A DNA stretch of 36,625 bases, from the NCBI GenBank assembly GCA_019244055.1, contig JAFATG010000197.1, positions 1 through 36,625 of the forward strand, in the 5' to 3' direction. This document shows, one piece after another, positions 1 through 36,625 of the stretch. The translations under genes and the position numbers were made by a program. This stretch comes from Acidobacteriaceae bacterium. Its GTDB lineage: Bacteria; Acidobacteriota; Terriglobia; Bryobacterales; Bryobacteraceae. Under the pieces are notes generated by a model. The model was not told the DNA's origin, did no database searches, and saw nothing but the letters and a program-made list of their open reading frames with translations. The number at the start of each line of letters is the position of its first letter. The stretch's first letter is position 1.

Positions 1-100
<100 letters not shown>

Positions 101-121
101 ATTTTTCTTGAAGGACTCCCG

Positions 122-2485
122 TTGAAGTTCTCCTATCAGTGGATTTCTGAGCTGGTGCCGGAGCTGACAATCGAGCCCGCCGAACTGCAGCGCCTTATCA
201 CGATGAAGACCGCCGAGTGTGAGGGCGTAGAATCCGCTGGCACCCATTTCGCGAATATCATCGCCGCGCGGGTTCTTTCGGTCGAGCCGCTGCCCAAAGG
301 TAAGAACAAGCTCGCTCATATCAACATCGGTCACGGCAAGCAGGTATCCGTGGTTTGCGGCGCCCCCAATCTCCGCTCAGGCATGTTGGCTCCCTGGGTT
401 CCTCCTGGTACTGTGCTTGAGGGCAAGACAATTTCTCGCGCCATCATTGATGGCGTCGAGAGTGAAGGAATGCTGGCCAGCGCGGCCGAATTAGGCATCA
501 ATCGTGACCACTCGGGTCTTCTCGAGCTGGAGGGTCTCGAACCAGGCCAACATCTGAACCGCCTTCGACCCGATTGGATCATCGAAATCGATAACAAAAG
601 CCTGACGCATCGGCCGGATCTTTGGGGGCATTACGGAATGGCTCGAGAGGTAGCGGCGATCGCCCAAAAGTCACTGAGAGATCCGGTCGATACCGCTGTT
701 TTGCCAACGGGTGAAGCAGCCATTCACGTTGAAATCTCGAATTACGATCTTTGCCCGCGCTACAGCGCGCTTGTTTTTGAGAACGTGAAGCCCGGTCCTT
801 CACCGCTCTGGCTACAGGCACGTCTGGAGCACCTCGGCATGAATCCGATCAACAACATCGTTGACGTGACGAACTACATCCTTGCCGAGCTTCCTCAGCC
901 CATGCACGCCTTTGATGCCGAGAAACTCGCGGGGCAGACGATCTACGTCCGCCCTGCGCGTTCAGGCGAGCAGCTTCGCGCCTTGAACGGCGAGCTTTAC
1001 TCGCTGGCCGAAGCTGATCTGGTTATTGCTGATTCATCCGGCCCAATCGCGCTTGCCGGCGTAATAGGTGGCGCAGAGAGTGCGATTTCGGAATCCACCA
1101 CCCGCATAGTTCTTGAGAGCGCGAACTTTCAGGCCGCAAGCGTACGGCTGACCTCCGCTCGTCACAAGCTCAGAACCGACGCCTCGATGCGTTTTGAGAA
1201 GGCGCTCGACCCCGAAAACACCATCCGGGGCTTGGCTCGCGCAGTTGAGCTGTTCCGGCTGGCATGCCCCGGGATTCAGCTCGTTGGCGGCGTGGCTGAT
1301 AAGAGGGGACCGCGCGTGCCTTCGAACCCGGTGGTTCTGCCGGTCGATTTTGTGGCCAGGAAATTGGGAAAACCGGTTGCAGTAGAAGAGATCGCTCGCA
1401 TTCTGGAGGCGCTTGGCTTTGGCGTCATGGAGACTTCGTCCGGCGTTCTCACCGTCACCGTCCCGAGCTGGCGCGCGACAAAGGACATTTCGATTAAAGA
1501 CGATCTGGTGGAAGAAGTTGGCCGCATGATCGGTTATGGCGAGATTACGCCTGAGCCGCCCCTCGTCGCCTCCGTTGTGCCCCTCCAGAATCCCATGCGG
1601 ACGTATCTGCGGGGCCTCCGGACTCAAATCGCCGCGCAAGGCTTCACGGAGGTTCACAACTACTCGTTCACGAATGAGGCTGAGACGCGCCGCTTCCATT
1701 TCGAGATCGACGCTCATCTCGCCATTCGCAATCCAATCGCGGCTGAGCTTACGCACATGCGCCGCAGCTTGCTGCCCAGTGTTTTCAAGAGCATTATCAC
1801 CAACGCTCGCCATTTTTCCGAGTTCCGCTTATTTGAGATTGGCAGCGAAATTCACGCCCGCGCAGATGGCGCTTTGCCCGAGGAGCTGCCGCACCTCGCT
1901 GCAGGTCTTTACAACGCCCGCGCGAAGCAGGATTTCTTCGAGATGAAGCGCGTCGTCGAATGCCTGTATTCCCATGCCCAGCTAAGGGCGGCGGACGCAC
2001 GCCCTTATGAGCATCCGGTCCGCGTTGCTGAGATTGATTGGCGAGGCGCAGCCATAGGCCGTCTCTTCGAACTACATCCTTCTCTCTTACAAGCCGAAGG
2101 ACTCGAGGGACGTGCTGTGCTGTTTAATGTCGATTTGCAGACTGCTCAGAGGCTCGCGGCCGCACAAGAGGTCGGCTATACGCCGCTTCGAAAATATCCG
2201 ACCAGCGGCTTCGATCTTTCAGTCGTGGCCAAGATGCGAATGCCCGTCGCCGAGATTGAGCAGCATTTGACGAAATTAGCCGGTTCCGATCTGGCCGCCA
2301 TCAATTTCATTCGTCAATACGCCGGGCCACCTCTGGAGCACGGGCAGAAGAGCGTCTCGTATCGGCTCCAGGTTGGGGCTCTTGACCATACACTGACCGC
2401 CGACGAGGCAACTTCCATCCGCAATCGGATCGTTGACGGGATGCGGGGTTTGGGTTTTGAGCTGCGAGGCCTTGACAGCGCCTAA
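122..2485 (+). CDS. pheT: Phenylalanyl-tRNA synthetase beta subunit
   Basis: PheT forms the alpha2-beta2 PheRS that charges tRNA-Phe in the cytoplasm and carries the editing site. The 787-residue length matches bacterial PheT. Readable domains in order: N-terminal part with an EMAP/OB-type tRNA-binding domain at about 40-150 (ARVLSVEPLPKGKNKL, VVCGAPN); B3/B4 editing domain at about 200-370 (LGMNPINNIVDVTNYI); B5 domain at about 400-475; catalytic-like core; and a C-terminal FDX-ACB anticodon-binding domain from about 690. The start is TTG at 122, with AAGGA at 111-115 six bases upstream and the typical MKFSYQW beginning. It is co-transcribed with pheS. Its TAA stop overlaps the stop of the convergent minus-strand gene by four bases. 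Confidence 0.97.
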   Translation: MKFSYQWISELVPELTIEPAELQRLITMKTAECEGVESAGTHFANIIAARVLSVEPLPKGKNKLAHINIGHGKQVSVVCGAPNLRSGMLAPWVPPGTVLEGKTISRAIIDGVESEGMLASAAELGINRDHSGLLELEGLEPGQHLNRLRPDWIIEIDNKSLTHRPDLWGHYGMAREVAAIAQKSLRDPVDTAVLPTGEAAIHVEISNYDLCPRYSALVFENVKPGPSPLWLQARLEHLGMNPINNIVDVTNYILAELPQPMHAFDAEKLAGQTIYVRPARSGEQLRALNGELYSLAEADLVIADSSGPIALAGVIGGAESAISESTTRIVLESANFQAASVRLTSARHKLRTDASMRFEKALDPENTIRGLARAVELFRLACPGIQLVGGVADKRGPRVPSNPVVLPVDFVARKLGKPVAVEEIARILEALGFGVMETSSGVLTVTVPSWRATKDISIKDDLVEEVGRMIGYGEITPEPPLVASVVPLQNPMRTYLRGLRTQIAAQGFTEVHNYSFTNEAETRRFHFEIDAHLAIRNPIAAELTHMRRSLLPSVFKSIITNARHFSEFRLFEIGSEIHARADGALPEELPHLAAGLYNARAKQDFFEMKRVVECLYSHAQLRAADARPYEHPVRVAEIDWRGAAIGRLFELHPSLLQAEGLEGRAVLFNVDLQTAQRLAAAQEVGYTPLRKYPTSGFDLSVVAKMRMPVAEIEQHLTKLAGSDLAAINFIRQYAGPPLEHGQKSVSYRLQVGALDHTLTADEATSIRNRIVDGMRGLGFELRGLDSA

Positions 2486-3009
2486 TCCAGAAACAAGGCT
2501 CGTACGTCGTCCCAGTTTTCCACTCGCCGGAACGCCGTTTCCCTAACGTTGTGCGGAGCCGTATATAGAATGCCTTCCCCGCGAAAGTGTCGAAAATGTT
2601 TGGGATCATCGTCGATGAGGTAATCCGCGGCAATGATGCCCTTATCGCCGCAGAACACGATATGCCGTGCGGGTACGAACGGAAAATGCCGCTGCAGCCA
2701 TTCGTACTTCGCAGAAAACGAACACGGCACGTCCATGGCCGCGGTCGTGATGAAAATCTCATATTGATCGCTCAACTCTCGAATCACATCCTGGCTCCCG
2801 GGCATAACGGGGATGTCAGCGAAGAAGCTTTCCTGCTCAAAATACGCTCGCGCCGTCGGGATATGCGCGGCATCAATTACCTCAAAGACGCGCCGGCCAT
2901 GAAAGTGTTCGCGCGTAAGGTTCAACCCGAAATCGGCGTTGTAGAATTCGAGGTATCGAGCCATTGTATCCGCGACCACCTCATCCATATCGATTGCGAT
3001 GCGCTTCAT
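2482..3009 (-). CDS. 5'(3')-deoxyribonucleotidase-like HAD phosphatase (NT5C family)
   Basis: This 175-residue protein has the HAD signature at its N-terminus, IDMDEVVAD, with Asp7 as expected nucleophile and Asp9 as general acid. A middle TTAAMD segment supplies the motif II Thr/Ser position, and LIDDDPKHF near residue 140 supplies the motif III/IV acids. This arrangement and length fit the NT5C family (5' nucleotidase, deoxy, cytosolic type C), which dephosphorylates deoxyribonucleoside monophosphates; the exact substrate is inferred. There is no signal peptide, so it should be cytosolic. It lies last in a minus-strand run after the TlpA-like and GlcD-like genes, 61 bases after glcD. Its TAG stop overlaps the pheT stop by four bases tail to tail. 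Confidence 0.85.
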   Translation of the reverse strand: MKRIAIDMDEVVADTMARYLEFYNADFGLNLTREHFHGRRVFEVIDAAHIPTARAYFEQESFFADIPVMPGSQDVIRELSDQYEIFITTAAMDVPCSFSAKYEWLQRHFPFVPARHIVFCGDKGIIAADYLIDDDPKHFRHFRGEGILYTAPHNVRETAFRRVENWDDVRALFLD

Positions 3010-3070
3010 CTTTCTTCAGCGTAGCGGTCAGACTCGGGTCGTGAAGGCGCGAAGAGAGAGTCGATTCTCT

Positions 3071-4495
3071 CTACAACACCACGTCCGGCCGCTGCCGGAT
3101 CTCCAGGCAACCTCTTCCGGTCGGCAGCATCTTGCCGGGATTCAGCGCGCATTGCGGGTCGAATACTGCTTTGAGTCGCTTGATCACCTCTAGCGTCTCT
3201 CCCGGGAACAAGCGCGACATCAGCTCCATCTTTTCCATGCCGACACCGTGTTCACCGGTAATTGAGCCGCCCACCGAGATGCAAAAGTCCAGGATCTCCT
3301 CGCCGGCTTTCTGCGCTCGTTCCAGATCTCCCGGCCTACGCGGATCGAACGGCAGAATCGGGTGCATATTGCCATCGCCCGCATGAAAGACGTTGCTGAT
3401 GGCGATGTCGTACTTCTTACCGATGTCTCCGATGGCCCGAAGAGTTGGGGCTATCATCGTGCGCGGCACCACACCGTCCTGAACATAGTAGGTCGGGCTC
3501 ACGCGCCCGATCGCCCCGAATGCGTTCTTCCTGCCCTTCCAGAGCAGTTCGCGTTCTTCGGCGGATTTCGCCACCCGCACTTCTCGCGCACCGCACGCTT
3601 CGCAAACCGCCGCAATCGCCGGAGCCTGCTCCTCGACGCTCTCTGTCACGCCTTCGACTTCAATCAGCAGTACCGCCGCTGCATCAAGCGGATATCCTGC
3701 GTGCGTCGCCGCTTCCACCATCCGGAGCATGGGGCCGTCCAGCATTTCGAGTGCTATCGGAATAATCCCCTTCGCTGTCAAGGCCCCGACTGTGCTGCCG
3801 GCCTGGTCTGTCGAATTGTAAATCGCGAGCAGAGTCTTCACGGCTTCGGGTTGGCGCATCAAGCGAACGCCGATTTTCGTAACGAGCGCCATAGTGCCCT
3901 CGGATCCCGTCAAAAAGCCGGTCAGATCATAGCCTGGGCCGTCTATTTCTGCTCCGCCTCCCTGAATCACGGTCCCGTCCGGCAGCACTGCCTCCAGGCT
4001 GACCACGTGGTTCGTTGTTACGCCGTACGCCAATGTGTGCGGTCCTCCCGCATTCTCGGCTACGTTTCCGCCAATCGTGCAAGCCCGCTGGCTGGAAGGA
4101 TCGGGTGCGTAGAAGTAGCCAAAGGGCTGCACAGCAAGTGAGATGTCCAGGTTCACCACGCCCGGCTGCACCAGGGCGCGCTCGTTTTCGATATCGATCT
4201 CCAGGATGCGGTTCATGCGCGCGAAAGAGATCATCACGCCGCCGGCCCGCGCGATCGCTCCGCCGCTCAGACCCGTACCGGCTCCTCGCCCGACAATGGG
4301 CAGACTGTACTCTCGCGCCAGCTTCACCAGAGCGACTACGTCTTCCGTCGTTCGCGGAAACACCACGACGTCCGGCATGGACTTGTCCACTCCGCCGTCG
4401 TATTCATATAGTTTGCGGTCGCTCGCCTGCGACAATACCGCGTTCTTTCCCAAACGCGATTCCATGGCCGCCAGCGCGGCGCTATCTATCGCCAT
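3071..4495 (-). CDS. glcD: FAD-linked oxidase, GlcD/lactate dehydrogenase type
   Basis: This 474-residue protein is a VAO/PCMH-type flavoprotein that oxidises a 2-hydroxy acid such as glycolate or D-lactate. The FAD-binding domain (about 40-220) contains VVFPRTTEDVVALVKLA and the loop GRGAGTGLSGGAIA, then NVAENAGGPHTLAYGVT. The C-terminal oxidase domain contains HAGDGNMHP and ITGEHGVGMEKMELM, both typical of GlcD. No glcE or glcF lies nearby, so a complete three-subunit glycolate oxidase cannot be claimed; a stand-alone D-lactate/2-hydroxyglutarate-type dehydrogenase is equally possible. The start is ATG, and the gene sits 22 bases after the TlpA-like gene on the same strand. Confidence 0.88.
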   Translation of the reverse strand: MAIDSAALAAMESRLGKNAVLSQASDRKLYEYDGGVDKSMPDVVVFPRTTEDVVALVKLAREYSLPIVGRGAGTGLSGGAIARAGGVMISFARMNRILEIDIENERALVQPGVVNLDISLAVQPFGYFYAPDPSSQRACTIGGNVAENAGGPHTLAYGVTTNHVVSLEAVLPDGTVIQGGGAEIDGPGYDLTGFLTGSEGTMALVTKIGVRLMRQPEAVKTLLAIYNSTDQAGSTVGALTAKGIIPIALEMLDGPMLRMVEAATHAGYPLDAAAVLLIEVEGVTESVEEQAPAIAAVCEACGAREVRVAKSAEERELLWKGRKNAFGAIGRVSPTYYVQDGVVPRTMIAPTLRAIGDIGKKYDIAISNVFHAGDGNMHPILPFDPRRPGDLERAQKAGEEILDFCISVGGSITGEHGVGMEKMELMSRLFPGETLEVIKRLKAVFDPQCALNPGKMLPTGRGCLEIRQRPDVVL

Positions 4496-4517
4496 CTCGC
4501 CGTTGTCGCCTTCAGAG

Positions 4518-5027
4518 TTAGAGCAGGCTTCGAACGTATTGCATCATGTCGTCGCTGAGCCAGTCCTCTGCGTTGTCGAACTTACGCATGATACGTCCGT
4601 CTTTGATGATGTAGGACTCCGGGTACCGAAATGTCCCATATTCGTTGCTGATATCAGCACTCGGGTCGCGCGCCGTTTCAAAGGACACGTGAATGCGATC
4701 CAGAAAGGCCCGATACTTTTCGGGATTCTTATCGATGCTAACTGCGACTACCACAACACCCGAGCTGGCAAGTTTCTTCTGAAATTCGTTAAGCGAGGGA
4801 ATTTCCTCCACGCACGGCGCACACCAAGTGGCCCAGAAGTTCAGAACCAGCACCTTGCCTCCGAAAGAGGTGGGTGTTACTCGTTGCCCTTGGTCCGTGG
4901 TAACGTCGAAGCCCGGGGCCTGCCCGCCCTCCTTTGCGGAAGTGTCTCGCAAGCTGAAGAAAATCACGCCGATGAAGGCAGCCGTCAAACCGGCCAGAGC
5001 CGCGCGTAAGAGATTGTTGGTGCTCAC
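4518..5027 (-). CDS. TlpA/ResA-like membrane-anchored thioredoxin
   Basis: This 169-residue protein has one N-terminal hydrophobic segment (about 6-26), which anchors it or exports it to the periplasm, then a TlpA-like thioredoxin fold. The redox motif WCAPC is at residues 68-72 (Cys69 and Cys72) inside LNFWATWCAPC, and YPESYIIKDG near 132-141 matches the cis-proline region. The usual role is thiol reduction, for example in cytochrome c maturation, or oxidative-stress defence; nothing nearby fixes the partner. The start is GTG at 5027, and I see no clear Shine-Dalgarno sequence. It is the first gene of a minus-strand run with glcD and the nucleotidase, divergent from the pterin operon. Confidence 0.9.
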   Translation of the reverse strand: MSTNNLLRAALAGLTAAFIGVIFFSLRDTSAKEGGQAPGFDVTTDQGQRVTPTSFGGKVLVLNFWATWCAPCVEEIPSLNEFQKKLASSGVVVVAVSIDKNPEKYRAFLDRIHVSFETARDPSADISNEYGTFRYPESYIIKDGRIMRKFDNAEDWLSDDMMQYVRSLL

Positions 5028-5145
5028 TTTTTGCTACTGCGAGCGTGCGTGCCCCGACATTTCCCCGGGACCTTTGCGTCTCGCCTTTTAAGATCGGGAC
5101 AATTTCAGTATCCAATGGACGGCTCGGGACATCCAAACCATGTAG

Positions 5146-5565
5146 ATGTTGCTGACTCGCAGAGCGGAATTTTCGGCCTCTCATTTCTGCCGAATACCGT
5201 CGTTAAGCGAAGTCGAAAATCGCGAGATTTTCGGCGAGGAAGCCAATCTCAACGGGCATGGGCACAACTACATCGTGGAAGTAACGGTTGAAGGTGAGCC
5301 CGATCCGGTAACAGGGATCGTCATGGACCTGAAGGAGATGAAACGGATTCTGGACCGTGAAATCGTCGAGCCAATGGATCATCGGTTTCTGAACCTCGAA
5401 ATTCCTCCATTCCAGGATGTGATCCCCACGACTGCAAATCTGGCTCGCGAGATCTGGCGCAGGCTTCAGCCGTTCTTCAGTGCAAGTCCCGCGATGCTCT
5501 CCCGCGTTCGGCTCTATGAGACTGCCGATCTTTATGTCGACATTGTCGGTGAGGATGGTGCATGA
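5146..5565 (+). CDS. 6-pyruvoyl-tetrahydropterin synthase-like protein A, catalytic Cys replaced by Glu (PTPS-III-like)
   Basis: This 139-residue COG0720 (PTPS/QueD) protein keeps all three zinc ligands: His13 in FSASH, and His38 and His40 in GHGH. The catalytic Cys position, which is Cys33 in the next gene, is Glu32 here (FGEEANLNGHGH). The Asp-His pair of the triad is present as Asp78-His79 in MDHRFLN, and the pterin-anchoring Glu is present in RLYET. Glu replacing Cys is the hallmark of PTPS-III enzymes, which make 6-hydroxymethyl-dihydropterin from dihydroneopterin triphosphate and so bypass FolB. An in-frame TAG just before ATG 5146 fixes the start, although no ribosome-binding site is evident. 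Its stop overlaps the next start as ATGA, so the two are translationally coupled. Queuosine QueD activity is unlikely without Cys. Confidence 0.88.
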   Translation: MLLTRRAEFSASHFCRIPSLSEVENREIFGEEANLNGHGHNYIVEVTVEGEPDPVTGIVMDLKEMKRILDREIVEPMDHRFLNLEIPPFQDVIPTTANLAREIWRRLQPFFSASPAMLSRVRLYETADLYVDIVGEDGA

Positions 5566-6044
5566 TCAGTCTCACTCGCCGCTATCAATTTTCCGCTTCT
5601 CACCGCCTGCATTCGTCCGCCCTCAGCCAATCCGAAAACAGCCGCGTATATGGTAAGTGCAACAACCCGTTCGGCCATGGACACGATTACATTCTCGAAA
5701 TCACAGTGGGTGGCCCTGTCTCGCCCGAAACTGGCTTGATAATCTCTGTTCCTGCGCTTGATTCTTTCGTTGAACGCCATGTTCTCCGACTGGTAGCGCA
5801 TCGCAATCTCAACCTCGATGTGCCTCCATTTGCACATCTCGTTCCGACCACGGAAAATCTGGCCCTCGTAATTACCAGCTTCATCCGGCGGCACTGGCCC
5901 GACTCATTTGGCGACAGCGAGGCTTATCCATATCGCGTTAGGCTTGATGAAACCGATCGAAACCGCTTCGAAATTTTCCTGCCGGTATCAGGAGCGAATT
6001 TCGCGTTGAATACCTATACCGAAACGGCCCTCAGTCATGTCTAG
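5562..6044 (+). CDS. 6-pyruvoyl-tetrahydropterin synthase-like protein B, Cys kept but triad Asp lost
   Basis: This 160-residue second COG0720 paralogue is clearly different in sequence from its neighbour. Zinc ligands are His14, His39 and His41. The catalytic Cys33 lies in [12 protein letters not shown], and the Cys-x5-HGH spacing resembles PTPS-II rather than QueD, which has Cys-x3-HGH. The triad Asp is replaced: VAHRNLN gives Ala79-His80 where protein A has Asp78-His79. The Asp of the usual GxxxD segment is also gone (GLIISVPAL). The Glu anchor is kept in RLDET. The gene starts inside the stop of protein A and overlaps folE by eight bases. It may act on dihydroneopterin triphosphate alone, or complement protein A in a mixed oligomer; the second idea is my inference. 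Confidence 0.87.
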
Positions 6045-6690
6045 AACCAAAATATCTGCGCTTAAATCCGGCAGCACGCCCAAAAAGAAAGGCTCGCTGA
6101 TCGAGCTTCAGCCGAAAGGCTCAAACGTTTCGATTGCCGGTCACATGCGCGAAGTGTTGAAGGCGCTCGGCGAAGATCCCGATCGAGGCGGACTTGTCAG
6201 CACTCCGGAGCGGATCGAGAAGGCCCTCCGCTATCTCACTAGCGGCTACTCCGCCGACCTCGGCGAAATTGTGAATGGTGCTCTGTTCGAAGTTAACTAC
6301 GACGAAATCGTTATCGTTCGCGATATCGAATTCTTCAGCATGTGCGAGCACCATATGCTCCCGTTTTTTGGCAAAGTTCACGTAGCTTATCTTCCCGACA
6401 GCAAAGTGATCGGGCTCAGTAAAATTCCGCGAATCGTGGATGTCTTTGCGCGCCGTCTCCAGATACAGGAGCGCCTTACCCAGCAGGTTGCCGAGACCAT
6501 TCAGCAGCTTATTCAGCCACGCGGTGTGGCCGTCATCTGCGACGCCCGGCATTTTTGCATGATGATGCGCGGGGTTGAAAAGCAGCATTCAGGGGCAATT
6601 ACCAGCGCGATGCTCGGAGCATTTCGTGACAACAAAGAGACACGCAGCGAGTTGCTTTCCCTTGTCGGACAGCGCGCGAGGGCTATTTGA
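6037..6690 (+). CDS. folE: GTP cyclohydrolase I
   Basis: FolE converts GTP to 7,8-dihydroneopterin triphosphate, the first step of folate and other pterin pathways and the substrate of PTPS enzymes. The 217-residue protein has a variable N-terminal extension of about 30 residues and then the full FolE domain. Zinc ligands are Cys103 and His106 in [11 protein letters not shown], and Cys174 in [12 protein letters not shown]. The signature [18 protein letters not shown] is intact. It overlaps the upstream PTPS gene by eight bases and so belongs to the same coupled operon, which would supply substrate directly to both PTPS-like proteins. The cytoplasmic homodecameric form of the family is expected. 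No dihydroneopterin aldolase (folB) is in the window. Confidence 0.97.
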
Positions 6691-6732
6691 GCTTCGATTA
6701 AGCAGCCGTAAATCGCGTGCTAGCATCGGGTC

Positions 6733-7110
6733 ATGAGTGACCAGTCCCGCCTCTTTGAGGCAGGCCCGGATCCATTCGGGCGCATGTGGAAGATCCAGTT
6801 CCGCTGGCTCCAGACAGGTATCTCAATCCGCCACGCCGATACTGTGGATGTGAAGTTCTTTGTTACTGCCGATGGCGGCGAATCCGAAGAGAAAGTGATC
6901 GCTCTCCCCCACCCTGCCCTGCTTCAGCTCACTTCCAACCGAGGACGCAAACTCACTGATTCTTATTGCCGGCGTCTGGCGGCGGCACACCTGCGCCATA
7001 TGATCGAAACCTCGGAGGATATCGAACAGACTCTGGTTACGCTAACTCCTGAGGAGTTGGCTGCCTATGACCGCGAATTGAGCGATGTAACGGTTCTCCG
7101 GCAAGCGTGA
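6733..7110 (+). CDS. Conserved-looking hypothetical protein, 125 aa
   Basis: I do not recognise a family. The 125-residue protein has no signal peptide or membrane segment and looks globular. The N-terminal half is beta-rich with aromatic residues (WKIQFRWLQTGISI, VDVKFFVT), and the C-terminal half is helical (SYCRRLAAAHLRHMIETSEDIEQ). It begins at ATG 6733, 42 bases after folE on the same strand, so it may be read through from the pterin operon, but the gap leaves room for its own promoter. Composition resembles its neighbours, so it is probably a real gene. A 14-base word near its start recurs just at its stop codon (see the repeat entry). Confidence 0.7.
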   Translation: MSDQSRLFEAGPDPFGRMWKIQFRWLQTGISIRHADTVDVKFFVTADGGESEEKVIALPHPALLQLTSNRGRKLTDSYCRRLAAAHLRHMIETSEDIEQTLVTLTPEELAAYDRELSDVTVLRQA

Positions 7111-7122
7111 TCCATTCGGGCG
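6769..7122 (+). repeat. 14-bp direct repeat pair flanking the hypothetical gene
   Basis: GATCCATTCGGGCG occurs at 6769-6782, inside codons 13-17 of the hypothetical gene, and again at 7109-7122, overlapping its stop codon, 340 bases apart. The following bases are only partly alike (CATGTGG against TATGGAGG). No mobile element or inverted ends accompany it, so a chance word or an old short duplication is the simplest reading. Confidence 0.5.
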
Positions 7123-7209
7123 TATGGAGGCGGCGTTGGATGCTAAAAATGAATTGTCTGCCGCTGAGGGTTCGGCTGTTAGCTCCTAATTCCAGAAAAG
7201 GAAACATTT

Positions 7210-7446
7210 ATGGTCAGTTGTCCCAAGTGTGACGCTTCTATCGACGTTGAAGAAGAAGAATTGGACGAGGGCGACGTGCTGTCGTGTGATGAGTGCGGAG
7301 CGTCCTTGACCGTGACTAGCGTCAATCCTGTCGAACTCGAAACGGAGGACACGGAAGCGGAAGACGACGACTTCGATTACGACGAAGACGAGGAAGACGA
7401 GGAAGAGGAGGAAGACGAAGAAGAAGAGGAGGAGGACTGGCACTAA
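7210..7446 (+). CDS. LysW-like zinc-ribbon protein with long acidic tail
   Basis: This 78-residue protein has an N-terminal zinc ribbon of Cys4-Cys7 and Cys26-Cys29 (CPKCDASIDV, LSCDECGASLTV), followed by VNPVELE, very like LysW, the amino-group carrier of lysine/arginine synthesis. LysW proteins end in EDWGE, whose last Glu is conjugated to the substrate. This protein ends EDWH after about thirty mostly Asp/Glu residues, so the Trp context is retained but the acceptor Glu is absent. No LysX/ArgX-type ligase or other lysine genes lie nearby. The start ATG has AAGGA seven bases upstream (7195-7202 region). Function is unknown: it could be a modified carrier, a metal buffer or an acidic adaptor. 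Confidence 0.8.
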   Translation: MVSCPKCDASIDVEEEELDEGDVLSCDECGASLTVTSVNPVELETEDTEAEDDDFDYDEDEEDEEEEEDEEEEEEDWH

Positions 7447-7447
7447 G

Positions 7448-7846
7448 TTGCGCGACTTAATCAAACTCGTTCTACCGATCGCGCTAGTGGCGGCGATTGT
7501 GACTGCCTCGCCCTGGCTTGCTCCGGCACAGGTTCAGCCGCCCGTGGTAAGCCCCCCTTCTGCTGCACCTACTACCCGATCCATCGAAGGAACCATTCTT
7601 TCCGAATCGGGCGCGCCTGCTCCAGGTGCGGTGGTCCTGCTCAAGAACGGCAAGACCCTCGAAATCCGTTCCTATGTCGCTGATAAAGACGGAAAATACC
7701 GTTTTTACGGGTTGAGTAGCGATATCGACTATGAACTGCGCGCCCAGGCAAATGGCATGACAAGCAAAACGAAAACCGTCAGCGTTTTCGATAGCAAGCC
7801 GCTCATTCACCTCGACTTGAAGCTCGTTAAAAAGTTCAAGGTCTAA
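7448..7846 (+). CDS. Secreted protein with carboxypeptidase-regulatory-like domain
   Basis: This 132-residue protein has a basic N-terminus and a hydrophobic signal segment at about 6-27 (cleavage likely near PAQVQ). A Pro-rich linker follows, then one carboxypeptidase regulatory-like/Cna-B type beta-sandwich at about 43-130 (IEGTILSESGAPAPGAVVLL, DKDGKYRFYGL, YELRAQANG). Such domains are abundant in Acidobacteriota exported proteins and have no catalytic role by themselves. The start is TTG 7448, one base after the preceding stop. The Glu codons GAGGAGGAG at the end of the acidic LysW-like gene supply AGGAGG at 7430-7435 as a probable ribosome-binding site, so the two genes look translationally coupled. 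Confidence 0.75.
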   Translation: MRDLIKLVLPIALVAAIVTASPWLAPAQVQPPVVSPPSAAPTTRSIEGTILSESGAPAPGAVVLLKNGKTLEIRSYVADKDGKYRFYGLSSDIDYELRAQANGMTSKTKTVSVFDSKPLIHLDLKLVKKFKV

Positions 7847-7855
7847 CACGGACTG

Positions 7856-8509
7856 ATGAACCAACGCGATATCCTCCGCCGGATCAAAGACCTCGCGGTC
7901 GTTCCCATTATTCGTACTCCCGATTCACAAAGTGCCCTCGCCGCCGTCGAAGCCATCCTTGAAGGTGGAATCGATTGCGTAGAAATTACGATGACCGTGG
8001 ACGGCGCGATCAGAGTCATCGAAGCCGTCGCCGATCGGTACGGCGACCGAGTCCTTCTCGGGGCCGGTACCGTGCTTGATCCGGAAACCGCTCGCGCGTG
8101 CATGCTTGCGGGCGCTCAGTTTCTCGTTACGCCGAGTCTCAACGTGGGAACTATTCAGATCGCGAAGCGCTACAGCAAACCCATTTTCCCCGGTGGTCTC
8201 ACTCCCACCGAGGTACTTACGGCTTGGGAAGCTGGCGCTGATGGTGTAAAGGTCTTTCCTTCGAGTGCGCTCGGCGGCGCAAAGTATATCAAAGCTCTAA
8301 AAGCGCCGTTCCCGCAAATAGATCTGATTCCCACCGGCGGAGTCAACCTCGATACTATCGGCGATTTCCTGAGAGCCGGTTCAGCGGCGGTCGGCGTAGG
8401 CAGTGAACTGGTGGACGGTAACTGTATTGCGCGGCGCGAATACCACATCATCACCGATCGGGCACGGCAATTCCGAGCGGCAGCGGCCTCGGCCCGAACG
8501 TCAGGTTAG
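7856..8509 (+). CDS. eda: 2-dehydro-3-deoxyphosphogluconate (KDPG)/4-hydroxy-2-oxoglutarate aldolase
   Basis: This 217-residue class I aldolase cleaves KDPG into pyruvate and glyceraldehyde 3-phosphate in the Entner-Doudoroff pathway, or related 2-keto-3-deoxy sugar acids. The proton-relay Glu43 lies in CVEITMT and the Schiff-base Lys132 in DGVKVFPSS. The phosphate-binding GAGTVLDP and IPTGGVNLDT loops are present, and the length is normal. It lies nine bases after the secreted-domain gene. No edd (phosphogluconate dehydratase) is seen here, so substrate preference cannot be decided. Its TAG stop overlaps the stop of the convergent rhodanese gene by four bases. Confidence 0.93.
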   Translation: MNQRDILRRIKDLAVVPIIRTPDSQSALAAVEAILEGGIDCVEITMTVDGAIRVIEAVADRYGDRVLLGAGTVLDPETARACMLAGAQFLVTPSLNVGTIQIAKRYSKPIFPGGLTPTEVLTAWEAGADGVKVFPSSALGGAKYIKALKAPFPQIDLIPTGGVNLDTIGDFLRAGSAAVGVGSELVDGNCIARREYHIITDRARQFRAAAASARTSG

Positions 8510-8835
8510 TATCGCGGAACAGCCGGATCGATCTCCTGGCTCCAGCGATCAATCCCGCCCGCGACGCTAAAGCAGTTCTCAACTCCGTGCTCGCGCAGCC
8601 AGTGCACTACCTGGAGGCTTCGCACTCCATGGTGGCAGATCACGAAGACGTCCGCACCATCTGAAAGCCCTTCAATCTCCTGGAGTTGGGCCGGGATAGA
8701 TTGCATGGGGATCAAACGCGATCGCGAAATCGCAGCGACCGCATATTCTTCCGGTTCGCGAACATCCACCAAAACCGCGCCTTTCGCCAACTGCGAATGC
8801 GCCTCGCGCGGCTCTATTTCCAGTTTCTCAGGCAT
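8506..8835 (-). CDS. Single-domain rhodanese-like protein
   Basis: This 109-residue cytoplasmic protein is one rhodanese domain. The CDC25-like VDVREPEEY box is at 23-31 and the active-site loop CHHGVRS starts at Cys67, so the persulfide-carrying cysteine is present. The usual G-H-I box is altered to AVAAISRSRLIPM. Stand-alone domains of this type transfer sulfane sulfur or sense thiols; the partner is unknown. It is a single minus-strand gene between convergent eda and the divergent ATP-grasp-like gene, which starts 102 bases away. The region just upstream of its ATG is AT-rich (TTTAGGGTATATC on the plus strand), consistent with its own promoter. Confidence 0.9.
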   Translation of the reverse strand: MPEKLEIEPREAHSQLAKGAVLVDVREPEEYAVAAISRSRLIPMQSIPAQLQEIEGLSDGADVFVICHHGVRSLQVVHWLREHGVENCFSVAGGIDRWSQEIDPAVPRY

Positions 8836-8937
8836 TTAATTTAGGGTATATCGGGTGACCGGCACTGGGGGCTAACGTTTCCCCTTATGAAAACTGTCCT
8901 ACCCGTGTAATACTGGGGACTCAGAAAGCCGACCCGC

Positions 8938-10287
8938 ATGGCGCAGCTTAGCGAGGCCATCGCCCGCTATCACGAGCTTCTACAGAGCGGGTACCGCGAT
9001 CTGGATTGGGCGGAAGGTTTGCAGGAGCAGATGCGCCGTCGCAATCTGACCGATTCCGGGCGCCCCGTTTCCCCTGTTCTTCGTCCGCACTTCATCACGC
9101 GCCGACAGCTCGAAAATCTGACTCGCGTTGCCGAACGGCTTACCGCCATTCTGGACCGCGTCGGCCTCTTTTGCATCGAGTCGCCCTCGCTGCTCCAGCG
9201 CCTTCGAATGCTCCCCGCGGAAAGAATGTTGGCCACCCTGCCGTCGGGTTACTCCCGTCTCGCGGTGGCGGCGCGCCTCGAAGCACATCTGCACAACGGA
9301 TCTCTTACGTTGCATGGGTTTGACGGCTGCCGGTCTGCCGGGCTCGCTCATGCCGATCTGTTGGCGGACCTATTCCTGAATCTTCCGATTGTCAAGCAGT
9401 TCAAGCGCGGCAATTACAAGCTTTCAAAACTCGGCGGAATAAGGCATCTCCACGCCGCAATTCTACACGCGTGGAAAGAGTTCGGCGGCTCTCACGCGCC
9501 GAACATCGCGATCATTGAAGCCGGTCAACAGAGTCTTTCTGCAAACGGAGAAGCTGCCATTCTCGCTGAGTTGTTCTCAAGGCTCGGCTCGCCGGCCCGA
9601 CCAATCTCGCTCGAGGAATTGGAATACCGGGGCGGTCATTTGTCGACCCGCGGTTTTCGGATTGACATTGCATTCCGCCGGGTTCTGACTCGCGAGCTTT
9701 TGCTTCGATCGGATTTCTCACAGCCCTTGCTTGAGGCTTATCAAAATCACGCAGTTTGCCTTGTCAACAGTTTTCGCTCGGAGGTCGCGTTACGCCGCGG
9801 ATTATTCGATCCGCTTACCGACGAGACCGTTATAGAGCGGTTCCCCGCCGCTGATCGAAAGCTGATTCGGTCCTTCGTGCCTTGGACCCGTATCGTCTCG
9901 GCGCGCAAGACCAACTATCGGGACGAGCCCATCAATTTGCTCGAATTTATTTTGCGCGAACGTGAACGGCTGATCCTCTTGCCTGGGGATGAAGGGTCCG
10001 AACAACGTGTTTTTGCTGGTTCGGACATGTCCGAACAGGCCTGGGAACGGGCCCTCCACCACGCCCTGAATGTTCCTTATGTTGTGCAGGAGCGCGACAC
10101 TGCCGTTTGTGAGCTTTTCCCAGTCTTCGCATACGGCGAATTGTGCATGAGGACCCTCGAAGTTACTGTGCATCCCCACGTGTTGAACGGAGAAGTTCAG
10201 GGTGCCGTGGCCGCGCTCAAACCGGGGAACGGGGCCGGTGTCGCCCAACTCGGCATCGCGCCCGTTCTGGTTTTAGAACAACACTGA
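8938..10287 (+). CDS. Circularly permuted ATP-grasp-like protein with degenerate nucleotide loop
   Basis: This 449-residue protein resembles the glutathionylspermidine-synthase-like, circularly permuted ATP-grasp group. Shared segments are YRGGHLSTRGFRIDIAFRRVL (about 226-246), HAVCLVNSFRSEVALRRGLF, RSFVPWTRIV, and the C-terminal segment with SEQAWERALHHAL then PYVVQERD. In working relatives I know, the nucleotide loop reads like LKPNDxYGGxGV; here residues 345-359 read LILLPGDEGSEQRVF, so the ATP-binding Lys (position 348 is Leu) and the Gly-rich turn are gone. Catalysis is therefore doubtful, and a structural or regulatory role is possible. No signal peptide is seen. The start is ATG 8938 without a clear Shine-Dalgarno sequence. 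Confidence 0.7.
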   Translation: MAQLSEAIARYHELLQSGYRDLDWAEGLQEQMRRRNLTDSGRPVSPVLRPHFITRRQLENLTRVAERLTAILDRVGLFCIESPSLLQRLRMLPAERMLATLPSGYSRLAVAARLEAHLHNGSLTLHGFDGCRSAGLAHADLLADLFLNLPIVKQFKRGNYKLSKLGGIRHLHAAILHAWKEFGGSHAPNIAIIEAGQQSLSANGEAAILAELFSRLGSPARPISLEELEYRGGHLSTRGFRIDIAFRRVLTRELLLRSDFSQPLLEAYQNHAVCLVNSFRSEVALRRGLFDPLTDETVIERFPAADRKLIRSFVPWTRIVSARKTNYRDEPINLLEFILRERERLILLPGDEGSEQRVFAGSDMSEQAWERALHHALNVPYVVQERDTAVCELFPVFAYGELCMRTLEVTVHPHVLNGEVQGAVAALKPGNGAGVAQLGIAPVLVLEQH

Positions 10288-10292
10288 ACCGA

Positions 10293-10871
10293 TCAATGCT
10301 CAGGGACGCATGCCGGAAACGAATCGCGCGCCATATTGCCCTTGTATCCGAGTTCATCAATGAGACCGATTTTTGAGGTGTAGTAGCCATCGGCGGTGAG
10401 TCCCTTCGTCAAGGCAAAGAACTGCACGTTGCGCGCTTCTTGCGTTGTGCCAGCGTGTTGATCTGCCGCGGCGCACAGCGGCTCCAGAATCGCGATTTGT
10501 TGAGCTTTGGTCAAAGCAATGAACTTCGCTCCAGCGGTCCGCATCGCTTCCGAATCCAGCCAACGCAGTCCGTCGGACATGAGCGCCTGTTGTTCGACGC
10601 TTCGCGCGACCACCATATCGATATACTCTGGTACGCCCGCACTGATCGCTCCCGGCGAATCCGTTTCCGGAATGATGAGGTCCGCGATGCAGGAGATTGT
10701 CCGAAAATCCTCCTCACGAAAAAATCGCGATGCCGACGCTGAGGACGCTGGCAAATGCTCGTGCGTCGTTTGGCTCAGCAGTTCATCGCCAGGAAACGGG
10801 TAGGCACAGGTCGCACCGATCGCTCCGATGATCTTCAGCAATGTGCGCCGGTCAGATGAGTAGCCAGGCAT
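10293..10871 (-). CDS. Gluconate 2-dehydrogenase subunit 3-like protein with Tat signal
   Basis: This 192-residue protein begins with a twin-arginine signal (DRRTLLKIIGAIGA, residues 7-20). The mature part fits the gluconate 2-dehydrogenase gamma/subunit 3 family, with FREEDFRTISCIADLIIPETDSPGA, a signature of this group. Such subunits pair with FAD-containing GMC subunits and carry the only export signal for the complex. It starts immediately after the stop of the GMC gene (zero gap), supporting a stoichiometric pair. Only five bases separate its end from the convergent ATP-grasp-like gene. No cytochrome c subunit is encoded beside it, so the electron acceptor is unknown. Confidence 0.88.
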   Translation of the reverse strand: MPGYSSDRRTLLKIIGAIGATCAYPFPGDELLSQTTHEHLPASSASASRFFREEDFRTISCIADLIIPETDSPGAISAGVPEYIDMVVARSVEQQALMSDGLRWLDSEAMRTAGAKFIALTKAQQIAILEPLCAAADQHAGTTQEARNVQFFALTKGLTADGYYTSKIGLIDELGYKGNMARDSFPACVPEH

Positions 10872-12434
10872 CTAGACCTCTCCCTTTTGCAGCCGGTCGG
10901 CGATATGGTCCGCCGTTCTCGAAGCCAGCGCCATGATTGTCAGCGTCGGATTCTTTTCCGACGCATTCGGAAACACGCTGGCGTCCACCACGTACAAATT
11001 CGGCACGTCATGCGACCGGCAAAACGCGTTCACCACCGAATGCCGTGGATCATTCCCCATCCGGCAGCCGCCGATTTCGTGATTGGTCTCCGGTTGCTGG
11101 CTCCCGGAATGAATTTGTGCCCCGCTCGCCTCCAGGATCGCCCTGGACCACCGCTTCGCGTCATTGTGCAGCTTCATATCGCCATCGGCGAGCTTCCAAT
11201 GCCTGCGTGCCCTTGGCAGCCCGTATTCGTCCAAGTGCTCGAAATCCAGATCGATATAGCTGTCTGCATTCGGCAACAGATCGTGATACGGCGTAAACGT
11301 CAGATAGGAAGGATAACGGGCTTTCACCGCCTCCTTATATGCTTTGCCCATTCCCGGAATCGTTCGCGCCCAGCCGACAGACCGGCGATTGTTATACCCG
11401 AACTGCACGCCGAAGCTCCTCGGGTAATCGCGCGTCTTGGCGTGCATGAAGGATGGAATATAGGCGTGATCCAAAAAGCCTTCATCGTTAACGCTCGGTT
11501 TTCCGATGAATTCTTCCAGGAAAATTTCGAAGCCGGCGGTGATATGAGGAATGAAGTTCTTCCCCAGTTCGCCGCTCGAGTTTCCCAGTCCGGTTGGGAA
11601 GCGGCTCGACTTCGACATCATGAGCAGCGCAACGCTCTGTGCGCACGCGCACGCAACAACTGCTATCCTGCCGCTTGCTGCTCCCTCCGCTCGCGTCTCT
11701 CGGTCGAAATAGCGCACCTCTTTCACGTGTGCTTCATCCGATACCGACAGTTCGTACACAATACTGTTCTGCCGGAGCGTGAGCCGACCCGTCTTGAGCG
11801 CCGGCACCATCTGAACGTCATAGGAGTTGTACTTCGCCACCACATCGCAGCCCGACATGCAGTTCCCGCAGAAGTGGCAGGCTGGCCGCGTCTTGGTCGC
11901 ACGGCTCAGAGTCGCCTTGCGAACGTGAATGACGTTGACGCCTAGCTTTGCGGCGCCCTTCTGAATCGCCAGGTCCGTGCACTTCATTGGCACGGGCGGC
12001 AAGAAAACGCCATCCGGCAAATCCTCAAGATGGTCGTAGTTGCCGCAGACGCCCACTTCGCGCTCCACCCTGTCGTAGTACGGCGCGATATCGGCGTAGT
12101 CGATCGGCCAGTTCTCTCCAGCGCCATCATAATTGCGGCCCTTGAAATCGCGCTGGCTCATTCGCAATGCGACCGCATTCCACAGCATGGTCTTACCACC
12201 CAGGCCCCGGCTTCGTTCCCCGTCAAAGCCTGGTTTGCCCGGCTTCATCACCGGTATGTGCCGCATAGGAAACTCGAACGGCAGGCCGTGCGTGTTGAAG
12301 TCCGTCCGCGTATTCACCTTCGGACCTCCCTCCAATACCAGCACATCCGCGCCTGCCCGCGCGAGCTGCGCCGCCAGGGTCCCGCCGCCGGCTCCCGACC
12401 CGATCACAACGACGTCGTACAATTTCGCTGCCAT
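10872..12434 (-). CDS. GMC family FAD-dependent sugar/alcohol oxidoreductase
   Basis: This 520-residue GMC oxidoreductase has the Rossmann FAD loop VVIGSGAGGGTLAAQLA at 9-25, then the GLGGKTMLWNAVALR segment and the C-terminal GMC_C domain. That domain carries NHEIGGCRMG and a catalytic-region VDASVFPNASEKNPTLTIMALA. A Cys cluster CHFCGNCMSGC (Cys186, 189, 192, 196) resembles the iron-sulfur insertion of dehydrogenase-type GMC enzymes, which favours electron transfer over oxygen use. It lacks a signal peptide and probably leaves the cell folded with the Tat-bearing small subunit. Its ATG overlaps the stop of the FG-GAP gene (TAATG). The likely substrate is a sugar or glycoside, by analogy with periplasmic 3-keto-sugar-forming systems; this is inference. 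Confidence 0.9.
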   Translation of the reverse strand: MAAKLYDVVVIGSGAGGGTLAAQLARAGADVLVLEGGPKVNTRTDFNTHGLPFEFPMRHIPVMKPGKPGFDGERSRGLGGKTMLWNAVALRMSQRDFKGRNYDGAGENWPIDYADIAPYYDRVEREVGVCGNYDHLEDLPDGVFLPPVPMKCTDLAIQKGAAKLGVNVIHVRKATLSRATKTRPACHFCGNCMSGCDVVAKYNSYDVQMVPALKTGRLTLRQNSIVYELSVSDEAHVKEVRYFDRETRAEGAASGRIAVVACACAQSVALLMMSKSSRFPTGLGNSSGELGKNFIPHITAGFEIFLEEFIGKPSVNDEGFLDHAYIPSFMHAKTRDYPRSFGVQFGYNNRRSVGWARTIPGMGKAYKEAVKARYPSYLTFTPYHDLLPNADSYIDLDFEHLDEYGLPRARRHWKLADGDMKLHNDAKRWSRAILEASGAQIHSGSQQPETNHEIGGCRMGNDPRHSVVNAFCRSHDVPNLYVVDASVFPNASEKNPTLTIMALASRTADHIADRLQKGEV

Positions 12435-13567
12435 TACCGGCTCTTATTTTCGAACAGGAACAATCCGCTCTTCCCAGCCACAACAAAATCCAGATCGCCA
12501 TCCCCGTCGATATCGGCTACCGGAATCTCAATCCCTCCCCCTGTTCGGCCGCCGTAATCGATCACGTGCTTCACCCATTCCACGTTTTTGGTGCGCGGGT
12601 CGAGCAGGCGCTCATACCAGTACACGCCGAGCGGCTCTCGCGCTCCGGGATCGTGGCCGTTATGTGCCATGTAGCGCTTCCCAGTCAGCAGCCCGATGTT
12701 GTGCCTTCCGCGAAAATCCACCAGGGTAACGGCATGCGCCTGTGACCAGCTTTCGTCGATCGTGTGTTTCTCCCACCTACCGTCCGGTTTATGTTCCAGC
12801 CAGAAGATCCCATAGTCGTGGGCATTCGACGTGATTAGGTCGGGCCGGCCGTCTCCGTTTACGTCTGCTACGTGAATAAATCCCACCGTGCCCAGATTCC
12901 ACTCCGGGTGCCACTTCCAGTCGCCACTTCGCGGATTCGCCGGTGCTTCGAACCATCCCGCCGGCGTGAGAATGTCGTTTCTCCCGTCGCCGTTCACATC
13001 TCCTGCGCCAATGCCATGGCCAAAGCTCTTTGAACTCACAACGTGCTTTACCAGGCCGCCATTTCCCCGCTCATACCACGCCAGCGGAGCGGATTTATCT
13101 CCGAACTCGGGCAGAATCTCATCCGCCTTTCCGTCGTTGTCTAAATCCACGAGAAACGTGAATTCGATGGGCCAAGTAGTCTCGACCGGATGCTCAACCC
13201 ACTTCCCGCCCGAATTCCCCGGATTCCGCCACCACGCCAGCTTCTTCGAAAACCACCCCGAGGTCACGAGATCTACATGCCCATCGCGGTCGACATCAAG
13301 AGGCAGAGTGCTCAGATCGTCGATGTAGTTGTCGGTGTAGAGAATATCCCGGAAGTGATGTTTGGTCCAGCGCGGCGCCTCGTACCAGTTCTCGCCTGAC
13401 ACAATGTCCAGCTTGCCATCGCCGTTGATATCGGCAATAGCCGCCGATTCACTCGATCCCAGATCGAGCGTATGCTTTTCAAACGGAATCTCAGGCGGAC
13501 GCGTGAGTGCCAAGCCCAACACAAGCGCAATACCCGAGATGCAAGTGATCAGGGTGCGCGACCGCAA
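12434..13567 (-). CDS. Exported FG-GAP/VCBS repeat protein
   Basis: This 377-residue protein starts at TTG 13567 with an N-terminal signal segment (about 4-22). It contains about six calcium-binding-like repeats of the FG-GAP/VCBS type: DINGDGKLD, DVDRDGHVD, DLDNDGKAD, DVNGDGRND, DVNGDGRPD and DIDGDGDLD, each followed by a hydrophobic strand and often an aromatic WYE or WFE. Together they should fold as a beta-propeller. It is the first gene of the GMC module, overlapping the GMC start by one base. A role in carbohydrate binding or as a scaffold in the periplasm is plausible, but no catalytic residues are visible. Confidence 0.88.
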   Translation of the reverse strand: MRSRTLITCISGIALVLGLALTRPPEIPFEKHTLDLGSSESAAIADINGDGKLDIVSGENWYEAPRWTKHHFRDILYTDNYIDDLSTLPLDVDRDGHVDLVTSGWFSKKLAWWRNPGNSGGKWVEHPVETTWPIEFTFLVDLDNDGKADEILPEFGDKSAPLAWYERGNGGLVKHVVSSKSFGHGIGAGDVNGDGRNDILTPAGWFEAPANPRSGDWKWHPEWNLGTVGFIHVADVNGDGRPDLITSNAHDYGIFWLEHKPDGRWEKHTIDESWSQAHAVTLVDFRGRHNIGLLTGKRYMAHNGHDPGAREPLGVYWYERLLDPRTKNVEWVKHVIDYGGRTGGGIEIPVADIDGDGDLDFVVAGKSGLFLFENKSR

Positions 13568-13646
13568 CCTGATGGTCTGTTCAAATAATTTGGAGAAGGC
13601 GATGTTCTGAAGCTATCAAAGCCGCTTCAGCGCCTGAGGAGGGTGG

Positions 13647-14495
13647 ATGAAATTTGGCGTGAATACTTTTCTATGGAGTGCCGCCTTCGGCCCCGAACAA
13701 TTTGATCTCTTGCCAGTCATTCGCGAACAGGGCTTTGATGGCGTTGAGATTCCCTTGATCCACCTGGCAGGGTTTCCGGCTGCCGCCATCCGGCGCGAGC
13801 TCGAACGCAATGATCTTGCCTGCACCGTCTGTTCCGTCCTGCCGCGCAACCTGAGCTTGGTTTCTGAGGATCCCGACGTTCGGCGTCTGACCCGTTCCCA
13901 TCTCTCCGATTGCTTCAAGGTTTGCGCGGATCTCGGGTCTGCCTACATAGCCGGCCCGCTGTATGCGCCGGTCGGCTATCTGCCGGGCCGCCGCCGCACG
14001 CCAGATGAGTGGAACTGGGCCTTAGAGGCGTACCAGGAAGTGGCGCCTCTTCTCAGCTCCTACCGCATCCATCTTTGTCTGGAGCCACTCAATCGCTTCG
14101 AGACATATTTTCTGAACACCACGGCCGATGCAGTCCGCCTTTGCGCTGAAATCGGACATCCGCAAATCGGCATTCTCTGGGACACCTTTCACGCCAACAT
14201 CGAAGAAAAAAGCCTGCCCGACGCTCTTCGTTCCTGTGGCAAGTATCTGAAGCACGTCCACACGTCCGAAAACGACCGCGGCACACCTGGGACTGGTCAT
14301 ATTGATTGGCGCGGCGTAGTTTCGGTGCTCAGAGAGCTCCGCTACGACGGCTGGCTGACTATCGAGAGCTTTGGATTTGCTTTGGGAGAACTTTCGGCTG
14401 CCGCTTCTATTTGGAGGGACCTTGCAGGCAGCCCTGGCGAGATTTGCTGCGAAGGGGTGAAATTCTTAAAAGCGGCGCTCAGCGAAGCGAACTGA
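13647..14495 (+). CDS. Sugar (phosphate) isomerase/epimerase, xylose isomerase-like TIM barrel
   Basis: This 282-residue protein of the AP-endonuclease-2/xylose-isomerase-like barrel family resembles D-tagatose/D-psicose 3-epimerases. The four expected metal ligands are readable: Glu146 in LEPLNRF, Asp179 in ILWDTFHANIEE, His205 in HVHTSEND and Glu240 in LTIESF. GTGHIDW follows the third ligand as in this family. GAGGAGGGTGG provides a strong ribosome-binding site before ATG 13647. It is divergent from the GMC/FG-GAP module, 79 bases away, which suggests a shared sugar pathway such as handling of keto-sugars made by the GMC enzyme. The real substrate cannot be told from sequence. Confidence 0.88.
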   Translation: MKFGVNTFLWSAAFGPEQFDLLPVIREQGFDGVEIPLIHLAGFPAAAIRRELERNDLACTVCSVLPRNLSLVSEDPDVRRLTRSHLSDCFKVCADLGSAYIAGPLYAPVGYLPGRRRTPDEWNWALEAYQEVAPLLSSYRIHLCLEPLNRFETYFLNTTADAVRLCAEIGHPQIGILWDTFHANIEEKSLPDALRSCGKYLKHVHTSENDRGTPGTGHIDWRGVVSVLRELRYDGWLTIESFGFALGELSAAASIWRDLAGSPGEICCEGVKFLKAALSEAN

Positions 14496-14507
14496 AACGC
14501 CGCTTTT
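14468..14507. terminator. Bidirectional terminator hairpin between convergent genes
   Basis: AAAAGCGGCG (14468-14477) is perfectly complementary to CGCCGCTTTT (14498-14507). A short inner TCAG/CTGA pairing extends the hairpin. The A-run and T-run on the outer arms give a U-tract in either direction. It lies between the isomerase (plus) and the DksA-like gene (minus); the isomerase stop codon is inside the loop. Confidence 0.75.
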
Positions 14508-14550
14508 CAAAACTGCCGGCTGGCTCGCGGGACGAAGCTCGCTAATCCAA

Positions 14551-14943
14551 TCACGCCGCGGCCAACTCAACGGGACCGCCGTCCTCATCCACCGGTTGAC
14601 CTGCTGCGCGTTGGCGATCAATCGCCTCCTGGCAAGGCACGCAATAGGCTGCCCACGGTAACGCCTTGAGCCGCTTCTCGGGGATCTCTTCCTCGCACCG
14701 CAAGCAGATCCCGAATGTATCGTCTTCGATGCGGGCCATCGCCGCTTGTACGTCTTTCAAAAGCTTTGATTCACGATCGAGATTACGGATCGCGACTTCC
14801 CGATTCATCTGCTGCTGCAACCGGTCGAACTCTTCGGCTGCGTTCTCAATCAAGATTTCCGCTCGGTCTGAACTGCCAGCCAACAGCTCCTTTCGCTTGG
14901 CCTCCAGCACCTTTCGGAAGGCATTTAGTTGTGTTTTTGACAT
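14551..14943 (-). CDS. DksA/TraR-type zinc finger protein
   Basis: This 130-residue protein has an N-terminal helical coiled region (about 1-75, with NAAEEFDRLQQQMNREVAIRNLDRESKLL). A C-terminal four-Cys zinc finger follows, CLRCEEEIPEKRLKALPWAAYC, continuing to a final CVPCQEAIDR. This is the DksA/TraR layout, whose characterised members bind the RNA polymerase secondary channel and tune transcription with ppGpp. The strict DksA coiled-coil tip cannot be confirmed by eye, so it may be a relative with a different role. The start is ATG 14943, with a purine-rich AGAGAGAAG upstream. A sigma-70-like promoter is proposed about 210 bases upstream. Confidence 0.88.
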   Translation of the reverse strand: MSKTQLNAFRKVLEAKRKELLAGSSDRAEILIENAAEEFDRLQQQMNREVAIRNLDRESKLLKDVQAAMARIEDDTFGICLRCEEEIPEKRLKALPWAAYCVPCQEAIDRQRAAGQPVDEDGGPVELAAA

Positions 14944-15280
14944 TTTATTCTTCTCTCTCTACGGCAGCTTGGCGGATCACGTAAAATGTTGTGAATCCAG
15001 AGACTTGGCCTGCCGTGCAAACGGTCCGGAACTACCGAACTTCGTTTCAGTGCATTGAGATGCATCTGTTTCCCCCAAAGTTTCAAACGAGCCGGAAGGT
15101 CTCGATCCAACCCCAGACAGTCTTTCTTTTGTATCGTGTGAGCGGTCTCCGAGCAATACTATATGTAGATTAATTGCCTGCCAATTTGCCAGCTTCGAGG
15201 ACATATCGGCTGGAACTCCGGACCGCATTAGAGGAATCGCGATCCAGAGGATCAGTAACTCGGCCTGGCTGTTAATTCTC
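14944..15280. other. Intergenic region upstream of the DksA-like gene
   Basis: This 337-base stretch lies between the end of ybgF and the DksA-like gene, both on minus. It contains a candidate minus-strand promoter at 15156-15184 and a small inverted word GATCC-AGA-GGATC near 15240-15253. I found no tRNA, no clear terminator for the Tol operon and no convincing short gene. Confidence 0.5.
15156..15184 (-). promoter_or_regulatory. Candidate sigma-70-like promoter for the DksA-like gene
   Basis: Read on the minus strand, TTGGCA (15184-15179) is followed after exactly 17 bases by TAGTAT (15161-15156). The -35 is one base from consensus and the -10 is a four of six match. It would give a 5' untranslated leader of about 200 bases for the DksA-like gene at 14943. 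Confidence 0.4.
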
Positions 15281-16192
15281 TTACTTTGGCTCTGCCGGCT
15301 GATGATGGCGGGCTGCGGTGGATGTGCTCGCCGAAACTCCCAGTGCACGGAGTTGCTGCAAAGCCTTGCGGGCGTCATCCGTGTGCGGATAGTTGTGGAC
15401 CAAAGTGCGGAATTCGTCGGCAGCGCGATTGCGCTGGTTCGATTTGAGGAGCGCCATGGCTTTCATATAGTGCGCGTCCGGCGTTTTCGGATTTTCGGGA
15501 TAACGCTCTAGCACGGCATCGAATGCCTGGATCGCACTCGGAAGATTACCGCGGTTGTAATCGATCTCGCCCAGGTAATACTGCGCATTCGCGGCCAGTT
15601 CTGTATTCGGGAAATACGTCAGATATTGCTTGAATTCCGAATAGGCAAGGTCCGTTTTTCCAGTCTGCAGGTCGCGATACGCTTCGGTGTAGCTCCTGTC
15701 TGCGCTCATCCCGGGAGGCGGCCCGGAGGGCTGACCGTTCGCCGGTCCGCCGTTGGGAGGGGCGCCTTCCGTTGCTGCACCCGGCGCTCCCGGCGGGCTC
15801 TGAATGATCTGCATTTGATTCTTGAGATCGGTGATCTTGGCGTCCATTCTTTCCAGCCGGGCGCTGAGATCGGCAATCGAATCCTTGAGAGCGCCCAGAT
15901 CGTTTGTGACTCCCTCCACACGGTTGTTGAGTCCCTCGACCGGGCTCAGCGATTTTGCAATCGCATTGCTCACCTGATCCTGTAGCGAAGCGACCTGATC
16001 GGCAGTGCGCCGGGTATCGTTCTGCATCGCGGTGATCTGGCCCGTCAAATTCGCGAGCTTCGTATCCAGATCGTTTTGGAGGGCGTTAATTTTATCCTCC
16101 AGGTCGCGCTGGAGTTGAATGAGATCTTTGTTGACTGCGAATGAAAAGCTTGAACAGGTCAATAGCAGGGCAGTAAGGCGAAGGAACTTCAT
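15281..16192 (-). CDS. ybgF: Tol-Pal system protein YbgF/CpoB-like
   Basis: This 303-residue periplasmic protein has a signal peptide at about 1-19 (ending SFAVN) and a long coiled coil at about 20-115 (LQRDLEDKINALQNDLDTKL). A Pro/Gly-rich linker spans about 120-150, and TPR repeats run from about 155 to 285 (AYRDLQTGKTDLAYSEFKQYL, AQYYLGEIDYNRGNLPSAI). This coiled-coil-linker-TPR order is that of YbgF/CpoB, which links Tol-Pal energy state to outer-membrane constriction and peptidoglycan synthesis in characterised bacteria. It is the last gene of the tol operon, as usual. An AAGGAG sequence lies just upstream of its ATG. Confidence 0.9.
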   Translation of the reverse strand: MKFLRLTALLLTCSSFSFAVNKDLIQLQRDLEDKINALQNDLDTKLANLTGQITAMQNDTRRTADQVASLQDQVSNAIAKSLSPVEGLNNRVEGVTNDLGALKDSIADLSARLERMDAKITDLKNQMQIIQSPPGAPGAATEGAPPNGGPANGQPSGPPPGMSADRSYTEAYRDLQTGKTDLAYSEFKQYLTYFPNTELAANAQYYLGEIDYNRGNLPSAIQAFDAVLERYPENPKTPDAHYMKAMALLKSNQRNRAADEFRTLVHNYPHTDDARKALQQLRALGVSASTSTAARHHQPAEPK

Positions 16193-16282
16193 CGAAGGAA
16201 CTCCTTAAGAGAAGGGGACGGAAGCGATCCATCCCCGTTTCAGCTTGTCTCCAGTGTAAGTGAATTTGCATTCCGACCGGGA

Positions 16283-17044
16283 TTATTGAGCCGCGGCGAA
16301 GTGGGCACGCCGATTGCGGGCGTAGCACTCCTCGCTGGCTTCAACGCAGATCGGGCGTTCCTTGCCGTAACTGATGGTGTGCAGCTTGTCGGCAGGAACT
16401 CCCAGAGCCACTAAGCCATCCCTTGCGGCTTGCGCCCGGCGATCTCCAAGCGCCAAATTGTATTCCGCAGAGCCGCGCTCGTCGCAATTGCCCTCGATCT
16501 GCACAATGAAATTCGGGTCCATCGAAAAGATGGTCTTGAGCGCATTGGCATCGGCCTGCAGAATCGATTGGTCTTCAGGGCGAATGTCGCTCTTATCGTA
16601 GTCGAAGTGAATATCCTGCACCTGGTGAGCCAGAATGTCCTGCACCGTAGTGGCTGGTTGACTCCGAACAGGTTGCGGCGGAGGCGGCGTGCTGACGGTA
16701 ACAGTGGCATCCGCTTCAGCAGTTCCGCCCGGACCACTGGCGGTCATGTGATAAGTCGTGGTAGCGGTCGGATAAATGGCGCGACGGCCATTCGGGCTCA
16801 CCTGTCCAATCCCGTTATCGATCTGGACGTTATTCGCGTCTGTAACAGACCATCGCAGCGACGCGGGCTCGCCGCTGCTGATTGTTGTGGGCTCAGCCGT
16901 AAAGTAATTGATCACCGGCTTGTTCTCTGGAGCAGGAGGCGGTGGTGCCGGCGGAGGTGGCGGCACTGCCTTCTTGTGGCAAGCCGCCGCAAATACCAAC
17001 AACGTTACGAAAATCGGCAGCAGCGATGCTCTGCATTTCGTCAT
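16283..17044 (-). CDS. pal: Peptidoglycan-associated lipoprotein with extra Ig-like domain
   Basis: Pal anchors the outer membrane to peptidoglycan and binds TolB. This 253-residue version has a lipoprotein signal with lipobox FAAAC (Cys22) and a Pro-rich spacer. It then has an Ig-like/beta-sandwich domain at about 45-125 (VINYFTAEPTTISSGEPASLRW, IYPTATTTYHMTASG), and only after that the OmpA-C domain at about 135-253. The OmpA part has VQDIHFDYDKSDIR, IEGNCDERGSAEYNLALGDRRA and the closing NRRAHF. The Asp and Arg that bind diaminopimelate in the family are present. Typical Pal is about 170 residues, so the Ig-like insert is the unusual part. It sits between tolB and ybgF in the operon. Confidence 0.93.
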   Translation of the reverse strand: MTKCRASLLPIFVTLLVFAAACHKKAVPPPPPAPPPPAPENKPVINYFTAEPTTISSGEPASLRWSVTDANNVQIDNGIGQVSPNGRRAIYPTATTTYHMTASGPGGTAEADATVTVSTPPPPQPVRSQPATTVQDILAHQVQDIHFDYDKSDIRPEDQSILQADANALKTIFSMDPNFIVQIEGNCDERGSAEYNLALGDRRAQAARDGLVALGVPADKLHTISYGKERPICVEASEECYARNRRAHFAAAQ

Positions 17045-17091
17045 CTGATTGTAGCTTCCCTCATAGTAGTCTTATTTATCTTAATTTACTC

Positions 17092-18468
17092 TTATTGTTC
17101 TGCATTCACCCATACGGGTTTTTCATTAGATCCTACCTGAGTAAGCTCATGCTTATTAGTGCCATCCGCGTTCATTACCCAGATTTGGGACCTACCCCCC
17201 CGTGTTGAAGCGTAGACTATGTGCGCGCCATCAGGAGCCCAAGTTGGATTTTCATTTCGGCCTTCGTTGGCTGTAAGTTGTGTTACTTGGCGCGATGCGA
17301 CATCCATGATGAAGATATTGTAATTTCCCGGTTCAAACCCTTTAGTCCAGGCAAAGGCAATGTGATCCCCACCTGGGCTCCAGGACGGGTTAGTAGCTTC
17401 ACCTGTACCTGGGCTAAGCCGCTGGATGTCCGCGCCATCGAGATTCATGTGGTAAACCTGGGGCAACCCGCCTCTCCCCGAGACATCGACTAGATCGGTC
17501 CCCGTCTTCGGATTAATCTTTGCTTCTACTTCGATAGCGCCAGACGAGGTAATGCGGCGCAAGCCGCTGCCGTTCACGTTCGCCATGTAAAGCTGAGCAG
17601 GCCCCCAACCCGCCGTCGATGAAAAAATAATCCTCTTCGAATCCGGCGTGAACGTCACGAAAGCATTCATTGACGCTCGTTGATTATAGAAGGTCAAGCG
17701 ACGCCCGCTGTCAAGCGACATCATTTGAATGGCAGGATAGCCATTCGCATACGTAGTAAATGCCACTATGTGGCCATCCGGTGAGGCGGACGGGAAGGTC
17801 GAAATCGAACCGTATCGAGTAAGTTGGCGCTGATCGGTGCCATCCCAATTCATCACCCAGATCTCCTTTGAACCGGTGCGATTCGATACGAAGACGATCC
17901 GGGTTCCGACAAGGCTCTTCCCTCCGAACTGGGCGAGGATATCAGCCGCGTAACGATGTCCGGCATCGATTGCTCCTTCCCTTGTGAGTGGCGCAGTGTA
18001 AACCTTCCCAAAAACCTGTGCCTGCTGCAAAGCCGGTATCGTGGGAGACGTGCTGTAGAGCCAGCCAAAAACAACAAACATACCGTGGTCCTCGGCGCTG
18101 TAACCCATGCCGAGGAAGTTGGCGGTAATCGACGGAAGACTCCAATCCGTGAGGCGATTACCCACCGGATTTGTCGGGCGGACGCTTGGCTGGGTAACGC
18201 CGGCGATCAGGTCGCTCGGCTGTTGTGGAACTTGTAGGGGGTACAGTGTCTTCGGAACGAAGTTAATCAGAGGCGAGTTTTGCAAATCGCTCGCAACCGT
18301 GCTGTTGAAATCTCCAACTAACCCAGCCGCGGCGCCTGCGCCACGAAAGTCTGTAGCTGCCACGTGAGGTTTACCCGGATTCTTTTCGATCGTGCCTACC
18401 ACCTGCTGACGGGCGAAAAGCCAACCGAAAGCCGAGAGGAGAAGAAGAGAAGTAATAAGAGTGCGCAT
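17092..18468 (-). CDS. tolB: Tol-Pal system beta-propeller protein TolB
   Basis: This 458-residue periplasmic protein has a signal peptide at about 1-20 and an N-terminal alpha/beta domain at about 50-190 (DFNSTVASDLQNSPLINFV, YTAPLTREGAIDAGHRYAADIL). A six-bladed propeller of PD40 repeats follows: TRIVFVSNRTGSKEIWVMNWDG, FPSASPDGHIVAFTTY, NPSWSPGGDHIAFAW, NPTWAPDGAHIVYAS. This is the TolB architecture, and it binds Pal and TolA. The start ATG shares its A with the stop of the tolA/tonB-like gene (TGATG), indicating translational coupling. The length is close to the usual 430 residues. Confidence 0.94.
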   Translation of the reverse strand: MRTLITSLLLLSAFGWLFARQQVVGTIEKNPGKPHVAATDFRGAGAAAGLVGDFNSTVASDLQNSPLINFVPKTLYPLQVPQQPSDLIAGVTQPSVRPTNPVGNRLTDWSLPSITANFLGMGYSAEDHGMFVVFGWLYSTSPTIPALQQAQVFGKVYTAPLTREGAIDAGHRYAADILAQFGGKSLVGTRIVFVSNRTGSKEIWVMNWDGTDQRQLTRYGSISTFPSASPDGHIVAFTTYANGYPAIQMMSLDSGRRLTFYNQRASMNAFVTFTPDSKRIIFSSTAGWGPAQLYMANVNGSGLRRITSSGAIEVEAKINPKTGTDLVDVSGRGGLPQVYHMNLDGADIQRLSPGTGEATNPSWSPGGDHIAFAWTKGFEPGNYNIFIMDVASRQVTQLTANEGRNENPTWAPDGAHIVYASTRGGRSQIWVMNADGTNKHELTQVGSNEKPVWVNAEQ

Positions 18469-19244
18469 CAGCGTAAGTTGAACGTGAATTGAGCGGAAAT
18501 GGAGTTTTCGGCTATCTGTGGGGGAAGTGGCGGAAGCGGGCTCGCCGCATACACGGCGCGAAGAGCGGAGTTGTCAACCATTGGGTTCCCGCTTGGTTGA
18601 GTAACTTCCGGACTCTTTATGGAGCCGTCACGCATAATGTAAAAACTGACGATCACCGGAGTACGCTGGCCACGCGCATCCAATCCGTTGGTCTGCCAGT
18701 TCTGCGCGATGCGCTCACGAACTAGCTCCGCATAGTAGCCCAGCCTGTTACCAAGCAGCGAATTCGGACCGATCCCGACTTGTCCGGCTCCCGATTGCTG
18801 GTTGTACATGGGACTCGAGACTGCCTGTGGCGAGCGACTGTAGACCTGGTTGGGAGGAGCCGGAGGCGTGTAGTGCTGGAGTGGCTGTGGCCGGGGCGCC
18901 TGCTTCTTTTTTTTCTCGGGAATCTCGAAGGCGTTCTTTGGAGGCGGCGGCTGCTGTTTTTGAATTTCCTGTTTTGCCGGGGCCACGGGCACCGGTGATT
19001 GGGAATCGTTCGCAACAGGATTTGGCGGCGCTTCTCGGCGCGGGATCGGAATGCTGTGCACCGGCGAGACTGCGTAGGCAGGTCCCCCGGACGGATGAAT
19101 TTCACCAAGCGTGTCGCGGGAGCGGTTTATCCACAACCAGCTCACGAACAGAAGCGCTACTACCGAACCGTGTACCAGAACTGACGCGATGAAAGGACCG
19201 CGCAGCGGATCTTTCTGATCGAGGATGTCGGGGTGCTCCGGCAT
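18468..19244 (-). CDS. tolA: TolA/TonB-type energy transducer
   Basis: This 258-residue protein has one N-terminal membrane segment (about 18-40, GPFIASVLVHGSVVALLFVSWL). A long Pro/Gln/Lys-rich periplasmic stretch follows (PPPPKNAFEIPEKKKKQAPRP), and then a C-terminal TonB-like domain from about 165. That domain has RERIAQNWQTNGLDARGQRTP, VSFYIMRDGSIKSPEV and SALRAVYAASPLPPLP. Position between tolR and tolB makes it the TolA equivalent, which transmits proton-motive force from TolQR to TolB-Pal. The C-terminal fold reads more like TonB than proteobacterial TolA, so either name could be given. It starts two bases after tolR. Confidence 0.88.
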   Translation of the reverse strand: MPEHPDILDQKDPLRGPFIASVLVHGSVVALLFVSWLWINRSRDTLGEIHPSGGPAYAVSPVHSIPIPRREAPPNPVANDSQSPVPVAPAKQEIQKQQPPPPKNAFEIPEKKKKQAPRPQPLQHYTPPAPPNQVYSRSPQAVSSPMYNQQSGAGQVGIGPNSLLGNRLGYYAELVRERIAQNWQTNGLDARGQRTPVIVSFYIMRDGSIKSPEVTQPSGNPMVDNSALRAVYAASPLPPLPPQIAENSISAQFTFNLR

Positions 19245-19246
19245 TT

Positions 19247-19699
19247 TCAGCGGCGCTGGCGGCTGGCCGTATCGATCGGCGCCGTAACCATCCTTACTTC
19301 GAAGTGCGCGTCCCCGAGTTCAGCCACAATCTGAGCGATCGGATCCCATGGCGTCTCCTTGTCCGCGCGAACATAGACCGCCGTAGCGTTATGGAACCGC
19401 TGATGGATTCCCTGTGCGAGTAGGTTAATGTTGATCGGTTTGTCATTTAGAAATGATTCGCCGTTCTTAGTGATGCTGACGACCGGTAAATCCTGCGCCG
19501 TGTTCTGAACGCGCTTCACTTTCGGAACCTGAATGTCGAGGCCAAACTCCATAACATTTGCCGTGATCATGAAAATGATAAGGAGCACAAGCACGACATC
19601 AACAAGCGGAACGACGTTGATCTCTGAAACGGCCGCGGGAGCTCCGAAGCGCCGCCTGTGCCGTCCGTTACCGTTGCCGTTACTCAGTGAAAATGCCAT
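19247..19699 (-). CDS. tolR: Biopolymer transport protein TolR/ExbD
   Basis: This 150-residue protein has a short cytoplasmic N-terminus, one transmembrane helix (about 26-50, VVPLVDVVLVLLIIFMITANVM) with the essential membrane Asp in PLVDVV, and a periplasmic domain ending in VRMVTAP. It forms the proton-driven stator with the TolQ-like protein. The motif EINVVPLVDVVLVLLIIF is diagnostic of ExbD/TolR. It is 18 bases after tolQ and two bases before tolA/tonB on the same strand, so the tol operon is tightly coupled. Confidence 0.95.
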   Translation of the reverse strand: MAFSLSNGNGNGRHRRRFGAPAAVSEINVVPLVDVVLVLLIIFMITANVMEFGLDIQVPKVKRVQNTAQDLPVVSITKNGESFLNDKPININLLAQGIHQRFHNATAVYVRADKETPWDPIAQIVAELGDAHFEVRMVTAPIDTASRQRR

Positions 19700-19717
19700 C
19701 TTGATCCGCGCGGAGGC

Positions 19718-20395
19718 TTAGCCTCCGAAATCCCGTTCGGCAAAATTCTGAAACTCGATGGCGAAGTCTTCCATTCGAGTTCCCATTTCTTTTATCCGAG
19801 TCCCGAAGATGTTGTAGAAAATCGCTGCTGGAATCGCGGCTGCCAGACCAATAGCGGTGGTCACCAGAGCTTCAGAAATTCCGGGCGCGACGGCCCGCAG
19901 ACTGGCGCTTCCGGCGGTTCCTAATCCTTCAAATGCATCAATAATGCCCCAAACTGTGCCAAAGAGCCCGATGAACGGAGATACGGAAGCTACCGTTGCC
20001 AACCAGTTCATATTCGTCTCGAGCTTAGTCACTTCCTCGCTTATGCCTAACTGGAGACTTCGTTCAATCGCGGCTTTATTGACTAGCGCTCCGCGCTGCT
20101 TGATCTGGCGCTCGATCTCACCGTAGCCGAAATCGAATACCGCTACCAGCGGCGAAGAGCTGAACTGCTCGCTCGCTACTGCGACGGCCTGCAGGTTCTG
20201 GGCCTTCCGGAACGCGCGCAAAAAGGCGCGATTGGCTCGGCGTGCACGGCCGAAAAGGCTGCCCTTCGAAAAGACGATAGTCCAGGAGAACAGCGAAAAA
20301 ATGATCAGGATAGCGATGACGGCTAATGGAACCGGACGAAGGTTCTGAACGATGTCCCACAAATTAAGATCTGCGGGAAACAGCAAAAAGGGCAA
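19718..20395 (-). CDS. tolQ: Proton channel protein TolQ/ExbB
   Basis: This 225-residue inner-membrane protein has three hydrophobic segments: about 16-38 (VPLAVIAILIIFSLFSWTIVF), about 130-152 (ASVSPFIGLFGTVWGIIDAF) and about 168-195 (APGISEALVTTAIGLAAAIPA). The GLFGTVWGI and TTAIGLAAAIPA signatures are those of ExbB/TolQ. The start is TTG 20395, with AGAGGA eight bases upstream. It is the first gene of the Tol-Pal operon; a perfect TATAAT hexamer lies about 30 bases upstream and could be its promoter. Confidence 0.95.
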   Translation of the reverse strand: MPFLLFPADLNLWDIVQNLRPVPLAVIAILIIFSLFSWTIVFSKGSLFGRARRANRAFLRAFRKAQNLQAVAVASEQFSSSPLVAVFDFGYGEIERQIKQRGALVNKAAIERSLQLGISEEVTKLETNMNWLATVASVSPFIGLFGTVWGIIDAFEGLGTAGSASLRAVAPGISEALVTTAIGLAAAIPAAIFYNIFGTRIKEMGTRMEDFAIEFQNFAERDFGG

Positions 20396-20424
20396 TATAC
20401 GTGTCCTCTCACGATCTCGTTTTC

Positions 20425-20453
20425 ATTATAGGAACGAAGGCGCTAAGCTCCCA
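20425..20453 (-). promoter_or_regulatory. Candidate promoter of the Tol-Pal operon
   Basis: On the minus strand a perfect TATAAT (20430-20425) lies about 30 bases before the tolQ start. A -35 hexamer at the 17-base distance reads TGGGAG and is a poor match, so recognition may rely on the -10 or on an activator. Confidence 0.35.
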
Positions 20454-20530
20454 TTTACGACCGCGATGCGTTACGAGTCGACCCGAGATCACAAAACCAG
20501 TGCGAACTTAGCGAGCTTGTTGCCGAACAA

Positions 20531-22105
20531 TTAGCGCGCCGGCGCTTTCTTGCGGAGTTGAGCAGGTCTGATTGGTTTCGCCTCCTCAGACCAATGCCCG
20601 AGCGGATAGGACCGGGAATATCCGTCCGATCGGTTAACGATAGTGACCTTAATGGATCCTCCCGAATCGCAGTCGTAACGTTCTTCGATGTGTTGACCGG
20701 AAGCCGCCGGACAATACTTCACGTCAACCTCAGCTAAAGCCGGTTCGGCCTCGAGCGAAGGATCAAAGGGAAAGCGAATCTCATCCCATAGCATCACTTC
20801 TCCTGTCGGTGAGCCGTCCGAGGCGCGATGGCTACATTCGAGGAAGCGGAAGTGGCCCACATTGTGAACCGGAGCATAGGCGCGCCGGATGCTTAGCGGG
20901 GGATCGCCCGGGGGAGGCAGGTTCACGCCCTTTGGAAACAACGGATCGAATACAATTCGAGAGCCGAAATCCGCCTCGCGCCACACTCCGAAAAAGCGCG
21001 ACAAGCGTTCGCTTAGGCGGTAAGTCTCAGGTTCATCGGCTTCGATAGCGAGGCCGATCGCCGTTGCCGAGCGCGTGTAGGCGGAGCGGCGGACACGACG
21101 TCCAAAACGCTCGCGAAGGGCGCGAGCTACTACTGGAAGTGCGCTGCCTCCGCCTGTAATGTAGAGCGCTTCGCATTCCCCGGCGTGTTTCGCAGCGAGT
21201 TCTTCGGTGGCTGCGATGGTTTCTTCCACCAGCGGGCGAACCGCTTCGTAGAACTCGGCCACCGGAACTTGCACTATGCCCCAGGCAGGATTGACCTGCT
21301 CGAAATCAATCGTCACGCGTCGGGAGTTGGGGTGAAGCGCTTCTTTCTTGATGCGACACTCTTCGAGAAGACGAAACCATGCGGCTGCGGTGAGCTCGTC
21401 GCGCGCTGCCAGACTAACGCCGGCGGCCTCCAAGGCCAGATCGGCTAATAGATGATCAAAATCGTCGCCACCAAGACTGGGGATTCCTTCCGAGGCGATC
21501 ACGTGATGAACGTTTTCATCCAACGTGACCAGCGATGCGTCGAACGTCCCGCCGCCGAGATCATAGACGAGAATTGTTTCCGGAGTCGATTTGCTCTGGC
21601 GTAGCCGGTGGCCAAACTCGATGCTGGCCGCACTCGGCTCGTTCAGAACGCCAAGTACGCGAAACCCGGCCGCTCGGAACGCTTCAACAGTCAAGAATCG
21701 TTGATTACTGTTGGCGTGTGCGGGAACACCCAGAACAATTTCAAGCGCTTCGCCAGGTTTGAGGTGCGACTCGCAACTCTCGCGCACGCTGCGGTATAGC
21801 GCGGCGGTGAAACCCTGGAGGAGTCCGGTGACGGGCACCTGCTGGTCGCCCAGATCGAGCAGGGTCTTCGGCCCTGCATCCTCGAGAAGGCGTTTTATGG
21901 AGCGGACAACCGTCCAGGAGTCGTCTCCCTGACGGTCCCAAGCCTCCCAACCGTACCGCCGATCGGCGCCGCGGATAGCGATCAGCGACGGGTACCAGTC
22001 CGGAGCCGTCCCGTCCGGCGATTCAAAACAGAGCAACGGAAAGTTACCTCGGTCTGCCACCGCGACTACCGTGCGGCTCGTGCCGAAGTCGACACCCAAC
22101 TTCAT
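20531..22105 (-). CDS. Short Hsp70-family (DnaK-like) ATPase
   Basis: This 524-residue protein has an intact-looking Hsp70/actin ATPase domain: the phosphate-1 loop GVDFGTSRTVVAVA at 4-17, VLGVPAHANSNQR, VLNEPSAASIEFG, phosphate-2 DLGGGTFDASL and adenosine motif ITGGGSALPVVARAL. After about residue 380 the sequence no longer looks like the DnaK substrate-binding domain or lid; it carries a different beta-rich tail with several Cys residues (SHRASDGSPTGEV, DVKYCPAASG). A frame extends 36 codons further upstream, but MKLGVDFGTS is the natural beginning, so I take ATG 22105. It is not a housekeeping DnaK (about 640 residues). It is followed by the tol operon on the same strand, 135 bases on. Confidence 0.88.
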   Translation of the reverse strand: MKLGVDFGTSRTVVAVADRGNFPLLCFESPDGTAPDWYPSLIAIRGADRRYGWEAWDRQGDDSWTVVRSIKRLLEDAGPKTLLDLGDQQVPVTGLLQGFTAALYRSVRESCESHLKPGEALEIVLGVPAHANSNQRFLTVEAFRAAGFRVLGVLNEPSAASIEFGHRLRQSKSTPETILVYDLGGGTFDASLVTLDENVHHVIASEGIPSLGGDDFDHLLADLALEAAGVSLAARDELTAAAWFRLLEECRIKKEALHPNSRRVTIDFEQVNPAWGIVQVPVAEFYEAVRPLVEETIAATEELAAKHAGECEALYITGGGSALPVVARALRERFGRRVRRSAYTRSATAIGLAIEADEPETYRLSERLSRFFGVWREADFGSRIVFDPLFPKGVNLPPPGDPPLSIRRAYAPVHNVGHFRFLECSHRASDGSPTGEVMLWDEIRFPFDPSLEAEPALAEVDVKYCPAASGQHIEERYDCDSGGSIKVTIVNRSDGYSRSYPLGHWSEEAKPIRPAQLRKKAPAR

Positions 22106-22157
22106 TCCTGCTAGTTTAGCGACGAGCGCGGCCGCAGGGTCGGCGAGGAAGGAGAGA

Positions 22158-22811
22158 ATGCCAGCTATGTCCGAAACAAGTAAGTGGTTAGACGTCTCCG
22201 TGCCGCTCCACACTGGTATGGTTCACTGGCCTGGAGACCCGGATGTCAGCTTCCGGCGGATATCAGAAATCAGTCAGGGCAGCCACGCAAATGTGACCAC
22301 GTGTCAGATGCCCGTCCACACGGGTACGCATATGGACGCGCCCTGCCATTTTATTAACGGAGCAGATGGCATTGACCAATTCCCACTAGAAACCGGGATT
22401 GGGCCAGCGAGGGTCATTGAGATTGATTCAGAAGTACGATCGATTGGGCGGGCGGAACTGGAAGGAAAAGGGATCAGGCGGGGCGATCGGGTGCTGCTGC
22501 GAACACGGAATTCCGAACAGCTCTGGTATAGAGAGCCGTTTTGGAAGGACTACACCGCCATAAACGCTTCAGGAGCAGAGCTTCTGGCGAGCACCGGAGT
22601 CGCGCTGGTGGGCGTGGATTATCTGTCTGTGGGTCTTTTTCAAGGGGATGGCCCTGAAACCCACCGAATCCTGTTGGGCGCCGGAATCTGGATCGTGGAG
22701 GGGCTGGCCCTGGGAAATGTCCAGGAGGGCGATTACGAGATGATCTGCTTACCGCTGCGGATCGTGGGATGTGATGGTTCTCCCGCGCGCGTGGCCTTAA
22801 GACGGCGATAA
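22158..22811 (+). CDS. Cyclase-family metal-dependent hydrolase (kynurenine formamidase-like)
   Basis: This protein of about 217 residues belongs to the Cyclase family (PF04199). The defining HxGTHxDxPxH metal motif is present as HTGTHMDAPCHF, with His54, His58, Asp60 and His64. The N-terminal LDVSVPLHTGMVHWPGDP and the later GVDYLSVG are also typical. Members include bacterial arylformamidase (KynB) and other amide or lactone hydrolases; no kynurenine genes are nearby, so I name only the family. ATG 22158 has AGGAG three bases upstream, and ATG 22167 has the same site 12 bases upstream, so the exact start is uncertain. It is divergent from the Hsp70-like gene with 52 bases between. Confidence 0.9.
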   Translation: MPAMSETSKWLDVSVPLHTGMVHWPGDPDVSFRRISEISQGSHANVTTCQMPVHTGTHMDAPCHFINGADGIDQFPLETGIGPARVIEIDSEVRSIGRAELEGKGIRRGDRVLLRTRNSEQLWYREPFWKDYTAINASGAELLASTGVALVGVDYLSVGLFQGDGPETHRILLGAGIWIVEGLALGNVQEGDYEMICLPLRIVGCDGSPARVALRRR

Positions 22812-22819
22812 AGCTGTTA

Positions 22820-22846
22820 CTATAGGCCCTTGACAGTCTATAGGCC
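22820..22846 (+). repeat. 9-bp direct repeat with a TTGACA hexamer between copies
   Basis: CTATAGGCC occurs at 22820-22828 and 22838-22846, an 18-base period. TTGACA (22830-22835) sits between the copies, upstream of the STAS gene. No good -10 lies at 16-18 bases from TTGACA, so this could be an operator with an activator-dependent promoter, or chance. Confidence 0.35.
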
Positions 22847-22894
22847 GGAGTGAAACGCTCGTATACGATTCAGTTTCAGGTAAAGGAGTTCTAG

Positions 22895-23272
22895 ATGGCA
22901 CTCACAGCAAAAGTTCGGCGCGTAGGAAATGTCGCAATCGTGGATTTGAACGGGAAGGTGACACTGGGCGAGAACACCGGGGTTCTGCGGGACGAATTGC
23001 GATCCCTGCTCTCTCAGGGAAACAAGGACATCATCTTGAACATGGCGCATGTGACTTACGTGGACAGCGCGGGCCTCGGCGAACTTGTAGGCGCGTACAC
23101 CACCGCGACCAATCAGGGGGGTTCCGTAAAGCTGCTCCATCTACAGGGCAAGATGAAAGATCTGATGCAGATCACAAAGCTCCATACGATCTTTCCCGCT
23201 TATGAAGATGAACAGGCGGCCATTAACAGCTTCGGGGCAACTGCTACGGGCACAACAGCATCGAGGACCTGA
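22895..23272 (+). CDS. STAS-domain anti-anti-sigma factor (SpoIIAA-like)
   Basis: This 125-residue protein is one STAS domain: VAIVDLNGKVTLGENTG, then DIILNMAHVTYVDSAGLGEL with the conserved phosphorylatable Ser58 in DSAGLGEL, then GSVKLLHLQGKMKDLMQITKL. Such proteins are switched by serine phosphorylation and bind anti-sigma kinases, freeing a sigma factor. No RsbW-like kinase, PP2C phosphatase or sigma gene is within this window, so partners are elsewhere. AAAGGAG upstream of ATG 22895 is a strong ribosome-binding site. The Ala/Thr-rich tail after about 112 looks disordered. It converges with the DnaC-like gene with six bases between stops. Confidence 0.93.
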   Translation: MALTAKVRRVGNVAIVDLNGKVTLGENTGVLRDELRSLLSQGNKDIILNMAHVTYVDSAGLGELVGAYTTATNQGGSVKLLHLQGKMKDLMQITKLHTIFPAYEDEQAAINSFGATATGTTASRT

Positions 23273-23278
23273 CGTTCG

Positions 23279-24043
23279 CTAAACTCGACCTGGCCTGACC
23301 CGGTAATCGCTCGCGGCCCACATCTTCACAACGGTACACATTTCGAATAGGCGGGATCGCGCCCGCGCGCCAACCCTCTCTTCGAGCGTGATCCGATACG
23401 AGTGCCCCGCCGGCGCGCCTGATTTCTCGAGTACCGGGCCTCCCATCTCAGGGTCCGGCAAATTGGTCGTGGCAAGAAGCGGCCGCTTATGGTTGTACCG
23501 TTCCGTGATGATCGCCGTAACTGTATCTTCAGTCCATTCCGTCACGCGGTGGGCTCCCAGATCATCCAAGAGCAGAATCTCGGTTTCGAGGGCCACCCGG
23601 TACGCCTCGCGGTTACTCGTCCCGAGGGTCTCGCTATACCCGGAACGAATTCGGTCGAGCAGATTCTGATAATCGAAGAAAATTCCTTCGTGCCCGCGAG
23701 AGATGAGAAGTCTGAGCGCTGCCACGGCCAGATGCGTCTTCCCGACTCCCGGGGGACCCAGTAACAGAAGGCCAGGTTTGGTAACCGCCGGGTATTCGCG
23801 CGTATAGCCCTTTACAATACTCATGACCTTGCTGAGTTCTGTACGAGCGACCGGATTATTTTGTGGGAGAAGGAAAGTTTCGAAGGACGCTTGGCTGTAA
23901 TTTTTCGGAATTTGAGCGCGATCTTCGAGCTCTTCGGCCTGCGCTTCCGCCACGCATTGACAGCGGGTGGCCGAGCTGAAGCCGTCTTCCTCAGATACGG
24001 TCCAGCCAGTACCGCCACAAATCTTACAGTCAGCTTTGGCCAT
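23279..24043 (-). CDS. DnaC/IstB-type AAA+ helicase loader-like ATPase
   Basis: This 254-residue protein has an N-terminal Cys cluster (CKICGGTG with Cys6 and Cys9, then RCQC with Cys28 and Cys30) that probably binds zinc. A AAA+ domain follows: Walker A GPPGVGKTH with Lys102, Walker B EILLLDDLGA and sensor-1 LLATTNLP. This is the DnaC/DnaI helicase-loader and IstB layout. No transposase is nearby and the gene sits in a housekeeping operon, so a chromosomal replication or repair role is more likely than an insertion-sequence helper. The C-terminal arginine-rich part (ERVGARARSRLFEMC) fits sensor 2. It starts 10 bases after the biotin carrier gene. Confidence 0.87.
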   Translation of the reverse strand: MAKADCKICGGTGWTVSEEDGFSSATRCQCVAEAQAEELEDRAQIPKNYSQASFETFLLPQNNPVARTELSKVMSIVKGYTREYPAVTKPGLLLLGPPGVGKTHLAVAALRLLISRGHEGIFFDYQNLLDRIRSGYSETLGTSNREAYRVALETEILLLDDLGAHRVTEWTEDTVTAIITERYNHKRPLLATTNLPDPEMGGPVLEKSGAPAGHSYRITLEERVGARARSRLFEMCTVVKMWAASDYRVRPGRV

Positions 24044-24053
24044 GGGATTCGGG

Positions 24054-24557
24054 CTATTCGACCACTATCAGCGTCTCTCCAGCCCCAACGGTGCCGCCCT
24101 CTTTCACATTGATTCTCCTTACCACGCCGTCTTTAGGCGACTTCATCTCATTCTGCATCTTCATCGCCTCGACGATCACCAGGCCTTGACCCGCCTGGAC
24201 CGAAGCCCCCAGCTCCACCAACACTCTCATGACCTTGCCGGGCATTTGTGCGCGCACCTGTACAGGTCCAGCCCCTGAGGGTTTTCTTTCCGCGCCCGAG
24301 CGGTCGCGCGTGTCCGCTACTGAAACCCAATGGCGGCGTGAGCCGGACCAGACTTCGAGTTCACTGCCGTTCGACGCTATGCGAACCGTAAAGCTCCTGG
24401 TTCCTAATAACACGGAAAATACGCCAGGCATGACTTCGAAAATCGACGTAGAACCCGCTAACGAGGTCGCGCCTTCGAGTCTGTACTGCGAGCCATTCGC
24501 CTCAGGTCGGAGTTCGAGCGCGTACTCTTCGCCGTCTACGGTGACGCGCAATTTCAA
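24054..24557 (-). CDS. accB: Biotin carboxyl carrier protein of an acyl-CoA carboxylase
   Basis: This protein of about 167 residues has a C-terminal biotinyl domain ending the chain: GKVMRVLVELGASVQAGQGLVIVEAMKM, with the biotinylated Lys133 in EAMKM, and VKEGGTVGAGETLIVVE at the very end. The N-terminal half (KLRVTVDGEEYALEL, FTVRIASNG) resembles the carrier-linker domain of propionyl/methylcrotonyl carboxylase alpha chains. I take TTG 24557 as start because it overlaps the accC stop (TTGA) and has GGGAG eight bases upstream; an ATG at 24590 inside accC is the alternative. It accepts CO2 from the AccC-like protein. The carboxyltransferase subunit is not in this window. Confidence 0.88.
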   Translation of the reverse strand: MKLRVTVDGEEYALELRPEANGSQYRLEGATSLAGSTSIFEVMPGVFSVLLGTRSFTVRIASNGSELEVWSGSRRHWVSVADTRDRSGAERKPSGAGPVQVRAQMPGKVMRVLVELGASVQAGQGLVIVEAMKMQNEMKSPKDGVVRRINVKEGGTVGAGETLIVVE

Positions 24558-26050
24558 CGCATGAGCTCCCGGCGGCGAACCGCGCGCCAAGCGCTTTCGA
24601 CAGAGCCATTCTCCAGAACCTTTTGGGGATTCTGCGATTCGGACTTCGCGGCGGCAACGATGATGGCGGCCAGTTGCTGTGGATCGACAGCACCGGTGAA
24701 ACGCCTTTGCATGAATCGGTCCAGGAAAGCGGTGTCGAGGTTGCCTGCAGCGAAAGCCTCATCGGCAAAGATCTCGCCGAAGAGCGCCAGGTTAGTTGTG
24801 ATACCGAGCACGCGAAACTCGCTTACGGCGCGCCGCATGCGTTCGATTGCGGCTGGCCGCGAATCTGCCCACACCGAAAGCTTTGCCAGCAGGGGATCGT
24901 AGTCGATCGGGACCGTCCAGCCGGGATACACGCCGCCATCGACCCGCACTCCGGGGCCCGATGGCTCTACATATTGGACAATGCGCCCTGGACTGGGAAA
25001 GAAATTATTCTCGGGGTCTTCCGCATAAACTCGGCACTCGATCCCGGAGCCATTCCAGCTTATATCTTTTTGCTGAATCGTGAGCTTCTCGCCCGCCGCG
25101 ATCAGGATCTGCCAGCGAACCAGATCGATGCCGGTCACCCACTCCGTCACCGGATGCTCAACCTGAAGACGAGTATTCATTTCCAGGAAATAGAAGCTCC
25201 CGTGTTGATCGGCGAGAAATTCAAGCGTGCCGGCGTTCGAATATTTCGCCTCGCGAGCGATCCGGAGAGCCGCTTCACCGATCTGCTGCCGCAGTTCGGG
25301 TCTGGCCAAAACGAGCGGCGATGGCGATTCCTCAATCACCTTCTGATGCCGGCGCTGGATGGAGCATTCGCGTTCACCGAGATGGATCAGATGGCCATCC
25401 TCGTCGCCGAGAACTTGGATTTCGATGTGGCGAGGACGCTCAATCAATTTTTCGAGATAAACTTCGCCCGAACCGAAAGCACGCTCGGCTTCACTTGATG
25501 CATCGCGCATAGAGGCTGCGAGATCGGCCTCTGTATCCACTCTGCGCATCCCTTTGCCCCCGCCGCCAGCCGACGCCTTTAGAAGGACTGGATATCCGAT
25601 TTGAGCACCCGCCTTGCGAGCTTCCTCGGGATCCGCAATCCCGCGTTCCGTTCCGGGTACGACCGGCGCATTCGCTCGAATCGCTAGCCGGCGCGCGGCC
25701 GTCTTGGAGCCCATCTCCTCGATGGCTTCCCAGGACGGTCCGATGAACTTGATTCCCGCTTCCGCGCATGCTTTTGCGAATCCGGCGTTCTCACTCAGGA
25801 ATCCGTAGCCGGGATGAATGGCTTCCGCACCGGTCGTACGTGCCGCCTCGAGGATGCATTCGATGCGAAGATAGCTTTCGATCGAAGGCGCGGGGCCGAC
25901 CCACACTGCTTCATCCGCCATTTGCACATGCAGCGCGCCACGGTCTGCATCCGAATAAACGGCCACGCTGGCGATATTCATTTCGCGCAAACAGCGGATT
26001 ACGCGGACCGCGATTTCGCCCCGGTTCGCGACGAGAACCTTGCGGAACAA
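24554..26050 (-). CDS. accC: Biotin carboxylase subunit of acyl-CoA/acetyl-CoA carboxylase
   Basis: This ATP-grasp enzyme carboxylates biotin on the carrier protein using bicarbonate and ATP. The N-terminus reads FRKVLVANRGEIAVRVIRCL. ATP-grasp signatures KASAGGGGKGMR, CSIQRRHQKVIEESPS and LEMNTRLQVEHPVTE follow, and then the biotin carboxylase C-terminal domain (IECRVYAEDP). From TTG 26050 it is 498 residues, longer than the usual 450 of AccC, with a tail (about 450-498) that looks like the start of a propionyl/methylcrotonyl-CoA carboxylase alpha chain. A longer frame from TTG 26080 has no ribosome-binding site and breaks the family N-terminus. It overlaps the biotin carrier gene by four bases. 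Confidence 0.92.
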   Translation of the reverse strand: MFRKVLVANRGEIAVRVIRCLREMNIASVAVYSDADRGALHVQMADEAVWVGPAPSIESYLRIECILEAARTTGAEAIHPGYGFLSENAGFAKACAEAGIKFIGPSWEAIEEMGSKTAARRLAIRANAPVVPGTERGIADPEEARKAGAQIGYPVLLKASAGGGGKGMRRVDTEADLAASMRDASSEAERAFGSGEVYLEKLIERPRHIEIQVLGDEDGHLIHLGERECSIQRRHQKVIEESPSPLVLARPELRQQIGEAALRIAREAKYSNAGTLEFLADQHGSFYFLEMNTRLQVEHPVTEWVTGIDLVRWQILIAAGEKLTIQQKDISWNGSGIECRVYAEDPENNFFPSPGRIVQYVEPSGPGVRVDGGVYPGWTVPIDYDPLLAKLSVWADSRPAAIERMRRAVSEFRVLGITTNLALFGEIFADEAFAAGNLDTAFLDRFMQRRFTGAVDPQQLAAIIVAAAKSESQNPQKVLENGSVESAWRAVRRRELMR

Positions 26051-26095
26051 TTCACTAGACCTCGAACAACGTTGTACCAAGTCGAAGAGAGAGCT

Positions 26096-26842
26096 TCACT
26101 CGTATTCGACCAAGACAAGAAATAATCCGCTGGCGGGAGCTGCCGGCCCCGGCCGGATACCATTGCCAGGTACGAGGCGTGCAGCGACGTCCTCGTGCGA
26201 GAGGTTACCCTTGCCGGTCTCGATCAGCACGCCCACGATGTTCCGGACCATGTGCTTTAAAAAGCCGGAACCCGTAACACGATAGATGAGCACCTGTTCC
26301 TTTCGGCATAGATTAGAAAGGAAGATGGTTCGCGCCTTTGATTCGCCCGCGGCGTCCCGCTCGTCCGAAGCGGCGAACGCAGTGAAATCGTGCTCGCCCT
26401 CGAGCAAACGGGCGGCCTCAGCCATCCGCGTTTCATTCAGAGGATAGGGATAGTGATAAACGAAGCGCCGGTCGAACGGCGGACAGATCTCATCACGATA
26501 CAAGCGGTACTCGTACGTCTTCCGTTTGGCATGGAAACGCGGATGAAAATCGGGATCGGCTTCGGTGACCGAGCTAATGCGAATCGTGGGCGGAAGTAAC
26601 CGGTTCACCGCGTGACGAAAATTGTCAGGCGGTATGCGATTCGTGAGCGTTACCGCAGCGGTTTGGGCGAAAGCGTGGACACCCGCATCCGTCCGGCCCG
26701 AGCCTGCGACGTGGACGGCCTGGCCCTCGATGCGGCCGATAGCGTCCTCAAGCGTGCCCTGAATCGTCGGGAGACCGGGCTGCACCTGCCAACCGTTGAA
26801 ATCGGTGCCATCATAGGCGACGTTGAAACGTAAGCGCCGCAT
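26096..26842 (-). CDS. truA: tRNA pseudouridine(38-40) synthase
   Basis: TruA isomerises uridines 38-40 in the tRNA anticodon arm. The 248-residue protein has the family N-terminus RFNVAYDGTDFNGWQVQP and the catalytic motif GSGRTDAGVHA with Asp52. It also has YEYRLYRD and the C-terminal FLKHMVRNIVGVLIETGKG segment. ATG 26842 is preferred over the adjoining TTG 26845 because the family begins a few residues before the FxVAYDG strand. It is 18 bases after pyrE and 45 bases before the biotin carboxylase gene on the same strand, so it probably shares their transcript. Confidence 0.95.
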   Translation of the reverse strand: MRRLRFNVAYDGTDFNGWQVQPGLPTIQGTLEDAIGRIEGQAVHVAGSGRTDAGVHAFAQTAAVTLTNRIPPDNFRHAVNRLLPPTIRISSVTEADPDFHPRFHAKRKTYEYRLYRDEICPPFDRRFVYHYPYPLNETRMAEAARLLEGEHDFTAFAASDERDAAGESKARTIFLSNLCRKEQVLIYRVTGSGFLKHMVRNIVGVLIETGKGNLSHEDVAARLVPGNGIRPGPAAPASGLFLVLVEYE

Positions 26843-26860
26843 CAAGTCCCATCCTGGCGC

Positions 26861-27448
26861 TCAGGTGCGGCGCGAGCCGGGTTTCACCACCGGGATGCCT
26901 TGGCGGCATAGCGGGCAAGCTTCGGGATCATACGTGATCGGGTGCAGAGTTTCGAGTGCAACGCGTGCAACGCCCACCTCAGCCTGCCCACCACTTCGAT
27001 CGATGATCGAGCCTGCAGCGAGAACATTTCCGCCGAGAGATCGAGCGAGCTCGACGACTTCCCTCGTGCTGCCACCCGTTGTTAGCACATCTTCTATGAC
27101 AGCCACGCGCTCGCCTGATTGGATCTCGAATCCGCGTCGGAGCATCATCTCGTTGGAAACGGCATCCCGCTCCGCGAACAGGGATCGGGCCTTCAGCGCA
27201 CGCGCGACCTCATGACCGATGATGATGCCGCCGATTGCAGGAGCAATCACCAGCTCAATGCTCGAATTGCCCGCTAATCCCTTCACAGCCGCGCCAAGCT
27301 GTCGTCCAAGCTCTTCGGCATAGTGGGGAAAGGCAAGAACCTTCGCGCATTGCAAATACTCTCCGCTATGAAGGCCGCTCGTCAGGCGAAAGTGGCCGCG
27401 GAGGTACGCACCGGTCTTCTCAAACACATCCATTATGGGACTCGCCAT
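26861..27448 (-). CDS. pyrE: Orotate phosphoribosyltransferase
   Basis: This 195-residue enzyme joins orotate and PRPP to give OMP in pyrimidine synthesis. The PRPP-binding motif RVAVIEDVLTTGGSTREV is intact. The N-terminal FEKTGAYLRGHFRLTSGLHS and the segment APAIGGIIIGHEVARAL are typical. Near the C-terminus CPLCRQG forms a small Cys pair seen in some bacterial PyrE proteins. Either ATG 27448 or ATG 27433 (MDVFEKTG) could be the start; neither has a good ribosome-binding site. It is the first gene of the minus-strand run pyrE-truA-accC-accB-dnaC-like. Confidence 0.94.
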   Translation of the reverse strand: MASPIMDVFEKTGAYLRGHFRLTSGLHSGEYLQCAKVLAFPHYAEELGRQLGAAVKGLAGNSSIELVIAPAIGGIIIGHEVARALKARSLFAERDAVSNEMMLRRGFEIQSGERVAVIEDVLTTGGSTREVVELARSLGGNVLAAGSIIDRSGGQAEVGVARVALETLHPITYDPEACPLCRQGIPVVKPGSRRT

Positions 27449-27831
27449 TCAGCCGAAAGGATAACAACCGGAGGCCCTCGGATGTGTTGTCCGAAGTGAC
27501 ACGCAGGTATCCCAGAACTGAACATCACCGAGACATCACCTGTCCCAATAACTTTTGTAAACAGTTGTACTTCAACAGGATTAGATCAGGGCGCCCGGAT
27601 GGCCATTTCATTGCTCAAATTGCACTTACACGGCTCTATCTGGCCAAGCGAGTGGAAGCGGCGAATGGGGTTAACTGCGTTACTATGAGGGTTCGCGTAG
27701 AGAAAATACGGAACTGAGTCCGTGCGCAACTCGTTACCACTTGCAAGCCGTCAATCCTGACTTTGGGGTCCCGATTTGGGCCGGAACAACGGCTTTTTGC
27801 GCGGTTTACGTGAGAGCTTTCGAAGATATTG
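27449..27831. other. Divergent intergenic region between pyrE and the TolC-like genes
   Basis: This stretch of about 380 bases must hold the promoters of the pyrE run (minus) and of the TolC pair (plus). It includes the small palindromic word GTTG-TACTT-CAAC near 27562-27574. I could not identify a convincing -35/-10 pair, a tRNA, a riboswitch or a short gene. Open frames here read as low-complexity shadow sequence. Confidence 0.45.
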
Positions 27832-29829
27832 ATGCGAAGATTTCAAGCACCCTTAGCCCTTTCATGCAGTTTCCTGCTCCTGGCCAGTACCGTATTAGCG
27901 CAAAATCCATCGGCAGCGCCCGAATCGCAAAATACATCTGCTCCGATACCGACGCAGGCCGCCTCTGACAACATCACCGCGCGAAATGCCGTCACGATCG
28001 AGCCACCAAAAGGCAAGCTGGGCTGGCTCACGCGGCCTTATCAGAAGCCGACGATTTCGGACGTAAACTTGACCAATTCCGATCGCCTGCGTGCGCTCGT
28101 GCGAGGCGGGAATCTCTATTTGAGCGCCCAGGACGTGATCGCGCTGGCCCTAGAGAACAATCTGGACATCGCGATTCAACGGTACGGGCCGTTTCTGAAT
28201 AGGCAGGTGACCAAGCGCGCGGAGGCCGGCGGAATCTTGAGAAACGTCGGTGTGCCGATCATCGCGGGACCACAGAGCGTAAGCCTCTCCGGAGTAACCG
28301 CCAGCTCGGCAACCGCCGCAACCGCTTCGGGAGCGAATGTGAGCGCGAGCGGTGGCGTCATCAGTCAGGTTGGCGTCGCGATTCCTTCATTCGATCCTCA
28401 ACTGGTGCTGTACGGCGATTTCGCCCACATCACCACGCCCCAGAGCAACACGGTGTTCACGGGTACCACTGCTTTGATTGTGGAGAATCGAACGTATGAA
28501 GCCCAGTATTCGCAGTACAACCAGTTGGGTACGTATTTCCAGCTCACGTACCTGAGCCAGTGGAACAAGTACAACAGCGCTTTTTATAACATCAATCCGT
28601 TCAGTTCGGCCTACCTCGATTTTCAGGTGTCTCAAAATCTGTTGCAGGGATTTGGCAGGTCTGTCCTAGACCGCAACATATGGGTCTCGAAAAACAATGA
28701 GAAGGTTTCCGATTTACAGTTCAAACAACAGCTCATCACCACGATTTCGGCTGTTCTAAACCTCTATTGGGATTTGGTGAGCTTTTACCAGGATCTGAAG
28801 GCGAGAAAAGATGAACTCGCGACGGCCCAGGCGCTGTATGAGGACAACAAGAAGCAGGTTCAGATTGGAACGCTCGCGCCTATCGAGGTAACACGCGCGG
28901 AATCTCAAGTCTATTCAAGCCAGCAGGACCTGTTGGTCGCGCAGACCGACCTTTCTCAGCAGGAGATCGTGCTGAAAAACGCGCTCAGCCGCAACGGTGT
29001 AGCCGACCCACTGCTCGCCGAAGTGCACGTGATCCCGCTGGACACGATCGAGGTTCCTCCAAGCGACAACTTGAAGCCGATTAATGAACTCGTTGAGGAA
29101 GCGCTGCGGAATCGCGTTGAAATCGCCCAGGATCGCATTAACATTGACAGCAACAAGATCAACCTGAAAGCCATTAAGAACGAATTGCGGCCCACGCTGC
29201 AGGTGTTTGCTGATTTGCGAAACAATGGCTTGTCGGGCCCGCCGAATTACCTCACCACCGTCCCCGACTATAACGGCCCACCAATCGAGTCGGTTCCGTT
29301 CCTGACGGGGGGTTATGGGAATGTGCTTGCGCAGATCTTCCGCCGCAACTTTCCGAACTACTCGGCCGGGATCTCGCTCAGCATCCCGTTACGAAATCGC
29401 TCCGCGCAGGCCGACTATGCCACGAACGCTCTCCTGCTCCGGCAGAGCGAGCTCACGTTGCAGAAGGCCTTGAACGACGTTCGAGTCGATGTCCAGAACG
29501 CGGTCATCGGCCTGAGACAGGCGCGCGCTCGCTACGACTCGGCTGTGAAGGCGCGTATCCTGCAGCAGCAAACTCTGGATGCCGATAAGAAGAAGTACAC
29601 GCTTGGCGCTTCCACCGTTTTCCAAGTGGTGACGGACCAACAGACTCTGGCTGCGGCCGAGAGCGCCGAGACGCAGGCGCTCGCAAATTATACGCACGCC
29701 AGGATTGCGTTTGATCAGTCGCTCGGTACGACTCTTGACGTGAATCACGTGTCATTCGATGAGGCCCTATCCGGCCAGGTTAGACGCCAGTCCGTTTTGC
29801 CAGCCAATCTTCCGAAGCTGGAGCAGTAG
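27832..29829 (+). CDS. TolC-family outer membrane efflux protein, copy 1
   Basis: This protein of about 665 residues has a signal peptide (about 1-24, ending VLAQ) and an extended N-terminal region (SDRLRALVRGGNLYLSAQDVIALALENN). Two outer membrane efflux (OEP) repeats follow, with long coiled helices (YEDNKKQVQIGTLAPIEVTRAE, and near the end DADKKKYTLGASTVFQVVTDQQ). Such trimers form periplasm-spanning exit ducts for RND or ABC pumps. It is longer than E. coli TolC (about 490 residues) because of an N-terminal extension and an Ala/Ser-rich insert at about 130-190. ATG 27832 is preferred to the adjoining TTG. The second copy starts five bases after its stop. No pump genes are visible here. 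Confidence 0.9.
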   Translation: MRRFQAPLALSCSFLLLASTVLAQNPSAAPESQNTSAPIPTQAASDNITARNAVTIEPPKGKLGWLTRPYQKPTISDVNLTNSDRLRALVRGGNLYLSAQDVIALALENNLDIAIQRYGPFLNRQVTKRAEAGGILRNVGVPIIAGPQSVSLSGVTASSATAATASGANVSASGGVISQVGVAIPSFDPQLVLYGDFAHITTPQSNTVFTGTTALIVENRTYEAQYSQYNQLGTYFQLTYLSQWNKYNSAFYNINPFSSAYLDFQVSQNLLQGFGRSVLDRNIWVSKNNEKVSDLQFKQQLITTISAVLNLYWDLVSFYQDLKARKDELATAQALYEDNKKQVQIGTLAPIEVTRAESQVYSSQQDLLVAQTDLSQQEIVLKNALSRNGVADPLLAEVHVIPLDTIEVPPSDNLKPINELVEEALRNRVEIAQDRINIDSNKINLKAIKNELRPTLQVFADLRNNGLSGPPNYLTTVPDYNGPPIESVPFLTGGYGNVLAQIFRRNFPNYSAGISLSIPLRNRSAQADYATNALLLRQSELTLQKALNDVRVDVQNAVIGLRQARARYDSAVKARILQQQTLDADKKKYTLGASTVFQVVTDQQTLAAAESAETQALANYTHARIAFDQSLGTTLDVNHVSFDEALSGQVRRQSVLPANLPKLEQ

Positions 29830-29834
29830 CAGCC

Positions 29835-31859
29835 ATGCGACTCGCAACGCCTTCCATGAAGAACTTCCGCGGATGTGTAGCGGCGGCGCTTTGCTTCTGC
29901 CTCATGGGCCAGACACTTTCGGCGCAAACGCCACAACAGGCAATTGCCCCGATAAAGCCCACCGGATCTGTTTTCATCAGGCCTTACGAAGCAACAACTG
30001 CGCCACCCGTTCGGCTTACGAACTCGCCGCGGCTGCGGGACCTCGTACGCGCCGGCAAGATTTATCTCACCGTCCAGGACGCTATCGCCCTGGCGATTGA
30101 AAACGATATCGATCTCGAGTCGGCCCGCTACAATCCGCTGATCGACCAATGGAACCTGGAACGCTTTGAAGCTGGCGGCGCTTTGCCCGGTGTTCCTAGT
30201 GCATCGTCACAGGCCGGCACTGTCGCGAGCGGTCAAGGTGTTTTGGGGAGCCAATCCGCAGCCGGCGCCGGCGGCGGAGGCGGGAACCAGAGCTCGGGAG
30301 GCACGGTGGGGGCGCAAATTACTCAGATCGGTCCCGTGACCCCCACGCTCGATCCGGTCTTTCAGAGTGTTACGACGTTTTCCCATCTGTCCCTGCCTCA
30401 ATCGAACACGACCGCTAGCATCGTTTCGAACCTGATTCAAAACACCAAAAGCTTCAATGAAACTATCAGCCAGGGGCTAATCACGGGCGGTCAGATCAGT
30501 TTGAGCTACACCGATTCCTACCTGAACGAAAATGCGCCTTCCGATCTCCTGAATCCAAGCAGCAGTACGAGCTTGTCTATTTCATTGCGGCACAATTTCC
30601 TGCAGGGTTTTGGCGTGGCTGTAAACTCTCGCAACATTACCGTCGCGAAGAACACCGTGGGCATGGACAATCTCACTTTCAAATCCGAGGTCATCAGCAT
30701 CATTGGAAACGTGTTGGGTCTCTACTACGGCTTGGTTGCGGATTACCAGGATCTGAAAGCGAAACAGAGCGCACTGGCTGTTGCTCAGCGCTTCTACGAG
30801 GACAACAAGAAGCAAGTGCAGGTTGGCACGATGGCTCCCCTGGATGTGGTCACGGCTGAGGCACAGGTAGCGTCGACCCAGCAGGACTTAATCGGGTCCG
30901 AAACGACTCTGGCGCAACAGCAATTACAGCTAAAGAACGTGCTAAGCCGTGACGGGCTGGCGGATCCGCTGGTCGCCGAAGCAGATATCGTTCCGCTGGA
31001 CAGGATCGACGTTCCGGAGCAGGATAACTTACCTCCTACAAAGGATCTGGTCGCGACGGCACTGATCAACCGTCCAGATCTCACAAACGAGAAAACGAAC
31101 TTAGCGAATCTCAAGATTTCGGACCTTGGAAGTGCGAATGCTCTGCTACCGACGTTGAATGGCATTGCCAACGCGAGCAATCAGGGTTTGTCGGGCGCGC
31201 CTAGAGCAGTTCCCGTTCCGACGGGCGAAGAGGCGCGGGCACTTAGCTCGTCGGGAGGCGTCGCCCCCGGATTCGCTCCTTGCCCTGCTTCCGTTGCGCC
31301 CTCAGGCACCCTTTGCGAGGTACCGGACCCCTATTTTGTAGGCGGGATCGGAACGGCTTTGGGTCAGACCATTCGCAGAAACTTCCCGAGCCAAAGCGCC
31401 GGAGGGTTCACCGTGCCGACGCTTCGAAACCGGCAAGCCCAATCGGACTACGCGATCGATCAGCTCACTTACCGGCAGTCGCAACTGCAGACGGCGCGCG
31501 ATATGAACGAGCTGGTGGTTGACGTCTCGAATCAGGTAACTGCTGTGCGGCAGGCTCGGGTGCGCTATTCGTCGGCAGTGAAAAGCCGTGTGCTTGAGCA
31601 GCAATTGCTGGATGCCGAACAGAAGAAGTTTTCGCTCGGGGCATCCACCACGCAGCTCGTTGTCCAGCAACAGCGGGATCTGGCCACCGCGCAATCGACC
31701 GAGGTGGCCGCACTGGCGGCTTACAGCAACGCCCGTGTCGCGCTGAACCAGACGCTCGGGACTACGCTACAGGCTAATAACGTCTCTCTGGACGAAGCGT
31801 TGAGTGGGCATGTTCAACGGAGGTCGGCGCTTCCCGCTTCGCTGCCCGCCCAACCCTAG
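29835..31859 (+). CDS. TolC-family outer membrane efflux protein, copy 2
   Basis: This 674-residue paralogue of the upstream gene has the same plan: signal peptide at about 8-32, the extension SPRLRDLVRAGKIYLTVQDAI, a Gly/Ser-rich insert (about 110-160), and OEP repeats with YEDNKKQVQVGTMAPLDVVTAE and DAEQKKFSLGASTTQLVVQQQ. It has an additional loop at about 455-510 holding two cysteines, Cys483 and Cys494, in a place where copy 1 has none; a surface-exposed disulfide loop is possible. GGAG near 29820 lies upstream of ATG 29835, and ATG 29856 (MKNFRG) is an alternative start. Tandem pairs like this may form distinct ducts for different pumps; this is inference. Confidence 0.9.
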   Translation: MRLATPSMKNFRGCVAAALCFCLMGQTLSAQTPQQAIAPIKPTGSVFIRPYEATTAPPVRLTNSPRLRDLVRAGKIYLTVQDAIALAIENDIDLESARYNPLIDQWNLERFEAGGALPGVPSASSQAGTVASGQGVLGSQSAAGAGGGGGNQSSGGTVGAQITQIGPVTPTLDPVFQSVTTFSHLSLPQSNTTASIVSNLIQNTKSFNETISQGLITGGQISLSYTDSYLNENAPSDLLNPSSSTSLSISLRHNFLQGFGVAVNSRNITVAKNTVGMDNLTFKSEVISIIGNVLGLYYGLVADYQDLKAKQSALAVAQRFYEDNKKQVQVGTMAPLDVVTAEAQVASTQQDLIGSETTLAQQQLQLKNVLSRDGLADPLVAEADIVPLDRIDVPEQDNLPPTKDLVATALINRPDLTNEKTNLANLKISDLGSANALLPTLNGIANASNQGLSGAPRAVPVPTGEEARALSSSGGVAPGFAPCPASVAPSGTLCEVPDPYFVGGIGTALGQTIRRNFPSQSAGGFTVPTLRNRQAQSDYAIDQLTYRQSQLQTARDMNELVVDVSNQVTAVRQARVRYSSAVKSRVLEQQLLDAEQKKFSLGASTTQLVVQQQRDLATAQSTEVAALAAYSNARVALNQTLGTTLQANNVSLDEALSGHVQRRSALPASLPAQP

Positions 31860-32188
31860 CGGCCGGTCGTCATAAGTTCCATACCGGTAAAAAATGCGCT
31901 GATGCCTTGAGCACCGCCATCGACTAAACGCAAGTAAACACGGAGAGTTGGATTTGGTATCTCGGATGCTGATCAACAGGCTGTAAACGACAAGATTAGG
32001 CTCAGGGAACGATGGTTGATCCGCATCTAAATCCCACAGCACAAAACCCCAACCTGTAGAATTTCTCCCAAAAACTCACTGAAACCCCACCCGACCAGAT
32101 TCCCTGAGCATATTCCAGCAAGAAAACACCGGCCACAGCCGGTTTTTTGTTTTGAAAACCACGGAAGATATCGGCCACACTGGTTCGT
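31860..32188. other. Intergenic region after the TolC pair
   Basis: This 329-base gap contains a T-run terminator at 32128-32148 and a hairpin around the GTG start of the next gene. On the minus strand, 31856-32063 reads as two protein-like pieces in different frames (including STGWGFVLWDLDADQPSFPE and TLRVYLRLVDGGAQGISAFF), ending in a TAG that would overlap the TolC stop. This could be a decayed gene. I saw no tRNA or cobalamin riboswitch. Confidence 0.4.
32128..32148 (+). terminator. Rho-independent terminator downstream of the TolC pair
   Basis: ACCGGC (32128-32133) pairs with GCCGGT (32138-32143) around a CACA loop and is followed by a run of T. AAAAC on the left side means it could also work in the opposite direction. 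It lies about 270 bases after the second TolC stop, so the transcript would carry a long 3' tail. Confidence 0.7.
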
Positions 32189-32193
32189 GTGGC
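32174..32193 (+). promoter_or_regulatory. Hairpin covering the start codon of the BtuF-like gene
   Basis: GCCACAC (32174-32180) is fully complementary to GTGTGGC (32187-32193) with a six-base TGGTTC loop. The GTG start at 32189 lies inside the right arm. Such a hairpin could limit initiation. Confidence 0.45.
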
Positions 32194-33109
32194 TGAGCTA
32201 AGGCTATTGCCGCTTCTGTCGAGCGGAACGGAAATTGTGCATGCGCTTGGGCTGGGCCGCTTGCAGATCGGGCGGTCGCATGAATGTGACTACCCGGCAA
32301 GTGTCGTGGATCTACCGATTTGTACCAAGCCCGCCATCGCGGTCTCCGGCTCCAGTCCGGAAATCGACCGCCTCGTAAAGGGACGGGTGGTTTCTGCCCT
32401 GAGCGTTTACGACGTGGATTCTAAGCTAATCGCCAGTTTAGAACCCACCCACATCATCACCCAAACGCAATGCGAAGTCTGTGCGGTAAGCCTGGCCGAT
32501 GTAGAGCGAGCCGTACAAAATGAGACCGGCACGCGAGCGCACGTCATCGCTCTCGAACCCTATGCATTGGCGGATCTTTGGCGCGATATTCAGCGAATAG
32601 CGGACGCGTGCGGTCACGCCGAGCAGGGGAGGGAACTGATTGCTAACCTTCAAAATCGGCTGCAATCAATCGTGCAGCGTGCGAGGAGAGCCGCCATGCG
32701 CCCCACGGTCGCGGCAATTGAGTGGCTTGAACCGTTGATGGCCGGCGGGAACTGGGTTCCGGAACTGATCAAACTCGCAGGCGGACGCAATTTATTCGGG
32801 ATGGCAGGTCGGCATTCACCTTGGATGACGTGGGGCCAAGTTATTCAGGCCGATCCCGATGCTATTGTCGCGTTGCCCTGCGGGTTCGATCTGACGCGAA
32901 CCCGAGCGGAAATGCACTGGCTGGCCGAACGCGCCGGGTGGAAGCAATTGAGAGCCGTACTCTCTGGCCGGGTGTTCATCTGTGATGGCAATCAATTTAT
33001 GAACCGGCCCGGACCTCGACTGGTCGAATCGCTTCAGGCCTTTGGCGAAATGCTTCATCCCGAGCTTTTCAAACCGGAGTTGGAGCACTCGGCCTGGGAA
33101 AAATTCTAG
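32189..33109 (+). CDS. BtuF-like cobalamin/metal-chelate binding protein without signal peptide
   Basis: This 306-residue protein has the periplasmic-binding fold of the BtuF/FecB type. The N-terminus LRLLPLLSSGTEIVHALGLG continues directly into GRSHECDYP. Later come PTHIITQTQCEVCAVS, VAAIEWLEPLMAGGNWVPELIKLAGG and DPDAIVALPCGFDLTRT. These are typical of cobalamin-binding relatives that lack an export signal, and indeed no signal peptide or lipobox is present, so it is probably cytoplasmic. The family is often annotated as cobalamin-binding or ABC substrate-binding. No transporter genes are adjacent. An in-frame stop upstream rules out a longer N-terminus except from GTG 32189, and no ribosome-binding site is seen. 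Confidence 0.85.
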   Translation: MAELRLLPLLSSGTEIVHALGLGRLQIGRSHECDYPASVVDLPICTKPAIAVSGSSPEIDRLVKGRVVSALSVYDVDSKLIASLEPTHIITQTQCEVCAVSLADVERAVQNETGTRAHVIALEPYALADLWRDIQRIADACGHAEQGRELIANLQNRLQSIVQRARRAAMRPTVAAIEWLEPLMAGGNWVPELIKLAGGRNLFGMAGRHSPWMTWGQVIQADPDAIVALPCGFDLTRTRAEMHWLAERAGWKQLRAVLSGRVFICDGNQFMNRPGPRLVESLQAFGEMLHPELFKPELEHSAWEKF

Positions 33110-33130
33110 GCGTCTGGAATACGTTGGGGC

Positions 33131-34123
33131 TCACGCTGCCGCCATCCGCAAACTCTTCTGAATCGCCTCTGCGATCACTTTTCCGTGAAAGCGCCCGTTC
33201 TCGATGAAAATTTCGTTCGTGTGAGTTCCTGCGACAATCACTCCGGCTAGATACACGCCGGGCCGCTCGCTCTCCAGCGTCTCAGGATTGGTGATCGGCT
33301 TGGATGTGGCGGCGTCGAGGTGGATTCCGTGCTCCGCCATAAATTCGAAATCGGGCCGGTACCCGGTCATCGCAAATACGAAATCGTTCTTAAGCATGAC
33401 TTCGCCTTCTGGTGTGTTTAGTACTACCTCTCTGGGGTGGATCGCTACCACCGTCGAGCGAAAATAAGCCCCGATTTCCCCGTTCTTGATCCGGTTTTCA
33501 ATGTTCGGCTTGATCCAGTACTTCACGCTCTTCGAAATGCCCGGGCCGCGATGAACCAGCATGACGCGCGCGCCCGTCCAGAACAGCTCCAGGGCTCCGA
33601 TACAAGCGGAATTCTTGGCCCCCACAACAAGGACGTCCTGGTCGTAGTAGGGATGAGCCTCACGATAGTAGTGAATAACTTTGTGGAGTTCTTCGCCCGG
33701 CACATTCAATTTGTTCGGGATATCGTAATAGCCTGTCGCCAGAATGATTTTCTTCGCGCCGTAGCATCCCCGTTCGCCCCTGCGGTCTTCGGTGTGAACG
33801 ATGAAGTTGCCGTCCTGGCCAGTAAAATTCAACACGCGCTCATACTGGTGAACGTTCAGTTTGTAGTGATCTGCCACCCGCCGATAGTATTTCAGCGCTT
33901 CCGTCCGTCCAGGCTTTTCGTTGAGCGAAGTCATCGGTATATCGCCGATTTCGAGAAGCTCAGGAGTTGTGAAAAAGACGAGATTAATCGGGTACTGATA
34001 GATCGAGTTAACGACGCAGCCTTTATCGAACAGCACGGCCGAAAAACCGCGGTTCTGCACTTCGATTGCGCATGCGAGTCCAGTGGGGCCGGCCCCCACC
34101 ACCGCTACATCGAATTGCTCCAC
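33131..34123 (-). CDS. ypdA: YpdA-family bacillithiol disulfide reductase-like flavoprotein
   Basis: This 330-residue NAD(P)H-dependent flavoprotein of the thioredoxin-reductase-like class has FAD loop VVGAGPTGLACAIE (8-21), YQYPINLVFFTTPELLEIG, NAD(P) loop VVGAKNSACIGALELFWTG and C-terminal ERPGVYLAGVIVAG. It lacks the CxxC of thioredoxin reductase, as YpdA does. Characterised YpdA reduces bacillithiol disulfide, and Acidobacteriota belong to the groups reported to make bacillithiol; the bsh genes are not in this window. It follows alaS by 24 bases on the same strand, and its end lies 21 bases from the convergent BtuF-like gene. Confidence 0.9.
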   Translation of the reverse strand: MEQFDVAVVGAGPTGLACAIEVQNRGFSAVLFDKGCVVNSIYQYPINLVFFTTPELLEIGDIPMTSLNEKPGRTEALKYYRRVADHYKLNVHQYERVLNFTGQDGNFIVHTEDRRGERGCYGAKKIILATGYYDIPNKLNVPGEELHKVIHYYREAHPYYDQDVLVVGAKNSACIGALELFWTGARVMLVHRGPGISKSVKYWIKPNIENRIKNGEIGAYFRSTVVAIHPREVVLNTPEGEVMLKNDFVFAMTGYRPDFEFMAEHGIHLDAATSKPITNPETLESERPGVYLAGVIVAGTHTNEIFIENGRFHGKVIAEAIQKSLRMAAA

Positions 34124-34147
34124 TACACCGCTCCGCTCATGAGCTGC

Positions 34148-36625
34148 TTAGAGGAGCGCTCCGACTTTCTCGTAAACGCCGGCAAGCGCCGCCGGCAGAG
34201 CATTCGGGTCTTTTCCCGCACCCTCCGCCATATCGGGGCGGCCGCCGCCCTTGCCTCCAGTAGCTCTCGCCACGTCCCCCGCCAATTTTCCCGCCTGAAC
34301 TTTTCCGATGAGATCCTTGCTCACCGCCGAAACGATCGCGACGGTTGAATCATTCACCGAAGCGATCACGATCACGGCACTTCCCCATTTGTTCCGGAGC
34401 GAATCCGCGATGGTGCGGAGTTGCTTAGAGTCCAGCCCCTCCACCCGCTCGGCGAGCACGGTGGCGCCATTCAATATTCGGCCCTTCAGCTTGTCTACTT
34501 GTTGATGAGCGACTTGTTGCTTGAGTTGATCCACCTGCCGCTCGAGACTTCGCTGCTGCTCGAGCATCTTCTCGACCTGTTCAAGCACCGCGGTTTCTGA
34601 TGTGTGTAGCAGTCGCCCCGCTTCCGCGAGCTGTGCCGCGGCATTCTGAAAGCGCTCCAGAGCGCCTTCCCCAGTTATCGCCTCGATGCGCCGAACACCG
34701 GCCGAGATGCTTCCCTCATACACAATTTTGAACAACCCGATATCGCCCGTCCGGCTCACGTGGGTGCCGCCGCAGAGTTCGCGGCTGAATCCGGGAACGC
34801 TGACCACGCGAACGCTCTCGCCGTACTTCTCGCCGAAGAGCGCCATGGCTCCCGTCGCCAGCGCCTGGTCCAGATTCATGATGTCGGTGACGATCTCGGT
34901 GTTTGCCAGAATCTCCTGATTGACCAGGCGTTCCACTTCGAGAATCTCATCCTCCGTCAGTGCCGAATAGTGGTTGAAATCAAAGCGCAGACGGCCCGGC
35001 TCAACCACACTTCCCGCTTGCTTCACATGCCCGCCGAGAACTTGGCGCAACGCTGCATGCAGAAGGTGGGTTGCGGTATGGTTTCGCATCGTCGCGCTTC
35101 GCGACGGCCGGTCGACTACTCCCACCAGCTTGTCGCCCCGGCGTATCGGCTTCAGAACATGAATTTTCTGAACCATCGTGCCGGGGGTGGGCTTGTAAGC
35201 TCCTTCCACAACCGCGACGCGCGCACGTGTATCCGGGTCCAACAGAAGGCCGGTGTCCCCCACCTGCCCGCCGGAGTCGGCATAAAACGGCGTTTTCGTG
35301 AAAACTATTTCGGCAGCGCCCTGCTCAACCAGGTCCACCGGATTCTTATGTACGAGCAACGCCGCGGCCTCAACCGGCGCTTCCAGCGTTTGTCTGCCGA
35401 TAAATTCAACCGGCGGAAGCTCCTTATAGGCGTCCGCGATGTGAGCCTTGTCCGCTCCTTTCCAACTCGCGCGGGCCCGTGCGCGCTGCTTCTCCATTTC
35501 AGCCGTGAAATTTTCACGGTTTATGGTGAGCCCGAACTCGTGCGCCATTTCCTCCTGCTCGTCCAGGGCCAGTCCGTACGTGTCATAGAGTTTGAACGCA
35601 GCGGTGCCGGGAAGGACACCGTTCACAGCGGATTTCGCTTCCTCTTGGAAGAAGCGCTCGGCAATCTGGAAAGTGGAACTGTAACGGCTCTCTTCGTCAC
35701 GAACGATCCGGGCGACGCGCTCGGCGCTTTCCTGCAATTCCGGGTACGCGGATTTCATCAAATCGGCCACGAACGCGGTCAATTGATGGAGATACTGTTC
35801 CGTCGCGCCTGCTATCCGGCCGTTGCGCATCGCGCGGCGCATAATCTTTCGGAGCACGTAGCCACGGCCTTCATTCGAAGGAACCACGCCGTCATGAATC
35901 AGGAACGTGGTCGCGCGCGCGTGATCGGCATTAATTCGGAGAGCGATGTCGGTACGCTCGCTCGCGTGCCGGGATACCCGCATCAGCTTGGCCGCCTCTT
36001 CGATGATCGGCTGCAACAGATCGGTATCGTAGTTCGAAATATGGCCTTGCAAGACCGCGGCAACCCGTTCAAGCCCCATGCCCGTATCTATTGACGGGCG
36101 CGGCAATGGCGAAAGCGTGCCGCTTTCCGCCCGGTCGAACTGCATGAACACAAGGTTCCAGATCTCGACAAAGCGGCCCCCACCATCCAGCGGAAACTGC
36201 TCATGCTCCCGGCCCGGCTCAGCAGCTTCAGGGCCTAAGTCGTAATGAATTTCCGAACACGGACCGCATGGCCCGGTTTCACCCATTTGCCAAAAGTTAT
36301 CTTCTTCATCGAGTCTAAAAATACGGTCTCTCGATACTCCCGCGACCTTGTGCCAGAGCTCTTCGGCTTCGTTGTCTTCGCGAAAGATGGTTACGTACAG
36401 TTTGTCTTTCGGCATGCCGTACCAGGCCGGACTGGTAACCAGCTCCCAGGCGAATGCGATGGCGTCTTTCTTGAAGTAATCGCCGAAAGAGAAATTCCCC
36501 AGCATCTCAAAAAACGTGTGATGGCGACGCGTGTAGCCGACGTTTTCGAGGTCGTTGTGTTTACCGCCCGCGCGAACGCACTTCTGCGATGAGGCCGCGC
36601 GCGAATAGTCGCGCTTCTCCAGGCC
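34148..36625 (-). CDS. alaS: Alanyl-tRNA synthetase (5' end outside the window)
   Basis: The frame is open to the window edge; the first visible residues are GLEKRDYSRAASSQKCVRAG, continuing through HHTFFEMLGNFSFGDYFKK. The true start is therefore beyond 36625 and the internal ATG at 36505 is not the start. About 825 of the usual 870-890 residues are visible. The aminoacylation core is followed by the editing domain with the zinc/editing motifs HTATHLLHAAL and CGGTHVSRTGDIGLFKI. A coiled coil (about 34500-34620) and the C-Ala domain follow, including GGGRPDMAEGAGKDP. The enzyme charges tRNA-Ala and edits Ser/Gly mischarging. It is followed closely by ypdA. Confidence 0.97.
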   Translation of the reverse strand, partial: GLEKRDYSRAASSQKCVRAGGKHNDLENVGYTRRHHTFFEMLGNFSFGDYFKKDAIAFAWELVTSPAWYGMPKDKLYVTIFREDNEAEELWHKVAGVSRDRIFRLDEEDNFWQMGETGPCGPCSEIHYDLGPEAAEPGREHEQFPLDGGGRFVEIWNLVFMQFDRAESGTLSPLPRPSIDTGMGLERVAAVLQGHISNYDTDLLQPIIEEAAKLMRVSRHASERTDIALRINADHARATTFLIHDGVVPSNEGRGYVLRKIMRRAMRNGRIAGATEQYLHQLTAFVADLMKSAYPELQESAERVARIVRDEESRYSSTFQIAERFFQEEAKSAVNGVLPGTAAFKLYDTYGLALDEQEEMAHEFGLTINRENFTAEMEKQRARARASWKGADKAHIADAYKELPPVEFIGRQTLEAPVEAAALLVHKNPVDLVEQGAAEIVFTKTPFYADSGGQVGDTGLLLDPDTRARVAVVEGAYKPTPGTMVQKIHVLKPIRRGDKLVGVVDRPSRSATMRNHTATHLLHAALRQVLGGHVKQAGSVVEPGRLRFDFNHYSALTEDEILEVERLVNQEILANTEIVTDIMNLDQALATGAMALFGEKYGESVRVVSVPGFSRELCGGTHVSRTGDIGLFKIVYEGSISAGVRRIEAITGEGALERFQNAAAQLAEAGRLLHTSETAVLEQVEKMLEQQRSLERQVDQLKQQVAHQQVDKLKGRILNGATVLAERVEGLDSKQLRTIADSLRNKWGSAVIVIASVNDSTVAIVSAVSKDLIGKVQAGKLAGDVARATGGKGGGRPDMAEGAGKDPNALPAALAGVYEKVGALL

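Follow-up and report, generated by a model that had tools for sequence, protein, structure and literature searches.

Complementary losses of catalytic residues in two overlapping 6-pyruvoyl-tetrahydropterin synthase paralogues of an Acidobacteriota bacterium

The window analysed here, i.e. the whole stretch of 36,625 nucleotides from an Acidobacteriaceae bacterium, contains two adjacent genes for paralogues of 6-pyruvoyl-tetrahydropterin synthase (PTPS), and neither encodes a complete Cys-Asp-His triad. Do they encode two separate enzymes, or two subunits that build one active site together?

The paralogous pair and its catalytic residues

Gene A (5146..5565, + strand, 139 aa) and gene B (5562..6044, + strand, 160 aa) overlapped as ATGA, and B was in turn overlapped by the gene encoding FolE, the GTP cyclohydrolase I that makes the PTPS substrate (6037..6690, + strand; TIGR00063, 252 bits), so that the three formed a run of overlapping genes on the + strand. 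Both proteins belonged to the PTPS family with its T-fold (PF01242), with scores of 110.6 bits for A (E = 6e-32) and 79.8 bits for B (E = 2e-22) at a curated Pfam cut-off of 22.4, and matched rat PTPS with 119 and 114 bits, respectively. They were 44% identical to each other over 128 aligned positions. Viral contigs searched with B yielded no relative. Directly after FolE, a 125-aa ORF (6733-7110) had no Pfam or NCBIfam match at E 0.001.

The catalytic-site residues, read by script, were His13, Glu32, His38, His40, Asp78, His79 and Glu125 in A, and His14, Cys33, His39, His41, Ala79, His80 and Glu130 in B. The three zinc-binding histidines (His13, His38 and His40 of A; His14, His39 and His41 of B) were thus present in both proteins. 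In A, the position of the catalytic Cys was occupied by Glu32 (codon 5239..5241, + strand), a position that varies freely among relatives, and the Asp78-His79 dyad was present (5377..5382, + strand). Conversely, B possessed Cys33 (5658..5660, + strand) within a CxxxxxHGH motif and had Ala79-His80 at the Asp-His position (5796..5801, + strand), its Asp being lost and its His retained. The sequence-only reading of this DNA had described these residues, the conserved zinc ligands and the ATGA overlap in the same way. CxxxxxHGH, the PTPS-II motif, occurred once in this pair, in B and not in A, and neither the PTPS-I/QueD motif CxxxHGH nor the PTPS-III motif ExxHGH was found in A or B.

A third PTPS of the source genome, QueD-like and encoded on a separate contig, had both catalytic sides intact, as did 30/30 QueD-like rows (the 30 best-scoring PTPS of a phylum search, own copy included). 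Such full sites argue that the losses in A and B reflect more than chance.

Residue losses among relatives

The sequence-only reading had proposed that a single site could be rebuilt from the Cys of B and the Asp-His of A. Judged from one pair, this idea would be weak; it is strongly supported by the relatives, through one-way losses (95 + 122 genomes), fusions and pairs split between contigs. Searching the class with B gave matches in 93 of 121 genomes, a count that takes in matches to A and QueD. The class set comprised 95 genomes with the pair, from 51 genera, after duplicate loci (L073, L074, L090, L091) and a B fragment (L165) had been dropped before counting. Gene A preceded B on the same strand at 94/94 loci with both genes readable, and FolE lay in the same fetched locus in 94/95.

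In this class set, A kept Asp-His in 95/95 genomes and its Cys in 71/95; the remaining 24, among them all 21 members of the window's family (f1), had lost the Cys to Ala (8), Glu (7), Asn (3), Asp (2), Leu (2), Gly (1) or Ser (1). B kept its Cys in 94/94 genomes, with Asp and/or His changed in 33 and both kept in 61. The two losses coincided in 13 genomes, all of them f1 (13/21). Of four further pair genomes outside the 95-genome count, three (G049, G163, G217) had no loss at either site in either gene; in the fourth (G332), B ended in a run of undetermined bases.

With the prediction fixed beforehand that Asp-His would persist in A, and Cys, zinc His and Glu in B, 122 more f1 genomes were then read, gapped rows being left out of the readable denominators. 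Asp-His was kept in 122/122 A proteins and the Cys in 0/121 readable ones, whose residues at that position were Ala (74), Glu (17), Ser (13), Asp (9) and Gly (8). B kept its Cys in 120/120 readable rows, and its Asp-His was changed in 59/119 and kept in 60/119. A zinc His was lost in one A and the Glu in two, and neither in any readable B. ExxHGH occurred in 2/124 held-out A rows. Across the family, the Cys position of A held Ala most commonly, or else Glu, Ser, Asp, Gly or Asn.

These counts alter part of the sequence-only reading. The Glu-type sites that it thought possible alongside the shared site are not borne out, as the position in A is mostly Ala in f1, Glu is variable and A lacks ExxHGH. 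Nor do the two losses always occur together, a point that it had put forward for checking: the operons in which B keeps the Asp, named there as contrary evidence, do exist (61/94 and 60/119 readable). The other contrary case, in which the two genes occur independently of each other, was not encountered in 150 f1 genomes. Eight of the 150 lacked a clear A; seven of these held only a QueD-like PTPS or none, in the eighth B lay next to FolE at the end of a contig, and several were incomplete genomes. The constant feature across relatives is the side on which each protein can suffer loss, not the coincidence of both losses.

Masked-column trees (quick or FastTree only, with many forks unresolved and most or all QueD rows removed) required at least 16 changes of Asp-His in B (11 for His alone) and at least one of Cys in A. 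All of the at least 16 changes in B in the class set fell on Asp or His, with the Cys, the zinc His and the Glu untouched; by a crude estimate, the chance of this is about 2e-9 if the seven catalytic residues are equally prone to loss. The Cys loss in A may be a single event on the tree and therefore carries little independent weight.

Outside the class, listed matches were read down to E 4e-13, the weaker ones beginning at 2e-10. The same split was found within one chain in two-domain fusions of family f14 (five genomes) and in G005. Five genomes with copies on different contigs showed it in a more extreme form, their A-like copy also lacking a zinc His and the Glu, and G156 had a tandem pair with the same split, although its B-like copy was spaced like QueD and sat on a very long branch. 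The split was not seen in four f17 genomes, where neither copy was damaged, or in G064, where one copy was intact and the other had lost both sides. Rows without a partner were fully intact in 17/17 cases, although 7 of these 17 genomes held a third PTPS outside the reading.

A pattern scan of genome contigs that used the fused alignment gave 267 confirmed relatives, of which the best 80 were analysed (75 two-domain). Among these best 80 of 267, the Acidobacteriota fusions had the complementary split in 6/6 readable cases, and one was partial. In Bacillota, half 1 lacked the His and half 2 was complete in 46/48 fusions, and half 1 was dead in the other two. Both halves were intact in five Chloroflexota, in six from Binatota and one Desulfurellaceae bin together, and in one melainabacterium, and half 1 was variously damaged beside a complete half 2 in eight from Latescibacterota, Gemmatimonadota and one cyanobacterium. 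One-half decay is thus common in fused PTPS, and the reciprocal split was found only in Acidobacteriota among the best 80 of 267; given the Bacillota pattern, it is not general to fused PTPS.

The His of Asp-His lost from half 1 of the Bacillota fusions (L192-L240) left mostly Asp-Gly. In two Paenibacillus fusions (L203, L233), the first half had lost a zinc ligand as well as the Cys and the His. Nostoc proteins L254-L257 had three PTPS domains per chain; the first domain lacked Cys and its zinc motif was altered. A short-chain dehydrogenase adjoined the fusion at 5/5 scanned loci (three Bacillota, one Herpetosiphon, L241) and FolE lay near it at four of them, neighbours that suggest tetrahydropterin rather than folate synthesis there.

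The proposed enzyme, its product and competing explanations

The one-way losses argue that A and B are obligate partners, the two subunits of a single heteromeric 6-pyruvoyl-tetrahydropterin synthase, a reading to which we give a probability of roughly 0.8. The predicted site would lie between subunits. B, the predicted zinc/Cys/Glu subunit, would hold the zinc ion with its three His and contribute Cys33 for catalysis and Glu130 for pterin binding, while A, the predicted donor subunit, would bring the Asp78-His79 relay to this site. FolE next door would supply dihydroneopterin triphosphate. The mirror site, formed by the zinc pocket of A and the Asp-His of B, would no longer be needed and would be free to decay, as may be seen in the absence of the Cys from A in every readable f1 member, the repeated changes of Asp and/or His in B, and the zinc ligands or Glu lost from distant A-like partners. 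In rat PTPS, one subunit contributes Cys and Glu and another contributes Asp-His, a division that fits the segregation of residues here; the intersubunit triad was reportedly described by Burgisser in 1995.

Complementary catalytic residues and co-occurrence of both genes, as a shared-site heteromer would have, were both found, and since dozens of relatives and also natural fusions show this division again, A and B very probably work only together, presumably as a physical complex active only when mixed. Several observations temper this. Most class pairs outside f1 keep the Cys of A and many keep both sites, so that homomers are possible there, and the B of the window lost only its Asp and not its His. 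The Bacillota fusions and G064 count against it as well.

Several alternatives were weighed against this shared-site heteromer. Two separate homomers, with A a PTPS-III-like folate enzyme using Glu as base and B a diverged PTPS-II, would agree with the source genome, in which FolK was found and FolB had no match, and with the likeness of Glu32 to Glu38 of Plasmodium PTPS, which is needed for the folate product according to parts of PMC2229834. The PTPS-III reading of A was nevertheless rejected, as the Glu is not conserved and the motif is absent. Furthermore, the QueD-like protein of the same genome itself carries a hybrid motif (see below), the pair also stands beside FolB in 3/6 f1 genomes, and two homomers would leave unexplained why Asp-His is always kept in A and Cys always in B, which makes them very improbable.

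A prozyme-like arrangement, with a single catalytic member and a partner that serves as allosteric activator or scaffold without sharing in the active site, is improbable for a different reason: about half of the f1 genomes have no full triad in either member (13/21; 59/119 readable), so that neither can be a complete enzyme, and A keeps precisely Asp-His. Such a case is known from trypanosomatid deoxyhypusine synthase, as described in parts of PMC3663545, and the Bacillota, Latescibacterota and Gemmatimonadota fusions with half 2 complete and half 1 decaying (best 80 of 267) would suit it. Redundant copies drifting without joint function might account for the many class pairs with both sites intact. 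Drift, however, should hit any catalytic residue in either copy, whereas the changes in B were confined to Asp and His; with the constant order of A before B on one strand, this leaves drift extremely improbable.

The product of the shared-site heteromer is probably 6-pyruvoyl-tetrahydropterin and not a folate precursor, as expected from the PTPS-II motif of B and the pathway context. No aromatic amino acid hydroxylase (PF00351), an enzyme expected with a tetrahydrobiopterin pathway, was found in the source genome. The source-genome QueD-like protein (contig C357, L001 1498-1878) contained CENVHGH, which matches CExxHGH; parts of PMC5041015 describe CExxHGH proteins as PTPS-I/III hybrids serving folate and queuosine, and ExxHGH as the PTPS-III motif. 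Among 17 class genomes, CExxHGH QueD occurred in 5/9 without FolB and 0/8 with it, and the protein is a likely FolB substitute in the FolB-less source genome. The motif covers neither G344 nor three f87 genomes; G344, G303, G310 and G317 (loci L263, L273-L275) had no FolB match and no CExxHGH QueD. FolB bypass as the main role of the pair was set aside, since the pair occurs with and without FolB and some class genomes have neither.

On the architecture, PTPS assembles as a dimer of trimers in which three neighbouring monomers enclose each site, according to parts of PMC7546909. Three-membered T-fold rings of this kind cannot strictly alternate two subunits, and the heteromer may therefore consist either of stacked A3 and B3 rings or of a new even-numbered, urate oxidase-like ring. 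The odds seem about even that, with such an assembly, the intersubunit site was split between paralogues several times in Acidobacteriota (in tandem, fused, and on separate contigs), each time into a metal/Cys subunit and an Asp-His donor. The fused L181 protein (family f14) had a confident two-domain AlphaFold model, urate oxidase-like along its length.

No report of a heteromeric PTPS was found in openly licensed literature on PTPS families, active site, heteromers and paralogues. If the shared-site reading is true, this would be a PTPS with its catalytic triad divided between two gene products, and single-chain motif annotation would misread proteins of the A/B type as dead or as folate enzymes. 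Living relatives still show the intermediates, from two intact sites through the loss of one or both to loss of the metal, so that experiments could directly test how a homomer became an obligate heteromer.

Comparison with known systems

Homohexameric PTPS-II (rat and human; PDB 1b66, 1gtq, 3i2b) shares with the pair the fold, the three zinc His, the Glu, the CxxxxxHGH of B and the intersubunit triad predicted here, with FolE standing beside the pair, but has all catalytic residues in one polypeptide, whereas here they are divided between paralogues. PTPS-III, known from Plasmodium and as a bacterial FolB bypass, resembles the A of the window in having Glu for Cys; it differs in that ExxHGH is absent here and the Glu of A is not conserved, and the CExxHGH QueD would be the better FolB substitute in this genome. 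Tandem-domain T-fold enzymes such as urate oxidase and GTP cyclohydrolase IB have two T-fold domains per chain, like the fused PTPS relatives, but carry out other chemistry at about 5-11% identity, and the halves in the window are separate genes. Among the literature examined, the nearest analogue is the trypanosomatid deoxyhypusine synthase heterotetramer (DHSc/DHSp), together with AdoMetDC and its prozyme: as described in parts of PMC3663545, paralogues that are impaired or dead alone are active as a heteromer. There, activation comes from a dead paralogue, whereas each paralogue here is predicted to bring different catalytic residues.
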